The notes under the pieces are model-generated. The model was not told the origin of the DNA. It was given only the letters and a program-made list of their open reading frames with translations, and did no database searches. A DNA stretch of 39,056 nt from Ferruginibacter sp. (GTDB taxonomy: Bacteria > Bacteroidota > Bacteroidia > Chitinophagales > Chitinophagaceae). The stretch spans positions 1 to 39,056 of the forward strand of contig NZ_JACMOO010000126.1 of assembly GCF_014377975.1 (NCBI RefSeq), written 5' to 3'. Positions 1-39,056 of the stretch are shown in pieces (the first letter of the stretch is position 1; the number at the start of each line of letters is the position of its first letter). Both the position numbers and the translations under genes were made by a program.

Positions 1-28
1 CTCCAAAAGCAAGTATATCTAATTTCAT
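1..28 (-). CDS. bshB1: Start of a probable BshB1-type PIG-L deacetylase (partial)
   Basis: Only the first nine codons lie in the window, read leftward from an ATG at 28-26: MKLDILAFG. This N-terminus is what I associate with BshB1, the PIG-L family zinc deacetylase that removes acetyl from N-acetylglucosaminyl-malate in bacillithiol synthesis; in that family the next residues are the AHPDD metal motif, which would lie outside the window. A TAnnTTTG promoter box sits about 33 bp upstream (61-68). The identification rests on nine residues plus family memory, so it is tentative; another PIG-L paralogue is possible. Confidence 0.5.
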
Positions 29-60
29 TTGGTTATTTAAAAGGTGAAGGGAATGAGATG

Positions 61-68
61 CAAAAGTA
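61..68 (-). promoter_or_regulatory. Candidate -7 promoter box for the left-edge gene
   Basis: On the minus strand this reads TACTTTTG, an exact fit to the Bacteroidota -7 consensus TAnnTTTG. It lies 33 bp before the ATG at 28, a fitting distance for a short leader. No clear TTG was seen 17-23 bp upstream, so only the -7 half is supported. Confidence 0.35.
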
Positions 69-588
69 AGTGAATAGGGTAAAATAATTCACACGGATAA
101 TGACCAATTAAATTTTTGGATATCCTGGTTTGCCCTCTGATTATAGTAATGAGTTTAACCTGTTTCATCGTGCCGGCTTCCAGGGGTCTTATATTTGTTC
201 TACAGCTATCAACCCTCCTTACTGTAACGTTATCAGTAAATTTACAATTGCATGTAGAAGTTTTTTACTCCGGGCAAATGCTGCACCAAAGTTTAAAGTA
301 ATAAACACCCGAAGTTCTTTATAAACACACAATGGCTGTCTGGAAGTAATCAAAAAAAATATAAAAAACCTCTGATGACCTTTTATACTTTTTATTTTCT
401 TTATCTGAAATAAATCAACTTTTGTCCGAAAATTTGGCAGTAACCTATAACACCTGGGATAAGAATCGGCCAATATTTTTAGGTAATTGAAACGCTGATG
501 ATATAGATTGATATGTATAAAACGGATAGATAAAAACAAAAATAAAATCCGTGTCATCCGTCTTCATCCGCCTCAATCAATGCATCTA
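69..588. other. Gene-free stretch, left flank
   Basis: About 520 bp lie between the left-edge promoter and the end of the serine hydrolase gene. Short open frames on both strands (for example plus 130-324 and minus 219-557) have no ribosome-binding context, no recognisable domain and atypical composition. I see no hairpin with a T-run and no RNA gene. It may hold worn-down coding sequence, but nothing can be assigned. Confidence 0.4.
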
Positions 589-2142
589 TCATTCGCTGGC
601 GATCCCTTTCAATATTATTTTTTTACTGCCATAATCAAAACTGTTTTCAATATCCACAGTGATATGATTTCCATCCAGATGACAGGTTATTTTTTCTGTG
701 TGTGGGCTTTCAATATACTTTAACTGAAGCACTATTGTATGGTCACCGGTAAAACTATACGTTCCTGCAACTTTAAATTCTGCACCACCTGTAAAAATTG
801 CTTTTGAAGCACCGGTTAATGAAGGGCCATGTTTGGATGTTACTCCTTTTTGCCAAAATCCTTCCCCAAAAGCAAGCCGGTACGTTGCGGTATCCGTACT
901 AAAATTAAGATTACATACTTTCTTTGCGATGTTGAAGGAAAGCGATTTTATTTGGCGGTCATTGGCATCAAGTGTAAAGTTTTTATTAAAGTTTACTGCT
1001 GGAACAAGCAACGGATTTTTGGCAGGCAATGCAAGTGTCAGCGAAGCCAGCATATCTTTTAGTGCTTTGGCAGCTTGCTTGTTTTGGGGTAATTTATTTT
1101 GATGAAAAGCCGGTAATAAATACTGCCAAACCAAATTAATTTCATCCTGCATGTTGGGCGTTTCTGAGGTAATGGCAATCACGGCATCTTCCTGCGGCAA
1201 CACGATAATGTACTGTCCAAAAGCTCCATCCGCACGGTAGGCGTTGTACCTGCACCGCCACATCTGGTAACAATAACCCTGGTCCCAATCGCTGGAATCT
1301 TTTTTGGATTGCGGGTAATCGGGATGCTGGATAATTTTTGCGGTAGAAGCTTCTTCAACCCAACCAACAGGCAAAATCTGCTGGCCTTTCCATTTTCCTT
1401 TTTGCAAAAACAACTGGCCAAATTTAGCCATATCTTCTGTTTTTAACCGCAATCCCCAGCCGCCGGTATTAATTCCTTTCGGATCAATTTCCCAGTCTAT
1501 GCCAGTAATGCCCAGCGGCTTAAACAAGCGGGGCGTGAGATAGTCCAATATTTTTTGCCCGGTTACTTTTTGTACAATGGCTGACAGCATATAAGTACCC
1601 AAAGTATTGTATAAAAATTTAGTTCCGGGTTTGTGAACGATGGGTACTGCCAAAAAAGATTTCACCCAGTTTCCGTCTTTGCTTACTGCGGCAGAAGTAG
1701 GGTCGGGGTCCTGGCCATCGCTCATACTCAACACATCTTTTACCGTAAGCGCCGCAAGATTTTCGCTAATATTTACAGGTACATCTTCAGGAAAAAATGA
1801 AATCACTTTATCAGTCAGTGATAGTTTTTTTTCGCTGATAGCAAAACCAACTGCTGTAGCAGTAAAGCTTTTGCTGCAAGAGTACATGGTGTGTTTTAAA
1901 CTGGCATTATAAGGATTCCACCAGCCTTGAGTAATAAGTTTACCATGTCGTAAAATCATGATGCTGTGAAATTCGCTTTTGCTTTTATTGGCGGCATCCA
2001 AAAAATTATTAATAGCTACGGACGAAACACCTTCCGCTTCAGGAAGACTTTGTGTAAATGGCTGATTATTTTGAGCAGCAAGGTTTACCGTTGTAAAAAG
2101 AAAGAATAAAACTACGGCAACAAACGTTTTTTGAAAAGTCAT
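589..2142 (-). CDS. Secreted serine hydrolase of the beta-lactamase/transpeptidase-like fold
   Basis: A 517-residue exported protein with a signal peptide (about residues 1-23, ending LAAQ). The domain at about 35-365 is the class C beta-lactamase-like fold (Pfam Beta-lactamase, PF00144). The SxxK catalytic motif is S88-C-S-K91 inside MYSCSKSFTATAVG, and the second conserved tyrosine is probably Y178 in FLYNTLGTYML. The segment near DGAFGQYIIVLPQ takes the place of the KTG/HxG strand. The C-terminal ~130 residues form an extra beta-rich domain. Family members include esterases, D-aminopeptidases and penicillin-binding-like hydrolases, so the substrate cannot be told from sequence. It is monocistronic and points away from the decayed stretch upstream. 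The start gives the full signal peptide. Confidence 0.85.
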   Translation of the reverse strand: MTFQKTFVAVVLFFLFTTVNLAAQNNQPFTQSLPEAEGVSSVAINNFLDAANKSKSEFHSIMILRHGKLITQGWWNPYNASLKHTMYSCSKSFTATAVGFAISEKKLSLTDKVISFFPEDVPVNISENLAALTVKDVLSMSDGQDPDPTSAAVSKDGNWVKSFLAVPIVHKPGTKFLYNTLGTYMLSAIVQKVTGQKILDYLTPRLFKPLGITGIDWEIDPKGINTGGWGLRLKTEDMAKFGQLFLQKGKWKGQQILPVGWVEEASTAKIIQHPDYPQSKKDSSDWDQGYCYQMWRCRYNAYRADGAFGQYIIVLPQEDAVIAITSETPNMQDEINLVWQYLLPAFHQNKLPQNKQAAKALKDMLASLTLALPAKNPLLVPAVNFNKNFTLDANDRQIKSLSFNIAKKVCNLNFSTDTATYRLAFGEGFWQKGVTSKHGPSLTGASKAIFTGGAEFKVAGTYSFTGDHTIVLQLKYIESPHTEKITCHLDGNHITVDIENSFDYGSKKIILKGIASE

Positions 2143-2643
2143 ATTGATGAATTAAAATTGAGAAAATATTTAACGGTTATTAAGCTGCGTAATAAGCACA
2201 ACTGCTTTTGAATGTTTTTTCAGGATTTTGTACAATATCCTGCACAATAATGAAATGTTTAGTCCCATTTTCCTTTGGGGTAGTTAAAATAGATTTTAAA
2301 TTCAGCACATCGTTTGCAGTAATTGTCATTTAGCCAACCAATTCTACCCATTATATTTTGATTACCCAAATTGCTTTTAAACGATATTTCTTACGTAATC
2401 CTTATCCAGCAAAGGTTTACTTGTGGCAATCCATTTTTTCCGGTATAACATCCTTTATCTGGTTTTAAAATATTCAGTAATAATTATAAATTGTCAACAT
2501 TGTCAGGATGAAGTAAAATGGTAATGATTGTTTCGTTAATTTATCAAATGTATTCAAATCCTTAAAAACAGATGAAAAAAATAATGGCAGCAAATAACTA
2601 TCATCGTATTTAACTGCGCCCAGCGAATGGATGTTGCATAGAA
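2143..2643 (-). other. Gene-free stretch with possible eroded coding sequence
   Basis: About 500 bp between two minus-strand genes. Read on the minus strand, overlapping frames around 2165-2360 give protein-like short peptides (for example MGRIGWLNDNYCKRCAEF, then a frame change), which suggests a worn-out gene of unknown family. There is no clear terminator, promoter or RNA gene. Evidence for a remnant is weak because no family was recognised. Confidence 0.25.
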
Positions 2644-3948
2644 TTACTTTACAACAGGACCACTAAACATACAATTATCATAAGTTGCAGTTCCGGCAAA
2701 TTTCATTTGCTGCTTAGATCCATAATAGCGAAATATACAGTTGCTGAATTTAGTTTTATCATTGTTTGTATAAAACAGGGTTTGCGTACCAATTACTTCC
2801 GGAAATACAAAATGAAAAGTACAATTACTAATGGATGTGGGAATTTGAGTACTAATACTGCCAATTTTTGCGATACTTTCTGAAAAAATATTAGCAATGG
2901 AAGTAGCGTACCAGCCGCTTTGGCTGATATCAAAAAGGCGGATGCATCTGCCCGCCACATTACCTCCATCAATTGTATAATTGCCTGCCTGAAACTTACC
3001 ATACCGTCCGATAGAAATCAATGTATGTATGCTTCCCCATGAATAAATACCACGGATTACATTGCCTTTTTCCTGTGCCTGGCCAGAGGCAAATCCCACT
3101 TTTGCATCACCACATTTTATATTTTCAAAAATTAAAATATCAGCATTAAAAGTTTTTCCATTCGGGCTCACCAAATAGTCGATGGTAAAGTTGCTTACTG
3201 AAACATCATGAATTTTTATGCCGGTGCTGCCGCCTGCATTTTTTGATCCGTCATAATCAATTACAATACCCGCATACGTGGCGCCACACTTTTCATTTGC
3301 ATCGTTGAATTTTTCAAAAGGAATATTGTAGTAAGATGTATCATTACCTGCCGGAGCTTTAAACTGTCCTGTTATGGCCAGGTTATTTATTTCTGTACCC
3401 TTGTTTAGTTGCAGGCCAATGGCAAATCCATCTGTAGCAGTGTACTGTAAAGTAGTGCCGCTGCAACAATCCCAAAAAGAAGTTTCGCCATAGATATGAA
3501 TAGTGCTGCCGGAATATTGCCCTTTGTATATATTAGCAATAAGGAGTGGCTTGCTGAAATTATATATGCCCTTGGGTATATAAAAATTCCGGAGTGTTTC
3601 ATTGTTGGCAAGCACCGTATTGATACCTTTTTGCAAAGCGGTACTGTTGTCTTTTACCTTGCCGGCGCCAAACCATTTTGCGCTAAAATCCTTACCATAA
3701 ATACCTTCCGGAATAATGGTTAATGTTGTATCAAAAATCCATTGCCCTAAAGAAGCATCAATGATACCACCCCTTATGGTCCCCTTTCCACTAATATGAC
3801 CTTTACTGCCAAATTTTAAAATACTGCCAGGTGGTATTGTCCAGGTATTGTTAACCATTGTGTCTTTGATGATAAACAGATCCTGCGAAAAAGTTTTTGA
3901 AAATGGATGAACGATTCCCGTAGCGAAAAGGAGTAAACTGGTTTTCAT
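2644..3948 (-). CDS. Secreted right-handed beta-helix (pectate-lyase-like) protein
   Basis: A 434-residue protein with an N-terminal signal peptide (about 1-22, ending FSQ). After a short strand-rich cap with GSKGHISGKGTIRGG, residues about 90-430 show short turns of beta strands rich in N, G and T (for example INNLAITG, IKIHDVSVSNF, ISNCTFHF) typical of parallel beta-helix proteins. The segment AKWFGAGKVKDNSTALQKGI resembles the start of the pectate-lyase-3 / phage tailspike domain, where a D-x-T-x-A-hQ pattern opens the helix. No catalytic residues can be named, so it may bind or cleave a polysaccharide or be purely structural. It stands alone; neighbours give no functional hint. Confidence 0.7.
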   Translation of the reverse strand: MKTSLLLFATGIVHPFSKTFSQDLFIIKDTMVNNTWTIPPGSILKFGSKGHISGKGTIRGGIIDASLGQWIFDTTLTIIPEGIYGKDFSAKWFGAGKVKDNSTALQKGINTVLANNETLRNFYIPKGIYNFSKPLLIANIYKGQYSGSTIHIYGETSFWDCCSGTTLQYTATDGFAIGLQLNKGTEINNLAITGQFKAPAGNDTSYYNIPFEKFNDANEKCGATYAGIVIDYDGSKNAGGSTGIKIHDVSVSNFTIDYLVSPNGKTFNADILIFENIKCGDAKVGFASGQAQEKGNVIRGIYSWGSIHTLISIGRYGKFQAGNYTIDGGNVAGRCIRLFDISQSGWYATSIANIFSESIAKIGSISTQIPTSISNCTFHFVFPEVIGTQTLFYTNNDKTKFSNCIFRYYGSKQQMKFAGTATYDNCMFSGPVVK

Positions 3949-4349
3949 AAAATAATTAAAATGTACTGTAAAAGATTTTATTTGGTAATTTTTTTAAATG
4001 AATGATGCCACAATATAAGTTGATGAAACGAAATGCCCAACAGGAGAAAAGATGACAGGAAATGAATAAGTTTGAATGCCGGTTGCGAACAGAATTTTTT
4101 TGCTACTGAAAGCATGTAAAATGAATAACAATGTGCATTTATGCAATGTGTACAAACCACTGCTACAAAATGCAAATTATATAATTGGTGCGTTGCAGGT
4201 TCGTTGGTTTTTATTGAACTGACTGTTTCAACATTTTGTTTCAATAATTTTAAAAATACCAGTCTAAAAAATTGCAGCTATCTAATCCGGTTTAATAAAA
4301 TAAACAGGGATTAAAAAATGGCAGCCACTTTTACATATTTATGGTAAAC
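3949..4349. other. Gene-free stretch
   Basis: About 400 bp upstream of the beta-helix gene, ending at the terminator of the LytTR gene. One 88-codon minus frame (3978-4244) is open but has no recognisable domain and poor composition. No convincing promoter box or RNA was seen. Confidence 0.4.
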
Positions 4350-4376
4350 AAAAAAATGCCCCGGTAAGGAGGCATC
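4350..4376 (-). terminator. Rho-independent terminator after the LytTR gene
   Basis: On the minus strand the sequence GATGCCTCC pairs with GGGGCAT around a short loop (stem about 7 bp with one G-U pair), followed directly by seven T residues. It starts 26 bp after the stop codon of the response regulator and ends the Hpt-LytTR operon. Confidence 0.7.
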
Positions 4377-4402
4377 GTTTTAGTTGGTTATTTATGTGGG
4401 GT

Positions 4403-5098
4403 TTAACTTGCAATATTTATTCTTGCCATCACTTCTGTTTTTAGCAATTTGCTGATAGGGATCACTGAATCACCAATGTAAAGAGTAGAATCTTCTATAT
4501 TATTTATTTTACGAAGGTTAACAATATATGATCGGTGCACTTTCATAAAACATAGCCGGTCAATCATCTTTTCTTCCACTGCTTTTAACGTGCTATGGGC
4601 AATGTATTTTTTATCGAAAGTGCAATATTTTACATAATCACCGATACTTTTGATGTATAAAATATCCTCGTAATTAAGCCGTATAAATTTTCCGTTTGAT
4701 TTAATGAAAGTGTCTTCTTTTATAGGTGCTTCTTTCTTTTCTTTAAAAGCTTCATTTACTTTTGCAACAGCTTCCTGAAATCGTAGGTATGTAAATGGTT
4801 TTTTTAAATAATCACTTACCTTATATTGAAAAGCATCGTATGCATAATCCGTTTTAGAAGTGGTTAATATTACTTTAGGCATGATCATCAATTTATCCAG
4901 TAATTGAAAGCCACTTTCGCCGGGCATTTCCACATCCAGAAATAAAATATCTACTTCATTTTGTTCAAGATACCGAAAAGCAGTTTCTGAATCCTGAAAT
5001 GAACCAACAACATTGATTGTGTCCGTTTTTTCGCAATATCGTTCTAAAAAATTCCGGGCAATAGGCTCATCATCTACAATAATAGCAGTTAATTTCAT
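4403..5098 (-). CDS. LytTR-family response regulator
   Basis: A 231-residue two-domain regulator. Residues 1-120 are a receiver domain: acidic pocket D9-D10, phospho-acceptor D55 in ILFLDVEMPG, conserved T80 and K100 in DYLKKPF. Residues about 130-230 are a LytTR DNA-binding domain (FIKSNGKFIRLNYEDILYIK, then the histidine/arginine-rich FMKVHRSYIVNLRKINNI). It is the likely output of a relay whose other parts are next to it: the Hpt gene ends only 8 bp upstream on the same strand, and the hybrid kinase is divergent. LytTR regulators usually bind paired short repeats in promoters; none was identified here. Target genes are unknown. Confidence 0.93.
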   Translation of the reverse strand: MKLTAIIVDDEPIARNFLERYCEKTDTINVVGSFQDSETAFRYLEQNEVDILFLDVEMPGESGFQLLDKLMIMPKVILTTSKTDYAYDAFQYKVSDYLKKPFTYLRFQEAVAKVNEAFKEKKEAPIKEDTFIKSNGKFIRLNYEDILYIKSIGDYVKYCTFDKKYIAHSTLKAVEEKMIDRLCFMKVHRSYIVNLRKINNIEDSTLYIGDSVIPISKLLKTEVMARINIAS

Positions 5099-5106
5099 AA
5101 GGCATT

Positions 5107-5490
5107 TTAAGAGGTTAAAGCTTTAAGTTTCATTAAATCAGTTTCTATAAAAGGTATCATTTCTTTTACTTCCGTTTTAAAAGGAATGTACAATCCGGAC
5201 AAGGTATTTACATCAGTTATCCCATTACACTTCTTCTCTATTACTTCTGCAGAACCTGTCAGTTTGGTGAGGCCGACAAAGCTCAATACAGGTTTAAATT
5301 TGTGGATCGCTTTTCTGAAAAGTTCGGCATTGCCGCTGTTATAACCATGTTCAATTTCGGTAAGGTAAACATTAACAGAGCTTAAAAATTTATCAAAAAT
5401 CATTTTTGCATGTTCCTTGTCACCTTCGTAAATGCTGTTTAAAAACGAGCCATCCAGCTGCTCATTAAATTCAAAAAAAGTTTCATTCAT
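5107..5490 (-). CDS. Histidine-containing phosphotransfer (Hpt) protein
   Basis: A 127-residue, all-helical protein. The pattern AIHKFKPVLSFVGL around H63 matches the Hpt signature (H-x-L/F-K-G/P followed by a hydrophobic helix), so H63 is the predicted phospho-carrier. It is a free-standing Hpt domain, which would pass phosphate from the receiver of the hybrid kinase (divergent gene) to D55 of the LytTR regulator, 8 bp downstream in the same operon. The length fits single Hpt modules. A proline replaces the usual glycine at H+4, a tolerated variation in divergent Hpt domains. The function is inferred from motif and context together. Confidence 0.85.
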   Translation of the reverse strand: MNETFFEFNEQLDGSFLNSIYEGDKEHAKMIFDKFLSSVNVYLTEIEHGYNSGNAELFRKAIHKFKPVLSFVGLTKLTGSAEVIEKKCNGITDVNTLSGLYIPFKTEVKEMIPFIETDLMKLKALTS

Positions 5491-5664
5491 TTAACAGTAT
5501 ATTATTTTTTTATCAGGTTAATTTTATAACGTAAAACCAGATTTATTATTTTAAAGGGATCAATATCACTTTGAGGTGCTGATTAATTTTGTTTTCAAAA
5601 CACTAATAATTTCAGTGTTTTTTCGTTTCAATATTTTGAAAGTAAAACTTTTGAAACGAATAGT

Positions 5665-7293
5665 ATGATACATGGAGACAAAAAAGCCAGCGGATTTTTT
5701 AACAGGTTTTCGTTCGGTAAAAGCAAATACGATGGGGGTGAAGACCTGGCCTTTCACGAATCATTTCTTCAACTGTACATGGATGCATACGTGGTTGTTA
5801 ACCTCGAAACCAATGATATTGCTGATTTTAACTGCCATATGATCACCCTGTTTGCGTTGCCTCCGGACGTACATTTAAGGAAACTGCAGATTAACCAGAT
5901 AATGATGCGTTACCTGGAAGAAGACAGTGAAAATAAAGATTTGATGATGAACCGCATTCCCGATTGCTGGGAGGGAGAAGCTGGTTTTATTAACTACAAC
6001 AAAGAAAAATTTTATACCTGCGTTGCCAGCAATATTTTTTATAAGGATGATATAAAATGGCAGATCATCAGTTTTAGGAATATAACAGATAAAAAGAATG
6101 CTACGCAGGAATTAAAAAGTTATAAATTAAATGCAGAAAAAGCGGCAAGGGCAAAGGCAAGATTTTTAAGCAGTATGAGTCATGAATTGCGTACACCGCT
6201 CAATGGAATTATCGGCACTTCCAATCTTGTTTTATTAGAATCTGATTTACCGGAGAATATAAAAAGGCACATGAATATTTTAAAATATTCATCAGAACAC
6301 ATGCTGGGCATTATTAATGATATTCTCGATTTTAGTAAAATTGATGCTGGTAAACTGGAGTTGGTAAGGCATTCTTTCAATTTAAAAGAATGCCTTACCA
6401 ATATCGTGGAGGCATTTGAGGTTCAGTTTGATAATAAACAACTTGCGTTTATATTTTTGCAGCCGGATGCATTTAATACAATAAACGTTTGTAGTGATGA
6501 AATAAAACTTAGCCAGATTTTGAATAATCTTTTATCCAATGCATTAAAATTTACACTGATTGGCAATGTTACTTTTAAAGTAATTATCGAAAATACAAAC
6601 GAACAAACCACCACCATTTCTTTTAATGTCAGCGATACAGGTATTGGAATACCGGTTGAAAAACAGTCGGAAATTTTTCAGGGGTTTGCCCAGGTTTATA
6701 CTGATGATCAAAGCCGTAAATTTGGTGGTACCGGGCTGGGGCTTACCATCAGTGAAAAATTAGTAAATAAATTTGGCGGACAGCTAAAAGTGGAAAGTGT
6801 TCCCGGAGAGGGTTCTTGTTTTCATTTTAGTGTATGTTTTGAAAATGCAAAACCAAAAGAAATTAAAGCCAAAGTGCAGCACGACGTGGGTTTTGAACAC
6901 ATCACCGATACCCAGGGATTAAGAATACTGGTTGTGGAAGATAATGCGATCAATGCAACCATTCTTATTAGTTTTTTACACAGATGGGGTATACTGGTTA
7001 AAGAAGCGGAAAATGGCATACATGCTTTGGAACTGATAAAATATCATACATTCGATCTGATATTAATGGATCTTGAAATGCCGCAAATGGATGGTTATGC
7101 CACCATTAAAAAAATACGGGAAACAGATTTAAAAACTCCGGTACTTGCTTTTACCGCAAGTTTGCTGGAAGATATGGAGTCACTGATAACAGAATCAGGT
7201 TTCAATGATTATGTGCTAAAGCCTTATAAACCGGCTGAGTTAAAGAAAAAGATTCTTGATTATGCCCCTCACCGTAAAATTGATTATGCATAA
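5665..7293 (+). CDS. Soluble hybrid sensor histidine kinase with C-terminal receiver
   Basis: A 542-residue cytoplasmic kinase without transmembrane segments. Residues about 30-145 form a PAS-like sensor, then a short coiled-coil linker leads to HisKA with H173 in SSMSHELRTPLNGIIG. The HATPase has the N box (NNLLSNALKFT), G1 box (DTGIGIP) and G2 box (GGTGLGLTISEKL). A receiver at about 415-535 has phospho-acceptor D469 in LILMDLEMPQMDG and lysine in YVLKPYKPAEL. Hybrid kinases need an Hpt partner, and one is encoded in the divergent operon 175 bp away together with a LytTR regulator. An odd feature is a perfect 17-bp inverted repeat in the coding sequence at 6361-6401, between the H and N boxes. 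The PAS ligand is unknown. Confidence 0.94.
   Translation: MIHGDKKASGFFNRFSFGKSKYDGGEDLAFHESFLQLYMDAYVVVNLETNDIADFNCHMITLFALPPDVHLRKLQINQIMMRYLEEDSENKDLMMNRIPDCWEGEAGFINYNKEKFYTCVASNIFYKDDIKWQIISFRNITDKKNATQELKSYKLNAEKAARAKARFLSSMSHELRTPLNGIIGTSNLVLLESDLPENIKRHMNILKYSSEHMLGIINDILDFSKIDAGKLELVRHSFNLKECLTNIVEAFEVQFDNKQLAFIFLQPDAFNTINVCSDEIKLSQILNNLLSNALKFTLIGNVTFKVIIENTNEQTTTISFNVSDTGIGIPVEKQSEIFQGFAQVYTDDQSRKFGGTGLGLTISEKLVNKFGGQLKVESVPGEGSCFHFSVCFENAKPKEIKAKVQHDVGFEHITDTQGLRILVVEDNAINATILISFLHRWGILVKEAENGIHALELIKYHTFDLILMDLEMPQMDGYATIKKIRETDLKTPVLAFTASLLEDMESLITESGFNDYVLKPYKPAELKKKILDYAPHRKIDYA
6361..6401. repeat. Perfect 17-bp inverted repeat inside the kinase gene
   Basis: Arms at 6361-6377 (ttggtaaggcattcttt) and 6385-6401 are exact reverse complements around a 7-nt spacer. 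It covers kinase codons 233-246, just after the HisKA dimerisation helices. Because of the symmetry both strands encode nearly the same peptide: LVRHSFNLKECLTN forward and MVRHSFKLKECLTN in reverse. An RNA hairpin of this strength inside a coding region is unusual. Confidence 0.95.
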
Positions 7294-7320
7294 AATAAAT
7301 TCCGTAGTTTTCAATGGTTT

Positions 7321-7392
7321 AACCACGAAGGCACAACAGTACTAAGTTTCACAAAGCTTAGGGTTGCTTTCTGTATTAGCGCCTTTGTGGTT
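7321..7392. repeat. Imperfect palindromic repeat between convergent genes
   Basis: The segment begins AACCACGAAGGC and ends GCCTTTGTGGTT; the ends are reverse complements with one mismatch and enclose about 48 bp with cacaaag-like words. Dispersed palindromic repeats built on this accac-aaggcac theme occur in many genomes, as far as I recall. It lies between the convergent ends of the kinase and solute-binding-protein genes, where it could act as a weak bidirectional terminator. Confidence 0.5.
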
Positions 7393-7397
7393 CACTG

Positions 7398-8537
7398 CTA
7401 AAGATGATTTTCATAAGATGCGGCATATGCTTGTTGCAATTGATTTAAGACAGTTTCCGGATTCAAATCTTCTTTTAAATATTGATGCAATGCTTCACCC
7501 AGCCATTGCTGAAACGCAGGCCAGCCACTGTATCGAGGGCGAACATAGGCATAGGTTAACGTGTCTATTGTATTGAGAAAAAAATCGTTGGTAAGGGCGT
7601 TGGCAGCATCATCTTTCCACGAAACAATATTGCCAGGTTGTCCCTGTTCTTTTACATATACCCCGTTTTGAATGACTGCACTGCAAAGCCAGACCGCATA
7701 TTCAGCCGCTTCTTTTGCATGGCTGCTGCTGGCAGATACGGCAATGCCGGCACCACCCAAAATAATATTTTTTGTCCATGGTGCATTGTGGTAACAGAGC
7801 TTATTTTTTCTGAACCCTTCCCTTGAATAATTGGTATAACCAAATGCAAGCGGTGAGTAAACAATGTCATTTTCGGCAGTCATGTGATCGTACAATTGAA
7901 TAGGGTTCCAGTTGAGGCTGTTGGGGTGAAAATTATCCCGCATGGTACGCATTAGTTGAAGTACCTGCAAACCAACTTCACGGGTAACCAGCAAATGATT
8001 GTTTTCTCTGACAGATGAACCAAACTGCGCCGTAAGTGATAAGAACGTACACAAACAGTCGGTGGCGCAAAAGGCGATGCCCACTTGTAAATCCTGGGTT
8101 TTCAGTGCTTCGCATAATTCAAAGACTTCTTCCCAGGTAGCTGGAATTTTGTGTTCGCCCATCAGGTCCGGGCGGCTGGCGGCACATTGCATCGCTGCAT
8201 CCACCGGCAATGCCCATTGTTTTTGCTGATAGTAATAGCTTAAAAAGCTGGGGCCCGCAGACTGTTGTTCCAGTTGCTGTAATTGTTCGTAGGTTAGTAA
8301 ATCTTCCAATGGCACCAGGCAATTTGTTTCGCTGGCCACGCCAGTATGCGGATGTTCAATGATGAGCAAATCATTTTCTGTAGCCATTGCTGTAAGCGAC
8401 TGATCGCCAAAATCGGAGAGTGACCTTTTTTGCCATTCTACCTTTACGCCAAATTGTTCTGCGTATAATTTGGATGCTGCCACCAGCGGATCATATCCTC
8501 TTGGATGATCCCATGTAATTCCTTTTAATATTATCAT
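7398..8537 (-). CDS. Solute-binding-protein-like protein lacking a signal peptide
   Basis: A 379-residue protein resembling family 1 (sugar-type) extracellular solute-binding proteins: an N-terminal lobe with YDPLVAASKLYAEQFGVKVEW and DLLIIEHPHTGVA, a hinge near YYQQKQWALPVDAAMQCAA, and ATWEEVFELCEALK, the usual helix of these proteins. The start IILKGITWDHPRGYDPL fits a subgroup that I recall beginning this way. There is no signal peptide and no lipobox; the coding start already reaches the first beta strand, so a missed leader is unlikely. No ABC permease or ATPase gene is adjacent. It may be a cytoplasmic ligand binder derived from transport proteins. The region just upstream (8558-9757) is decayed, so former partners may have been lost. 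Confidence 0.7.
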   Translation of the reverse strand: MIILKGITWDHPRGYDPLVAASKLYAEQFGVKVEWQKRSLSDFGDQSLTAMATENDLLIIEHPHTGVASETNCLVPLEDLLTYEQLQQLEQQSAGPSFLSYYYQQKQWALPVDAAMQCAASRPDLMGEHKIPATWEEVFELCEALKTQDLQVGIAFCATDCLCTFLSLTAQFGSSVRENNHLLVTREVGLQVLQLMRTMRDNFHPNSLNWNPIQLYDHMTAENDIVYSPLAFGYTNYSREGFRKNKLCYHNAPWTKNIILGGAGIAVSASSSHAKEAAEYAVWLCSAVIQNGVYVKEQGQPGNIVSWKDDAANALTNDFFLNTIDTLTYAYVRPRYSGWPAFQQWLGEALHQYLKEDLNPETVLNQLQQAYAASYENHL

Positions 8538-8557
8538 GAATGTATTTGCTTAGTTTT

Positions 8558-8815
8558 TTAAATTAATAAAACGGAGACAACGGATGCTATCAAAACATGA
8601 GTAATATCACGCCAATACTGCTTCCAGTCTTTATTTCTTCCTTCGTGTAATCCGATAAAATTAGTGTAATCAAACAGGTAATTCCGCTACTTCTTTTTCC
8701 ACATGCTTTTTTGATAAAATACTTGTATCATTTCCTGTCCTTTTTTTAAATAAGTGAGTGACACAACAATGTTACCAATAGCTTCCTGATCCGGACAAAT
8801 AAAATACCTGTCCTG
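8558..8815 (-). pseudogene. Broken reading frame of unknown family
   Basis: On the minus strand one frame runs 85 codons to TAA at 8560-8558 with protein-like composition and a single internal TAG at codon 43. Pieces read YFICPDQEAIGNIVVSLTYL and, after the stop, FIGLHEGRNKDWKQYWRDI, ending in a hydrophobic helix. A further TAG lies just upstream. It looks like the 3' part of an inactivated gene. I do not recognise the family. It sits between the solute-binding-protein gene and the AraC-like remnant, in the same orientation. Confidence 0.4.
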
Positions 8816-8849
8816 CTAAAAAAAACCGGATAAAAGTCATTCAGTAACC

Positions 8850-9010
8850 TTAATTTTTTTCATGATAAATCTTAATAAATTCGCGTGGAGCTTTGCCGGT
8901 TGTCTTTTTATGCTGAAAAAAAACTGATAAAATTCAGGACTTAGATTTTTCCGATTGATAAAAGTAACAGCAATCTGAATTCTTATTAAGCAGCAATAAG
9001 ATAAATTTGC
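8850..9010 (-). pseudogene. Remnant of an AraC-family regulator (C-terminal HTH tail)
   Basis: The minus strand ends with HKKTTGKAPREFIKIYHEKN and a TAA at 8852-8850. This matches the end of the second helix-turn-helix of AraC/XylS regulators (F-K-x-x-T-G-x-x-P-x-E-F). The preceding segment, RKNLSPEFYQFFF, also fits the recognition-helix region, but lies in another frame, with the shift in the run of eight A's at about 8916-8923. The rest of the protein (about 250 residues expected) is not intact upstream, where the IS66 relic begins within about 200 bp. It is therefore a 3' fragment of a lost regulator gene. Confidence 0.6.
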
Positions 9011-9183
9011 ATGTAGGGTTAGTCGAAAAATCGATTAAAGACACGGCATAAAAAATACTTTTTGTTTCGGATTTATCCAACTCCAGAAGATCTAATTGGC
9101 AAACAGGTATCTTTTAAATATTTTATTATTTTACAACCATTTGGGTCTGTCCAACAACCATAAAATACGGTACTGTATTATAT

Positions 9184-9385
9184 TTACGGGGCCAGGCCAT
9201 CGCTTTCCCAGGTAAGCAGTTTAATTTGCCCAGCGCTTGCGGTTTACAAAAATATATACTCCGCCCTGTAAAATATTGCCCTGCATGTGTTGTTGAACAA
9301 TGCCACAGAATGCGTGAAAACCTTTGCGCATATCGGCAGCACCATTGTACCAATAAGATGCAGTAGCTGAATTAAGGTGCAGCAT
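9184..9385 (-). pseudogene. tnpB: IS66-family TnpB (Orf2) remnant, frameshifted
   Basis: Starting at ATG 9385-9383, the frame reads YWYNGAADMRKGFHAFCGIV, then GGVYIFVNRKRW, the hallmark region of the IS66 Orf2 protein (A-D-M-R-K-x-F-D-x-L, then G-x-V-x-I-F-x-N). A frameshift after NRKRW moves to a frame encoding QIKLLTWESDGLAP and a stop at 9186-9184; I-K-L-L-x-W-x-x-D-G is the next conserved IS66 Orf2 motif. The family protein is about 115 residues; this frame is shorter and its C-terminus is missing or scrambled. It follows the tnpA remnant by one base, as in IS66 operons. No tnpC transposase follows. Confidence 0.8.
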
Positions 9386-9386
9386 C

Positions 9387-9680
9387 TCAGGATAATAATT
9401 GCTTTACAAAACAAACCGCCTGATCTGTAAATGGAAACTGTATCTGTATACCCTTGACGCCGGTCATTGTTATTTGCTGATTGGTTTTCGGATGATGAAT
9501 ATGCAGTGGTAAAAAGGAACCGGAAGTATCTTTATCAGACCTGTAAACGTCATACCGGTAATGAAAAACATGTTAGGCGACAGCATTGGCCTGGCAGAAA
9601 GCCTTTTGGCTCAAACCACTTTGCTGCCATTGATGGGTCATTTGTAATTTTTGGAAACGGTGCTTCTTTTTGTCTTGCAT
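9387..9680 (-). pseudogene. tnpA: IS66-family TnpA (Orf1) remnant with one internal stop
   Basis: From ATG 9680-9678 a single frame of 98 codons runs to TGA 9389-9387, broken only by TAA at codon 36 (9575-9573). The N-terminus, with HQWQQSGLSQKAFCQANAVA, is the helix-turn-helix region of the IS66 Orf1 protein. After the stop come HVFHYRYDVYRSDKD and a C-terminal strand pair (GIQIQFPFTDQAVCFVKQLL) similar to the end of that protein. The order tnpA then tnpB on the same strand matches IS66 organisation. Only one substitution separates this frame from an open one, so the loss of tnpA is mild compared with that of tnpB and tnpC. Confidence 0.75.
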
Positions 9681-9859
9681 AAATTTAGCTTTTTGCTATA
9701 CTCTGCCTTATTAATTTAAAATACAAGATGGCCGCCGTGGGGGGCTTTCGTTAAACAGTTATTTATGAATAAAATTATTTGATTCTATTAGCCTATTTTA
9801 CTGTGTTTACAAACCGTGATTTTATAAATCAATTATTATTCAAATTTATTTATCCTGAA

Positions 9860-10765
9860 ATGTTGAGACATATTTCTTTCTTCAAACACTGCTTTATCTT
9901 ATTTTTTTTACCTCTTTGCACCGTTGCGCAAAGTATTGAAAACAATAATTTTCTTAAACAAAGTAAAACCATGGAGGAATCATGGGAGTTAGGAAGAGAG
10001 AACGACAAAGGCCTGTTTTTAGTTACCTCCTACAAGCCGGTTTATTTTACTGCGGGCAGGTGGTCCAGCAACCCAAATACAAAACCCACCAGTGAAAATC
10101 CATTTTATAGGCTGCCTTTTAAAGTAAATTACAATAAATACGAAGCAAAATTTCAATTTAGTTTTAAAACCTAAATTGCCCGGAGAATTTTTTGGGGGTA
10201 TGGTGATATTTGGGTTGCCTACTCGCAAAAATCTCATTGGCAGGTTTACAACGAAAAATTATCTAGACCATTTCGTGAGTTAAATTACGAGCCGGAAGTG
10301 TTACTAAATTTTCCTGTAAAATTTTCACTGCTTGGTTTTGAAGCAAAGATGATTGGAGTTGCTTTTAATCATCAGTCCAACGGCCGCTCATTACCTCTTT
10401 CACGTAGCTGGAACCGCATTATATTGCAGGCAGGTTTTCAAAGAAAAAACTGGCAGGTTTTGTTACGCCCCTGGTTACGGTTAAAAGATGCGGTAGATGA
10501 AAACCCGGCTATTACTGACTATACCGGCCGTGGAGAAGCAGTTGTTATATATGATAAAGGGAGGCACCAGTTATCTTCTGTAATGGCACATTCATTAAAA
10601 ATTAAAGATGGAGGAAGGGGAAGTGTTCAGTTAAACTGGGTATTTCCGGTAATCAATAATTTGAGAGGGCATTTGCAATTATTCGACGGTTATGGCGAAA
10701 CGCTGCAGGATTATAATCACCGGCAAAGTACAATTGGTGTAAGAATCTCCTTGGTTGATTGGTGA
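9860..10765 (+). pseudogene. pldA: Outer-membrane phospholipase A gene with one in-frame nonsense codon
   Basis: One frame of 302 codons, with a signal peptide (MLRHISFFKHCFILFFLPLC, ending VAQ), is interrupted only by TAA at 10172-10174 (codon 105). On both sides it matches OMPLA, the integral outer-membrane A1/A2 phospholipase: SYKPVYF, NKYEAKFQFSF, then SHWQVYNEKLSRPFRELNYEP, the active-site segment NHQSNGRSLPLSRSWNR (catalytic His and Ser at codons 171 and 173, Asn in SRSWN), and the end QLFDGYGETLQDYN. The lesion is a single-base change of a probable AAA lysine codon. Translation would give a 104-residue fragment without the active site. It is either a recent pseudogene or a sequencing error. 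The next large gene is also a phospholipid-degrading type. Confidence 0.85.
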
Positions 10766-10966
10766 TTTTTTAAAAGAATTCAGACAAAGAATTTAAATCT
10801 GATAAAGCCACATGGGAGGCATGAATACAAGTCTTTATAACAACCGGCTTATTTACTATTTCTTACCGTAGATTTTCCCGGGGCACGATTAATATCCCTG
10901 GCATCTAAGTTGAAACAGATATCTTTAAAAAATAAAAACCTTTATTTAAATTATTAAAATAACAAT

Positions 10967-11279
10967 ATGAGCAAGCATATATTTAAATGCTTATTAACAG
11001 CATCACTATTTTAATGATTTCAACAGCTATTTCGGCACAAAGAAATTATGTAAAAGTTCAGCCAAGGCATGCTGTTACAGTAAACCAGACACCTTCTCCA
11101 GGTCAAAACTATGTGTATGTAACTAATAACTGGAAATGGTCAGCCAGTGGTTATATATGGTCTGGAGGATACTGGGTAAGTCCGCCGTATTATGGTGCAA
11201 GATGGATACCTGGCAGATGGATAAAAATTCCCGTTTCGGCTGGTACTGGATAAATGGATACTGGAGCAGGCGTCGCTAA
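10967..11279 (+). pseudogene. YXWGXW-repeat exported protein, two frameshifts
   Basis: The start at 10967 gives a signal peptide MSKHIFKCLLTASLF that runs into a stop unless one T is restored at the TTTT run near 11012; the other frame then continues LMISTAISAQRNYVKVQP. The body has W-rich repeats (YIWSGGYWVSPPYYGARW, then IPGRW) typical of small YXWGXW proteins of the periplasm or cell surface. Near 11222-11226, at an AAAAA run, a second shift is needed to reach FGWYWINGYWSRRR and the TAA at 11277-11279. Without correction an 88-residue internal frame (10987-11253) is open. Both lesions lie at homopolymers, so sequence error is a real alternative to decay. Function of the family is unknown. 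Confidence 0.6.
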
Positions 11280-11384
11280 TAATCTGGTATAATTCTTCAC
11301 AAATGAAATAATTTAATATCTGTTGCAGGTGTTTACGCTCACCACATTTAAAAGTTTGGATTAAAGCATTAAAAAATTATTATT

Positions 11385-11420
11385 AAAAGATAGTCTGCCA
11401 TAATGCAGGTTATCTTTTTT
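11385..11420 (+). terminator. Rho-independent terminator
   Basis: The arms aaaagatagtctgc (11385-11398) and gcaggttatctttt (11405-11418) form a 14-bp stem with two G-U pairs and a CATAAT loop, followed by T residues. It ends transcription from the pldA/YXWGXW side, just before the fusion gene. The T-run also supplies the first base of a TAnnTTTG box for the next gene. Confidence 0.7.
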
Positions 11421-11427
11421 AATTTTG
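11420..11427 (+). promoter_or_regulatory. Candidate -7 promoter box for the fusion gene
   Basis: TAATTTTG matches the Bacteroidota consensus TAnnTTTG exactly and ends 12 bp before the ATG at 11440. This would give a very short leader. No TTG lies 17-23 bp upstream, so the assignment is partial. Confidence 0.35.
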
Positions 11428-11439
11428 ATAAATTGATGT

Positions 11440-14400
11440 ATGAAATTATTACCCGCTTTTTTGTTGCTGTTTGTTAATTGTTTTTTTACGGTTGTGTTTG
11501 CGCAGCCAGTTGTGTACACGGTAGCCAATGCCCATTCGCACAATGATTATAACCAGCACAGTCCTTATTTTCAGGCCTACAACGAACAGTTTGGATCTAT
11601 GGAGGCAGATATACATTTAAGAAACGGAATCTTAATTGTAGGGCATGATTCCGATAAATTAATTGTAAAAAATACACTGCAGGCTTTGTATCTTGATCCG
11701 TTGGTAGTTAGTATTGCTGGCAATGGCGGGTATGTTTATAAAGACAGCAGCCGGAAACTGCAATTGCTGATTGACATTAAAACACAGCCAATTTCAACCC
11801 TGAATGCGTTGGTAGATTTATTGAAGCATTATCCGGCCATCATTCAAAATAAAACTATTAAGATAGTGATCACCGGCAACCGCCCGGATATAAATTTGTT
11901 TAAAAATTATCCATCTTATATCTGGTTTGACGGGGATGCTAATAAAACTTACAGCAAACAAGACTTAACTAAAATTGCGATGCTGAGTGAAGATTTTGAG
12001 GAGCACAGTCACTGGAATGGAGTGGGTGAATTACCAGATTCGGCCCGCATTGCTTTAACCGCAATGATCAGCAGGGCACACAGCTCACATACACCAATAC
12101 GTTTTTATGCTTGTCCGGATGTTGCTACAGCATGGAAAGTAATGGAACAACTGAAAGTAGATTTTATTAACACCGATCACATCGAAGCATTGGGCGATTT
12201 TCTGCGGAGGCACAATGATTCTTTGCGGCTGATGCCTTTTAACCGCATTCTGCATTCGGCGGGGGAAGTAATCCGATTTGGCAATCCAGATTTAGAAAAT
12301 CATGCACTGGATATAGCCTCTTTAAACAAAGACGGAAAGCTGGTGGTGGAAGACCGGTATGGCATCATGGCATTGGATGCTGTGAATAAAAAAATTATTG
12401 GCCGCTGGAGTTTTTCTGATATGCCGCAGTACAAAAATTATATTAGTACCTATTCCGGTATTTGTTCATTTATGTTGAAAGGAAAAGTATGGGTTTTGTG
12501 GGGTGCAACCAACAACGATGACGGGTCTTCCGCCATTATGATTGCTGAATGGGCAAATGGTTTCCAGCATATTTCTGCAGTATCATTGAAAAAAACAGCA
12601 TCCGCTTCCAGTGCCATCCCTAATCAGGTAATTGTATCAAAAGAAAAAAATGGTGCATATTTTTATGTTGCATTAAATGGTAATAATGAAGTGGTAAAAT
12701 TCAGGTGGAGCGATAAGAGCATTGTCTGGAAATCAGCCACCGGGGTAGCACCCTATGGCATTGCCATAGCCAATGGTAATTTATATATATCTAACTGGGC
12801 AGGCAGCACAGCCACCGATAGTTTGAAAGAAAGGGCAGGAGTGCCGTGGGGACTGGCTTACACCGATCCATGTACGGGTGCAACTGCCGGAGGAAGTGTA
12901 TCTGTTTTAAATGCGGCATCCGGTAAAAGTTTGCAGGATATTCATGTTGGCCTGCAACCAAATGCAATCATCGCATCCAGGGATGGCAGGTTTGTTTATA
13001 TAGCCAATTCTTCCAGCGATGCCATTGCTGTAATCAATACAAAAAAAAATACGGTGGCAAACTGGATTGATGTGGGATTACTGAAAGGTAAAAATAGTTT
13101 ACAGGGCAGCAGTCCCAATGCGCTGGTTTTAAATGAGGATAATACAATGCTGTATGTTGCCAATGGTTTTGACAATGCAATAGCAATTGTTAGCTTGGGG
13201 AAAAATGCGGCTGTTTCCGGCAAGGGCAGTAGTTATATTACAGGATATATACCAACAGAAGCTTACCCTGGTGGTTTGTTTTTGACAAATAAACAATTGG
13301 TAGTTACCAACCTGGAATCGGATGGAGCCAATGTAATTAACTCCGCAAAAAATGCCCGGCAAATTCATAACCAACTGGCTTCTGTAAGCATTATACCCTA
13401 TCCAAATAAAACTGTATTGTCTGCCTATACTCAGGAAGTGGCACAACTAAGCATGCTGAACAGAATCGAACAACTGCAGTTGCCACCCCGGGAAGGGCTG
13501 GCCCCTGTGCCAGTACCAGAGCGGCTGGGAGAACCATCTGTATTTAAGCATGTCATTTATATCATCAAGGAAAATAAAACCTACGACCAGGTTTTTGGCG
13601 ATTTACCGTTGGGCAGAAATGATGCTTCGCTTTGTATTTTTGGAGAAAAGGTTACACCCAATATGCATGCCCTTGCTAATAAATATGGCTGGCTGGATGA
13701 TTACTATGCCTCAGGTAAGTGTTCTGCAGAAGGACACCAATGGACGGATGCAGGCATGGTATCCGATTATGTGGAAAGGAATGTGCGGAGCTGGATAAGA
13801 AGCTATCCTCACCGCCAGGATGATGCCCTGGTATACAACAAAAATGGTTTTATCTGGAACCAGGCTTTGGATCATGGCAAGACGGTGCGTATTTATGGCG
13901 AAGCCTGCAAAACGCAGTACGATGAAAAAAGAAACTGGCTCAGTCTTTATACTGACTACAAAGCCGGTACCCAGCCAGACTGGTACAACGGTACAACCAT
14001 TGCTAGAATACGTCCCGTCATTCATCCCACTTACCCTGATTGTGATAACATTAATTTTACCGACCAGCAACGGGCAGATATTTTTATTCAGGACTGGAAA
14101 CAATATGAACTTACAGGAAATCTTCCCAACCTGATGATAGTATCACTGCCCAATGATCACAGTGCAGGCACATCACCTGGTTTTCCTACACCCAATGCCA
14201 TGGTAGCTGACAATGATCTGGCCGTTGGCCGGATTGTAGATATGATTACCAAAAGTAAATTCTGGGATTCAACAGTGGTATTTATTACGCAGGATGATTC
14301 ACAAAGCGGCTGGGATCATATCTCTGCCTACAGAACCATTGGTTTAACCATCAGCCCCTACAGCAGCGGAAGACTGGTAACTTCCAATTACAACCAAACC

Positions 14401-14709
14401 TCTATGCTAAGAACGATTGAGCAAATTTTAGGTGTGCCCCCCATGAATATGATGGATGGTACCGCACGCCTTATGACGGATTGTTTTTTGGGCATAAAAA
14501 ATACAACACCTTATAATTATTTGCCTAATAATGTTCCGTTGAACCAGATGAACAAAGACCTGAATGTCTTGCAGGGTAAGGCCAAAAAATATGCTTTACA
14601 ATCAAAAGAAGAAGTTTTTAAAGAAGTAGATGGGGGAGAAGATGATGCCATGAACCGTATCATTTGGTTTTATGCAAAGGGAGAGGAGAAATATCCAGGC
14701 GGAAAATAA
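11440..14709 (+). CDS. GDPD-like / beta-propeller / phosphoesterase fusion protein
   Basis: A 1089-residue exported protein (signal peptide about 1-22, ending VFAQ). Residues about 27-265 are a glycerophosphodiester phosphodiesterase/PLC-like TIM barrel: H32 and H34-N-D in ANAHSHNDY, E55-x-D57, and H69-D70 in ILIVGHD. Residues about 270-690 form a YncE-like beta-propeller with YVTN-type repeats (GRFVYIANSSSDAIAVI, NTMLYVANGFDNAIAIV). Residues about 700-1080 are the phosphoesterase family of phospholipase C and acid phosphatases (PF04185), starting HVIYIIKENKTYDQVFGD and including GHQWTDAGM, SLPNDHSAGT and ITQDDSQSGWDH. YncE-phosphatase proteins are known in Bacteroidota; the extra GDPD-like domain is unusual. 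The reading frame is continuous. It would act outside the cytoplasm, releasing alcohol and phosphate from glycerophosphodiesters. The broken pldA gene is 0.7 kb upstream. Confidence 0.85.
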   Translation: MKLLPAFLLLFVNCFFTVVFAQPVVYTVANAHSHNDYNQHSPYFQAYNEQFGSMEADIHLRNGILIVGHDSDKLIVKNTLQALYLDPLVVSIAGNGGYVYKDSSRKLQLLIDIKTQPISTLNALVDLLKHYPAIIQNKTIKIVITGNRPDINLFKNYPSYIWFDGDANKTYSKQDLTKIAMLSEDFEEHSHWNGVGELPDSARIALTAMISRAHSSHTPIRFYACPDVATAWKVMEQLKVDFINTDHIEALGDFLRRHNDSLRLMPFNRILHSAGEVIRFGNPDLENHALDIASLNKDGKLVVEDRYGIMALDAVNKKIIGRWSFSDMPQYKNYISTYSGICSFMLKGKVWVLWGATNNDDGSSAIMIAEWANGFQHISAVSLKKTASASSAIPNQVIVSKEKNGAYFYVALNGNNEVVKFRWSDKSIVWKSATGVAPYGIAIANGNLYISNWAGSTATDSLKERAGVPWGLAYTDPCTGATAGGSVSVLNAASGKSLQDIHVGLQPNAIIASRDGRFVYIANSSSDAIAVINTKKNTVANWIDVGLLKGKNSLQGSSPNALVLNEDNTMLYVANGFDNAIAIVSLGKNAAVSGKGSSYITGYIPTEAYPGGLFLTNKQLVVTNLESDGANVINSAKNARQIHNQLASVSIIPYPNKTVLSAYTQEVAQLSMLNRIEQLQLPPREGLAPVPVPERLGEPSVFKHVIYIIKENKTYDQVFGDLPLGRNDASLCIFGEKVTPNMHALANKYGWLDDYYASGKCSAEGHQWTDAGMVSDYVERNVRSWIRSYPHRQDDALVYNKNGFIWNQALDHGKTVRIYGEACKTQYDEKRNWLSLYTDYKAGTQPDWYNGTTIARIRPVIHPTYPDCDNINFTDQQRADIFIQDWKQYELTGNLPNLMIVSLPNDHSAGTSPGFPTPNAMVADNDLAVGRIVDMITKSKFWDSTVVFITQDDSQSGWDHISAYRTIGLTISPYSSGRLVTSNYNQTSMLRTIEQILGVPPMNMMDGTARLMTDCFLGIKNTTPYNYLPNNVPLNQMNKDLNVLQGKAKKYALQSKEEVFKEVDGGEDDAMNRIIWFYAKGEEKYPGGK

Positions 14710-17464
<2,755 letters not shown>

Positions 17465-17490
17465 TATTGTATCCGTAGTAATTAATAGTA

Positions 17491-17522
17491 AGAGGTGACC
17501 TGGCAACAGGTCACCTCTTTTA
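17491..17522 (+). terminator. Rho-independent terminator of katG
   Basis: Perfect 11-bp arms, agaggtgacct (17491-17501) and aggtcacctct (17508-17518), with loop GGCAAC and a following T-run. It begins 27 bp after the katG stop codon. Confidence 0.92.
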
Positions 17523-18048
17523 AAATGAAATAAAAAAATGAAGGTAGTAATGAACGGATCAAGCTTGTTTTCTAGTTTGAGCTTTAAGTTAAGAACCTGG
17601 TAATAACCTGGTAGATAATACTAACAGTAGAAATTCAAAAAGATTATGAACGGTTTAATTAAACCACCTAAGTAAATGGTGCATTTATCTGCTATATAAT
17701 TTATTTGGAATTTTTTTCAGAAAGCCCATTTGAAGCTTTTGGAAAATAGAATTTAAAAATTACTTATTGGGTAAAGCAGCTATTTCTAAAAAGAAGAAAT
17801 TATATTTTCTACATGGTGAATAGCGTATCAACTTTTAAGATTATTTATAAAAGCTTCAAAGAATGCACCGTAGTGGACCCAGTGTTTATGCGTTAATCAA
17901 CAGGAAGGTCCTGTTTGTTTTTTACCCAATATTTTGTCACAATCCCATCAAGAAAAATTATTGCCACTCATCGAGTTTTAAGAAAACATTACACCTTAAT
18001 CAATTGTTAACCCGGTAAATACAATCATTTTATCGTTAATTTTATACT
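17523..18048. other. Gene-free stretch between katG and the tail-specific protease
   Basis: About 525 bp of AT-rich DNA. No open frame of note, RNA gene or strong hairpin was seen, apart from a short direct repeat (aacctggtaataacctggta, near 17598). The promoter of the next gene must be in the last part but no exact TAnnTTTG box is visible. Confidence 0.4.
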
Positions 18049-20292
18049 ATGCTTAAAATTCAGCAATTTATTATGAGTAAAAAATTTCTACCGGTTTTAC
18101 TGGTACTTACAGTTGGAAGCCTGTTCGTGGCTTTTCAAACACAGGGACGGGGAGGAGACAATCCAAAAACCAAGAACGAAAAAATTCTGCGCAATGTAGG
18201 ATTGTTACTTGAGCAAGGACATTACAGCCCCAAAAATATCAACGACAGTTTTTCCAAACAGGTTTTAAACCGGTTTGTAAAAGACCTGGATGCAGACAAG
18301 AGCATTTTTCTTCAAACTGATATTGACAGTTTTGCTAAATATAATAACAGGATTGATGATGAAATTCATGGTGCCAAACTTGAATCTTTTTATGCAATCA
18401 ATGATAGCTACACCCGTCGCTTAAATCAGGCATCCAAATATTTTGCCGACTTGCTTAGCAAGCCTTTTGATTATACAAAAGATGAAAATGTTTTACTGGA
18501 TGGCGATAAATTGAGTTATCCTAAAACAGAAGCAGATAAAAAAGAAGTATGGCGCAAGCGTTTAAAGTATATGGTGCTAAGTAAATATGCGGATATGCTG
18601 GATGACCGTGAAGCCAATAAAGATAAAAAGCAAACCGCTGTTGCCGCTGATAGTTTGGGTACTATTGGTAAAGCAGCTCCCGAAAAATTTGTTTATAAAG
18701 CAGATTCTACTTTGGAAAGAGAGGCAAGAGGGATGATAAAAAAACAAATTGACCGTTATTTTACCACATTAAAAACACACAATACCAACGATGAATTGTT
18801 CAGTGTTTTTGTAAATGCCATCACGGGCGAAATGGATCCGCACAGCAGTTATTTTGCCCCGGTTGACAGCCGTGGTTTTAACGAAATGATGAGTGGTAAA
18901 TTTTATGGTATTGGCGCCCAGTTAAAAGAAGACGAAAGTAAAATAAAAATCGCCAGCCTTATTACCGGTATGCCTGCCTGGAAATCGGGAGAAATTGGAG
19001 TGAACGACGAAGTTATAAAAATTGGACAGGGAAACGCAGAGCCAGTAGATGTTACAGGGTATGCGGTTACCGATGCGGTTAAATTAATACGTGGTTCTGA
19101 AGCGGGAACTGAAGTAAGATTAACTGTTCGCAAACCAGATGGAAGTATTAAAATAGTGAGTTTAAAAAGAGGAGAAATTAAGCTGGACGATACATTTGCA
19201 AAAAGCGCTATAATAAAAGGGGAGCATAAAATAGGATATATTTATTTGCCCGAATTTTATATGGATTTTGAAAAGCCCAATGGTGCAAAATGTTCTGAAG
19301 ATGTAGCGAAAGAAATAGTAAAATTGAAGGCAGAGAACGTAGAAGGTATTGTAATAGACCTTCGTGGAAATGGTGGCGGCTCTTTACCTGAAGTAGTAAA
19401 GATGGCAGGCTTATTTATTGAAGATGGACCTATTTGCCAGGTAAGGGGAAGAGATGAAAAACAACCATATTTATGGAAAGACAGGGATAAAAGTATTTTG
19501 TACAGCGGCCCGTTAACGGTAATGGTAGATGAAGGCAGTGCTTCCGCATCAGAAATTTTTGCTGCTGCTATACAGGATTATAAGCGGGGGATCATTATTG
19601 GAAGCTCCTCTACTTACGGAAAAGGTACTGTACAACGCACCATTCCCCTAAACCCGGAGGCAGAAAATCCTGCATTGGCAAAAACATCAGAAGATCTGGG
19701 CACTGTGAAATTAACCCTGCAAAAATTTTATCGTATCAATGGTGGCGCAACACAATTAAAAGGGGTTACTCCTGATGTGGTTATTCCTGACAGGTACGAA
19801 TTTTTTAAATCAAGGGAAAAAGACAATGATGCGGCTTTAAGCTGGGATGAAATTGGTAAGGCGGAGTATCACCCATGGGTAAGTACTTACAGCACTAACG
19901 CCGTTATCAATGCAGCCAACCAACAGGTTAACACCAGCCCTACGTTCAAAAACATGAAACAACAGGTTGAATGGATTGACAAAAAGAATGATAAAGAAGT
20001 GTCTTTAAATTTGGTGAAATATAAGGCAGACCTTCAGCAAATGAAAGTGGCTTACAAGCAACTGGATAGTTTGTATAAACTGCCTAAGGAATTGAATGTG
20101 CTTAACAGCCCCTCCGATACAATTGGCTTTGGTGCTGATAAAGATAAGCGGGAAAGAAACAAACAATTTTTAAACCGGATTAAAGGAGATGTTTACATTG
20201 ATGAAACCGTTAAGGTAATGAACAATATGATTAACCAAACCAATGTTGCATTGAATGCCGCCGGGGCTGCGGAATCTTCTAAAAAGAATTGA
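18049..20292 (+). CDS. prc: Tail-specific (C-terminal processing) protease, S41 family
   Basis: A 747-residue envelope protease of the Prc/Tsp type, which cuts proteins from their C-termini in the periplasm. An N-terminal signal segment (about 1-30) is followed by the Tsp N-terminal helical domain (about 35-240), a PDZ domain (about 280-375, GKFYGIGAQLKEDESKIKI) and the S41 protease core. The catalytic Ser/Lys dyad is S499 in EGSASASEIFAAAIQDYKRG and K525 in STYGKGTVQ. The C-terminal 150 residues are the helical DUF3340-like extension of this subfamily. The start at 18049 is used; a second ATG at codon 9 (MSKKFLPVLLVL) would give a more usual signal peptide and is equally possible. A bidirectional terminator follows. 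Confidence 0.94.
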   Translation: MLKIQQFIMSKKFLPVLLVLTVGSLFVAFQTQGRGGDNPKTKNEKILRNVGLLLEQGHYSPKNINDSFSKQVLNRFVKDLDADKSIFLQTDIDSFAKYNNRIDDEIHGAKLESFYAINDSYTRRLNQASKYFADLLSKPFDYTKDENVLLDGDKLSYPKTEADKKEVWRKRLKYMVLSKYADMLDDREANKDKKQTAVAADSLGTIGKAAPEKFVYKADSTLEREARGMIKKQIDRYFTTLKTHNTNDELFSVFVNAITGEMDPHSSYFAPVDSRGFNEMMSGKFYGIGAQLKEDESKIKIASLITGMPAWKSGEIGVNDEVIKIGQGNAEPVDVTGYAVTDAVKLIRGSEAGTEVRLTVRKPDGSIKIVSLKRGEIKLDDTFAKSAIIKGEHKIGYIYLPEFYMDFEKPNGAKCSEDVAKEIVKLKAENVEGIVIDLRGNGGGSLPEVVKMAGLFIEDGPICQVRGRDEKQPYLWKDRDKSILYSGPLTVMVDEGSASASEIFAAAIQDYKRGIIIGSSSTYGKGTVQRTIPLNPEAENPALAKTSEDLGTVKLTLQKFYRINGGATQLKGVTPDVVIPDRYEFFKSREKDNDAALSWDEIGKAEYHPWVSTYSTNAVINAANQQVNTSPTFKNMKQQVEWIDKKNDKEVSLNLVKYKADLQQMKVAYKQLDSLYKLPKELNVLNSPSDTIGFGADKDKRERNKQFLNRIKGDVYIDETVKVMNNMINQTNVALNAAGAAESSKKN

Positions 20293-20311
20293 TTAATAAA
20301 AAATAACACCC

Positions 20312-20345
20312 AAAAAAAGCCGCTTCAATTGAAGCGGCTTTTTTT
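20312..20345. terminator. Bidirectional terminator between convergent prc and dinB-like genes
   Basis: Arms aaaaaaagccgcttc (20312-20326) and gaagcggcttttttt (20331-20345) are exact complements around AATT. The A-run on one side and the T-run on the other let it work on both strands. It lies 20 bp after prc and about 95 bp after the end of the convergent DinB gene. Confidence 0.95.
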
Positions 20346-20438
20346 GGTGAAAGAAAGAAATTTATTATTATTTTATTTTGAAATGCAGAAGAAAATAAGA
20401 GGTTAAAAAATATTTTTACCAATCAACTTATCTCTAAA

Positions 20439-20948
20439 TTATAAATATCTTTCTTCAATTATTTTTTTATGATGATAGAAGTGCCCAAGTGTTATATAAC
20501 CTATACTGGCAACGCTTGTAGGAATATTATTGGCACTGCCCATTCTTTTTAATGCGTCGGCTGAAAAACTTTTGAACAGCAGTCCGGTTGCCTGGCGCAC
20601 CGCTAAAAATTCTTCAGAAAGGTTTTGCCAGCTTCTGGTATTGGCTGTACCACTTGCGGCGTACGCATTTTCATCAAACCCAGCTATATTGTTGCGTTCG
20701 TTTCTTGCAAAACACAAGGCACGAAAACAAAAAATTCTTTCGGTATCAATTACATGCTGCAATAAATCTTTCAACGTCCATTTATTCTCTGCATACGCAT
20801 ACATAGATTTATTTTCTGAAATTGTATCGAGTAAATTTTTTATCACCGGCCATTGATTGGCAAAACCTGCCATCAATTCATCATCAGGTACCAGATCAAT
20901 ATATTTTTGAAAATATGGCGGATAACTTTCCGGGAATGGTTTAAACAT
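20439..20948 (-). CDS. DinB-family protein
   Basis: A 169-residue four-helix-bundle protein of the DinB/YfiT-like metal-dependent superfamily. The metal-binding histidines are visible in LLQHVIDTERIFCFRALCFA (helix 2) and GHFYHHKKIIEERY (C-terminal helix). Members include bacillithiol and mycothiol transferases as well as proteins of unknown role; the partial bacillithiol-type deacetylase gene at the left edge makes a thiol link possible but does not prove it. No signal peptide. It is convergent with prc and shares its terminator. Confidence 0.88.
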   Translation of the reverse strand: MFKPFPESYPPYFQKYIDLVPDDELMAGFANQWPVIKNLLDTISENKSMYAYAENKWTLKDLLQHVIDTERIFCFRALCFARNERNNIAGFDENAYAASGTANTRSWQNLSEEFLAVRQATGLLFKSFSADALKRMGSANNIPTSVASIGYITLGHFYHHKKIIEERYL

Positions 20949-20976
20949 ACAATAATTTTTATAGCGTAAAATAAAA

Positions 20977-20997
20977 TGCCGGGTAAATTACCCGGCA
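20977..20997 (-). terminator. Rho-independent terminator of the S8 protease gene
   Basis: The sequence tgccgggtaa / ttacccggca is a perfect 10-bp inverted repeat around one base. On the minus strand it is followed by TTTTATTTT, and it starts about 31 bp after the stop of the subtilisin-like gene. Confidence 0.8.
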
Positions 20998-21028
20998 CTA
21001 AATTAATACTTTTCAAAACTGAACTAAA

Positions 21029-22693
21029 TTATCCTTTTTTATTTTTTGTGATTTTTGATTTTGGCAATGCTTCGTTCACCGCTTGCCGGTCTCCTTGTAT
21101 TGTAGCCGCTAATTTTACGGCTTCATACGCATTCAGCAAACCGCCGCTTACACATAGTTCGCTCAATTTTGTTTTATCCGTTGTTCCCGGAATGGTTACT
21201 TCTGTATCGGGAGCTACGGCAGATTTTTCGATGATGTATTTTAATTGCTTAGCACTTAACGTTGGAAAATATTCCAGTAAAAGCGCCGCAGTTCCGGCAA
21301 CTACAGGACATGCCATACTTGTACCGGACGCATTTCCATAATTGTTGCCACCTGGTATGGTAGAATAAATTTGTACACCCGGAGCAAAAACATCTACCTC
21401 TTTTTTACCATAGTTGCTAAAATTGGCCGTAATGCTGCCGGTTTGCGGATCACCGCTGGCACCAACCGTTATCCAGTTGGTAGCTTTTTGGCCGTTATCA
21501 AGATAAACAGGACTTGGGAAATTATCTGTACTATCTACATTTTTTGCATCATTTCCTGCAGCGTGTACCAGTAATACACCCCTGCTTTCTGCAAATCTTA
21601 CCGCACTATCTACCCATCGTTTTTCAGGCGAAAATTCTTTACCAAAACTCATACTGATTATCTGTGCTCCATTTTCTACTGCATAGCGAATGGCAGTGGC
21701 AATATCTTTATCATGCTCATCTCCATCTGGCACTGCACGTACCATCATGATGCGCACATTATCCGCAATGCCCTGGATTCCTTTTCCATTATCTCTTACT
21801 GCGCCAATAATACCAGAGCAATGGGTACCGTGAAATGGAGTGGCCGCCATAATATCTTTGTTGCCATAAAAGCGGTCATTGATATCATTTTCATCATCCT
21901 GTACAATTTCTTTTCTATATTCTTCCGGTGCATGGTCAGCAGCATCTGCCTTTCTTAAATCTCCCTGTAATTCATCAATAATCTGTTTATTACTTAATTC
22001 ATTACTGCTGTTTGCTTTACACAATTGCAGTAAGAATGCCTTGGTTCTATTTGCAGCTGCATCAACTGAAGTAAATTTTTCAAGGTCGGTGCAATTGTAT
22101 TCTTCCTTACCAATTTCTTTTTTTATAACAGAATCACCTTTTAAAAAGCCGGGCAATAGTTGTCTTAAAAAAGCTGTTTCAGCAGGATTTACCTGTCCCA
22201 CGATTTTTTCTTTTGCTTTTTTATATAATTCCACTTCATTTTTTTCACTGGCGGTCAGTGTAGAATCTGCCGGAATTTCGTCACCGTATTTTGCTTTTAA
22301 TGCTGTGTAAACACGGGCTCCTTCATAACTATCTTCTTTAACATTTCGCCCATCTTTACCACCCAAAAAATTCCATCCATGTACATCATCAATATAACCA
22401 TTGTGGTCATCATCAATACCATTGCCTGGAATTTCTTTTGCATTGGTCCATAAAATTGATTTAAGATCTTCATGCAGGGTATCAACGCCACTATCAATTA
22501 CCGCCACTACTACTTGTTTGCTTTTTAGTTTTTTTGCTTTTATAAAATCATACGCCTTATCAAGGCTGATGCCATAATAGCCCGAAGCAGCCCGATCCAG
22601 CTGATACCAGTTTTTGGGAATTTCGGTTGTCGTTTTTTGAGCAAATACTGCAGCGCTAAACAACAAAGCACTGCTTACTATCCATATCTTCAT
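21029..22693 (-). CDS. Secreted subtilisin-like serine protease (S8)
   Basis: A 554-residue exported protease with a signal peptide (about 1-19, ending VFAQ). The catalytic triad is D67 in VVAVIDSGVDTLHEDL, H288 in FHGTHCSGIIGAV and S459 in GNASGTSMACPVVAGT; the oxyanion asparagine is N381 in VHAAGND. The spacing between D and H is about 220 residues, far more than the roughly 30 of subtilisin; the extra part (about 110-270) is charged and helical and could be a regulatory insert. The mature domain starts almost at the N-terminus, so there is no large propeptide. It is monocistronic with its own terminator. Likely works in the periplasm or outside the cell. Confidence 0.95.
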   Translation of the reverse strand: MKIWIVSSALLFSAAVFAQKTTTEIPKNWYQLDRAASGYYGISLDKAYDFIKAKKLKSKQVVVAVIDSGVDTLHEDLKSILWTNAKEIPGNGIDDDHNGYIDDVHGWNFLGGKDGRNVKEDSYEGARVYTALKAKYGDEIPADSTLTASEKNEVELYKKAKEKIVGQVNPAETAFLRQLLPGFLKGDSVIKKEIGKEEYNCTDLEKFTSVDAAANRTKAFLLQLCKANSSNELSNKQIIDELQGDLRKADAADHAPEEYRKEIVQDDENDINDRFYGNKDIMAATPFHGTHCSGIIGAVRDNGKGIQGIADNVRIMMVRAVPDGDEHDKDIATAIRYAVENGAQIISMSFGKEFSPEKRWVDSAVRFAESRGVLLVHAAGNDAKNVDSTDNFPSPVYLDNGQKATNWITVGASGDPQTGSITANFSNYGKKEVDVFAPGVQIYSTIPGGNNYGNASGTSMACPVVAGTAALLLEYFPTLSAKQLKYIIEKSAVAPDTEVTIPGTTDKTKLSELCVSGGLLNAYEAVKLAATIQGDRQAVNEALPKSKITKNKKG

Positions 22694-22793
22694 AGTTTAA
22701 ATTTTTTATTAAGAAGCAATTTATTAAAAAGCATTAACATACCCTAACCGATTGAGAAAATACATCGTCTTTATAATAATTATTAACAGCTTT

Positions 22794-23624
22794 TTATAAA
22801 GGAATAAGCTTTACAAAAAAAGGGAGGGTAATGTTTGTTGAGGGAGGATTTTTTTTGCTAAACAAGGCAAATACGCTGCTGCCACTGCCACTCATGGCTG
22901 CATACACTGCACCCACCTGATACAGGCGTTCCTTAATGTCTTTTATAAGGGGATAAGTTTTGAATACACTTTCTTCAAAATCGTTTACTAAAAATTTTTG
23001 CCAGGTATTAACGGGCTGGTTGATTATTTCAACTAATGATAACGGGTTGCTGGTGGCCTGATGAAGTGGCACTGCAGAAAAGGCCTCTCCTGTACTTACA
23101 TGAATTCCGGGATTAACCAATGCAAGGATATAGCCAGAAAGATCTGCTGTTACTGGCTCCAGCAATTCGCCTCGGCCGGTAGCCATACAGGGAGTATTTA
23201 TAATAAAAAATGCACAGTCGCTGCCCAAATGCGTTGCGTACGCAATTAATTGTGATACAGATAAATTTAAGCTGAAAAGTTTATTTAATAATTGTAAAGT
23301 AAAGGCAGCATCGGCAGAACCGCCACCCAGACCGGCTCCCATGGGTATACATTTATGCAAATGCATTTGTATACAGGGCAATTCAGGGAAATCTTTTTTT
23401 AACAACCAATAAGCTTTCACGCAAAGATTATCGGCACTATCTCCGTTAACGGGTAAACCTGAGTTGCTGAAAATGAGGAAATCTTTATTATCTGAAAGAA
23501 TTATTTCCAGTGCATCGTTGAAGGGCAATGGATAAAAAATGGTTTCTATATTATGATAACCATCCGCTCGTCTATCTAGAATGCGCAGGCCAAGATTAAT
23601 TTTGCAATCAGGAAAAACAAGCAT
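22794..23624 (-). CDS. ispE: 4-diphosphocytidyl-2-C-methyl-D-erythritol kinase
   Basis: A 276-residue GHMP-family kinase that phosphorylates CDP-methylerythritol in the methylerythritol phosphate route to isoprenoids. The GHMP ATP-binding loop is PMGAGLGGGSADAA at residues 94-107, the N-terminal motif is CKINLGLRILDRRADGYHNI with the conserved lysine K8, and the C-terminal glycine motif is AAMSGSGSSVFALF. LGSDCAFFI holds the usual aspartate. Length is normal. The gene stands 100 bp beyond the S8 protease and 130 bp before the DUF151 gene on the same strand, so cotranscription with the latter is possible. Confidence 0.96.
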   Translation of the reverse strand: MLVFPDCKINLGLRILDRRADGYHNIETIFYPLPFNDALEIILSDNKDFLIFSNSGLPVNGDSADNLCVKAYWLLKKDFPELPCIQMHLHKCIPMGAGLGGGSADAAFTLQLLNKLFSLNLSVSQLIAYATHLGSDCAFFIINTPCMATGRGELLEPVTADLSGYILALVNPGIHVSTGEAFSAVPLHQATSNPLSLVEIINQPVNTWQKFLVNDFEESVFKTYPLIKDIKERLYQVGAVYAAMSGSGSSVFALFSKKNPPSTNITLPFFVKLIPL

Positions 23625-23755
23625 TTTATTTAATGGATAATGTTTTAAAGGATAATTGATAATGAAGAACTGCGGTTTTTTAAAATAACTGATAGAGAAT
23701 GATGGTTCTGCATTAAAGTATCAATTAATAAATTATCTATTATCAATTATAAGCA

Positions 23756-24343
23756 TCATTTTCTTGCCTTTATTTCATCCCTGATGGCAATGGCCCTGAT
23801 ATAATCTTCCTGTTCAAGCACTTCATTTAAAAGGGTGTGCAGTTCTTCTATTGACAGGCGTTGCAGATCATCCTTGCCGCCGGTTTCAGTGGTGATGGGA
23901 ACAGTAGTTTTCTTTTTCTTCTCATCATTTTCCATTAGTATGCCGGCACTGTCTAATATATTTTCATATGTAAAAATGCTGCATCCAAACCGCACGGCCA
24001 GGGCCAGTGCATCGGAGGTGCGAGAATCAATTTCTACTGTATCATTCTGACTACTGCAAATCAATTTGCTGTAAAAAATTCCTTCCTGCAAATCGTTGAT
24101 CACTACTTCATGCAGTTCAACATTAAAAGCCATCATGAAATTTTTCATCAGGTCGTGGGTAAGGGGACGGCTGGGGCTCATACGCTCCAGTGCAACGGCA
24201 ATAGCCTGTGCTTCAAAACCACCAATTACAATTGGCAAACGGCGTAAGCCATTCACTTCACCCAACACTACAGCGTAAGAATGGGTTTGTGTAATGCTGT
24301 GCGAAAGGGCAACTATTTCTAATTCAATTTTCTTCATGTTCAA
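23756..24343 (-). CDS. Bifunctional nuclease family protein (DUF151) with UvrB/C motif
   Basis: A 195-residue protein. Residues about 1-135 are the DUF151 (BFN) domain: VVLGEVNGLRRLPIVIGGFE, then DLMKNFMMAFNVEL and EIDSRTSDALALAVRF. Residues about 155-195 form a short UvrB/UvrC interaction motif (LLNEVLEQEDYIRAIAIRDEI), a combination usual in Bacteroidota. Family members have reported RNase and DNase activity, but the physiological role is uncertain. The start MNMKKIELEIVAL was chosen over the second Met (codon 3) because a TATATTTG promoter box lies about 36 bp upstream; both starts fit. Confidence 0.9.
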   Translation of the reverse strand: MNMKKIELEIVALSHSITQTHSYAVVLGEVNGLRRLPIVIGGFEAQAIAVALERMSPSRPLTHDLMKNFMMAFNVELHEVVINDLQEGIFYSKLICSSQNDTVEIDSRTSDALALAVRFGCSIFTYENILDSAGILMENDEKKKKTTVPITTETGGKDDLQRLSIEELHTLLNEVLEQEDYIRAIAIRDEIKARK

Positions 24344-24378
24344 ATCGTCAAAAGGGAAATTAATTATTTAACTGATTG

Positions 24379-24386
24379 CAAATATA
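24379..24386 (-). promoter_or_regulatory. Candidate promoter of the DUF151 gene
   Basis: Minus strand TATATTTG fits TAnnTTTG exactly, with a TTG 21 bp upstream, matching the Bacteroidota spacing of 17-23. The TTG lies inside the etfA terminator hairpin, so promoter and terminator overlap. Confidence 0.55.
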
Positions 24387-24393
24387 AAAAACA

Positions 24394-24423
24394 AAAGCCT
24401 TTCAATACAATTTGAAAGGCTTT
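24394..24423 (-). terminator. Rho-independent terminator of the etfBA operon
   Basis: Arms aaagcctttcaa (24394-24405) and ttgaaaggcttt (24412-24423) pair perfectly over 12 bp around a 6-nt loop. On the minus strand a TTTTGTTTTTT run follows. It lies 46 bp after the etfA stop codon. Confidence 0.88.
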
Positions 24424-24469
24424 ATAAATTAAATTAATAATTTTTTATCTGGATAACTCATTAAATCAT

Positions 24470-25432
24470 TTATTGATGCTTCATTTGCTTCACTGCTTCA
24501 ATGACTTTAGGCATAACTTCAAAAGCATCACCCACAATTCCATAATCGGCTACTTTAAAAAAAGGCGCTTCAGGATCTTTGTTGATTACGACAATTGTTT
24601 TGCTCCTGTTTACCCCCGCCAGATGCTGTATGGCCCCGGAAATGCCGATGGCGAAATATAAATTTGGTGCAATGGCTAAACCTGTTTGTCCAACATGCTC
24701 ATGATGTGGCCGCCAGTTAATATCCGCAACCGGGCGGCTGCAGGCAGTTGCAGCACCCAGCAATTTTGCAAGGTCTGTTACGAGCCCCCAGCTTTCGGGG
24801 CCCTTTAATCCGCGGCCACCGCTAACTACAATTTCTGCTTCACTGAGCGGTACTTCTCCTATAACTTTATTGGTAGCAGTTACCTGTACTTTTACAGGCG
24901 CTATTGTTGCGGCAAAGGCTGCTACTTCAGCCGTTGCTTCTGTGATAGCAACCGTGAAAGAATTAGGATTAAGCGAAATAATTTTAAGGGGGGTATTGAT
25001 AAATACATTGGCAAAAGCCTTACCACTGAATACATTCTTTTTTACAGTAAAACCATTGCTCGTGTCTGGCAGCGCAATGGCACCCGAAACCAGGCCAGCC
25101 TTTAACCGGACACTTAACCTTGGCGCAATGGCTTTGCCATTAAAGTTGTTGGAAAACACAATTACTGTTGCGCCGATTGCTATTGCGGCTTCCGCAATAA
25201 TTTGGGTAAACACCTGTGCATCCACATTATTCAATGCTTCATTTTTTACAGTGTGTATTTTAGCAATACCATATTTACCGAGGGTAGTTAAATCATCCTG
25301 TACGTTACCCAGTACCAGGGCTTCTGCAACGGTGCCTGTTTGCTTTGCAATTGCAGCACCATAACCTGCAGCCTCCAAAGAGGACTTTTTAATATGACCA
25401 TCTGCCTGGTCTAAAAATATTAATATGCTCAT
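24470..25432 (-). CDS. etfA: Electron transfer flavoprotein, alpha subunit
   Basis: A 320-residue subunit of the FAD-containing heterodimer that carries electrons from acyl-CoA dehydrogenases to the respiratory chain. The C-terminal FAD-binding domain is clear: [16 protein letters not shown], then [43 protein letters not shown] (in parts) and [21 protein letters not shown]. The N-terminal domain begins [21 protein letters not shown]. Length is normal. It follows etfB by 63 bp on the same strand with a terminator after it, so the two form an operon. Cytoplasmic. Confidence 0.97.
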
Positions 25433-25495
25433 ATATTTACTTGATAATTAAAAATTAATAATTAATAATTCTTTCAAATTGAAGTGTACTTGCTA

Positions 25496-26239
25496 TCAAA
25501 TCACTTTTGCTTCTTCATGCAATAACCTTACTAATTCTTCGGGATGATCAGCGCTTACCAACTTTACACCCGCTTTAGCCGGGGGTAAAGCAAAAGAGGC
25601 AATTGAGGTAAAAGTATCTGCTGCCGCAGGTTCTACCACTTTTAAGGGTTTTGTTCTTGCACCCATGATGCCTTTCATATTTGGGATGCGTTGTTCCGCC
25701 ATTCCTTTCTGGCAACTAACCACTACAGGTAACTGCACTTTATCGGTTTCCTCACCACCATCAACTTCACGGATGATGATTGCATCGTTTCCTTCAAGGT
25801 TAAATTTTGTAGCCAGCGAAACATATGGCAGATCCAGCAGTTCGGCAACCATACCGCCAATGGAAGACCCATTGTAATCGATCGTTTCTTTACCGGTGAA
25901 AATCAGGTCGTACTTATTTTCTTTTGCAATGGTGGCAATCTGCGAAGCAATATAATAACTGTCGTGGCTATCCGAATTTACCCGAATCGCTTCATCACCG
26001 CCCAATGCTAAAGCCTTTCTAATGATGGGATCACAATCGGCGGTACCCACGGTAACCAGGTGAATTACGGTGCCGGCAACGGCTTCTTTCAATTCAATGG
26101 CTCTTACCAGTGCATACCATTCATCATAGGGGTTGATGATCCACTGTACACCTGCTGAAGCGAATTTCGTATTGTTATCAGCGAAGGCTATTTTTGCGGT
26201 GGTATCAGGCGTTTTACTGATACAAACTAAAATTTTCAT
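25496..26239 (-). CDS. etfB: Electron transfer flavoprotein, beta subunit
   Basis: A 247-residue beta subunit, partner of the alpha subunit encoded downstream. It starts MKILVCISKTPDTTAKIAF, holds the NPYDEWYALVRAIELKE helix and the nucleotide-binding region YDLIFTGKETIDYNGSSIGG, and the family signature VDGGEETDKVQLPVVVSCQ. The length is normal. It is the first gene of the operon; a TACCTTTG box at 26302-26309 is a plausible promoter, and the leader between holds a short palindrome (26254-26268). Acts in beta-oxidation or amino acid breakdown with acyl-CoA dehydrogenases encoded elsewhere. Confidence 0.97.
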   Translation of the reverse strand: MKILVCISKTPDTTAKIAFADNNTKFASAGVQWIINPYDEWYALVRAIELKEAVAGTVIHLVTVGTADCDPIIRKALALGGDEAIRVNSDSHDSYYIASQIATIAKENKYDLIFTGKETIDYNGSSIGGMVAELLDLPYVSLATKFNLEGNDAIIIREVDGGEETDKVQLPVVVSCQKGMAEQRIPNMKGIMGARTKPLKVVEPAAADTFTSIASFALPPAKAGVKLVSADHPEELVRLLHEEAKVI

Positions 26240-26253
26240 GCAAGTTCATTTTG

Positions 26254-26268
26254 CCCTGATGATCAGGG
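26254..26268. repeat. Short palindrome in the etfB leader
   Basis: CCCTGAT and ATCAGGG, perfect 7-bp arms around one central G, between the putative promoter and the etfB start codon, which begins 15 bp away. It could be an operator for a dimeric regulator of fatty acid breakdown or an RNA hairpin near the ribosome-binding site. Confidence 0.5.
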
Positions 26269-26301
26269 ATAAAAAAATAAAGTTGTTTATGCAACTAATA
26301 A

Positions 26302-26309
26302 CAAAGGTA
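26302..26309 (-). promoter_or_regulatory. Candidate -7 promoter box of etfBA
   Basis: Minus strand TACCTTTG matches TAnnTTTG and lies 63 bp before the etfB start. No TTG is found at the expected distance upstream, so support is from the -7 half only. Confidence 0.4.
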
Positions 26310-26356
26310 GGTGTTGTTCCTATAATTTACATAAAAAATTAAAAAATTATTATACC

Positions 26357-26668
26357 ATGAGCCGGATAGAAAAATTACTGGAATATTTGAAAACTTCTGG
26401 TAAAGATAGTTTTCTGCAACATGCGCTGGCGCTGGAATACATCAAGGTGGGCAGTGATGAAGAAGCACGTAAACTATTTAACGAAATTTTACTTCGGGAG
26501 CCCACGTATATAGGTTCTTATTATCACCTGGGAAAATTATTAGAGCGGGTTGCTGATTTTGACCGGGCTATCCGAATATATAAGAGAGGCATGGAAGAAG
26601 CAAAACGGGCGGGCGATAACCATTCGTACAATGAATTGCAAGGTGCGCTGGAAGACCTGGAAGAATAG
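26357..26668 (+). CDS. Small tetratricopeptide-repeat protein
   Basis: A 103-residue soluble protein made of about two to three TPR helices pairs: FLQHALALEYIKVGSDEEARKLF, then YIGSYYHLGKLLERVADFDRAIRIY, and a C-terminal helix. The conserved small and aromatic TPR positions are visible. There is no signal peptide. Such short TPR proteins are common next to Bacteroidota housekeeping genes and act as binding modules; the partner is unknown. It is divergent from etfB and convergent with the APC permease. Confidence 0.8.
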   Translation: MSRIEKLLEYLKTSGKDSFLQHALALEYIKVGSDEEARKLFNEILLREPTYIGSYYHLGKLLERVADFDRAIRIYKRGMEEAKRAGDNHSYNELQGALEDLEE

Positions 26669-26763
26669 GGTATTAAGGAATTATTTTTTAGTTTATTATA
26701 CAGATTACCGTTAATTTTCCGGTGCGTATCCAGAACAAAATATTAGAAACTCATAATTCATAA

Positions 26764-28083
26764 CTATTTCCCCCTTTTCCAAAGAATTATTACATAAAAA
26801 GGTATGCCTGCCATTAGTAAAAAAAAACCCCAGTACACCGTTTCCTGTCCTGAACCTGCGATGGCCCACAGTGAAAATAAAAACGCCAGGGCAGACAATG
26901 TAATTGTTGCAGGCCAATGGTTATGGGGTTGCAGATATTTATTTTGTAACCTGATCAGAACATAAGCTGCTGTTGAAAAAAGATAAGGAACCAACACGGT
27001 TGTGGTAGTTAGTAAAATTAAAAATTTAAACTGGTCGGCCAGGCCTTTCGTATAATTCATTACCATTAAAATACTCACCAGTACACTGCCAATTACAATA
27101 CCTGAAACAGGTACCGCCTTTTTATTTACTTTACCAAATATTGCCGGAAATAATTTGTCTTTTGAAATGGCATACGGTATTTGACCCTGTATCAGTATCC
27201 AGCCATTCAATGCGCCAAAAGCTGCAATGGCAACGCCAGCGCTTACCCAATACCGTGCGCCGTTTCCCCACATTAATACTGCAGCATCTGCAAAAGGGGT
27301 AAGGGAATGCGACAGCTGACTGGAAGGTATCATACCCATGATACTCACCGTGCTTAAAATATAAATGATGGCTGCCAAACCTGTTCCCAGTAAGGTTGCA
27401 CGGGGAATTGTTTTTTCAGGATTGGCCACACTGCCAGAAGGGATGGTGGCAGATTCCAACCCGAGAAAAGCAAAAAAAGTAAAAGTAGTGGTAGCCGTTA
27501 TGGCTGTAAAAGCCGATGTACCGCTGGCATTAAAGGGTAAAAAATATTTCAGCTTTAAAAAAAACAAACCGCCGATGGCAACCAATAATAAAGGAATTAT
27601 TTTAAGTGCGGTGGTAATCAGTTGAACAATACCCGAGGTAACAATGCCCAGTGTATTGATCCAGGTAAGTAACCAGATGGCGCTTAAACCGGTAAGGACG
27701 GCAGCAAAGGAACTGGTGGCCAGTACCGGAAAAAAAGTACTCAATGCACTAACCATTGAAACAGCAATGGCCGCATTGGTACACCAGATGGAGATCCAGT
27801 AACCCCAGGCTACCAGGAAGCCTGCAAAATCACCCAATCCCTGGCGGCAATATGCGTAAGGGCCACCATCTGCCTGGGGCATCAGCTTGCTTAAATTACT
27901 AAAAATTTTTGCCAGTAAAAATGCACCGAGCGTAGCAAATACCCATCCAATTAAACTGATACTTCCATAAGCCGCCAGGGTGGTGGGCATTAAAAAAACT
28001 CCCGCACCAATCATGTTACCCATCACCAGCGAAGTGCTTGTCCATAACCCTAATTTATTCTTTTGTGACAACTGTCCGGACAT
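26764..28083 (-). CDS. APC-superfamily amino acid permease
   Basis: A 439-residue inner-membrane transporter with about 12 hydrophobic segments. The first helix carries the APC signature MGNMIGAGVFLMPTTLA (unwound GxGIF-like motif that binds the substrate amino group), and helix 3 has PQADGGPYAYCRQGLG. FFAFLGLESATIPSGSVANPEKTIPRATL is the typical stretch before helix 7. The pattern is closest to the YjeH/AdiC-like group (basic amino acid or polyamine antiporters and exporters), but the substrate cannot be set from sequence. Monocistronic; no terminator was seen in the 95 bp shared with the convergent TPR gene. Confidence 0.9.
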   Translation of the reverse strand: MSGQLSQKNKLGLWTSTSLVMGNMIGAGVFLMPTTLAAYGSISLIGWVFATLGAFLLAKIFSNLSKLMPQADGGPYAYCRQGLGDFAGFLVAWGYWISIWCTNAAIAVSMVSALSTFFPVLATSSFAAVLTGLSAIWLLTWINTLGIVTSGIVQLITTALKIIPLLLVAIGGLFFLKLKYFLPFNASGTSAFTAITATTTFTFFAFLGLESATIPSGSVANPEKTIPRATLLGTGLAAIIYILSTVSIMGMIPSSQLSHSLTPFADAAVLMWGNGARYWVSAGVAIAAFGALNGWILIQGQIPYAISKDKLFPAIFGKVNKKAVPVSGIVIGSVLVSILMVMNYTKGLADQFKFLILLTTTTVLVPYLFSTAAYVLIRLQNKYLQPHNHWPATITLSALAFLFSLWAIAGSGQETVYWGFFLLMAGIPFYVIILWKRGK

Positions 28084-28463
28084 TTTACGAATCGTTTTAC
28101 AATGATCGTGGAAGATACAATTTTATGCTTAGGAGCGGTAAACCATCTATAAATCAGCTTTGAAGAGTTTGTACGAAAGGCAAAAAGAGTCAGGTAGTTC
28201 AATAAAAATAATAACTACCGGCTATGCACACACAAAGATGTATGTTAAAGAATGGCATCGCTTTTTTTTGTGAATTAATTTATTGAGGGGAACAGTTTAG
28301 CGGTAGTATTTTTTATTTTTTGTAAGCCGGTAGTCATTAACCGGGCAGGCAAGATCTGCAGAATGTTTGCTCCGCCTGTATCTTTTTTATCTCTGTTTTT
28401 TGGTTATTTATTTAAATTCAGCCGTTGACAGAACATCAGTCAATTTTTTAGTAATCATACAAA
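28084..28463. other. Gene-free stretch between permease and hcp
   Basis: About 380 bp with no usable open frame. Words actaccggct (28213) and agccggtagt (28325) form a 10-bp inverted pair about 100 bp apart, of unknown meaning. No T-run hairpin or promoter box was clear. Confidence 0.35.
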
Positions 28464-28958
28464 TTACGTCCACGAATCGCTGGCTACAATATTACCGTTT
28501 ACCCATATCCAATTTATCTTCTGATAAGTAAAAGCTACTTCTTCGTATTCTGTAAATTTCATCATGTCAGGATTTTTATTGTTGAGCATGATACTTTTTA
28601 TATCACTGATATTTGCATTGGTTAACCTCACGGTGTAATGGTTTACTTCCATACCACCAGCACCTGAACCCGCTTGTATATGCGGAGTAAAAAACTGTAA
28701 CTCCCAACTGATGATATTTTCATTGTTCACCAGCGCATTAAATAGCAACGGAGTACTGCTGTCTAACTCTTTGGTAATTACAAAAGGCTTGTGCTGCCTT
28801 TTGCCGGTGGGTAAACCGCTTGCTGCATCCCTGGGCGAAACAATTTCGTGGTTTACAGCAATCACCATTATTTTTCCTTCCCGGCCTTTTTGCGTTACGC
28901 TGCCTTTAACATCGCCTTGTTTTTGTCCGGTTAATTTTAAATATGCATTTAGTGCCAT
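28464..28958 (-). CDS. hcp: Hcp-family type VI secretion tube protein (orphan)
   Basis: A 164-residue protein of the Hcp1 family, the hexameric ring protein that forms the inner tube of type VI secretion systems. The start MALNAYLKLTGQKQGDVKG matches the family N-terminus, so ATG 28958 is preferred over the ATG 27 codons upstream. Family features include GREGKIMVIAVNHEIVSP, TGKRQHKPFVITKELDSSTP and the C-terminal FTYQKINWIWVNGNIVASDSW. No tss genes (sheath, baseplate, membrane complex, VgrG) are nearby, so it is an orphan that may serve a system encoded elsewhere or act as an effector carrier. It has its own promoter region; no partner effector or immunity gene is adjacent. Confidence 0.88.
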   Translation of the reverse strand: MALNAYLKLTGQKQGDVKGSVTQKGREGKIMVIAVNHEIVSPRDAASGLPTGKRQHKPFVITKELDSSTPLLFNALVNNENIISWELQFFTPHIQAGSGAGGMEVNHYTVRLTNANISDIKSIMLNNKNPDMMKFTEYEEVAFTYQKINWIWVNGNIVASDSWT

Positions 28959-29251
28959 AATAAATTGTTTTAGACAATTAAGATAATTATTAATTTCCGT
29001 TAATACAAGCAGGTTATTTGTACTGATTTTTCGTAACAATTTTGTAAATCTCCTTTAGTCAGGATGGGATGGTTATTTGAGTGAAAATGTTTCATCACAA
29101 TTTTCAGCCATTTCAAAATCACTGAGTCTCAAACGATTTCAAAGCAAGAAAAAATTTGAGTGGATACTGCAATTTTTTAGTGGTTAATAAACCGGGGGCA
29201 TAAAGACACAGGCACGAAATTTCCTTCAATAAACTGGCAACTATTTTTTTA

Positions 29252-30247
29252 TCAATGAATATTATTCCTTCTTTGAGTCAGTTCTCTCCAGGTTGTTACA
29301 ATAATTCCTTCTTTTTTAAGTGCCGCCTTAAATGCAGGATCTGTCATGGCAAGCAGGTCGCCTTTACGAACAGCACCACTGCTGCTTATGTAAGGAAACA
29401 CTTCGGTAGTTTTTGTACAATGCATGATCATCATGGTAATACCCGGTAGCAATAATTTGATTGCTTCAATATATTTGGCTGTTTTAAAAGCTTGTAGTTT
29501 TTTATCGTCGTTTGCAATAGTATCAGGGATCTTCCAGTCGTAGCTAAAATTATGTAAGTCATCCAGTACGGGCAAGCCTGCTGCCCAAAGTATTTTTCCA
29601 ATACCCTGCATTTGTTTTATCATGGCATCAGGGGCATGGGTCTGTTGCCGGATAAGTACATCCTGGCCACCAGGCAGCATTACGGGAATATGTTTTTCAA
29701 TACCCACTTTAATATAACGTTGTAAAAAATCAGGTGATGCAAATAAAGTGCCCATGTGCGAATCCAGGTGGGTAGGTAAAAAGCCCATATTGTTAGCTCT
29801 TTGGAGCTGTGCAAGTATTTCTGTTTCCACTTCATCTGCTGAAGCATGCTTTACCACATCTTCAACCGAAGGCCAAAGATCACCTTCTTTATCTGTTAAT
29901 CCAGGTACACTTTCTTTGCAAGCAAGCGGAGCCCATCGATAATCTTGCCATTCCGAAGTAAGTGTTAAATGCAGGCCTGCGTCTATTTCCGGGTGTTGTT
30001 TTAAATAACGAACAAAGCCGGGCACCCAAGGGCAGGGCATCATTACACTGCAAGAAGTAGCAGCGCCTTTGGTAATCGCTTCAATCGCTCCTTCGTTGGA
30101 ATCGTAACTCATGCCTGCATCGTCTACATGTAGTATCAATACCTTTGATCCACCTGGGTAGCCAAGCTTTTCTGCAAAAGTGGTATCTGTAATTTGTGCC
30201 CTGCACAATTCAATTAAAAAAATAGAGAGAAAAAAAATAATACGCAT
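29252..30247 (-). CDS. Secreted YdjC/ChbG-family carbohydrate deacetylase
   Basis: A 331-residue protein with a signal peptide (about 1-18, before QITDTTF). The YdjC fold is shown by ILHVDDAGMSYDSNEGAIEA (metal-binding DD), DAGLHLTLTSEW (histidine), THLDSHMGTLFASPDFL (histidines of the third motif) and the C-terminal GITMMIMHCTK. The best-studied member, ChbG, removes acetyl groups from chitobiose derivatives. The exported form here suggests action on oligosaccharides in the periplasm; the true substrate is not known. It stands alone, 226 bp from the end of the TonB receptor gene upstream. Confidence 0.9.
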   Translation of the reverse strand: MRIIFFLSIFLIELCRAQITDTTFAEKLGYPGGSKVLILHVDDAGMSYDSNEGAIEAITKGAATSCSVMMPCPWVPGFVRYLKQHPEIDAGLHLTLTSEWQDYRWAPLACKESVPGLTDKEGDLWPSVEDVVKHASADEVETEILAQLQRANNMGFLPTHLDSHMGTLFASPDFLQRYIKVGIEKHIPVMLPGGQDVLIRQQTHAPDAMIKQMQGIGKILWAAGLPVLDDLHNFSYDWKIPDTIANDDKKLQAFKTAKYIEAIKLLLPGITMMIMHCTKTTEVFPYISSSGAVRKGDLLAMTDPAFKAALKKEGIIVTTWRELTQRRNNIH

Positions 30248-30428
30248 TTGGAAGCTTTTATGATAAAAGATAAAACTAATAATAATAAAACAAAGCTCAG
30301 CTGCTTTATTATATTATTGTAAAAGCCAGATTTGGTATTGTTGATGGCAAAACAAATAAGAGGTTGAACAAAAAGATAATAATTTTGCAATAGTACATTA
30401 TAAAGACCGGGATAAAATTCTATTGGAT

Positions 30429-30469
30429 ACGCAATTGCCTGCTGTGTTTCTATCAGCAGGCAATTGCGT
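30429..30469 (-). terminator. Strong hairpin just after the TonB receptor gene
   Basis: Perfect 16-bp arms, acgcaattgcctgctg (30429-30444) and its complement (30454-30469), enclose a 9-nt loop. It starts 4 bp after the receptor stop codon. There is no T-run on the minus strand, so it may stabilise the 3' end of the mRNA rather than terminate. Confidence 0.75.
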
Positions 30470-30472
30470 TTA

Positions 30473-32938
30473 TTAAAATGAAAGAATTGCTTTTACACAA
30501 ATATTTCTACCCATATTGTACATTCCAAAATGGTTGTAGGGTGCTTGTGTATAATACTCAAAATATTTTAACCGGCTAAGGTTGGATTGGTTGGTTTTTT
30601 CAAAAATATTATTTACCTGTACCTGAAATAATACGGTATTACTTTTTGAGAAATTTATTTTTGTGTTGGTTGAAATATTAAACAGGGTGTAGGCGGGTGT
30701 TGCTGTTTCAGTGTTGTTCAAAGCTAAATATCTGTTTTGTGCCCCACTATACTCGGCTTCAATTTTTACGTTGATTTCTTCAAGTGTTTTTGATATTTTT
30801 TTAATGTTTTGGTTAATGCTGGTCAATACCTTCAGGGGTGGAATTAAGGGTAAAAATTCACCATTAAGCCCTGCGTTTTTATAGGCTTTTTTTCTGTTGT
30901 ATCCATACACCACCGACAAGGAGTTATCAAAAGAAAATCCTTTTAAAATTGCCGGATGAATATTCAACAGCATTTCCATTCCATACAATTGCGCTGCTGC
31001 CTGCTGGTATTGAAAAGTTTTATTTCCCTGTGCATCTGTAATTGCATTTCCAGTGGCATCTGTTAATTCTGACAAATAAATATAGTGTTGCATATTATTG
31101 TTAAAAATACTTGCCGATGCCGAAAAGTCTTTATAATAAATGTCTACACCAATGTCTTCCTGTAAACTAAATTCCGGAACAAAATTTCTGTTGCCCAAAT
31201 AAATAATATGCGCTCCGGGATCAAGCCCGTTAGAGGCAAATTCAGTTATACCTGGCGCCTTGTATCCTCTTGCTACATTGGCTTTTACGTTTAGGTGTTC
31301 GTTTGCCTGGTAGGTTGCCCCCATGCTTAAGGATGTGCCGTGGAATGTTTTGGTAAATGCCGGAAATTGTAAATATGCATCAGCAATACCGGTAGAAAAT
31401 ACTCGTTTTGCAAAACCTGTAACCGTATCTTTTTTTGTATAAAAATCGCCGCTCTGTAAAAAGCGTAAATCATACCTTGCACCAGCGCTGATGACCCATT
31501 TATTTTGTTTCCATTTTGCAAAAATATAACTGCCCGCGTCAAATAAACTATAATCGGGTATTGGAAAATTAGTGGCATTTTTACTTTGATTATTTTGGTA
31601 CATTCCATTTATTCCAACGGAAATTTCGGTATTTAAAAAGGAGGAAGCATTATAACGAAAACCATAATTAAGCGTATTTAACCGCACATACATACCTGCC
31701 TGTTGTGGTACTGTAGGGTGATTATATTCCCTGCGGATATTTTGCTGCAGTGCCAGTGTAAAATCAATGTCTCCGTTACCGGTTTGATAATGATTATTAC
31801 TGTAAACCCTGTAGTGTTGAATATGCTGGTGCAAAGCACTTAACCGGTAACTATTTAATGCTTCATCCGAAACAATTGGCCGGTCTTTAATGTCGTCATT
31901 GTCGCCTTCATCAATTTGCTTTGTAAATTTTCTTGTCAAAGAATCCCGGCTTCCGTCTGGTATGCCCTGTAAATTATCGTACAGTGTAAGATTTAAATTT
32001 GAGTAGCCACCCTTGCTAAAATGTTGAACAGTTGCCGAGGCGTTGGTTTCCTTAAAGCCCGTGTTATAAACCCTTCCGTCAATATTATTGGTGTAATTTT
32101 TAGCTATTCGGTAAGATCCCCGCAAAGCATAAGCCCAATGATTTTTTGAAAACGTAAGCCTTATTCCGTTGCCTGCTAATCCATTGTTGGCCTGGTATTC
32201 GATAAAATATTTTCCTTGTATATTTTCATCCTTGTTTGCCGGCATTGCAGGCAGTAAACTCACTACTCCTGCTACCGCATCGGAGCCATACATAATACTC
32301 GCAGGCCCTTTAACAACTTCCGCCCGGCTAATATTATACGCATCCACTTCAATGCCATGTTCATCGCCCCATTGTTGTCCTTCCTGCCTTATACCGTCGT
32401 ACAAAGTAAGCACCCTGTTATGGCCAAGGCCACGTATGAATGGCTTGGAAATATTAGGTCCTGTTTTTACCGCATTTAAACCAGGCGCATTTTTTACCAA
32501 TACATCGATTATATTATTTTCAGCACTTTGTTCAATCGCTTTTGCAGATATAGTAACAATAGCAACTGGATTTTCCCTTACCCTGGTTGCTTTTGAAACA
32601 CCTGTAACCACTACTTCGTTTAATATGCCTCTTGTCGGTTGTAGCAGAATTTGATATGTAAATTTTGCCGCGTTAAGTTCTATCGTGTCAGCAACATACC
32701 CTACAATAGAAACTGCCAGTTTTGCAGGGGGTATATTTTGTGGAATGGTTATTTCAAACTTTCCCTCCCTGTTGGTTATTGCCCCAATGGTTGATTTTAC
32801 AATTACAATGTTGCAAAACCCAATTGGCTGTTGCGTTTCGGCATCTCTTATCTCCCCGTTAACAGTTTGAGCCAGTGCCGGTAACTGAATGGATATAAGC
32901 GGCATTAAAATAATTGCAAAAAGATATATTTTGTTCAT
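30473..32938 (-). CDS. TonB-dependent outer-membrane receptor, probably metal-related
   Basis: An 821-residue receptor. A signal peptide (ending ALAQ) is followed by a carboxypeptidase-regulatory-like domain (about 25-105, NGEIRDAETQQPIGFCNI, NREGKFEITIP) and the plug (about 110-240: LVKNAPGLNAVKTG, FIRGLGHNRVLTLYDGIRQE, RAEVVKGPASIMYGSDAVAG). The rest is the 22-strand barrel. The plug segment GQQWGDEHGIEVDAYNI has acidic and histidine residues near the ligand side, as in some metal receptors, but this is only suggestive. The gene is divergent from a DtxR-family regulator, and a DtxR-like palindrome lies 34 bp before its start codon, so metal control is likely. No partner lipoprotein or permease gene is adjacent. 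Confidence 0.93.
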   Translation of the reverse strand: MNKIYLFAIILMPLISIQLPALAQTVNGEIRDAETQQPIGFCNIVIVKSTIGAITNREGKFEITIPQNIPPAKLAVSIVGYVADTIELNAAKFTYQILLQPTRGILNEVVVTGVSKATRVRENPVAIVTISAKAIEQSAENNIIDVLVKNAPGLNAVKTGPNISKPFIRGLGHNRVLTLYDGIRQEGQQWGDEHGIEVDAYNISRAEVVKGPASIMYGSDAVAGVVSLLPAMPANKDENIQGKYFIEYQANNGLAGNGIRLTFSKNHWAYALRGSYRIAKNYTNNIDGRVYNTGFKETNASATVQHFSKGGYSNLNLTLYDNLQGIPDGSRDSLTRKFTKQIDEGDNDDIKDRPIVSDEALNSYRLSALHQHIQHYRVYSNNHYQTGNGDIDFTLALQQNIRREYNHPTVPQQAGMYVRLNTLNYGFRYNASSFLNTEISVGINGMYQNNQSKNATNFPIPDYSLFDAGSYIFAKWKQNKWVISAGARYDLRFLQSGDFYTKKDTVTGFAKRVFSTGIADAYLQFPAFTKTFHGTSLSMGATYQANEHLNVKANVARGYKAPGITEFASNGLDPGAHIIYLGNRNFVPEFSLQEDIGVDIYYKDFSASASIFNNNMQHYIYLSELTDATGNAITDAQGNKTFQYQQAAAQLYGMEMLLNIHPAILKGFSFDNSLSVVYGYNRKKAYKNAGLNGEFLPLIPPLKVLTSINQNIKKISKTLEEINVKIEAEYSGAQNRYLALNNTETATPAYTLFNISTNTKINFSKSNTVLFQVQVNNIFEKTNQSNLSRLKYFEYYTQAPYNHFGMYNMGRNICVKAILSF

Positions 32939-32971
32939 CTAATAAAATAATAATAAATATAAAAATAAAAA

Positions 32972-32987
32972 GTTAGACGAAGCTAAC
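32972..32987. promoter_or_regulatory. DtxR-like operator palindrome
   Basis: GTTAGACGAAGCTAAC has TTAG and CTAA half-sites separated by 6 bp, the same geometry as the DtxR/IdeR consensus TTAG-N6-CTAA. It sits between the divergent TonB receptor and DtxR-family regulator genes, 34 bp before the receptor start and 65 bp before the regulator start. It is the only GC-containing palindrome in an otherwise AT-only region. Confidence 0.6.
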
Positions 32988-33016
32988 AATAATTATTAAA
33001 AAATAATAATTTATAA

Positions 33017-33048
33017 TTGTAATAGGGTAAATATTTTTATTAGATTTG
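33017..33048 (+). promoter_or_regulatory. Candidate promoter of the DtxR-family gene
   Basis: TTG at 33017-33019 and TAGATTTG at 33041-33048, 21 bp apart, fit the Bacteroidota pattern TTG-N17-23-TAnnTTTG. The ATG at 33053 is only 4 bp after the box, so the mRNA would be leaderless or nearly so. Confidence 0.6.
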
Positions 33049-33052
33049 TTGA

Positions 33053-33709
33053 ATGTATACACTTACAGAGGAAAATTATTTAAAGGCATTGTTTAATATG
33101 GCCAATGAAACCGGCGAGGTAAATGTTGCAGAACTATCCAAAAGGCTTGAAATTAAAATGCCTACTGTAACCAGTATGATGAAAAAGCTGTCTGAAAAAA
33201 AACTGGTGCATTATGAAAGTTATAAACCGTTGCGGCTTACAGATAAAGGTAAAAAAGAAGCCGGCCTTATTATACGCAAACACCGGCTTACAGAAATGTT
33301 TTTAGTAGATAAAATGAAGCTGGGCTGGGAAGATGTTCACGATATTGCTGAACAAATTGAACACATACAGTCACGGGTATTTTTTGAAAAAATGGATGAA
33401 TTATTAGGTAATCCAAAACTGGATCCGCATGGCTCGCCCATACCTGATAAAAATGGAAAAATATTTTGGAAAGAATACAGCAAATTAAGCGATTGCAAAG
33501 TGGGCGAAATTGTTACACTGGCTGCCGTAATAAATACGTCCACAGAATTCTTAAAGTTTTTAAATACGCGTGAATTACGCCTGGGATTGAAACTTAAAAT
33601 AATATCAATAGAACCGTTCGACAAGTCAGTAGTAGTGATGTATGGTAAACGGCAAACTGAAGTATTAAGCAATGTTGCCTGCGAAAGATTGTTGGTTGAA
33701 AAAGTCTAG
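33053..33709 (+). CDS. DtxR/MntR-family metal-dependent repressor
   Basis: A 218-residue regulator with an N-terminal winged helix (about 1-62, NVAELSKRLEIKMPTVTSMM as recognition region), a dimerisation domain (about 65-140) and a C-terminal SH3-like/FeoA-type domain (about 150-218). Candidate metal ligands are H77 and E81 in RKHRLTEMFL, H96 in DVHDI, and E100, E103 and H104 in AEQIEHIQS. E100 takes the place of the cysteine of DtxR, as in manganese-type MntR, but the N-terminal D and E ligands of MntR are N8 and K11 here, so the metal (Fe or Mn) is open. It is divergent from a TonB receptor with a matching operator between, and would repress that receptor when metal is plentiful. Confidence 0.93.
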   Translation: MYTLTEENYLKALFNMANETGEVNVAELSKRLEIKMPTVTSMMKKLSEKKLVHYESYKPLRLTDKGKKEAGLIIRKHRLTEMFLVDKMKLGWEDVHDIAEQIEHIQSRVFFEKMDELLGNPKLDPHGSPIPDKNGKIFWKEYSKLSDCKVGEIVTLAAVINTSTEFLKFLNTRELRLGLKLKIISIEPFDKSVVVMYGKRQTEVLSNVACERLLVEKV

Positions 33710-33722
33710 TTCAGGATACCTG

Positions 33723-34631
33723 TTATTGCTCCGCCGAAAACCCGCTTTTTTTTAACTGATCAAAAAGCAGGGTGGTTTTTTCTATTGCTGCATCCCCGTT
33801 ACTATCAAAAATCCGGAAGGTTTCTTTGTCACCTTTGTACAATGGATTTTCCTGCATATCGCCCTGCGATTTATATGCAGCAATTACCCATTGCGCTATC
33901 ACTTTATACGAAACCTGTTTGCCATGTCCAAAGTGGGTGGCCACATCCAGGTAAAAGGATGGTGCATTTTTTTTCATGGTTGTTTCAGGAAAGCCCCCCA
34001 GCATAGAAAAAGTTTCAGGTGTTTCATCTTTATAAGTGCTGCCTGCCAGTATGATTGGGCGCCTTGCCCCTTTGTATCTTTTTAAAGCCCGTAAAGCCAT
34101 GATGGCAGCCGTTTTATGGTGGCCGTGCTGACCTGCAAAAGGAAGCATGGTAATAATAAAATCGTATTGTTGTGCAGCCAATAACTGATCTAATTTTTTT
34201 TCAATAAAAGGAACATCCCAGTTTTGCCCGGTAACGTATGGAATCGGATTTAAATTATAATAATCGTCTGGCTGGTCAAAAAAATAATAGTTCCTTATAC
34301 CCATAATATCGCCAGCTTCCATCAGTTCTTTTTTTCTAATGCGGGGCAACTCTGCCCTCCCAATGGTGGAATCTGTCAGCTTTAGTTTATAATACACTGA
34401 TCCAAGCTCCGATCCGTTAAATCCGCCCTGGCCGTCTGTTATCAAAGCAAGGTCCACTGTGCCTTTCAGCTCATGCGTAATTTTATAAAGTATTATGGGA
34501 AAACTGGTTTCGTCATCCGGATGGGCGTTTACAACTAATACCCTTGGCCCTGTTTGAGCCAATAGCATAGCAGAATAAAAGAGCAAACAAAAACCAGTAA
34601 TACCTCCATATTTTAAATGTGTATTTTTCAT
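33723..34631 (-). CDS. Secreted PIG-L family deacetylase
   Basis: A 302-residue zinc-dependent deacetylase of the PIG-L/LmbE family. The zinc motif is VLVVNAHPDDETSFP and the second site is GQHGHHKTAAIMAL. The family normally removes N-acetyl from glucosamine-type sugars. ATG 34631 was chosen rather than an ATG 19 codons upstream because it begins a normal signal peptide (MKNTHLKYGGITGFCLLFYS, ending LLAQ); the protein is thus exported, unlike the BshB1 type. The gene is convergent with the DtxR-family gene and only 13 bp from it. The degraded gene upstream is in the same orientation. Confidence 0.9.
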   Translation of the reverse strand: MKNTHLKYGGITGFCLLFYSAMLLAQTGPRVLVVNAHPDDETSFPIILYKITHELKGTVDLALITDGQGGFNGSELGSVYYKLKLTDSTIGRAELPRIRKKELMEAGDIMGIRNYYFFDQPDDYYNLNPIPYVTGQNWDVPFIEKKLDQLLAAQQYDFIITMLPFAGQHGHHKTAAIMALRALKRYKGARRPIILAGSTYKDETPETFSMLGGFPETTMKKNAPSFYLDVATHFGHGKQVSYKVIAQWVIAAYKSQGDMQENPLYKGDKETFRIFDSNGDAAIEKTTLLFDQLKKSGFSAEQ

Positions 34632-34690
34632 ATTATTATAAATTGTGAAGATGAAAGGAAGATGATTGTTCAAAGAAAATATTCTCATTT

Positions 34691-35207
34691 TTAATTGCTC
34701 TTTATGTAGACAGATACCGCAAAGTAACAGGATTTATTGGAGCTTAACTGTAGGGTATAGTTTTTTAACCTGATATACCTTTCAATATTTAACCTGTTTA
34801 CGCCAGCCTTATCAACTTTTTCAATTGCGCTTGGAATAAGCGTACCGGTCTTTGTTGTTATGGTGAATTAAAAATTATTGCCTTCCCATTTCTGGTCGCT
34901 GCAATATTCCAAATGCCCGGTATACAAACTATTTGTAATCGTATAGCTGCCGCCACCCTAACTGCATGCAGCAGATGAATCTTTGCCTTTAGTAAGATCA
35001 TGTTTCAAAAAGGCAAAACAGGTATTGTTAATGATTTTGATCAATGACAAATTTTTGTTGTGATAAGTTATGATAGTATCGCCTTTTTCAATAGTTGTAT
35101 TGCCAGGTGCCCATAATGAGGAGAGAGGTATTTTTCGTTTGCTCCTTTACGGGTTTTGCCCGGCAGGATACGGGTAAAGAAGTGATTACGACAAATCCAA
35201 TACTCAT
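34691..35207 (-). pseudogene. Degraded gene for a small exported protein of unknown function
   Basis: On the minus strand, ATG 35207-35205 starts a signal-like segment (MSIGFVVITSLPVSCRAKPV). A frameshift near 35110-35160 leads into a frame reading TIEKGDTIITYHNKNLSLIK, NNTCFAFLKHDLTKGKDSSA, a TAG, SYTITNSLYTGHLEYCSDQK, WEGNNF, a TAA, then FTITTKTGTLIP and a conserved-looking end VDKAGVNRLNIERYIRLK. The total of 517 bp equals 172 codons plus one base, as expected for one net indel. One stop (TAA) is a probable CAA change. The alternating polar strands suggest a small beta-barrel (lipocalin-like) protein, but no family was identified with confidence. Confidence 0.6.
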
Positions 35208-35447
35208 TTTTATGTATTTACTTTTTGATAATTACTACATTTATATTTACCGCTAATATACGCTACTCAATATTTAAAATAAAGTAACAAAAGTTTTTTA
35301 AGCGTAAGCATCCTATTGATTCACTCAATCATGACTATAATATTTTTTGCGGGGGAACACCAACGTTCCCCGGCAAAAATAAAATATCGTTGCACTGCTA
35401 TCCGTGAATAAGATAGCTACCTTTAAACACCATTAACCAGGGGGACA
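35208..35447. other. AT-rich intergenic stretch before the palindrome
   Basis: About 240 bp of AT-rich sequence between the degraded gene and the palindrome. A small hairpin is possible at 35350-35380 (gggggaacaccaacgttcccc: arms ggggaac and gttcccc), which could end transcription from either side. No open frame was found. Confidence 0.4.
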
Positions 35448-35481
35448 CATTTTATATATTTTCTAGAAAATATATAAAATG
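35448..35481. repeat. Perfect 34-bp AT-rich palindrome upstream of the PhyH-family gene
   Basis: The left half is cattttatatattttct (35448-35464 plus centre) and the right half is its exact complement, with no spacer and CTAG at the centre. It ends 20 bp before the ATG at 35502, so it is in the leader or promoter. With no G-C core and no T-run it is not a typical terminator. It could be an operator for a dimeric repressor, a cruciform-prone site, or an mRNA hairpin covering the translation start. Confidence 0.97.
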
Positions 35482-35501
35482 GTACATAAAATTAAAAATG
35501 T

Positions 35502-36317
35502 ATGAACACTTTAGTTACCGGCGAGCAGGTGCAATTTTATCAGCAAGATGGATTTTTATTGGTAGAAGATTTTCTTAACCAGGACGAATTTTCATTTTGG
35601 CGACAGGCAGTAACAGAAGCAATAGCGCAAAGAGGAGGAAAAAAAATGCCGTGCAGAGAGGCTAAAATAGGGGAAGATGATGGCATTAATAAGTACAGCG
35701 ATTATTATGTAAAAGTATTTGACCAGATGCTGAACCTTTGGCAAACCAATGACAAGGTGAAGCAAATAATGCTGGATGAAAAAATAGGTAAGATGGCAGC
35801 TACTTTAGCAGGATGGAGCGGCACCCGGATCTGGCATGACCAGGCATTGATAAAACGCTCCTGGGCCAATCCTACTTCCTGGCATTTGGACACCCCTTTC
35901 TGGTCGTTCAGCGACAGGCGTGCTTTATCCATCTGGGTAGCGCTGGATGATGCGACTTATGAAAATGGATGTTTATATTTTATCCCGGGTACTTTTCGCA
36001 ACACTACTTTTGAGAATCCGGGGATCGGAAAAAATATGGATGCTATCTTTGATTTTTATCCACAGTTTAAACAATTTAAATCAGTTGCCGTGCCCGTAAA
36101 AGCAGGTAGTTGCTCTTTTCACAACGGATTAACCATTCATGGTGCAGGAGCTAATATGACCAATGGTTTCAGGCGTGCCATGACATGTGCCTATATGCCG
36201 GATGGCGCTACTTTTAATGGTATAAAAAATATATTGAGTGATGAACAGGTAGCAAAATTAGCGATTGGAGATTTATTAAATGATGAGTCACAAAATCCCC
36301 TAATTTACAGTGTATAA
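35502..36317 (+). CDS. Phytanoyl-CoA-dioxygenase (PhyH) family oxygenase
   Basis: A 271-residue Fe(II)/2-oxoglutarate-dependent oxygenase. The facial triad is H128 and D130 in SWHLDTPFWSF and H213 in LTIHGAGANMTNGFRRAMTC; R224 or R225 would bind 2-oxoglutarate. The start at 35502 is supported by the fold beginning at once (VQFYQQDGFLLVEDFL). It has no signal peptide. The family hydroxylates many small molecules and cannot be narrowed down from sequence. The gene lies 29 bp before the glycosidase gene on the same strand, so they are probably cotranscribed, under the palindrome at 35448-35481. Such PhyH genes often accompany polysaccharide or secondary-metabolite genes in Bacteroidota, but a role here is only inferred. 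Confidence 0.9.
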   Translation: MNTLVTGEQVQFYQQDGFLLVEDFLNQDEFSFWRQAVTEAIAQRGGKKMPCREAKIGEDDGINKYSDYYVKVFDQMLNLWQTNDKVKQIMLDEKIGKMAATLAGWSGTRIWHDQALIKRSWANPTSWHLDTPFWSFSDRRALSIWVALDDATYENGCLYFIPGTFRNTTFENPGIGKNMDAIFDFYPQFKQFKSVAVPVKAGSCSFHNGLTIHGAGANMTNGFRRAMTCAYMPDGATFNGIKNILSDEQVAKLAIGDLLNDESQNPLIYSV

Positions 36318-36346
36318 TAACTTTTATATCCAATAAAACAAGTTGT

Positions 36347-38872
36347 ATGATTTATAGTAAACGCCGGTCTTCTTTTCTTTTTCCTGCTATTTTATTTGTA
36401 ATGTTTACGTCGTCAGTTTTTGCGCAGAACATCAACATAAAAAATAATGAGCAAACTAAAAAAATGGTGTTCGGTAATCAAAAAATGAGTATCACCCTTG
36501 ATTATAACGGCAGGGCAAACATCTCATTAATGGTTATAAACGGCGAGCAGGTATTGGATACCACCGAAGGAATTTATTCGTTTATAAAAACAAAATCAGC
36601 AAGGTATTCAACCTTGCATTTGTCAGCTAATCCCACCATAAAAGTTACCGGTAACAACATCACATTAAATGGAATTATTTATGGGGATAAAGCGGTAACC
36701 ATTAACGAAACATGGCTCTTTACCCTAACTGCAGATAAAATTCAATTTGATGTGTACAGAACAATGTCGAAAGCCATTATCGCAGAGCAGGTAGCCATGC
36801 CTGTTTTTATCTTTAACAGCATCAATACATGGGAAGGTGCTTACCAGGGTTATGGCGGTTTAGCCTGGTTTTATTTGTTTAATAAAAAGCAAGATACTTA
36901 CGGAGTGCATACCAATTCATCACAATTCTGGAACAGCAAAACCGGCAAAGGTTTAAGCGTTGTTGTAACTGCACCAGAAAAAGAAGTAGCGATGAATTAT
37001 ACCCGTACTGCAACGGATCGGCTTGCTTACAGCATTGCTGTATTACCTAAAAAAATGTTGCCCCGCTTTGATTCAGGCACACAACGGAGACGCTACATCC
37101 GCGACACTACGGATGTGTGGGCACCCGTTACAATTGGTGCAGGTACAGGCAAACAAACCATCACCCTTACTTATTTTGATTTTAATGAACAATACGGGCG
37201 GGGAAAATTTGTTGGTATCAACGGGAAACAAGCAAGTGCCGTATTAAATACCATTGCAAGAATTGGTGTAATTGATAAACAGCATTTTGGAGGTAATAGC
37301 TGGCGTACTCCTTACGGCCCTATTTGTTTACACGAACAATACATTGCACAAATGGGCCTTGCGATAAACGATCAAACTTATTTAAAAGGTTACCAGCAAT
37401 GCCTTGATTTTTACAGGGACAATGCGATTGGCGCAGACGGAAGAGTGTGGCCAAGATGGGCATACAGCAATGAAGATGCCATGCCGGGAAAATTTACAGA
37501 CAAGGGATTTTATGAAGCGCAGTGGGGTTATTTGTTAGATTCAAATCCCGATATTGTTACGAATGTTTCAGAATTGTATGACCAGACAGGTGATATTTCC
37601 TGGGTAAAAACCCATCAGCAATCTTGCGAAAAGGCATTGGATTGGATTATTAAAAGGGACGGCAACCACAACGGTCTTGTAGAAATGATGACAGACAGTA
37701 TGCAGCAAAAAAGAGGAAGTGACTGGATAGATATTATTTGGGCATCTTACGAAAATGCTTTTGTAAACGCCAAGCTGTATCATGCCTTGGTGCTATGGGC
37801 AAACATTGAAAAACAATTGGGTAATATTGCAAAAGAAAAACAATATAATGCGTTTGCAAAAAAACTGAAAAGTAATTTTAATAAAGACACAACGGAAGGT
37901 GGTTTTTGGGACAAAGAAAATAAATGCTATGTTCATTGGCGGGATAAAAATGGGTCTATACATGGCCGCAATATGGTTATACCAGTAAACTTTATGGCAA
38001 TTGCTTATGGTATTTGCGATGATGCTGCAAGAACAAAAACCATCCTTGATACTATAGAAACACAAATGCAAAACGAGCACCTTTTCTTTTGGCCGCTGTG
38101 TATGACCACTTATGCAAAAGGCGAAGGAAACGATTGGCAATTTCCTTTTCCTGCTTATGAAAATGGGGATATATTTTTATCATGGGGTGAATTGGGCGTA
38201 AAAGCTTACGCAGCTTATAAGCCGGAACTTGCCGTAAAATATGTAAAAAATGTATTGGCACAATACGCAAAAGATGGCCTTGCTTTTCAGCGGTACGGCC
38301 GGGTAAAACAAGATGGATTGGGCGATGATATTCTTTCTGGTAACAGCCTTTCTATTGTTGGATTGTATCAGGCTATTTATGGTATCAATCCATTATACAA
38401 CCGCTTTTATCTTAATCCGCATATCACTAATGAACTGGCTGGTACACAGGTAAGATACCATTACAGAAACCAGCCCCTGGTGATTGACCTTGCGATGAAC
38501 AGTTATTCAGTTTCAAATAAGCAATTTAAGATAACTGATAAAAGTGATTTTAGTTTTTTTTGTGTCAAAAATGATCTTGCTTATTTTAATGGAAATAGTG
38601 ACAATGTTGCTTTAAAAATTGCAACACAAAGTAATTTGATGATTGATATAAAGTCCTGGAATCAGGATTTATATTCCTGGACTCAATCGTGCCAAGATAT
38701 GGTTTCTAAAAAATTGGTTTATACAATAAATCAATTGAATCCAAATAGGTTTTACAGCATTTCTATAAATAATAAATTGTATCAGAAAATCAAAAGTAAT
38801 GGCAACGGTACGTTGGTTTTTAATTATAAAACTAGTAAAGATGCGGATGAGATAGTTGTAGCCGGCAAGTAA
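36347..38872 (+). CDS. Secreted six-hairpin glycosidase superfamily protein
   Basis: An 841-residue exported protein (signal peptide about 1-26, ending SVFAQ). Residues about 40-290 form a beta-sandwich; residues about 300-690 form the (alpha/alpha)6 barrel of six-hairpin glycosidases (SWRTPYGPICLHEQYIAQMG, then DWIIKRDGNHNGLVEMMTD, GSDWIDIIWASYENAFVNAK, WQFPFPAYENGDIFLSWGEL); a small C-terminal beta domain follows. Acidic residues in DWID and in YENGD are the best catalytic candidates. The closest families by pattern are alpha-L-rhamnosidase or amylo-alpha-1,6-glucosidase types, but no GH number can be given with confidence. It would act in the periplasm or at the cell surface. Likely an operon with the PhyH gene 29 bp upstream; no SusC/SusD pair is nearby. 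Confidence 0.82.
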   Translation: MIYSKRRSSFLFPAILFVMFTSSVFAQNINIKNNEQTKKMVFGNQKMSITLDYNGRANISLMVINGEQVLDTTEGIYSFIKTKSARYSTLHLSANPTIKVTGNNITLNGIIYGDKAVTINETWLFTLTADKIQFDVYRTMSKAIIAEQVAMPVFIFNSINTWEGAYQGYGGLAWFYLFNKKQDTYGVHTNSSQFWNSKTGKGLSVVVTAPEKEVAMNYTRTATDRLAYSIAVLPKKMLPRFDSGTQRRRYIRDTTDVWAPVTIGAGTGKQTITLTYFDFNEQYGRGKFVGINGKQASAVLNTIARIGVIDKQHFGGNSWRTPYGPICLHEQYIAQMGLAINDQTYLKGYQQCLDFYRDNAIGADGRVWPRWAYSNEDAMPGKFTDKGFYEAQWGYLLDSNPDIVTNVSELYDQTGDISWVKTHQQSCEKALDWIIKRDGNHNGLVEMMTDSMQQKRGSDWIDIIWASYENAFVNAKLYHALVLWANIEKQLGNIAKEKQYNAFAKKLKSNFNKDTTEGGFWDKENKCYVHWRDKNGSIHGRNMVIPVNFMAIAYGICDDAARTKTILDTIETQMQNEHLFFWPLCMTTYAKGEGNDWQFPFPAYENGDIFLSWGELGVKAYAAYKPELAVKYVKNVLAQYAKDGLAFQRYGRVKQDGLGDDILSGNSLSIVGLYQAIYGINPLYNRFYLNPHITNELAGTQVRYHYRNQPLVIDLAMNSYSVSNKQFKITDKSDFSFFCVKNDLAYFNGNSDNVALKIATQSNLMIDIKSWNQDLYSWTQSCQDMVSKKLVYTINQLNPNRFYSISINNKLYQKIKSNGNGTLVFNYKTSKDADEIVVAGK

Positions 38873-38922
38873 TTTTTAATGATAAATTAAACAAAGGCAC
38901 TATTGGCCAACAAAGCTAAATA

Positions 38923-39056
38923 GGGTCTGCTCAACAACTCTAAAACGTTGGTATATTTGAGTTGTAGGTCAAATAAAACATTTGAGATGCAAGCCAAACC
39001 AATAAAAGCAGTAAAAAAGCGTGCAGCAACTCCGCAGTATGTTAGCCCAAACCAGC
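38923..39056 (+). mobile_element. Left end of a probable insertion sequence (cut by the window edge)
   Basis: The sequence from gggtctgctcaacaac (38923) on looks like an IS terminus, with an internal 7-bp inverted pair (acaactc / gagttgt, 38933-38965), followed by a transposase-like start at 38987. The rest lies outside the window, so neither the second terminal repeat nor a target duplication can be checked. Confidence 0.45.
38987..39056 (+). CDS. Start of a probable IS transposase (partial)
   Basis: Twenty-three codons beginning MQAKPIKAVKKRA are present. The stretch TPQYVSPNQ resembles the N-terminus of IS5/IS1182-like transposases of Bacteroidota as I recall them, where it is followed by a hydrophobic segment and PF-x-x-x-L. 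The basic start and the IS-like terminus 64 bp upstream support this. Truncated by the window edge, so the family is uncertain. Confidence 0.45.
   Translation, partial: MQAKPIKAVKKRAATPQYVSPNQ

Follow-up and report, generated by a model that had tools for sequence, protein, structure and literature searches.

A three-domain gene of Ferruginibacter that may join a phosphodiesterase to a phosphatase in one exported protein

Introduction

Phosphodiesters make up a sizeable share of the organic phosphorus in soil and water. In one study of Pseudomonas, glycerophosphodiesters are said to require a GDPD and then a phosphatase, and the strains studied there need a diesterase and, apart from it, a phosphatase to free phosphate from glycerophosphocholine (PMC5438359). 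A 39,056-nucleotide stretch of a Ferruginibacter genome (contig NZ_JACMOO010000126.1; hereafter the window) carries a gene for which the original prediction proposed that both kinds of step are joined in one exported enzyme. We asked whether the join is real, how far it extends among related bacteria, and what its parts are likely to do.

Results

One frame encodes a barrel, a propeller and a phosphoesterase

The gene occupies positions 11440 to 14709 of the plus strand, on which all features below also lie, as one continuous frame with an ATG start and 1089 amino acids plus stop. Its N-terminus (residues 1-21, 11440 to 11502), read off the sequence, resembles a signal peptide ending in VFA and is modeled as a helix over residues 3-20. 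There follow a GDPD/PI-PLC-like TIM barrel (residues 25-258, 11512 to 12213), a flexible linker (residues 259-271, 12214 to 12252; pLDDT < 50), a YncE-like beta-propeller (residues 272-690, 12253 to 13509) and a PF04185 phosphoesterase domain (residues 694-1020, 13519 to 14499). A barrel-only Ferruginibacter relative, L057, stops within the region of the linker, at the residue matching R263. The order of the three domains, and the single signal-like segment in front of them, match the original prediction. Among 30 complete fused proteins (the window protein and 29 others), Pfam at an E-value of 0.01 finds PF04185 in all 30, GDPD_2 in 29 and Lactonase in 27. All three parts are under purifying selection: dN/dS against the relative L055 is about 0.09 for the barrel, 0.12 for the propeller and 0.07 for the phosphoesterase, with dS of 1.1-1.7 and so near saturation, and several dS values against L058 and L063 were not computable.

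The fusion is shared by one branch of Chitinophagaceae

Since the assembly is fragmented (437 contigs, 7.09% contamination) and genes close by are frame-broken, one might suspect an artefact in which two genes were misjoined. The same architecture, however, occurs in 29 complete genes from other genome records, such as that of Ferruginibacter paludis CECT 8366, whose complete three-domain gene encodes a protein 78% identical to that of the window; these copies rule out a misjoined pair and leave the artefact a vanishingly small probability. In 38 of the 80 loci from named genomes whose barrels are closest to that of the window, propeller/phosphoesterase sequence follows the barrel; these 38 fused loci comprise 29 complete genes, 8 cut by contig ends and 1 that is frame-broken, and 4 of them reach a contig end before the phosphoesterase. 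The three-domain frame was found in 3 of 147 genomes in a family sample and in 7 of 396 in an order sample, each count including the window's own genome. Stand-alone barrels account for 21 of the 80 loci, and barrel-less propeller-phosphoesterase relatives are common in the family and order samples.

In a propeller-phosphoesterase tree of 54 rows (32 fused, 16 barrel-less and 6 outer, without L116 or the 8 fused genes that contig ends cut short), all 32 fused rows form one clade (SH-aLRT 100) nested within barrel-less relatives, which suggests that the barrel was gained once. In the barrel tree, built without L004, the own-genome barrel in which the motif was not found, the fused label takes 3 changes, and the stand-alone and alkaline-phosphatase-fused labels take 10 each. 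Here L116 groups with barrels fused to alkaline phosphatase, and L057, a stand-alone barrel, lies within the fused set; by our reading, these two account for the fused-label changes beyond one. A second, separate fusion in L116 is possible, since L052 and L116 are long branches. We found no description of the three-domain form in the literature searched, most subscription papers and preprints lying outside it. The architecture is no curiosity of one genome, being a trait of one Chitinophagaceae branch.

The barrel has the fold of a PLC-like phosphodiesterase and invariant putative catalytic residues

An AlphaFold2 model of the barrel, made with a 60-sequence alignment, has a mean pLDDT of 94.3. 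Its closest structure by VIA-align is the GDPD 3no3 (Z 16.5, 201 residues aligned, rmsd 2.9), which places it in the TIM-barrel fold of the PLC-like phosphodiesterase (GDPD/PI-PLC) superfamily; Foldseek returned an E-value of 1.6e-6, yet TM-scores of only 0.52-0.57. Ranks 2 and 6 of the VIA-align comparison are occupied by multidomain glucanase chains (Z 15.8 and 15.2).

The sequence relationship is more distant. The N-terminal Pfam match in the window protein is only GDPD_2 (E 0.003, 18.5 bits), under the cut-off of 27, and PF03009 gave no match in the same scan, so that the protein falls short of the Pfam cut-offs for the GDPD family (PF03009/PF13653). The relatives L037 and L038 clear the GDPD_2 cut-off, with 31.9 and 33.6 bits. 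Searching PDB sequences with a barrel profile gave no significant match (best 0.21; GDPD 3no3 0.48), and hhalign of the barrels against five true GDPDs gave an E-value of 0.00023 with a probability of just 44.5.

Six residues (H34, N35, E55, D57, H69 and D112) are invariant across the 60 aligned barrels, which comprise the window and 59 of the 80 named-genome loci; the other 21 and further copies, L049-L052 and L004 among them, were left out. H34-N35 (11539 to 11544) lies in an HSHND motif, which resembles SHN in the X domains of PI-PLC, and by analogy with the eukaryotic PI-PLC motif we take these residues to be a catalytic His and a metal-ligand Asn. E55-x-D57 (11602 to 11610) would supply further metal ligands, H69 (11644 to 11646) a second catalytic His, and D112-x-K114 (11773 to 11781), likewise identical in all 60, a third ligand and a basic residue. 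In the hhalign comparison, at its probability of 44.5, E-x-D and H69 align with their GDPD counterparts and H34 is shifted by one column. The GDPD signature is HRG...PENT, which is also visible in the GDPD sequences compared with the barrel.

The original prediction of a GDPD/PLC-like first domain, to be abandoned if that domain lacked the fold or the active-site residues, withstood this comparison, as the fold is there and the putative active-site residues are conserved. The narrower name GDPD is less sure, as the HSHND motif and the structural scores fit PI-PLC nearly equally. We considered a PI-PLC-type barrel with an HN/E-x-D/H calcium site acting on inositol or other headgroup lipids, after which the phosphoesterase would dephosphorylate the released headgroup phosphate. 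Besides the likeness of HSHND to the SHN motif, the calcium-dependent PI-PLC of Pseudomonas (5fyp) favors this, with a VIA-align Z of 15.1, 1.4 under the best GDPD. However, the top chain and most of the leading rows of that ranking are GDPDs, and at E-values up to 0.1 GDPD_2 is found in 60 of 60 relatives and GDPD in 20, with no PI-PLC model among the 25 families listed for them. We regard the PI-PLC-type reading as unlikely.

It could also be that the barrel only binds or targets, leaving the phosphoesterase as the sole enzyme. The barrel has changed more quickly than the phosphoesterase, their median identities to the window protein being 51% and 78%; barrel-less relatives are common, and a divergent fused copy outside the 60, L052, has Q where the others have H69. 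A mere binding module, however, would not need the putative catalytic residues that are identical in 60 of 60 barrels, and barrels persist in stand-alone form; we consider this explanation improbable.

A YncE-like propeller and a phosphoesterase closest to AcpA by sequence profile

In Pfam the propeller matches Lactonase (PF10282) above its cut-off (E 5.4e-5, 23.0 bits vs 21.7) and PF21783 YNCE under its own. Its fold resembles that of YncE (Foldseek 3vgz, TM 0.76 by target length), and the best 50 Foldseek matches of the full-length model are all propeller-like. That model is weak in the phosphoesterase part, where residues 713-803 have pLDDT < 50; this domain is assigned from its sequence, by PF04185 (E 7.5e-11, 42.2 bits vs a cut-off of 23). 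The Pfam scan found no PF00245 in the window protein, which on this measure is not a PhoA.

A profile of the phosphoesterase matches the acid phosphatase AcpA (2d1g) best among PDB sequences. E711-N712 of a KEN motif (13570 to 13575) aligns with QEN of AcpA in a weak stretch (i-Evalue 0.27), and D952-D953 (14293 to 14298) aligns with its DD; both pairs are identical in 21 of 21 sequences and, assigning roles from AcpA, are presumably metal ligands. S762 of an SAEGH motif (13723 to 13725), also identical in 21 of 21 and outside the AcpA alignment, is the residue that by analogy with AcpA we take to be the nucleophile.

PF04185 takes in phospholipases C, and the C-terminal domain could be one rather than a monoesterase. 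In that case the protein would hold two diesterases, with the barrel acting on other diesters and no inorganic phosphate released. Consistent with this, NCBIfam PC_PLC scores better than acid_phos (E 1.5e-7, 30.2 bits vs E 2.1e-5, 23.9 bits), both far under their cut-offs of 580 and 362.75, and phospholipases C are among the PDB matches of the phosphoesterase profile. The first of these stands at 9.4e-5, however, vs 8.3e-13 for AcpA, and we judge two diesterases to be quite unlikely.

The same barrel is joined to an alkaline phosphatase

A phylum sample revealed the barrel together with a PF00245 alkaline phosphatase in one protein of about 600 amino acids, with no propeller, in 23 of 23 proteins scanned; 29 of the sample's 30 loci yielded a frame, the 23 scanned were of 550-700 amino acids, and 3 further frames of 584-666 amino acids fell outside the scan. 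Several of the PF00245-fused genes adjoin SusC/SusD-like pairs (by eye; one SusD Pfam-checked).

In Flavobacterium johnsoniae, Table 1 of PMC8115612 gives Fjoh_3249 (PhoA1, pf00245+pf13653) as induced by phosphate depletion (FC 7.40) and its gene as clustering with PusCD, and the authors propose "putative diesterase activity" for PhoA with pf13653. They also list Fjoh_3414, a propeller lipoprotein and "putative phosphatase" (FC 10.32), which is a candidate for a barrel-less relative. Table 1 of PMC8812569 gives pf13653 to fjoh_3187, in conflict with the assignment to Fjoh_3249, and a passage of that paper finds no essential role for PhoA1 or PhoA2 in phosphorus scavenging from phosphomonoesters. 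Judging from the 23 PF00245-fused relatives, the pf13653 part of Fjoh_3249 is probably the same barrel as in the window.

Neighboring genes and upstream elements

Just upstream of the gene, at 11385 to 11418, an uninterrupted 14-pair stem (G-U included) with a 6-nt loop precedes a T run. It recurs in L055 and L056 with changes that keep the pairing, and it appears terminator- or operator-like. A phospholipase A1 gene upstream in the window raised the idea of a phospholipase A1-GDPD operon, which we rejected after finding such neighbors in 0 of 38 fused loci within the flanks scanned (up to 6 kb per side, often shorter). There was no shared operon partner in these flanks, the commonest neighbor families occurring in 7 and 5 of 38 loci. 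A SusC-like gene lies near 7 of the 38 and a PhoD-like gene near 5 (one Pfam-checked). As a group, these neighborhoods do not point to phosphorus.

A search upstream for phosphate boxes, counting only exact 7-nt repeats 11 nt apart, showed no excess at the fused loci, with 1 of 39 vs 0.65 in resampled sequence; it gave 1 of 21 alkaline-phosphatase-fused loci vs 0.25 and 1 of 20 stand-alone loci vs 0.275. Phosphate-box control is thus unsupported by these counts.

Discussion

Because the join is real and common to a branch of the family, a one-molecule device for obtaining phosphate from phosphodiesters is probable, and we lean modestly toward an exported bifunctional diesterase and phosphatase for organic phosphorus. 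In this proposal the barrel would be a metal-dependent, two-histidine phosphodiesterase that converts phosphodiesters, such as glycerophosphodiesters left by phospholipid breakdown, into phosphomonoesters, and the C-terminal PF04185 domain would then remove the phosphate. The propeller would space the two enzymes and may bind substrate, and the protein would be exported, probably to the periplasm. We infer that both sites are active, in what order they act and on which substrate, that the protein is exported and that phosphate regulates it; since PF04185 could be a phospholipase C, the predicted sequence of alcohol first and then phosphate is itself conjectural. A wider reading, which we hold tentatively and somewhat short of probable, is that the barrel was separately joined to PF00245 and to propeller-PF04185, a convergent assembly in Bacteroidota of single exported polypeptides that take a phosphodiester to inorganic phosphate.

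A fused enzyme could stop the loss of the intermediate to neighbors, and the gene could help to recognize those Chitinophagaceae, for instance Ferruginibacter and Flavihumibacter, that use phosphodiesters. With an uncharacterized barrel now tied to phosphatases of two kinds, its function can be put directly to the test.

The proposed protein can be set against four known systems. Members of the GDPD family (PF03009; GlpQ, UgpQ) share the TIM barrel, and their E-x-D and His positions align with those of the window barrel, which differs in having HSHND in place of HRG...PENT and in scoring under the Pfam cut-offs. AcpA (2d1g) shares the E-N and D-D motifs of the phosphoesterase, but it is a single-domain chain of 498 residues with no barrel or propeller and aligns with the window protein in two stretches only. 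The barrel-less YncE-propeller/phosphoesterase proteins (about 900 amino acids) share the propeller and the PF04185-type domain, and those of the close set are 48-56% identical to the window protein between residues of about 255 and 1087, yet they have no barrel, and several carry a lipobox-like Cys (by eye). Finally, PhoA1 (Fjoh_3249), as described in PMC8115612, is likewise an exported protein in which a GDPD_2 label accompanies an enzyme of the alkaline phosphatase superfamily, but its phosphatase is PF00245, whereas that of the window protein is propeller-PF04185.

A GDPD/PLC-like barrel joined to a propeller and a phosphoesterase

The gene at 11440-14709 (+) is a single unbroken frame of 1,089 codons in the window. 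Pfam assigned the C-terminus of its product to the PF04185 phosphoesterases (E 7.5e-11) and the middle to a Lactonase/YncE-type propeller; at the N-terminus, GDPD_2 was the sole match and fell below the cut-off (E 0.003). When this protein was aligned with 29 complete proteins of the same architecture, Pfam at E 0.01 recovered PF04185 in 30/30, GDPD_2 in 29/30, and Lactonase in 27/30. Together with structural models of the barrel and propeller, these matches bear out the original prediction of three domains in one continuous frame.

That prediction had also raised the possibility that two genes were misjoined, which the recurrence of the architecture in other genomes refutes. A barrel scan of named genomes yielded 531 relatives, and the top 80 were taken further. 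Among these 80, which are the loci nearest to the query and whose class shares are not representative of the phylum, motif assignment placed a propeller or phosphoesterase downstream of the barrel in 38, an alkaline phosphatase in 21, and neither partner in 21 (stand-alone barrels). The 38 fused loci comprise 29 complete genes, 8 truncated where the contig stops (4 of them ahead of the phosphoesterase), and 1 broken in frame (L116). By label, 26 are Chitinophagaceae, 1 Chitinophagales, and 1 Saprospiraceae, with 10 lacking such a rank, and the nearest named relatives among the best 80 of 531 are from Ferruginibacter. The three-domain gene is present in 3/147 genomes of a family sample and 7/396 of an order sample (window's genome included in both), all seven in the window's family; in the order sample, none of the 13 other genomes listed from the same genus as the window matched at E 1e-90. 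Among 395 genomes sampled across the phylum, 44 held 46 barrels, in frames of 1,090 to 1,121 aa (3, each from the window's family), 584 to 666 aa (26, with a PF00245 alkaline phosphatase match in all 23 scanned), 443 aa (1), and 254 to 306 aa (16). The three-domain gene is common within one branch of Chitinophagaceae.

Fold and conserved residues

An AlphaFold2 model of the barrel (residues 1-268, built on 60 sequences) reached a mean pLDDT of 94.3 and grouped with GDPDs and their kin in Foldseek and VIA-align comparisons. VIA-align gave Z 16.5 against 3no3 (201 residues, 2.9 Å), Z 14-16 against many further GDPDs, and Z 15.1 against the Ca-dependent PI-PLC 5fyp; two multidomain glucanase chains also ranked high, and Foldseek TM-scores were moderate (~0.5). 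Across 60 barrels (59 drawn from the 80 named loci, plus the window's own), H32, H34, N35, D36, E55, D57, H69, D112, K114, R221, D227, W232, and N244-T245-D246 are invariant; in L052, a divergent fused copy outside this set, H69 is replaced by Q. Aligned with five true GDPDs of related genomes (probability 44.5), E55, D57, and H69 pair with the E-x-D and His of that family, and H34 is offset by one column. Unlike GDPDs, which bear an HRG...PENT signature, the window barrel has HSHND, reminiscent of the SHN of PI-PLCs; the barrel could therefore be of either the GDPD or the PI-PLC type.

The full-length model (mean pLDDT 72.5) reproduced the barrel, showed residues 259-271 as a low-confidence linker, and contained a propeller matching E. 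coli YncE, with a phosphoesterase portion of poor quality. By profile, the best solved relative of the phosphoesterase is the acid phosphatase AcpA (8.3e-13), followed by phospholipases C (9.4e-5 and weaker). E711, N712, S762, D952, D953, and H960 are invariant in 21/21 relatives (6 three-domain proteins and 15 others).

Origin of the fusion

In a propeller-phosphoesterase tree of 32 fused and 16 barrel-less proteins, rooted on six outer rows and obtained by a quick search without bootstrap, all 32 fused proteins form one clade (SH-aLRT 100) nested among the barrel-less ones. The simplest reading is that a barrel-less ancestor gained the barrel once. On the barrel tree, the fused label requires 3 changes: L116 sits among alkaline-phosphatase-fused barrels, and the stand-alone L057 is placed inside the fused set. 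L057, from a Ferruginibacter relative, retains the barrel and stops inside the linker, an apparent clean loss of propeller and phosphoesterase or else a broken gene. Since alkaline-phosphatase-fused barrels lie mostly on other branches than propeller-fused ones, the barrel was apparently joined to each of two phosphatase types on separate occasions.

In L095, a Chitinophagaceae MAG, the fused gene is preceded at a distance of 79 bases by a second, co-directional propeller-phosphoesterase gene (upstream of 5992), whose 807 aa leave no room for a barrel as well. In L008, the gene at 4360-5181 carries the motifs of true GDPDs (HRG...PENT) and is divergent from an adjoining barrel-less propeller-phosphoesterase gene.

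Genomic surroundings

Upstream in the window, a phospholipase A1 gene (PF02253; 9779-10765, +) is split into two frames of 131 and 155 aa, by either decay or assembly error. Between it and the three-domain gene, 10967-11280 (+) holds, by eye, remnants resembling a small repeat protein of the YXWXGXW type, with no intact long frame. A hairpin of 14 pairs followed by T's (11385-11418) ends 21 bases 5' of the start codon; it is retained in the relatives L055 and L056 with pair-preserving changes, and a genome-wide scan for its pattern at ≤3 mismatches gave a single site. It may terminate transcription coming from upstream or serve as an operator, and 3' of it lies a TAnnTTTG-like promoter element. 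The next gene downstream (15221-17464, 747 aa) is catalase-peroxidase-like by eye. Across 38 loci, the three-domain gene has a PhoD-like neighbor in 5/38, a SusC-like one in 7/38, and a phospholipase A1 neighbor in 0/38; the neighborhood says little on function.

Clues to function

Between the window and L055, dN was 0.161 for the barrel, 0.191 for the propeller, and 0.082 for the phosphoesterase, with dS of 1.1 to 1.7; these sequence comparisons suggest purifying selection on every part. By analogy, the strongest functional clue is the sister fusion of the same barrel with alkaline phosphatase. In Flavobacterium johnsoniae, Table 1 of PMC8115612 lists Fjoh_3249 as PhoA1, a periplasmic protein with pf00245 and pf13653; its gene is reported to be clustered with a SusCD-like pair and induced by phosphate depletion, and the authors suggest that the extra domain extends its range to phosphodiesters. 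PMC8812569 reports that PhoA1 and PhoA2 restored phosphomonoesterase activity to a Pseudomonas putida phoX mutant and that no essential role was seen for them in scavenging from phosphomonoesters. The two papers disagree on the bearer of pf13653, given as fjoh_3249 in PMC8115612 versus fjoh_3187 in PMC8812569. Among our loci, several barrel-alkaline-phosphatase genes adjoin SusC/SusD-like genes by eye, with the SusD confirmed by Pfam in L037.

The original prediction of a two-step enzyme, diesterase and then phosphatase, is plausible by analogy and is strengthened by the parallel fusion with alkaline phosphatase. The barrel would cleave glycerophosphodiesters as its putative substrates, the PF04185 domain would act as a monoesterase, the protein is probably exported, and its gene may be under phosphate control. 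Searches of a limited literature library found no description of the three-domain protein. In Pseudomonas, sequential action of a diesterase and a phosphatase on glycerophosphocholine is established, with separate enzymes (PMC5438359). Exported phosphatases bearing an extra GDPD/PLC-like barrel are a known kind of protein; the variant seen here combines such a barrel with a propeller and a PF04185 enzyme.
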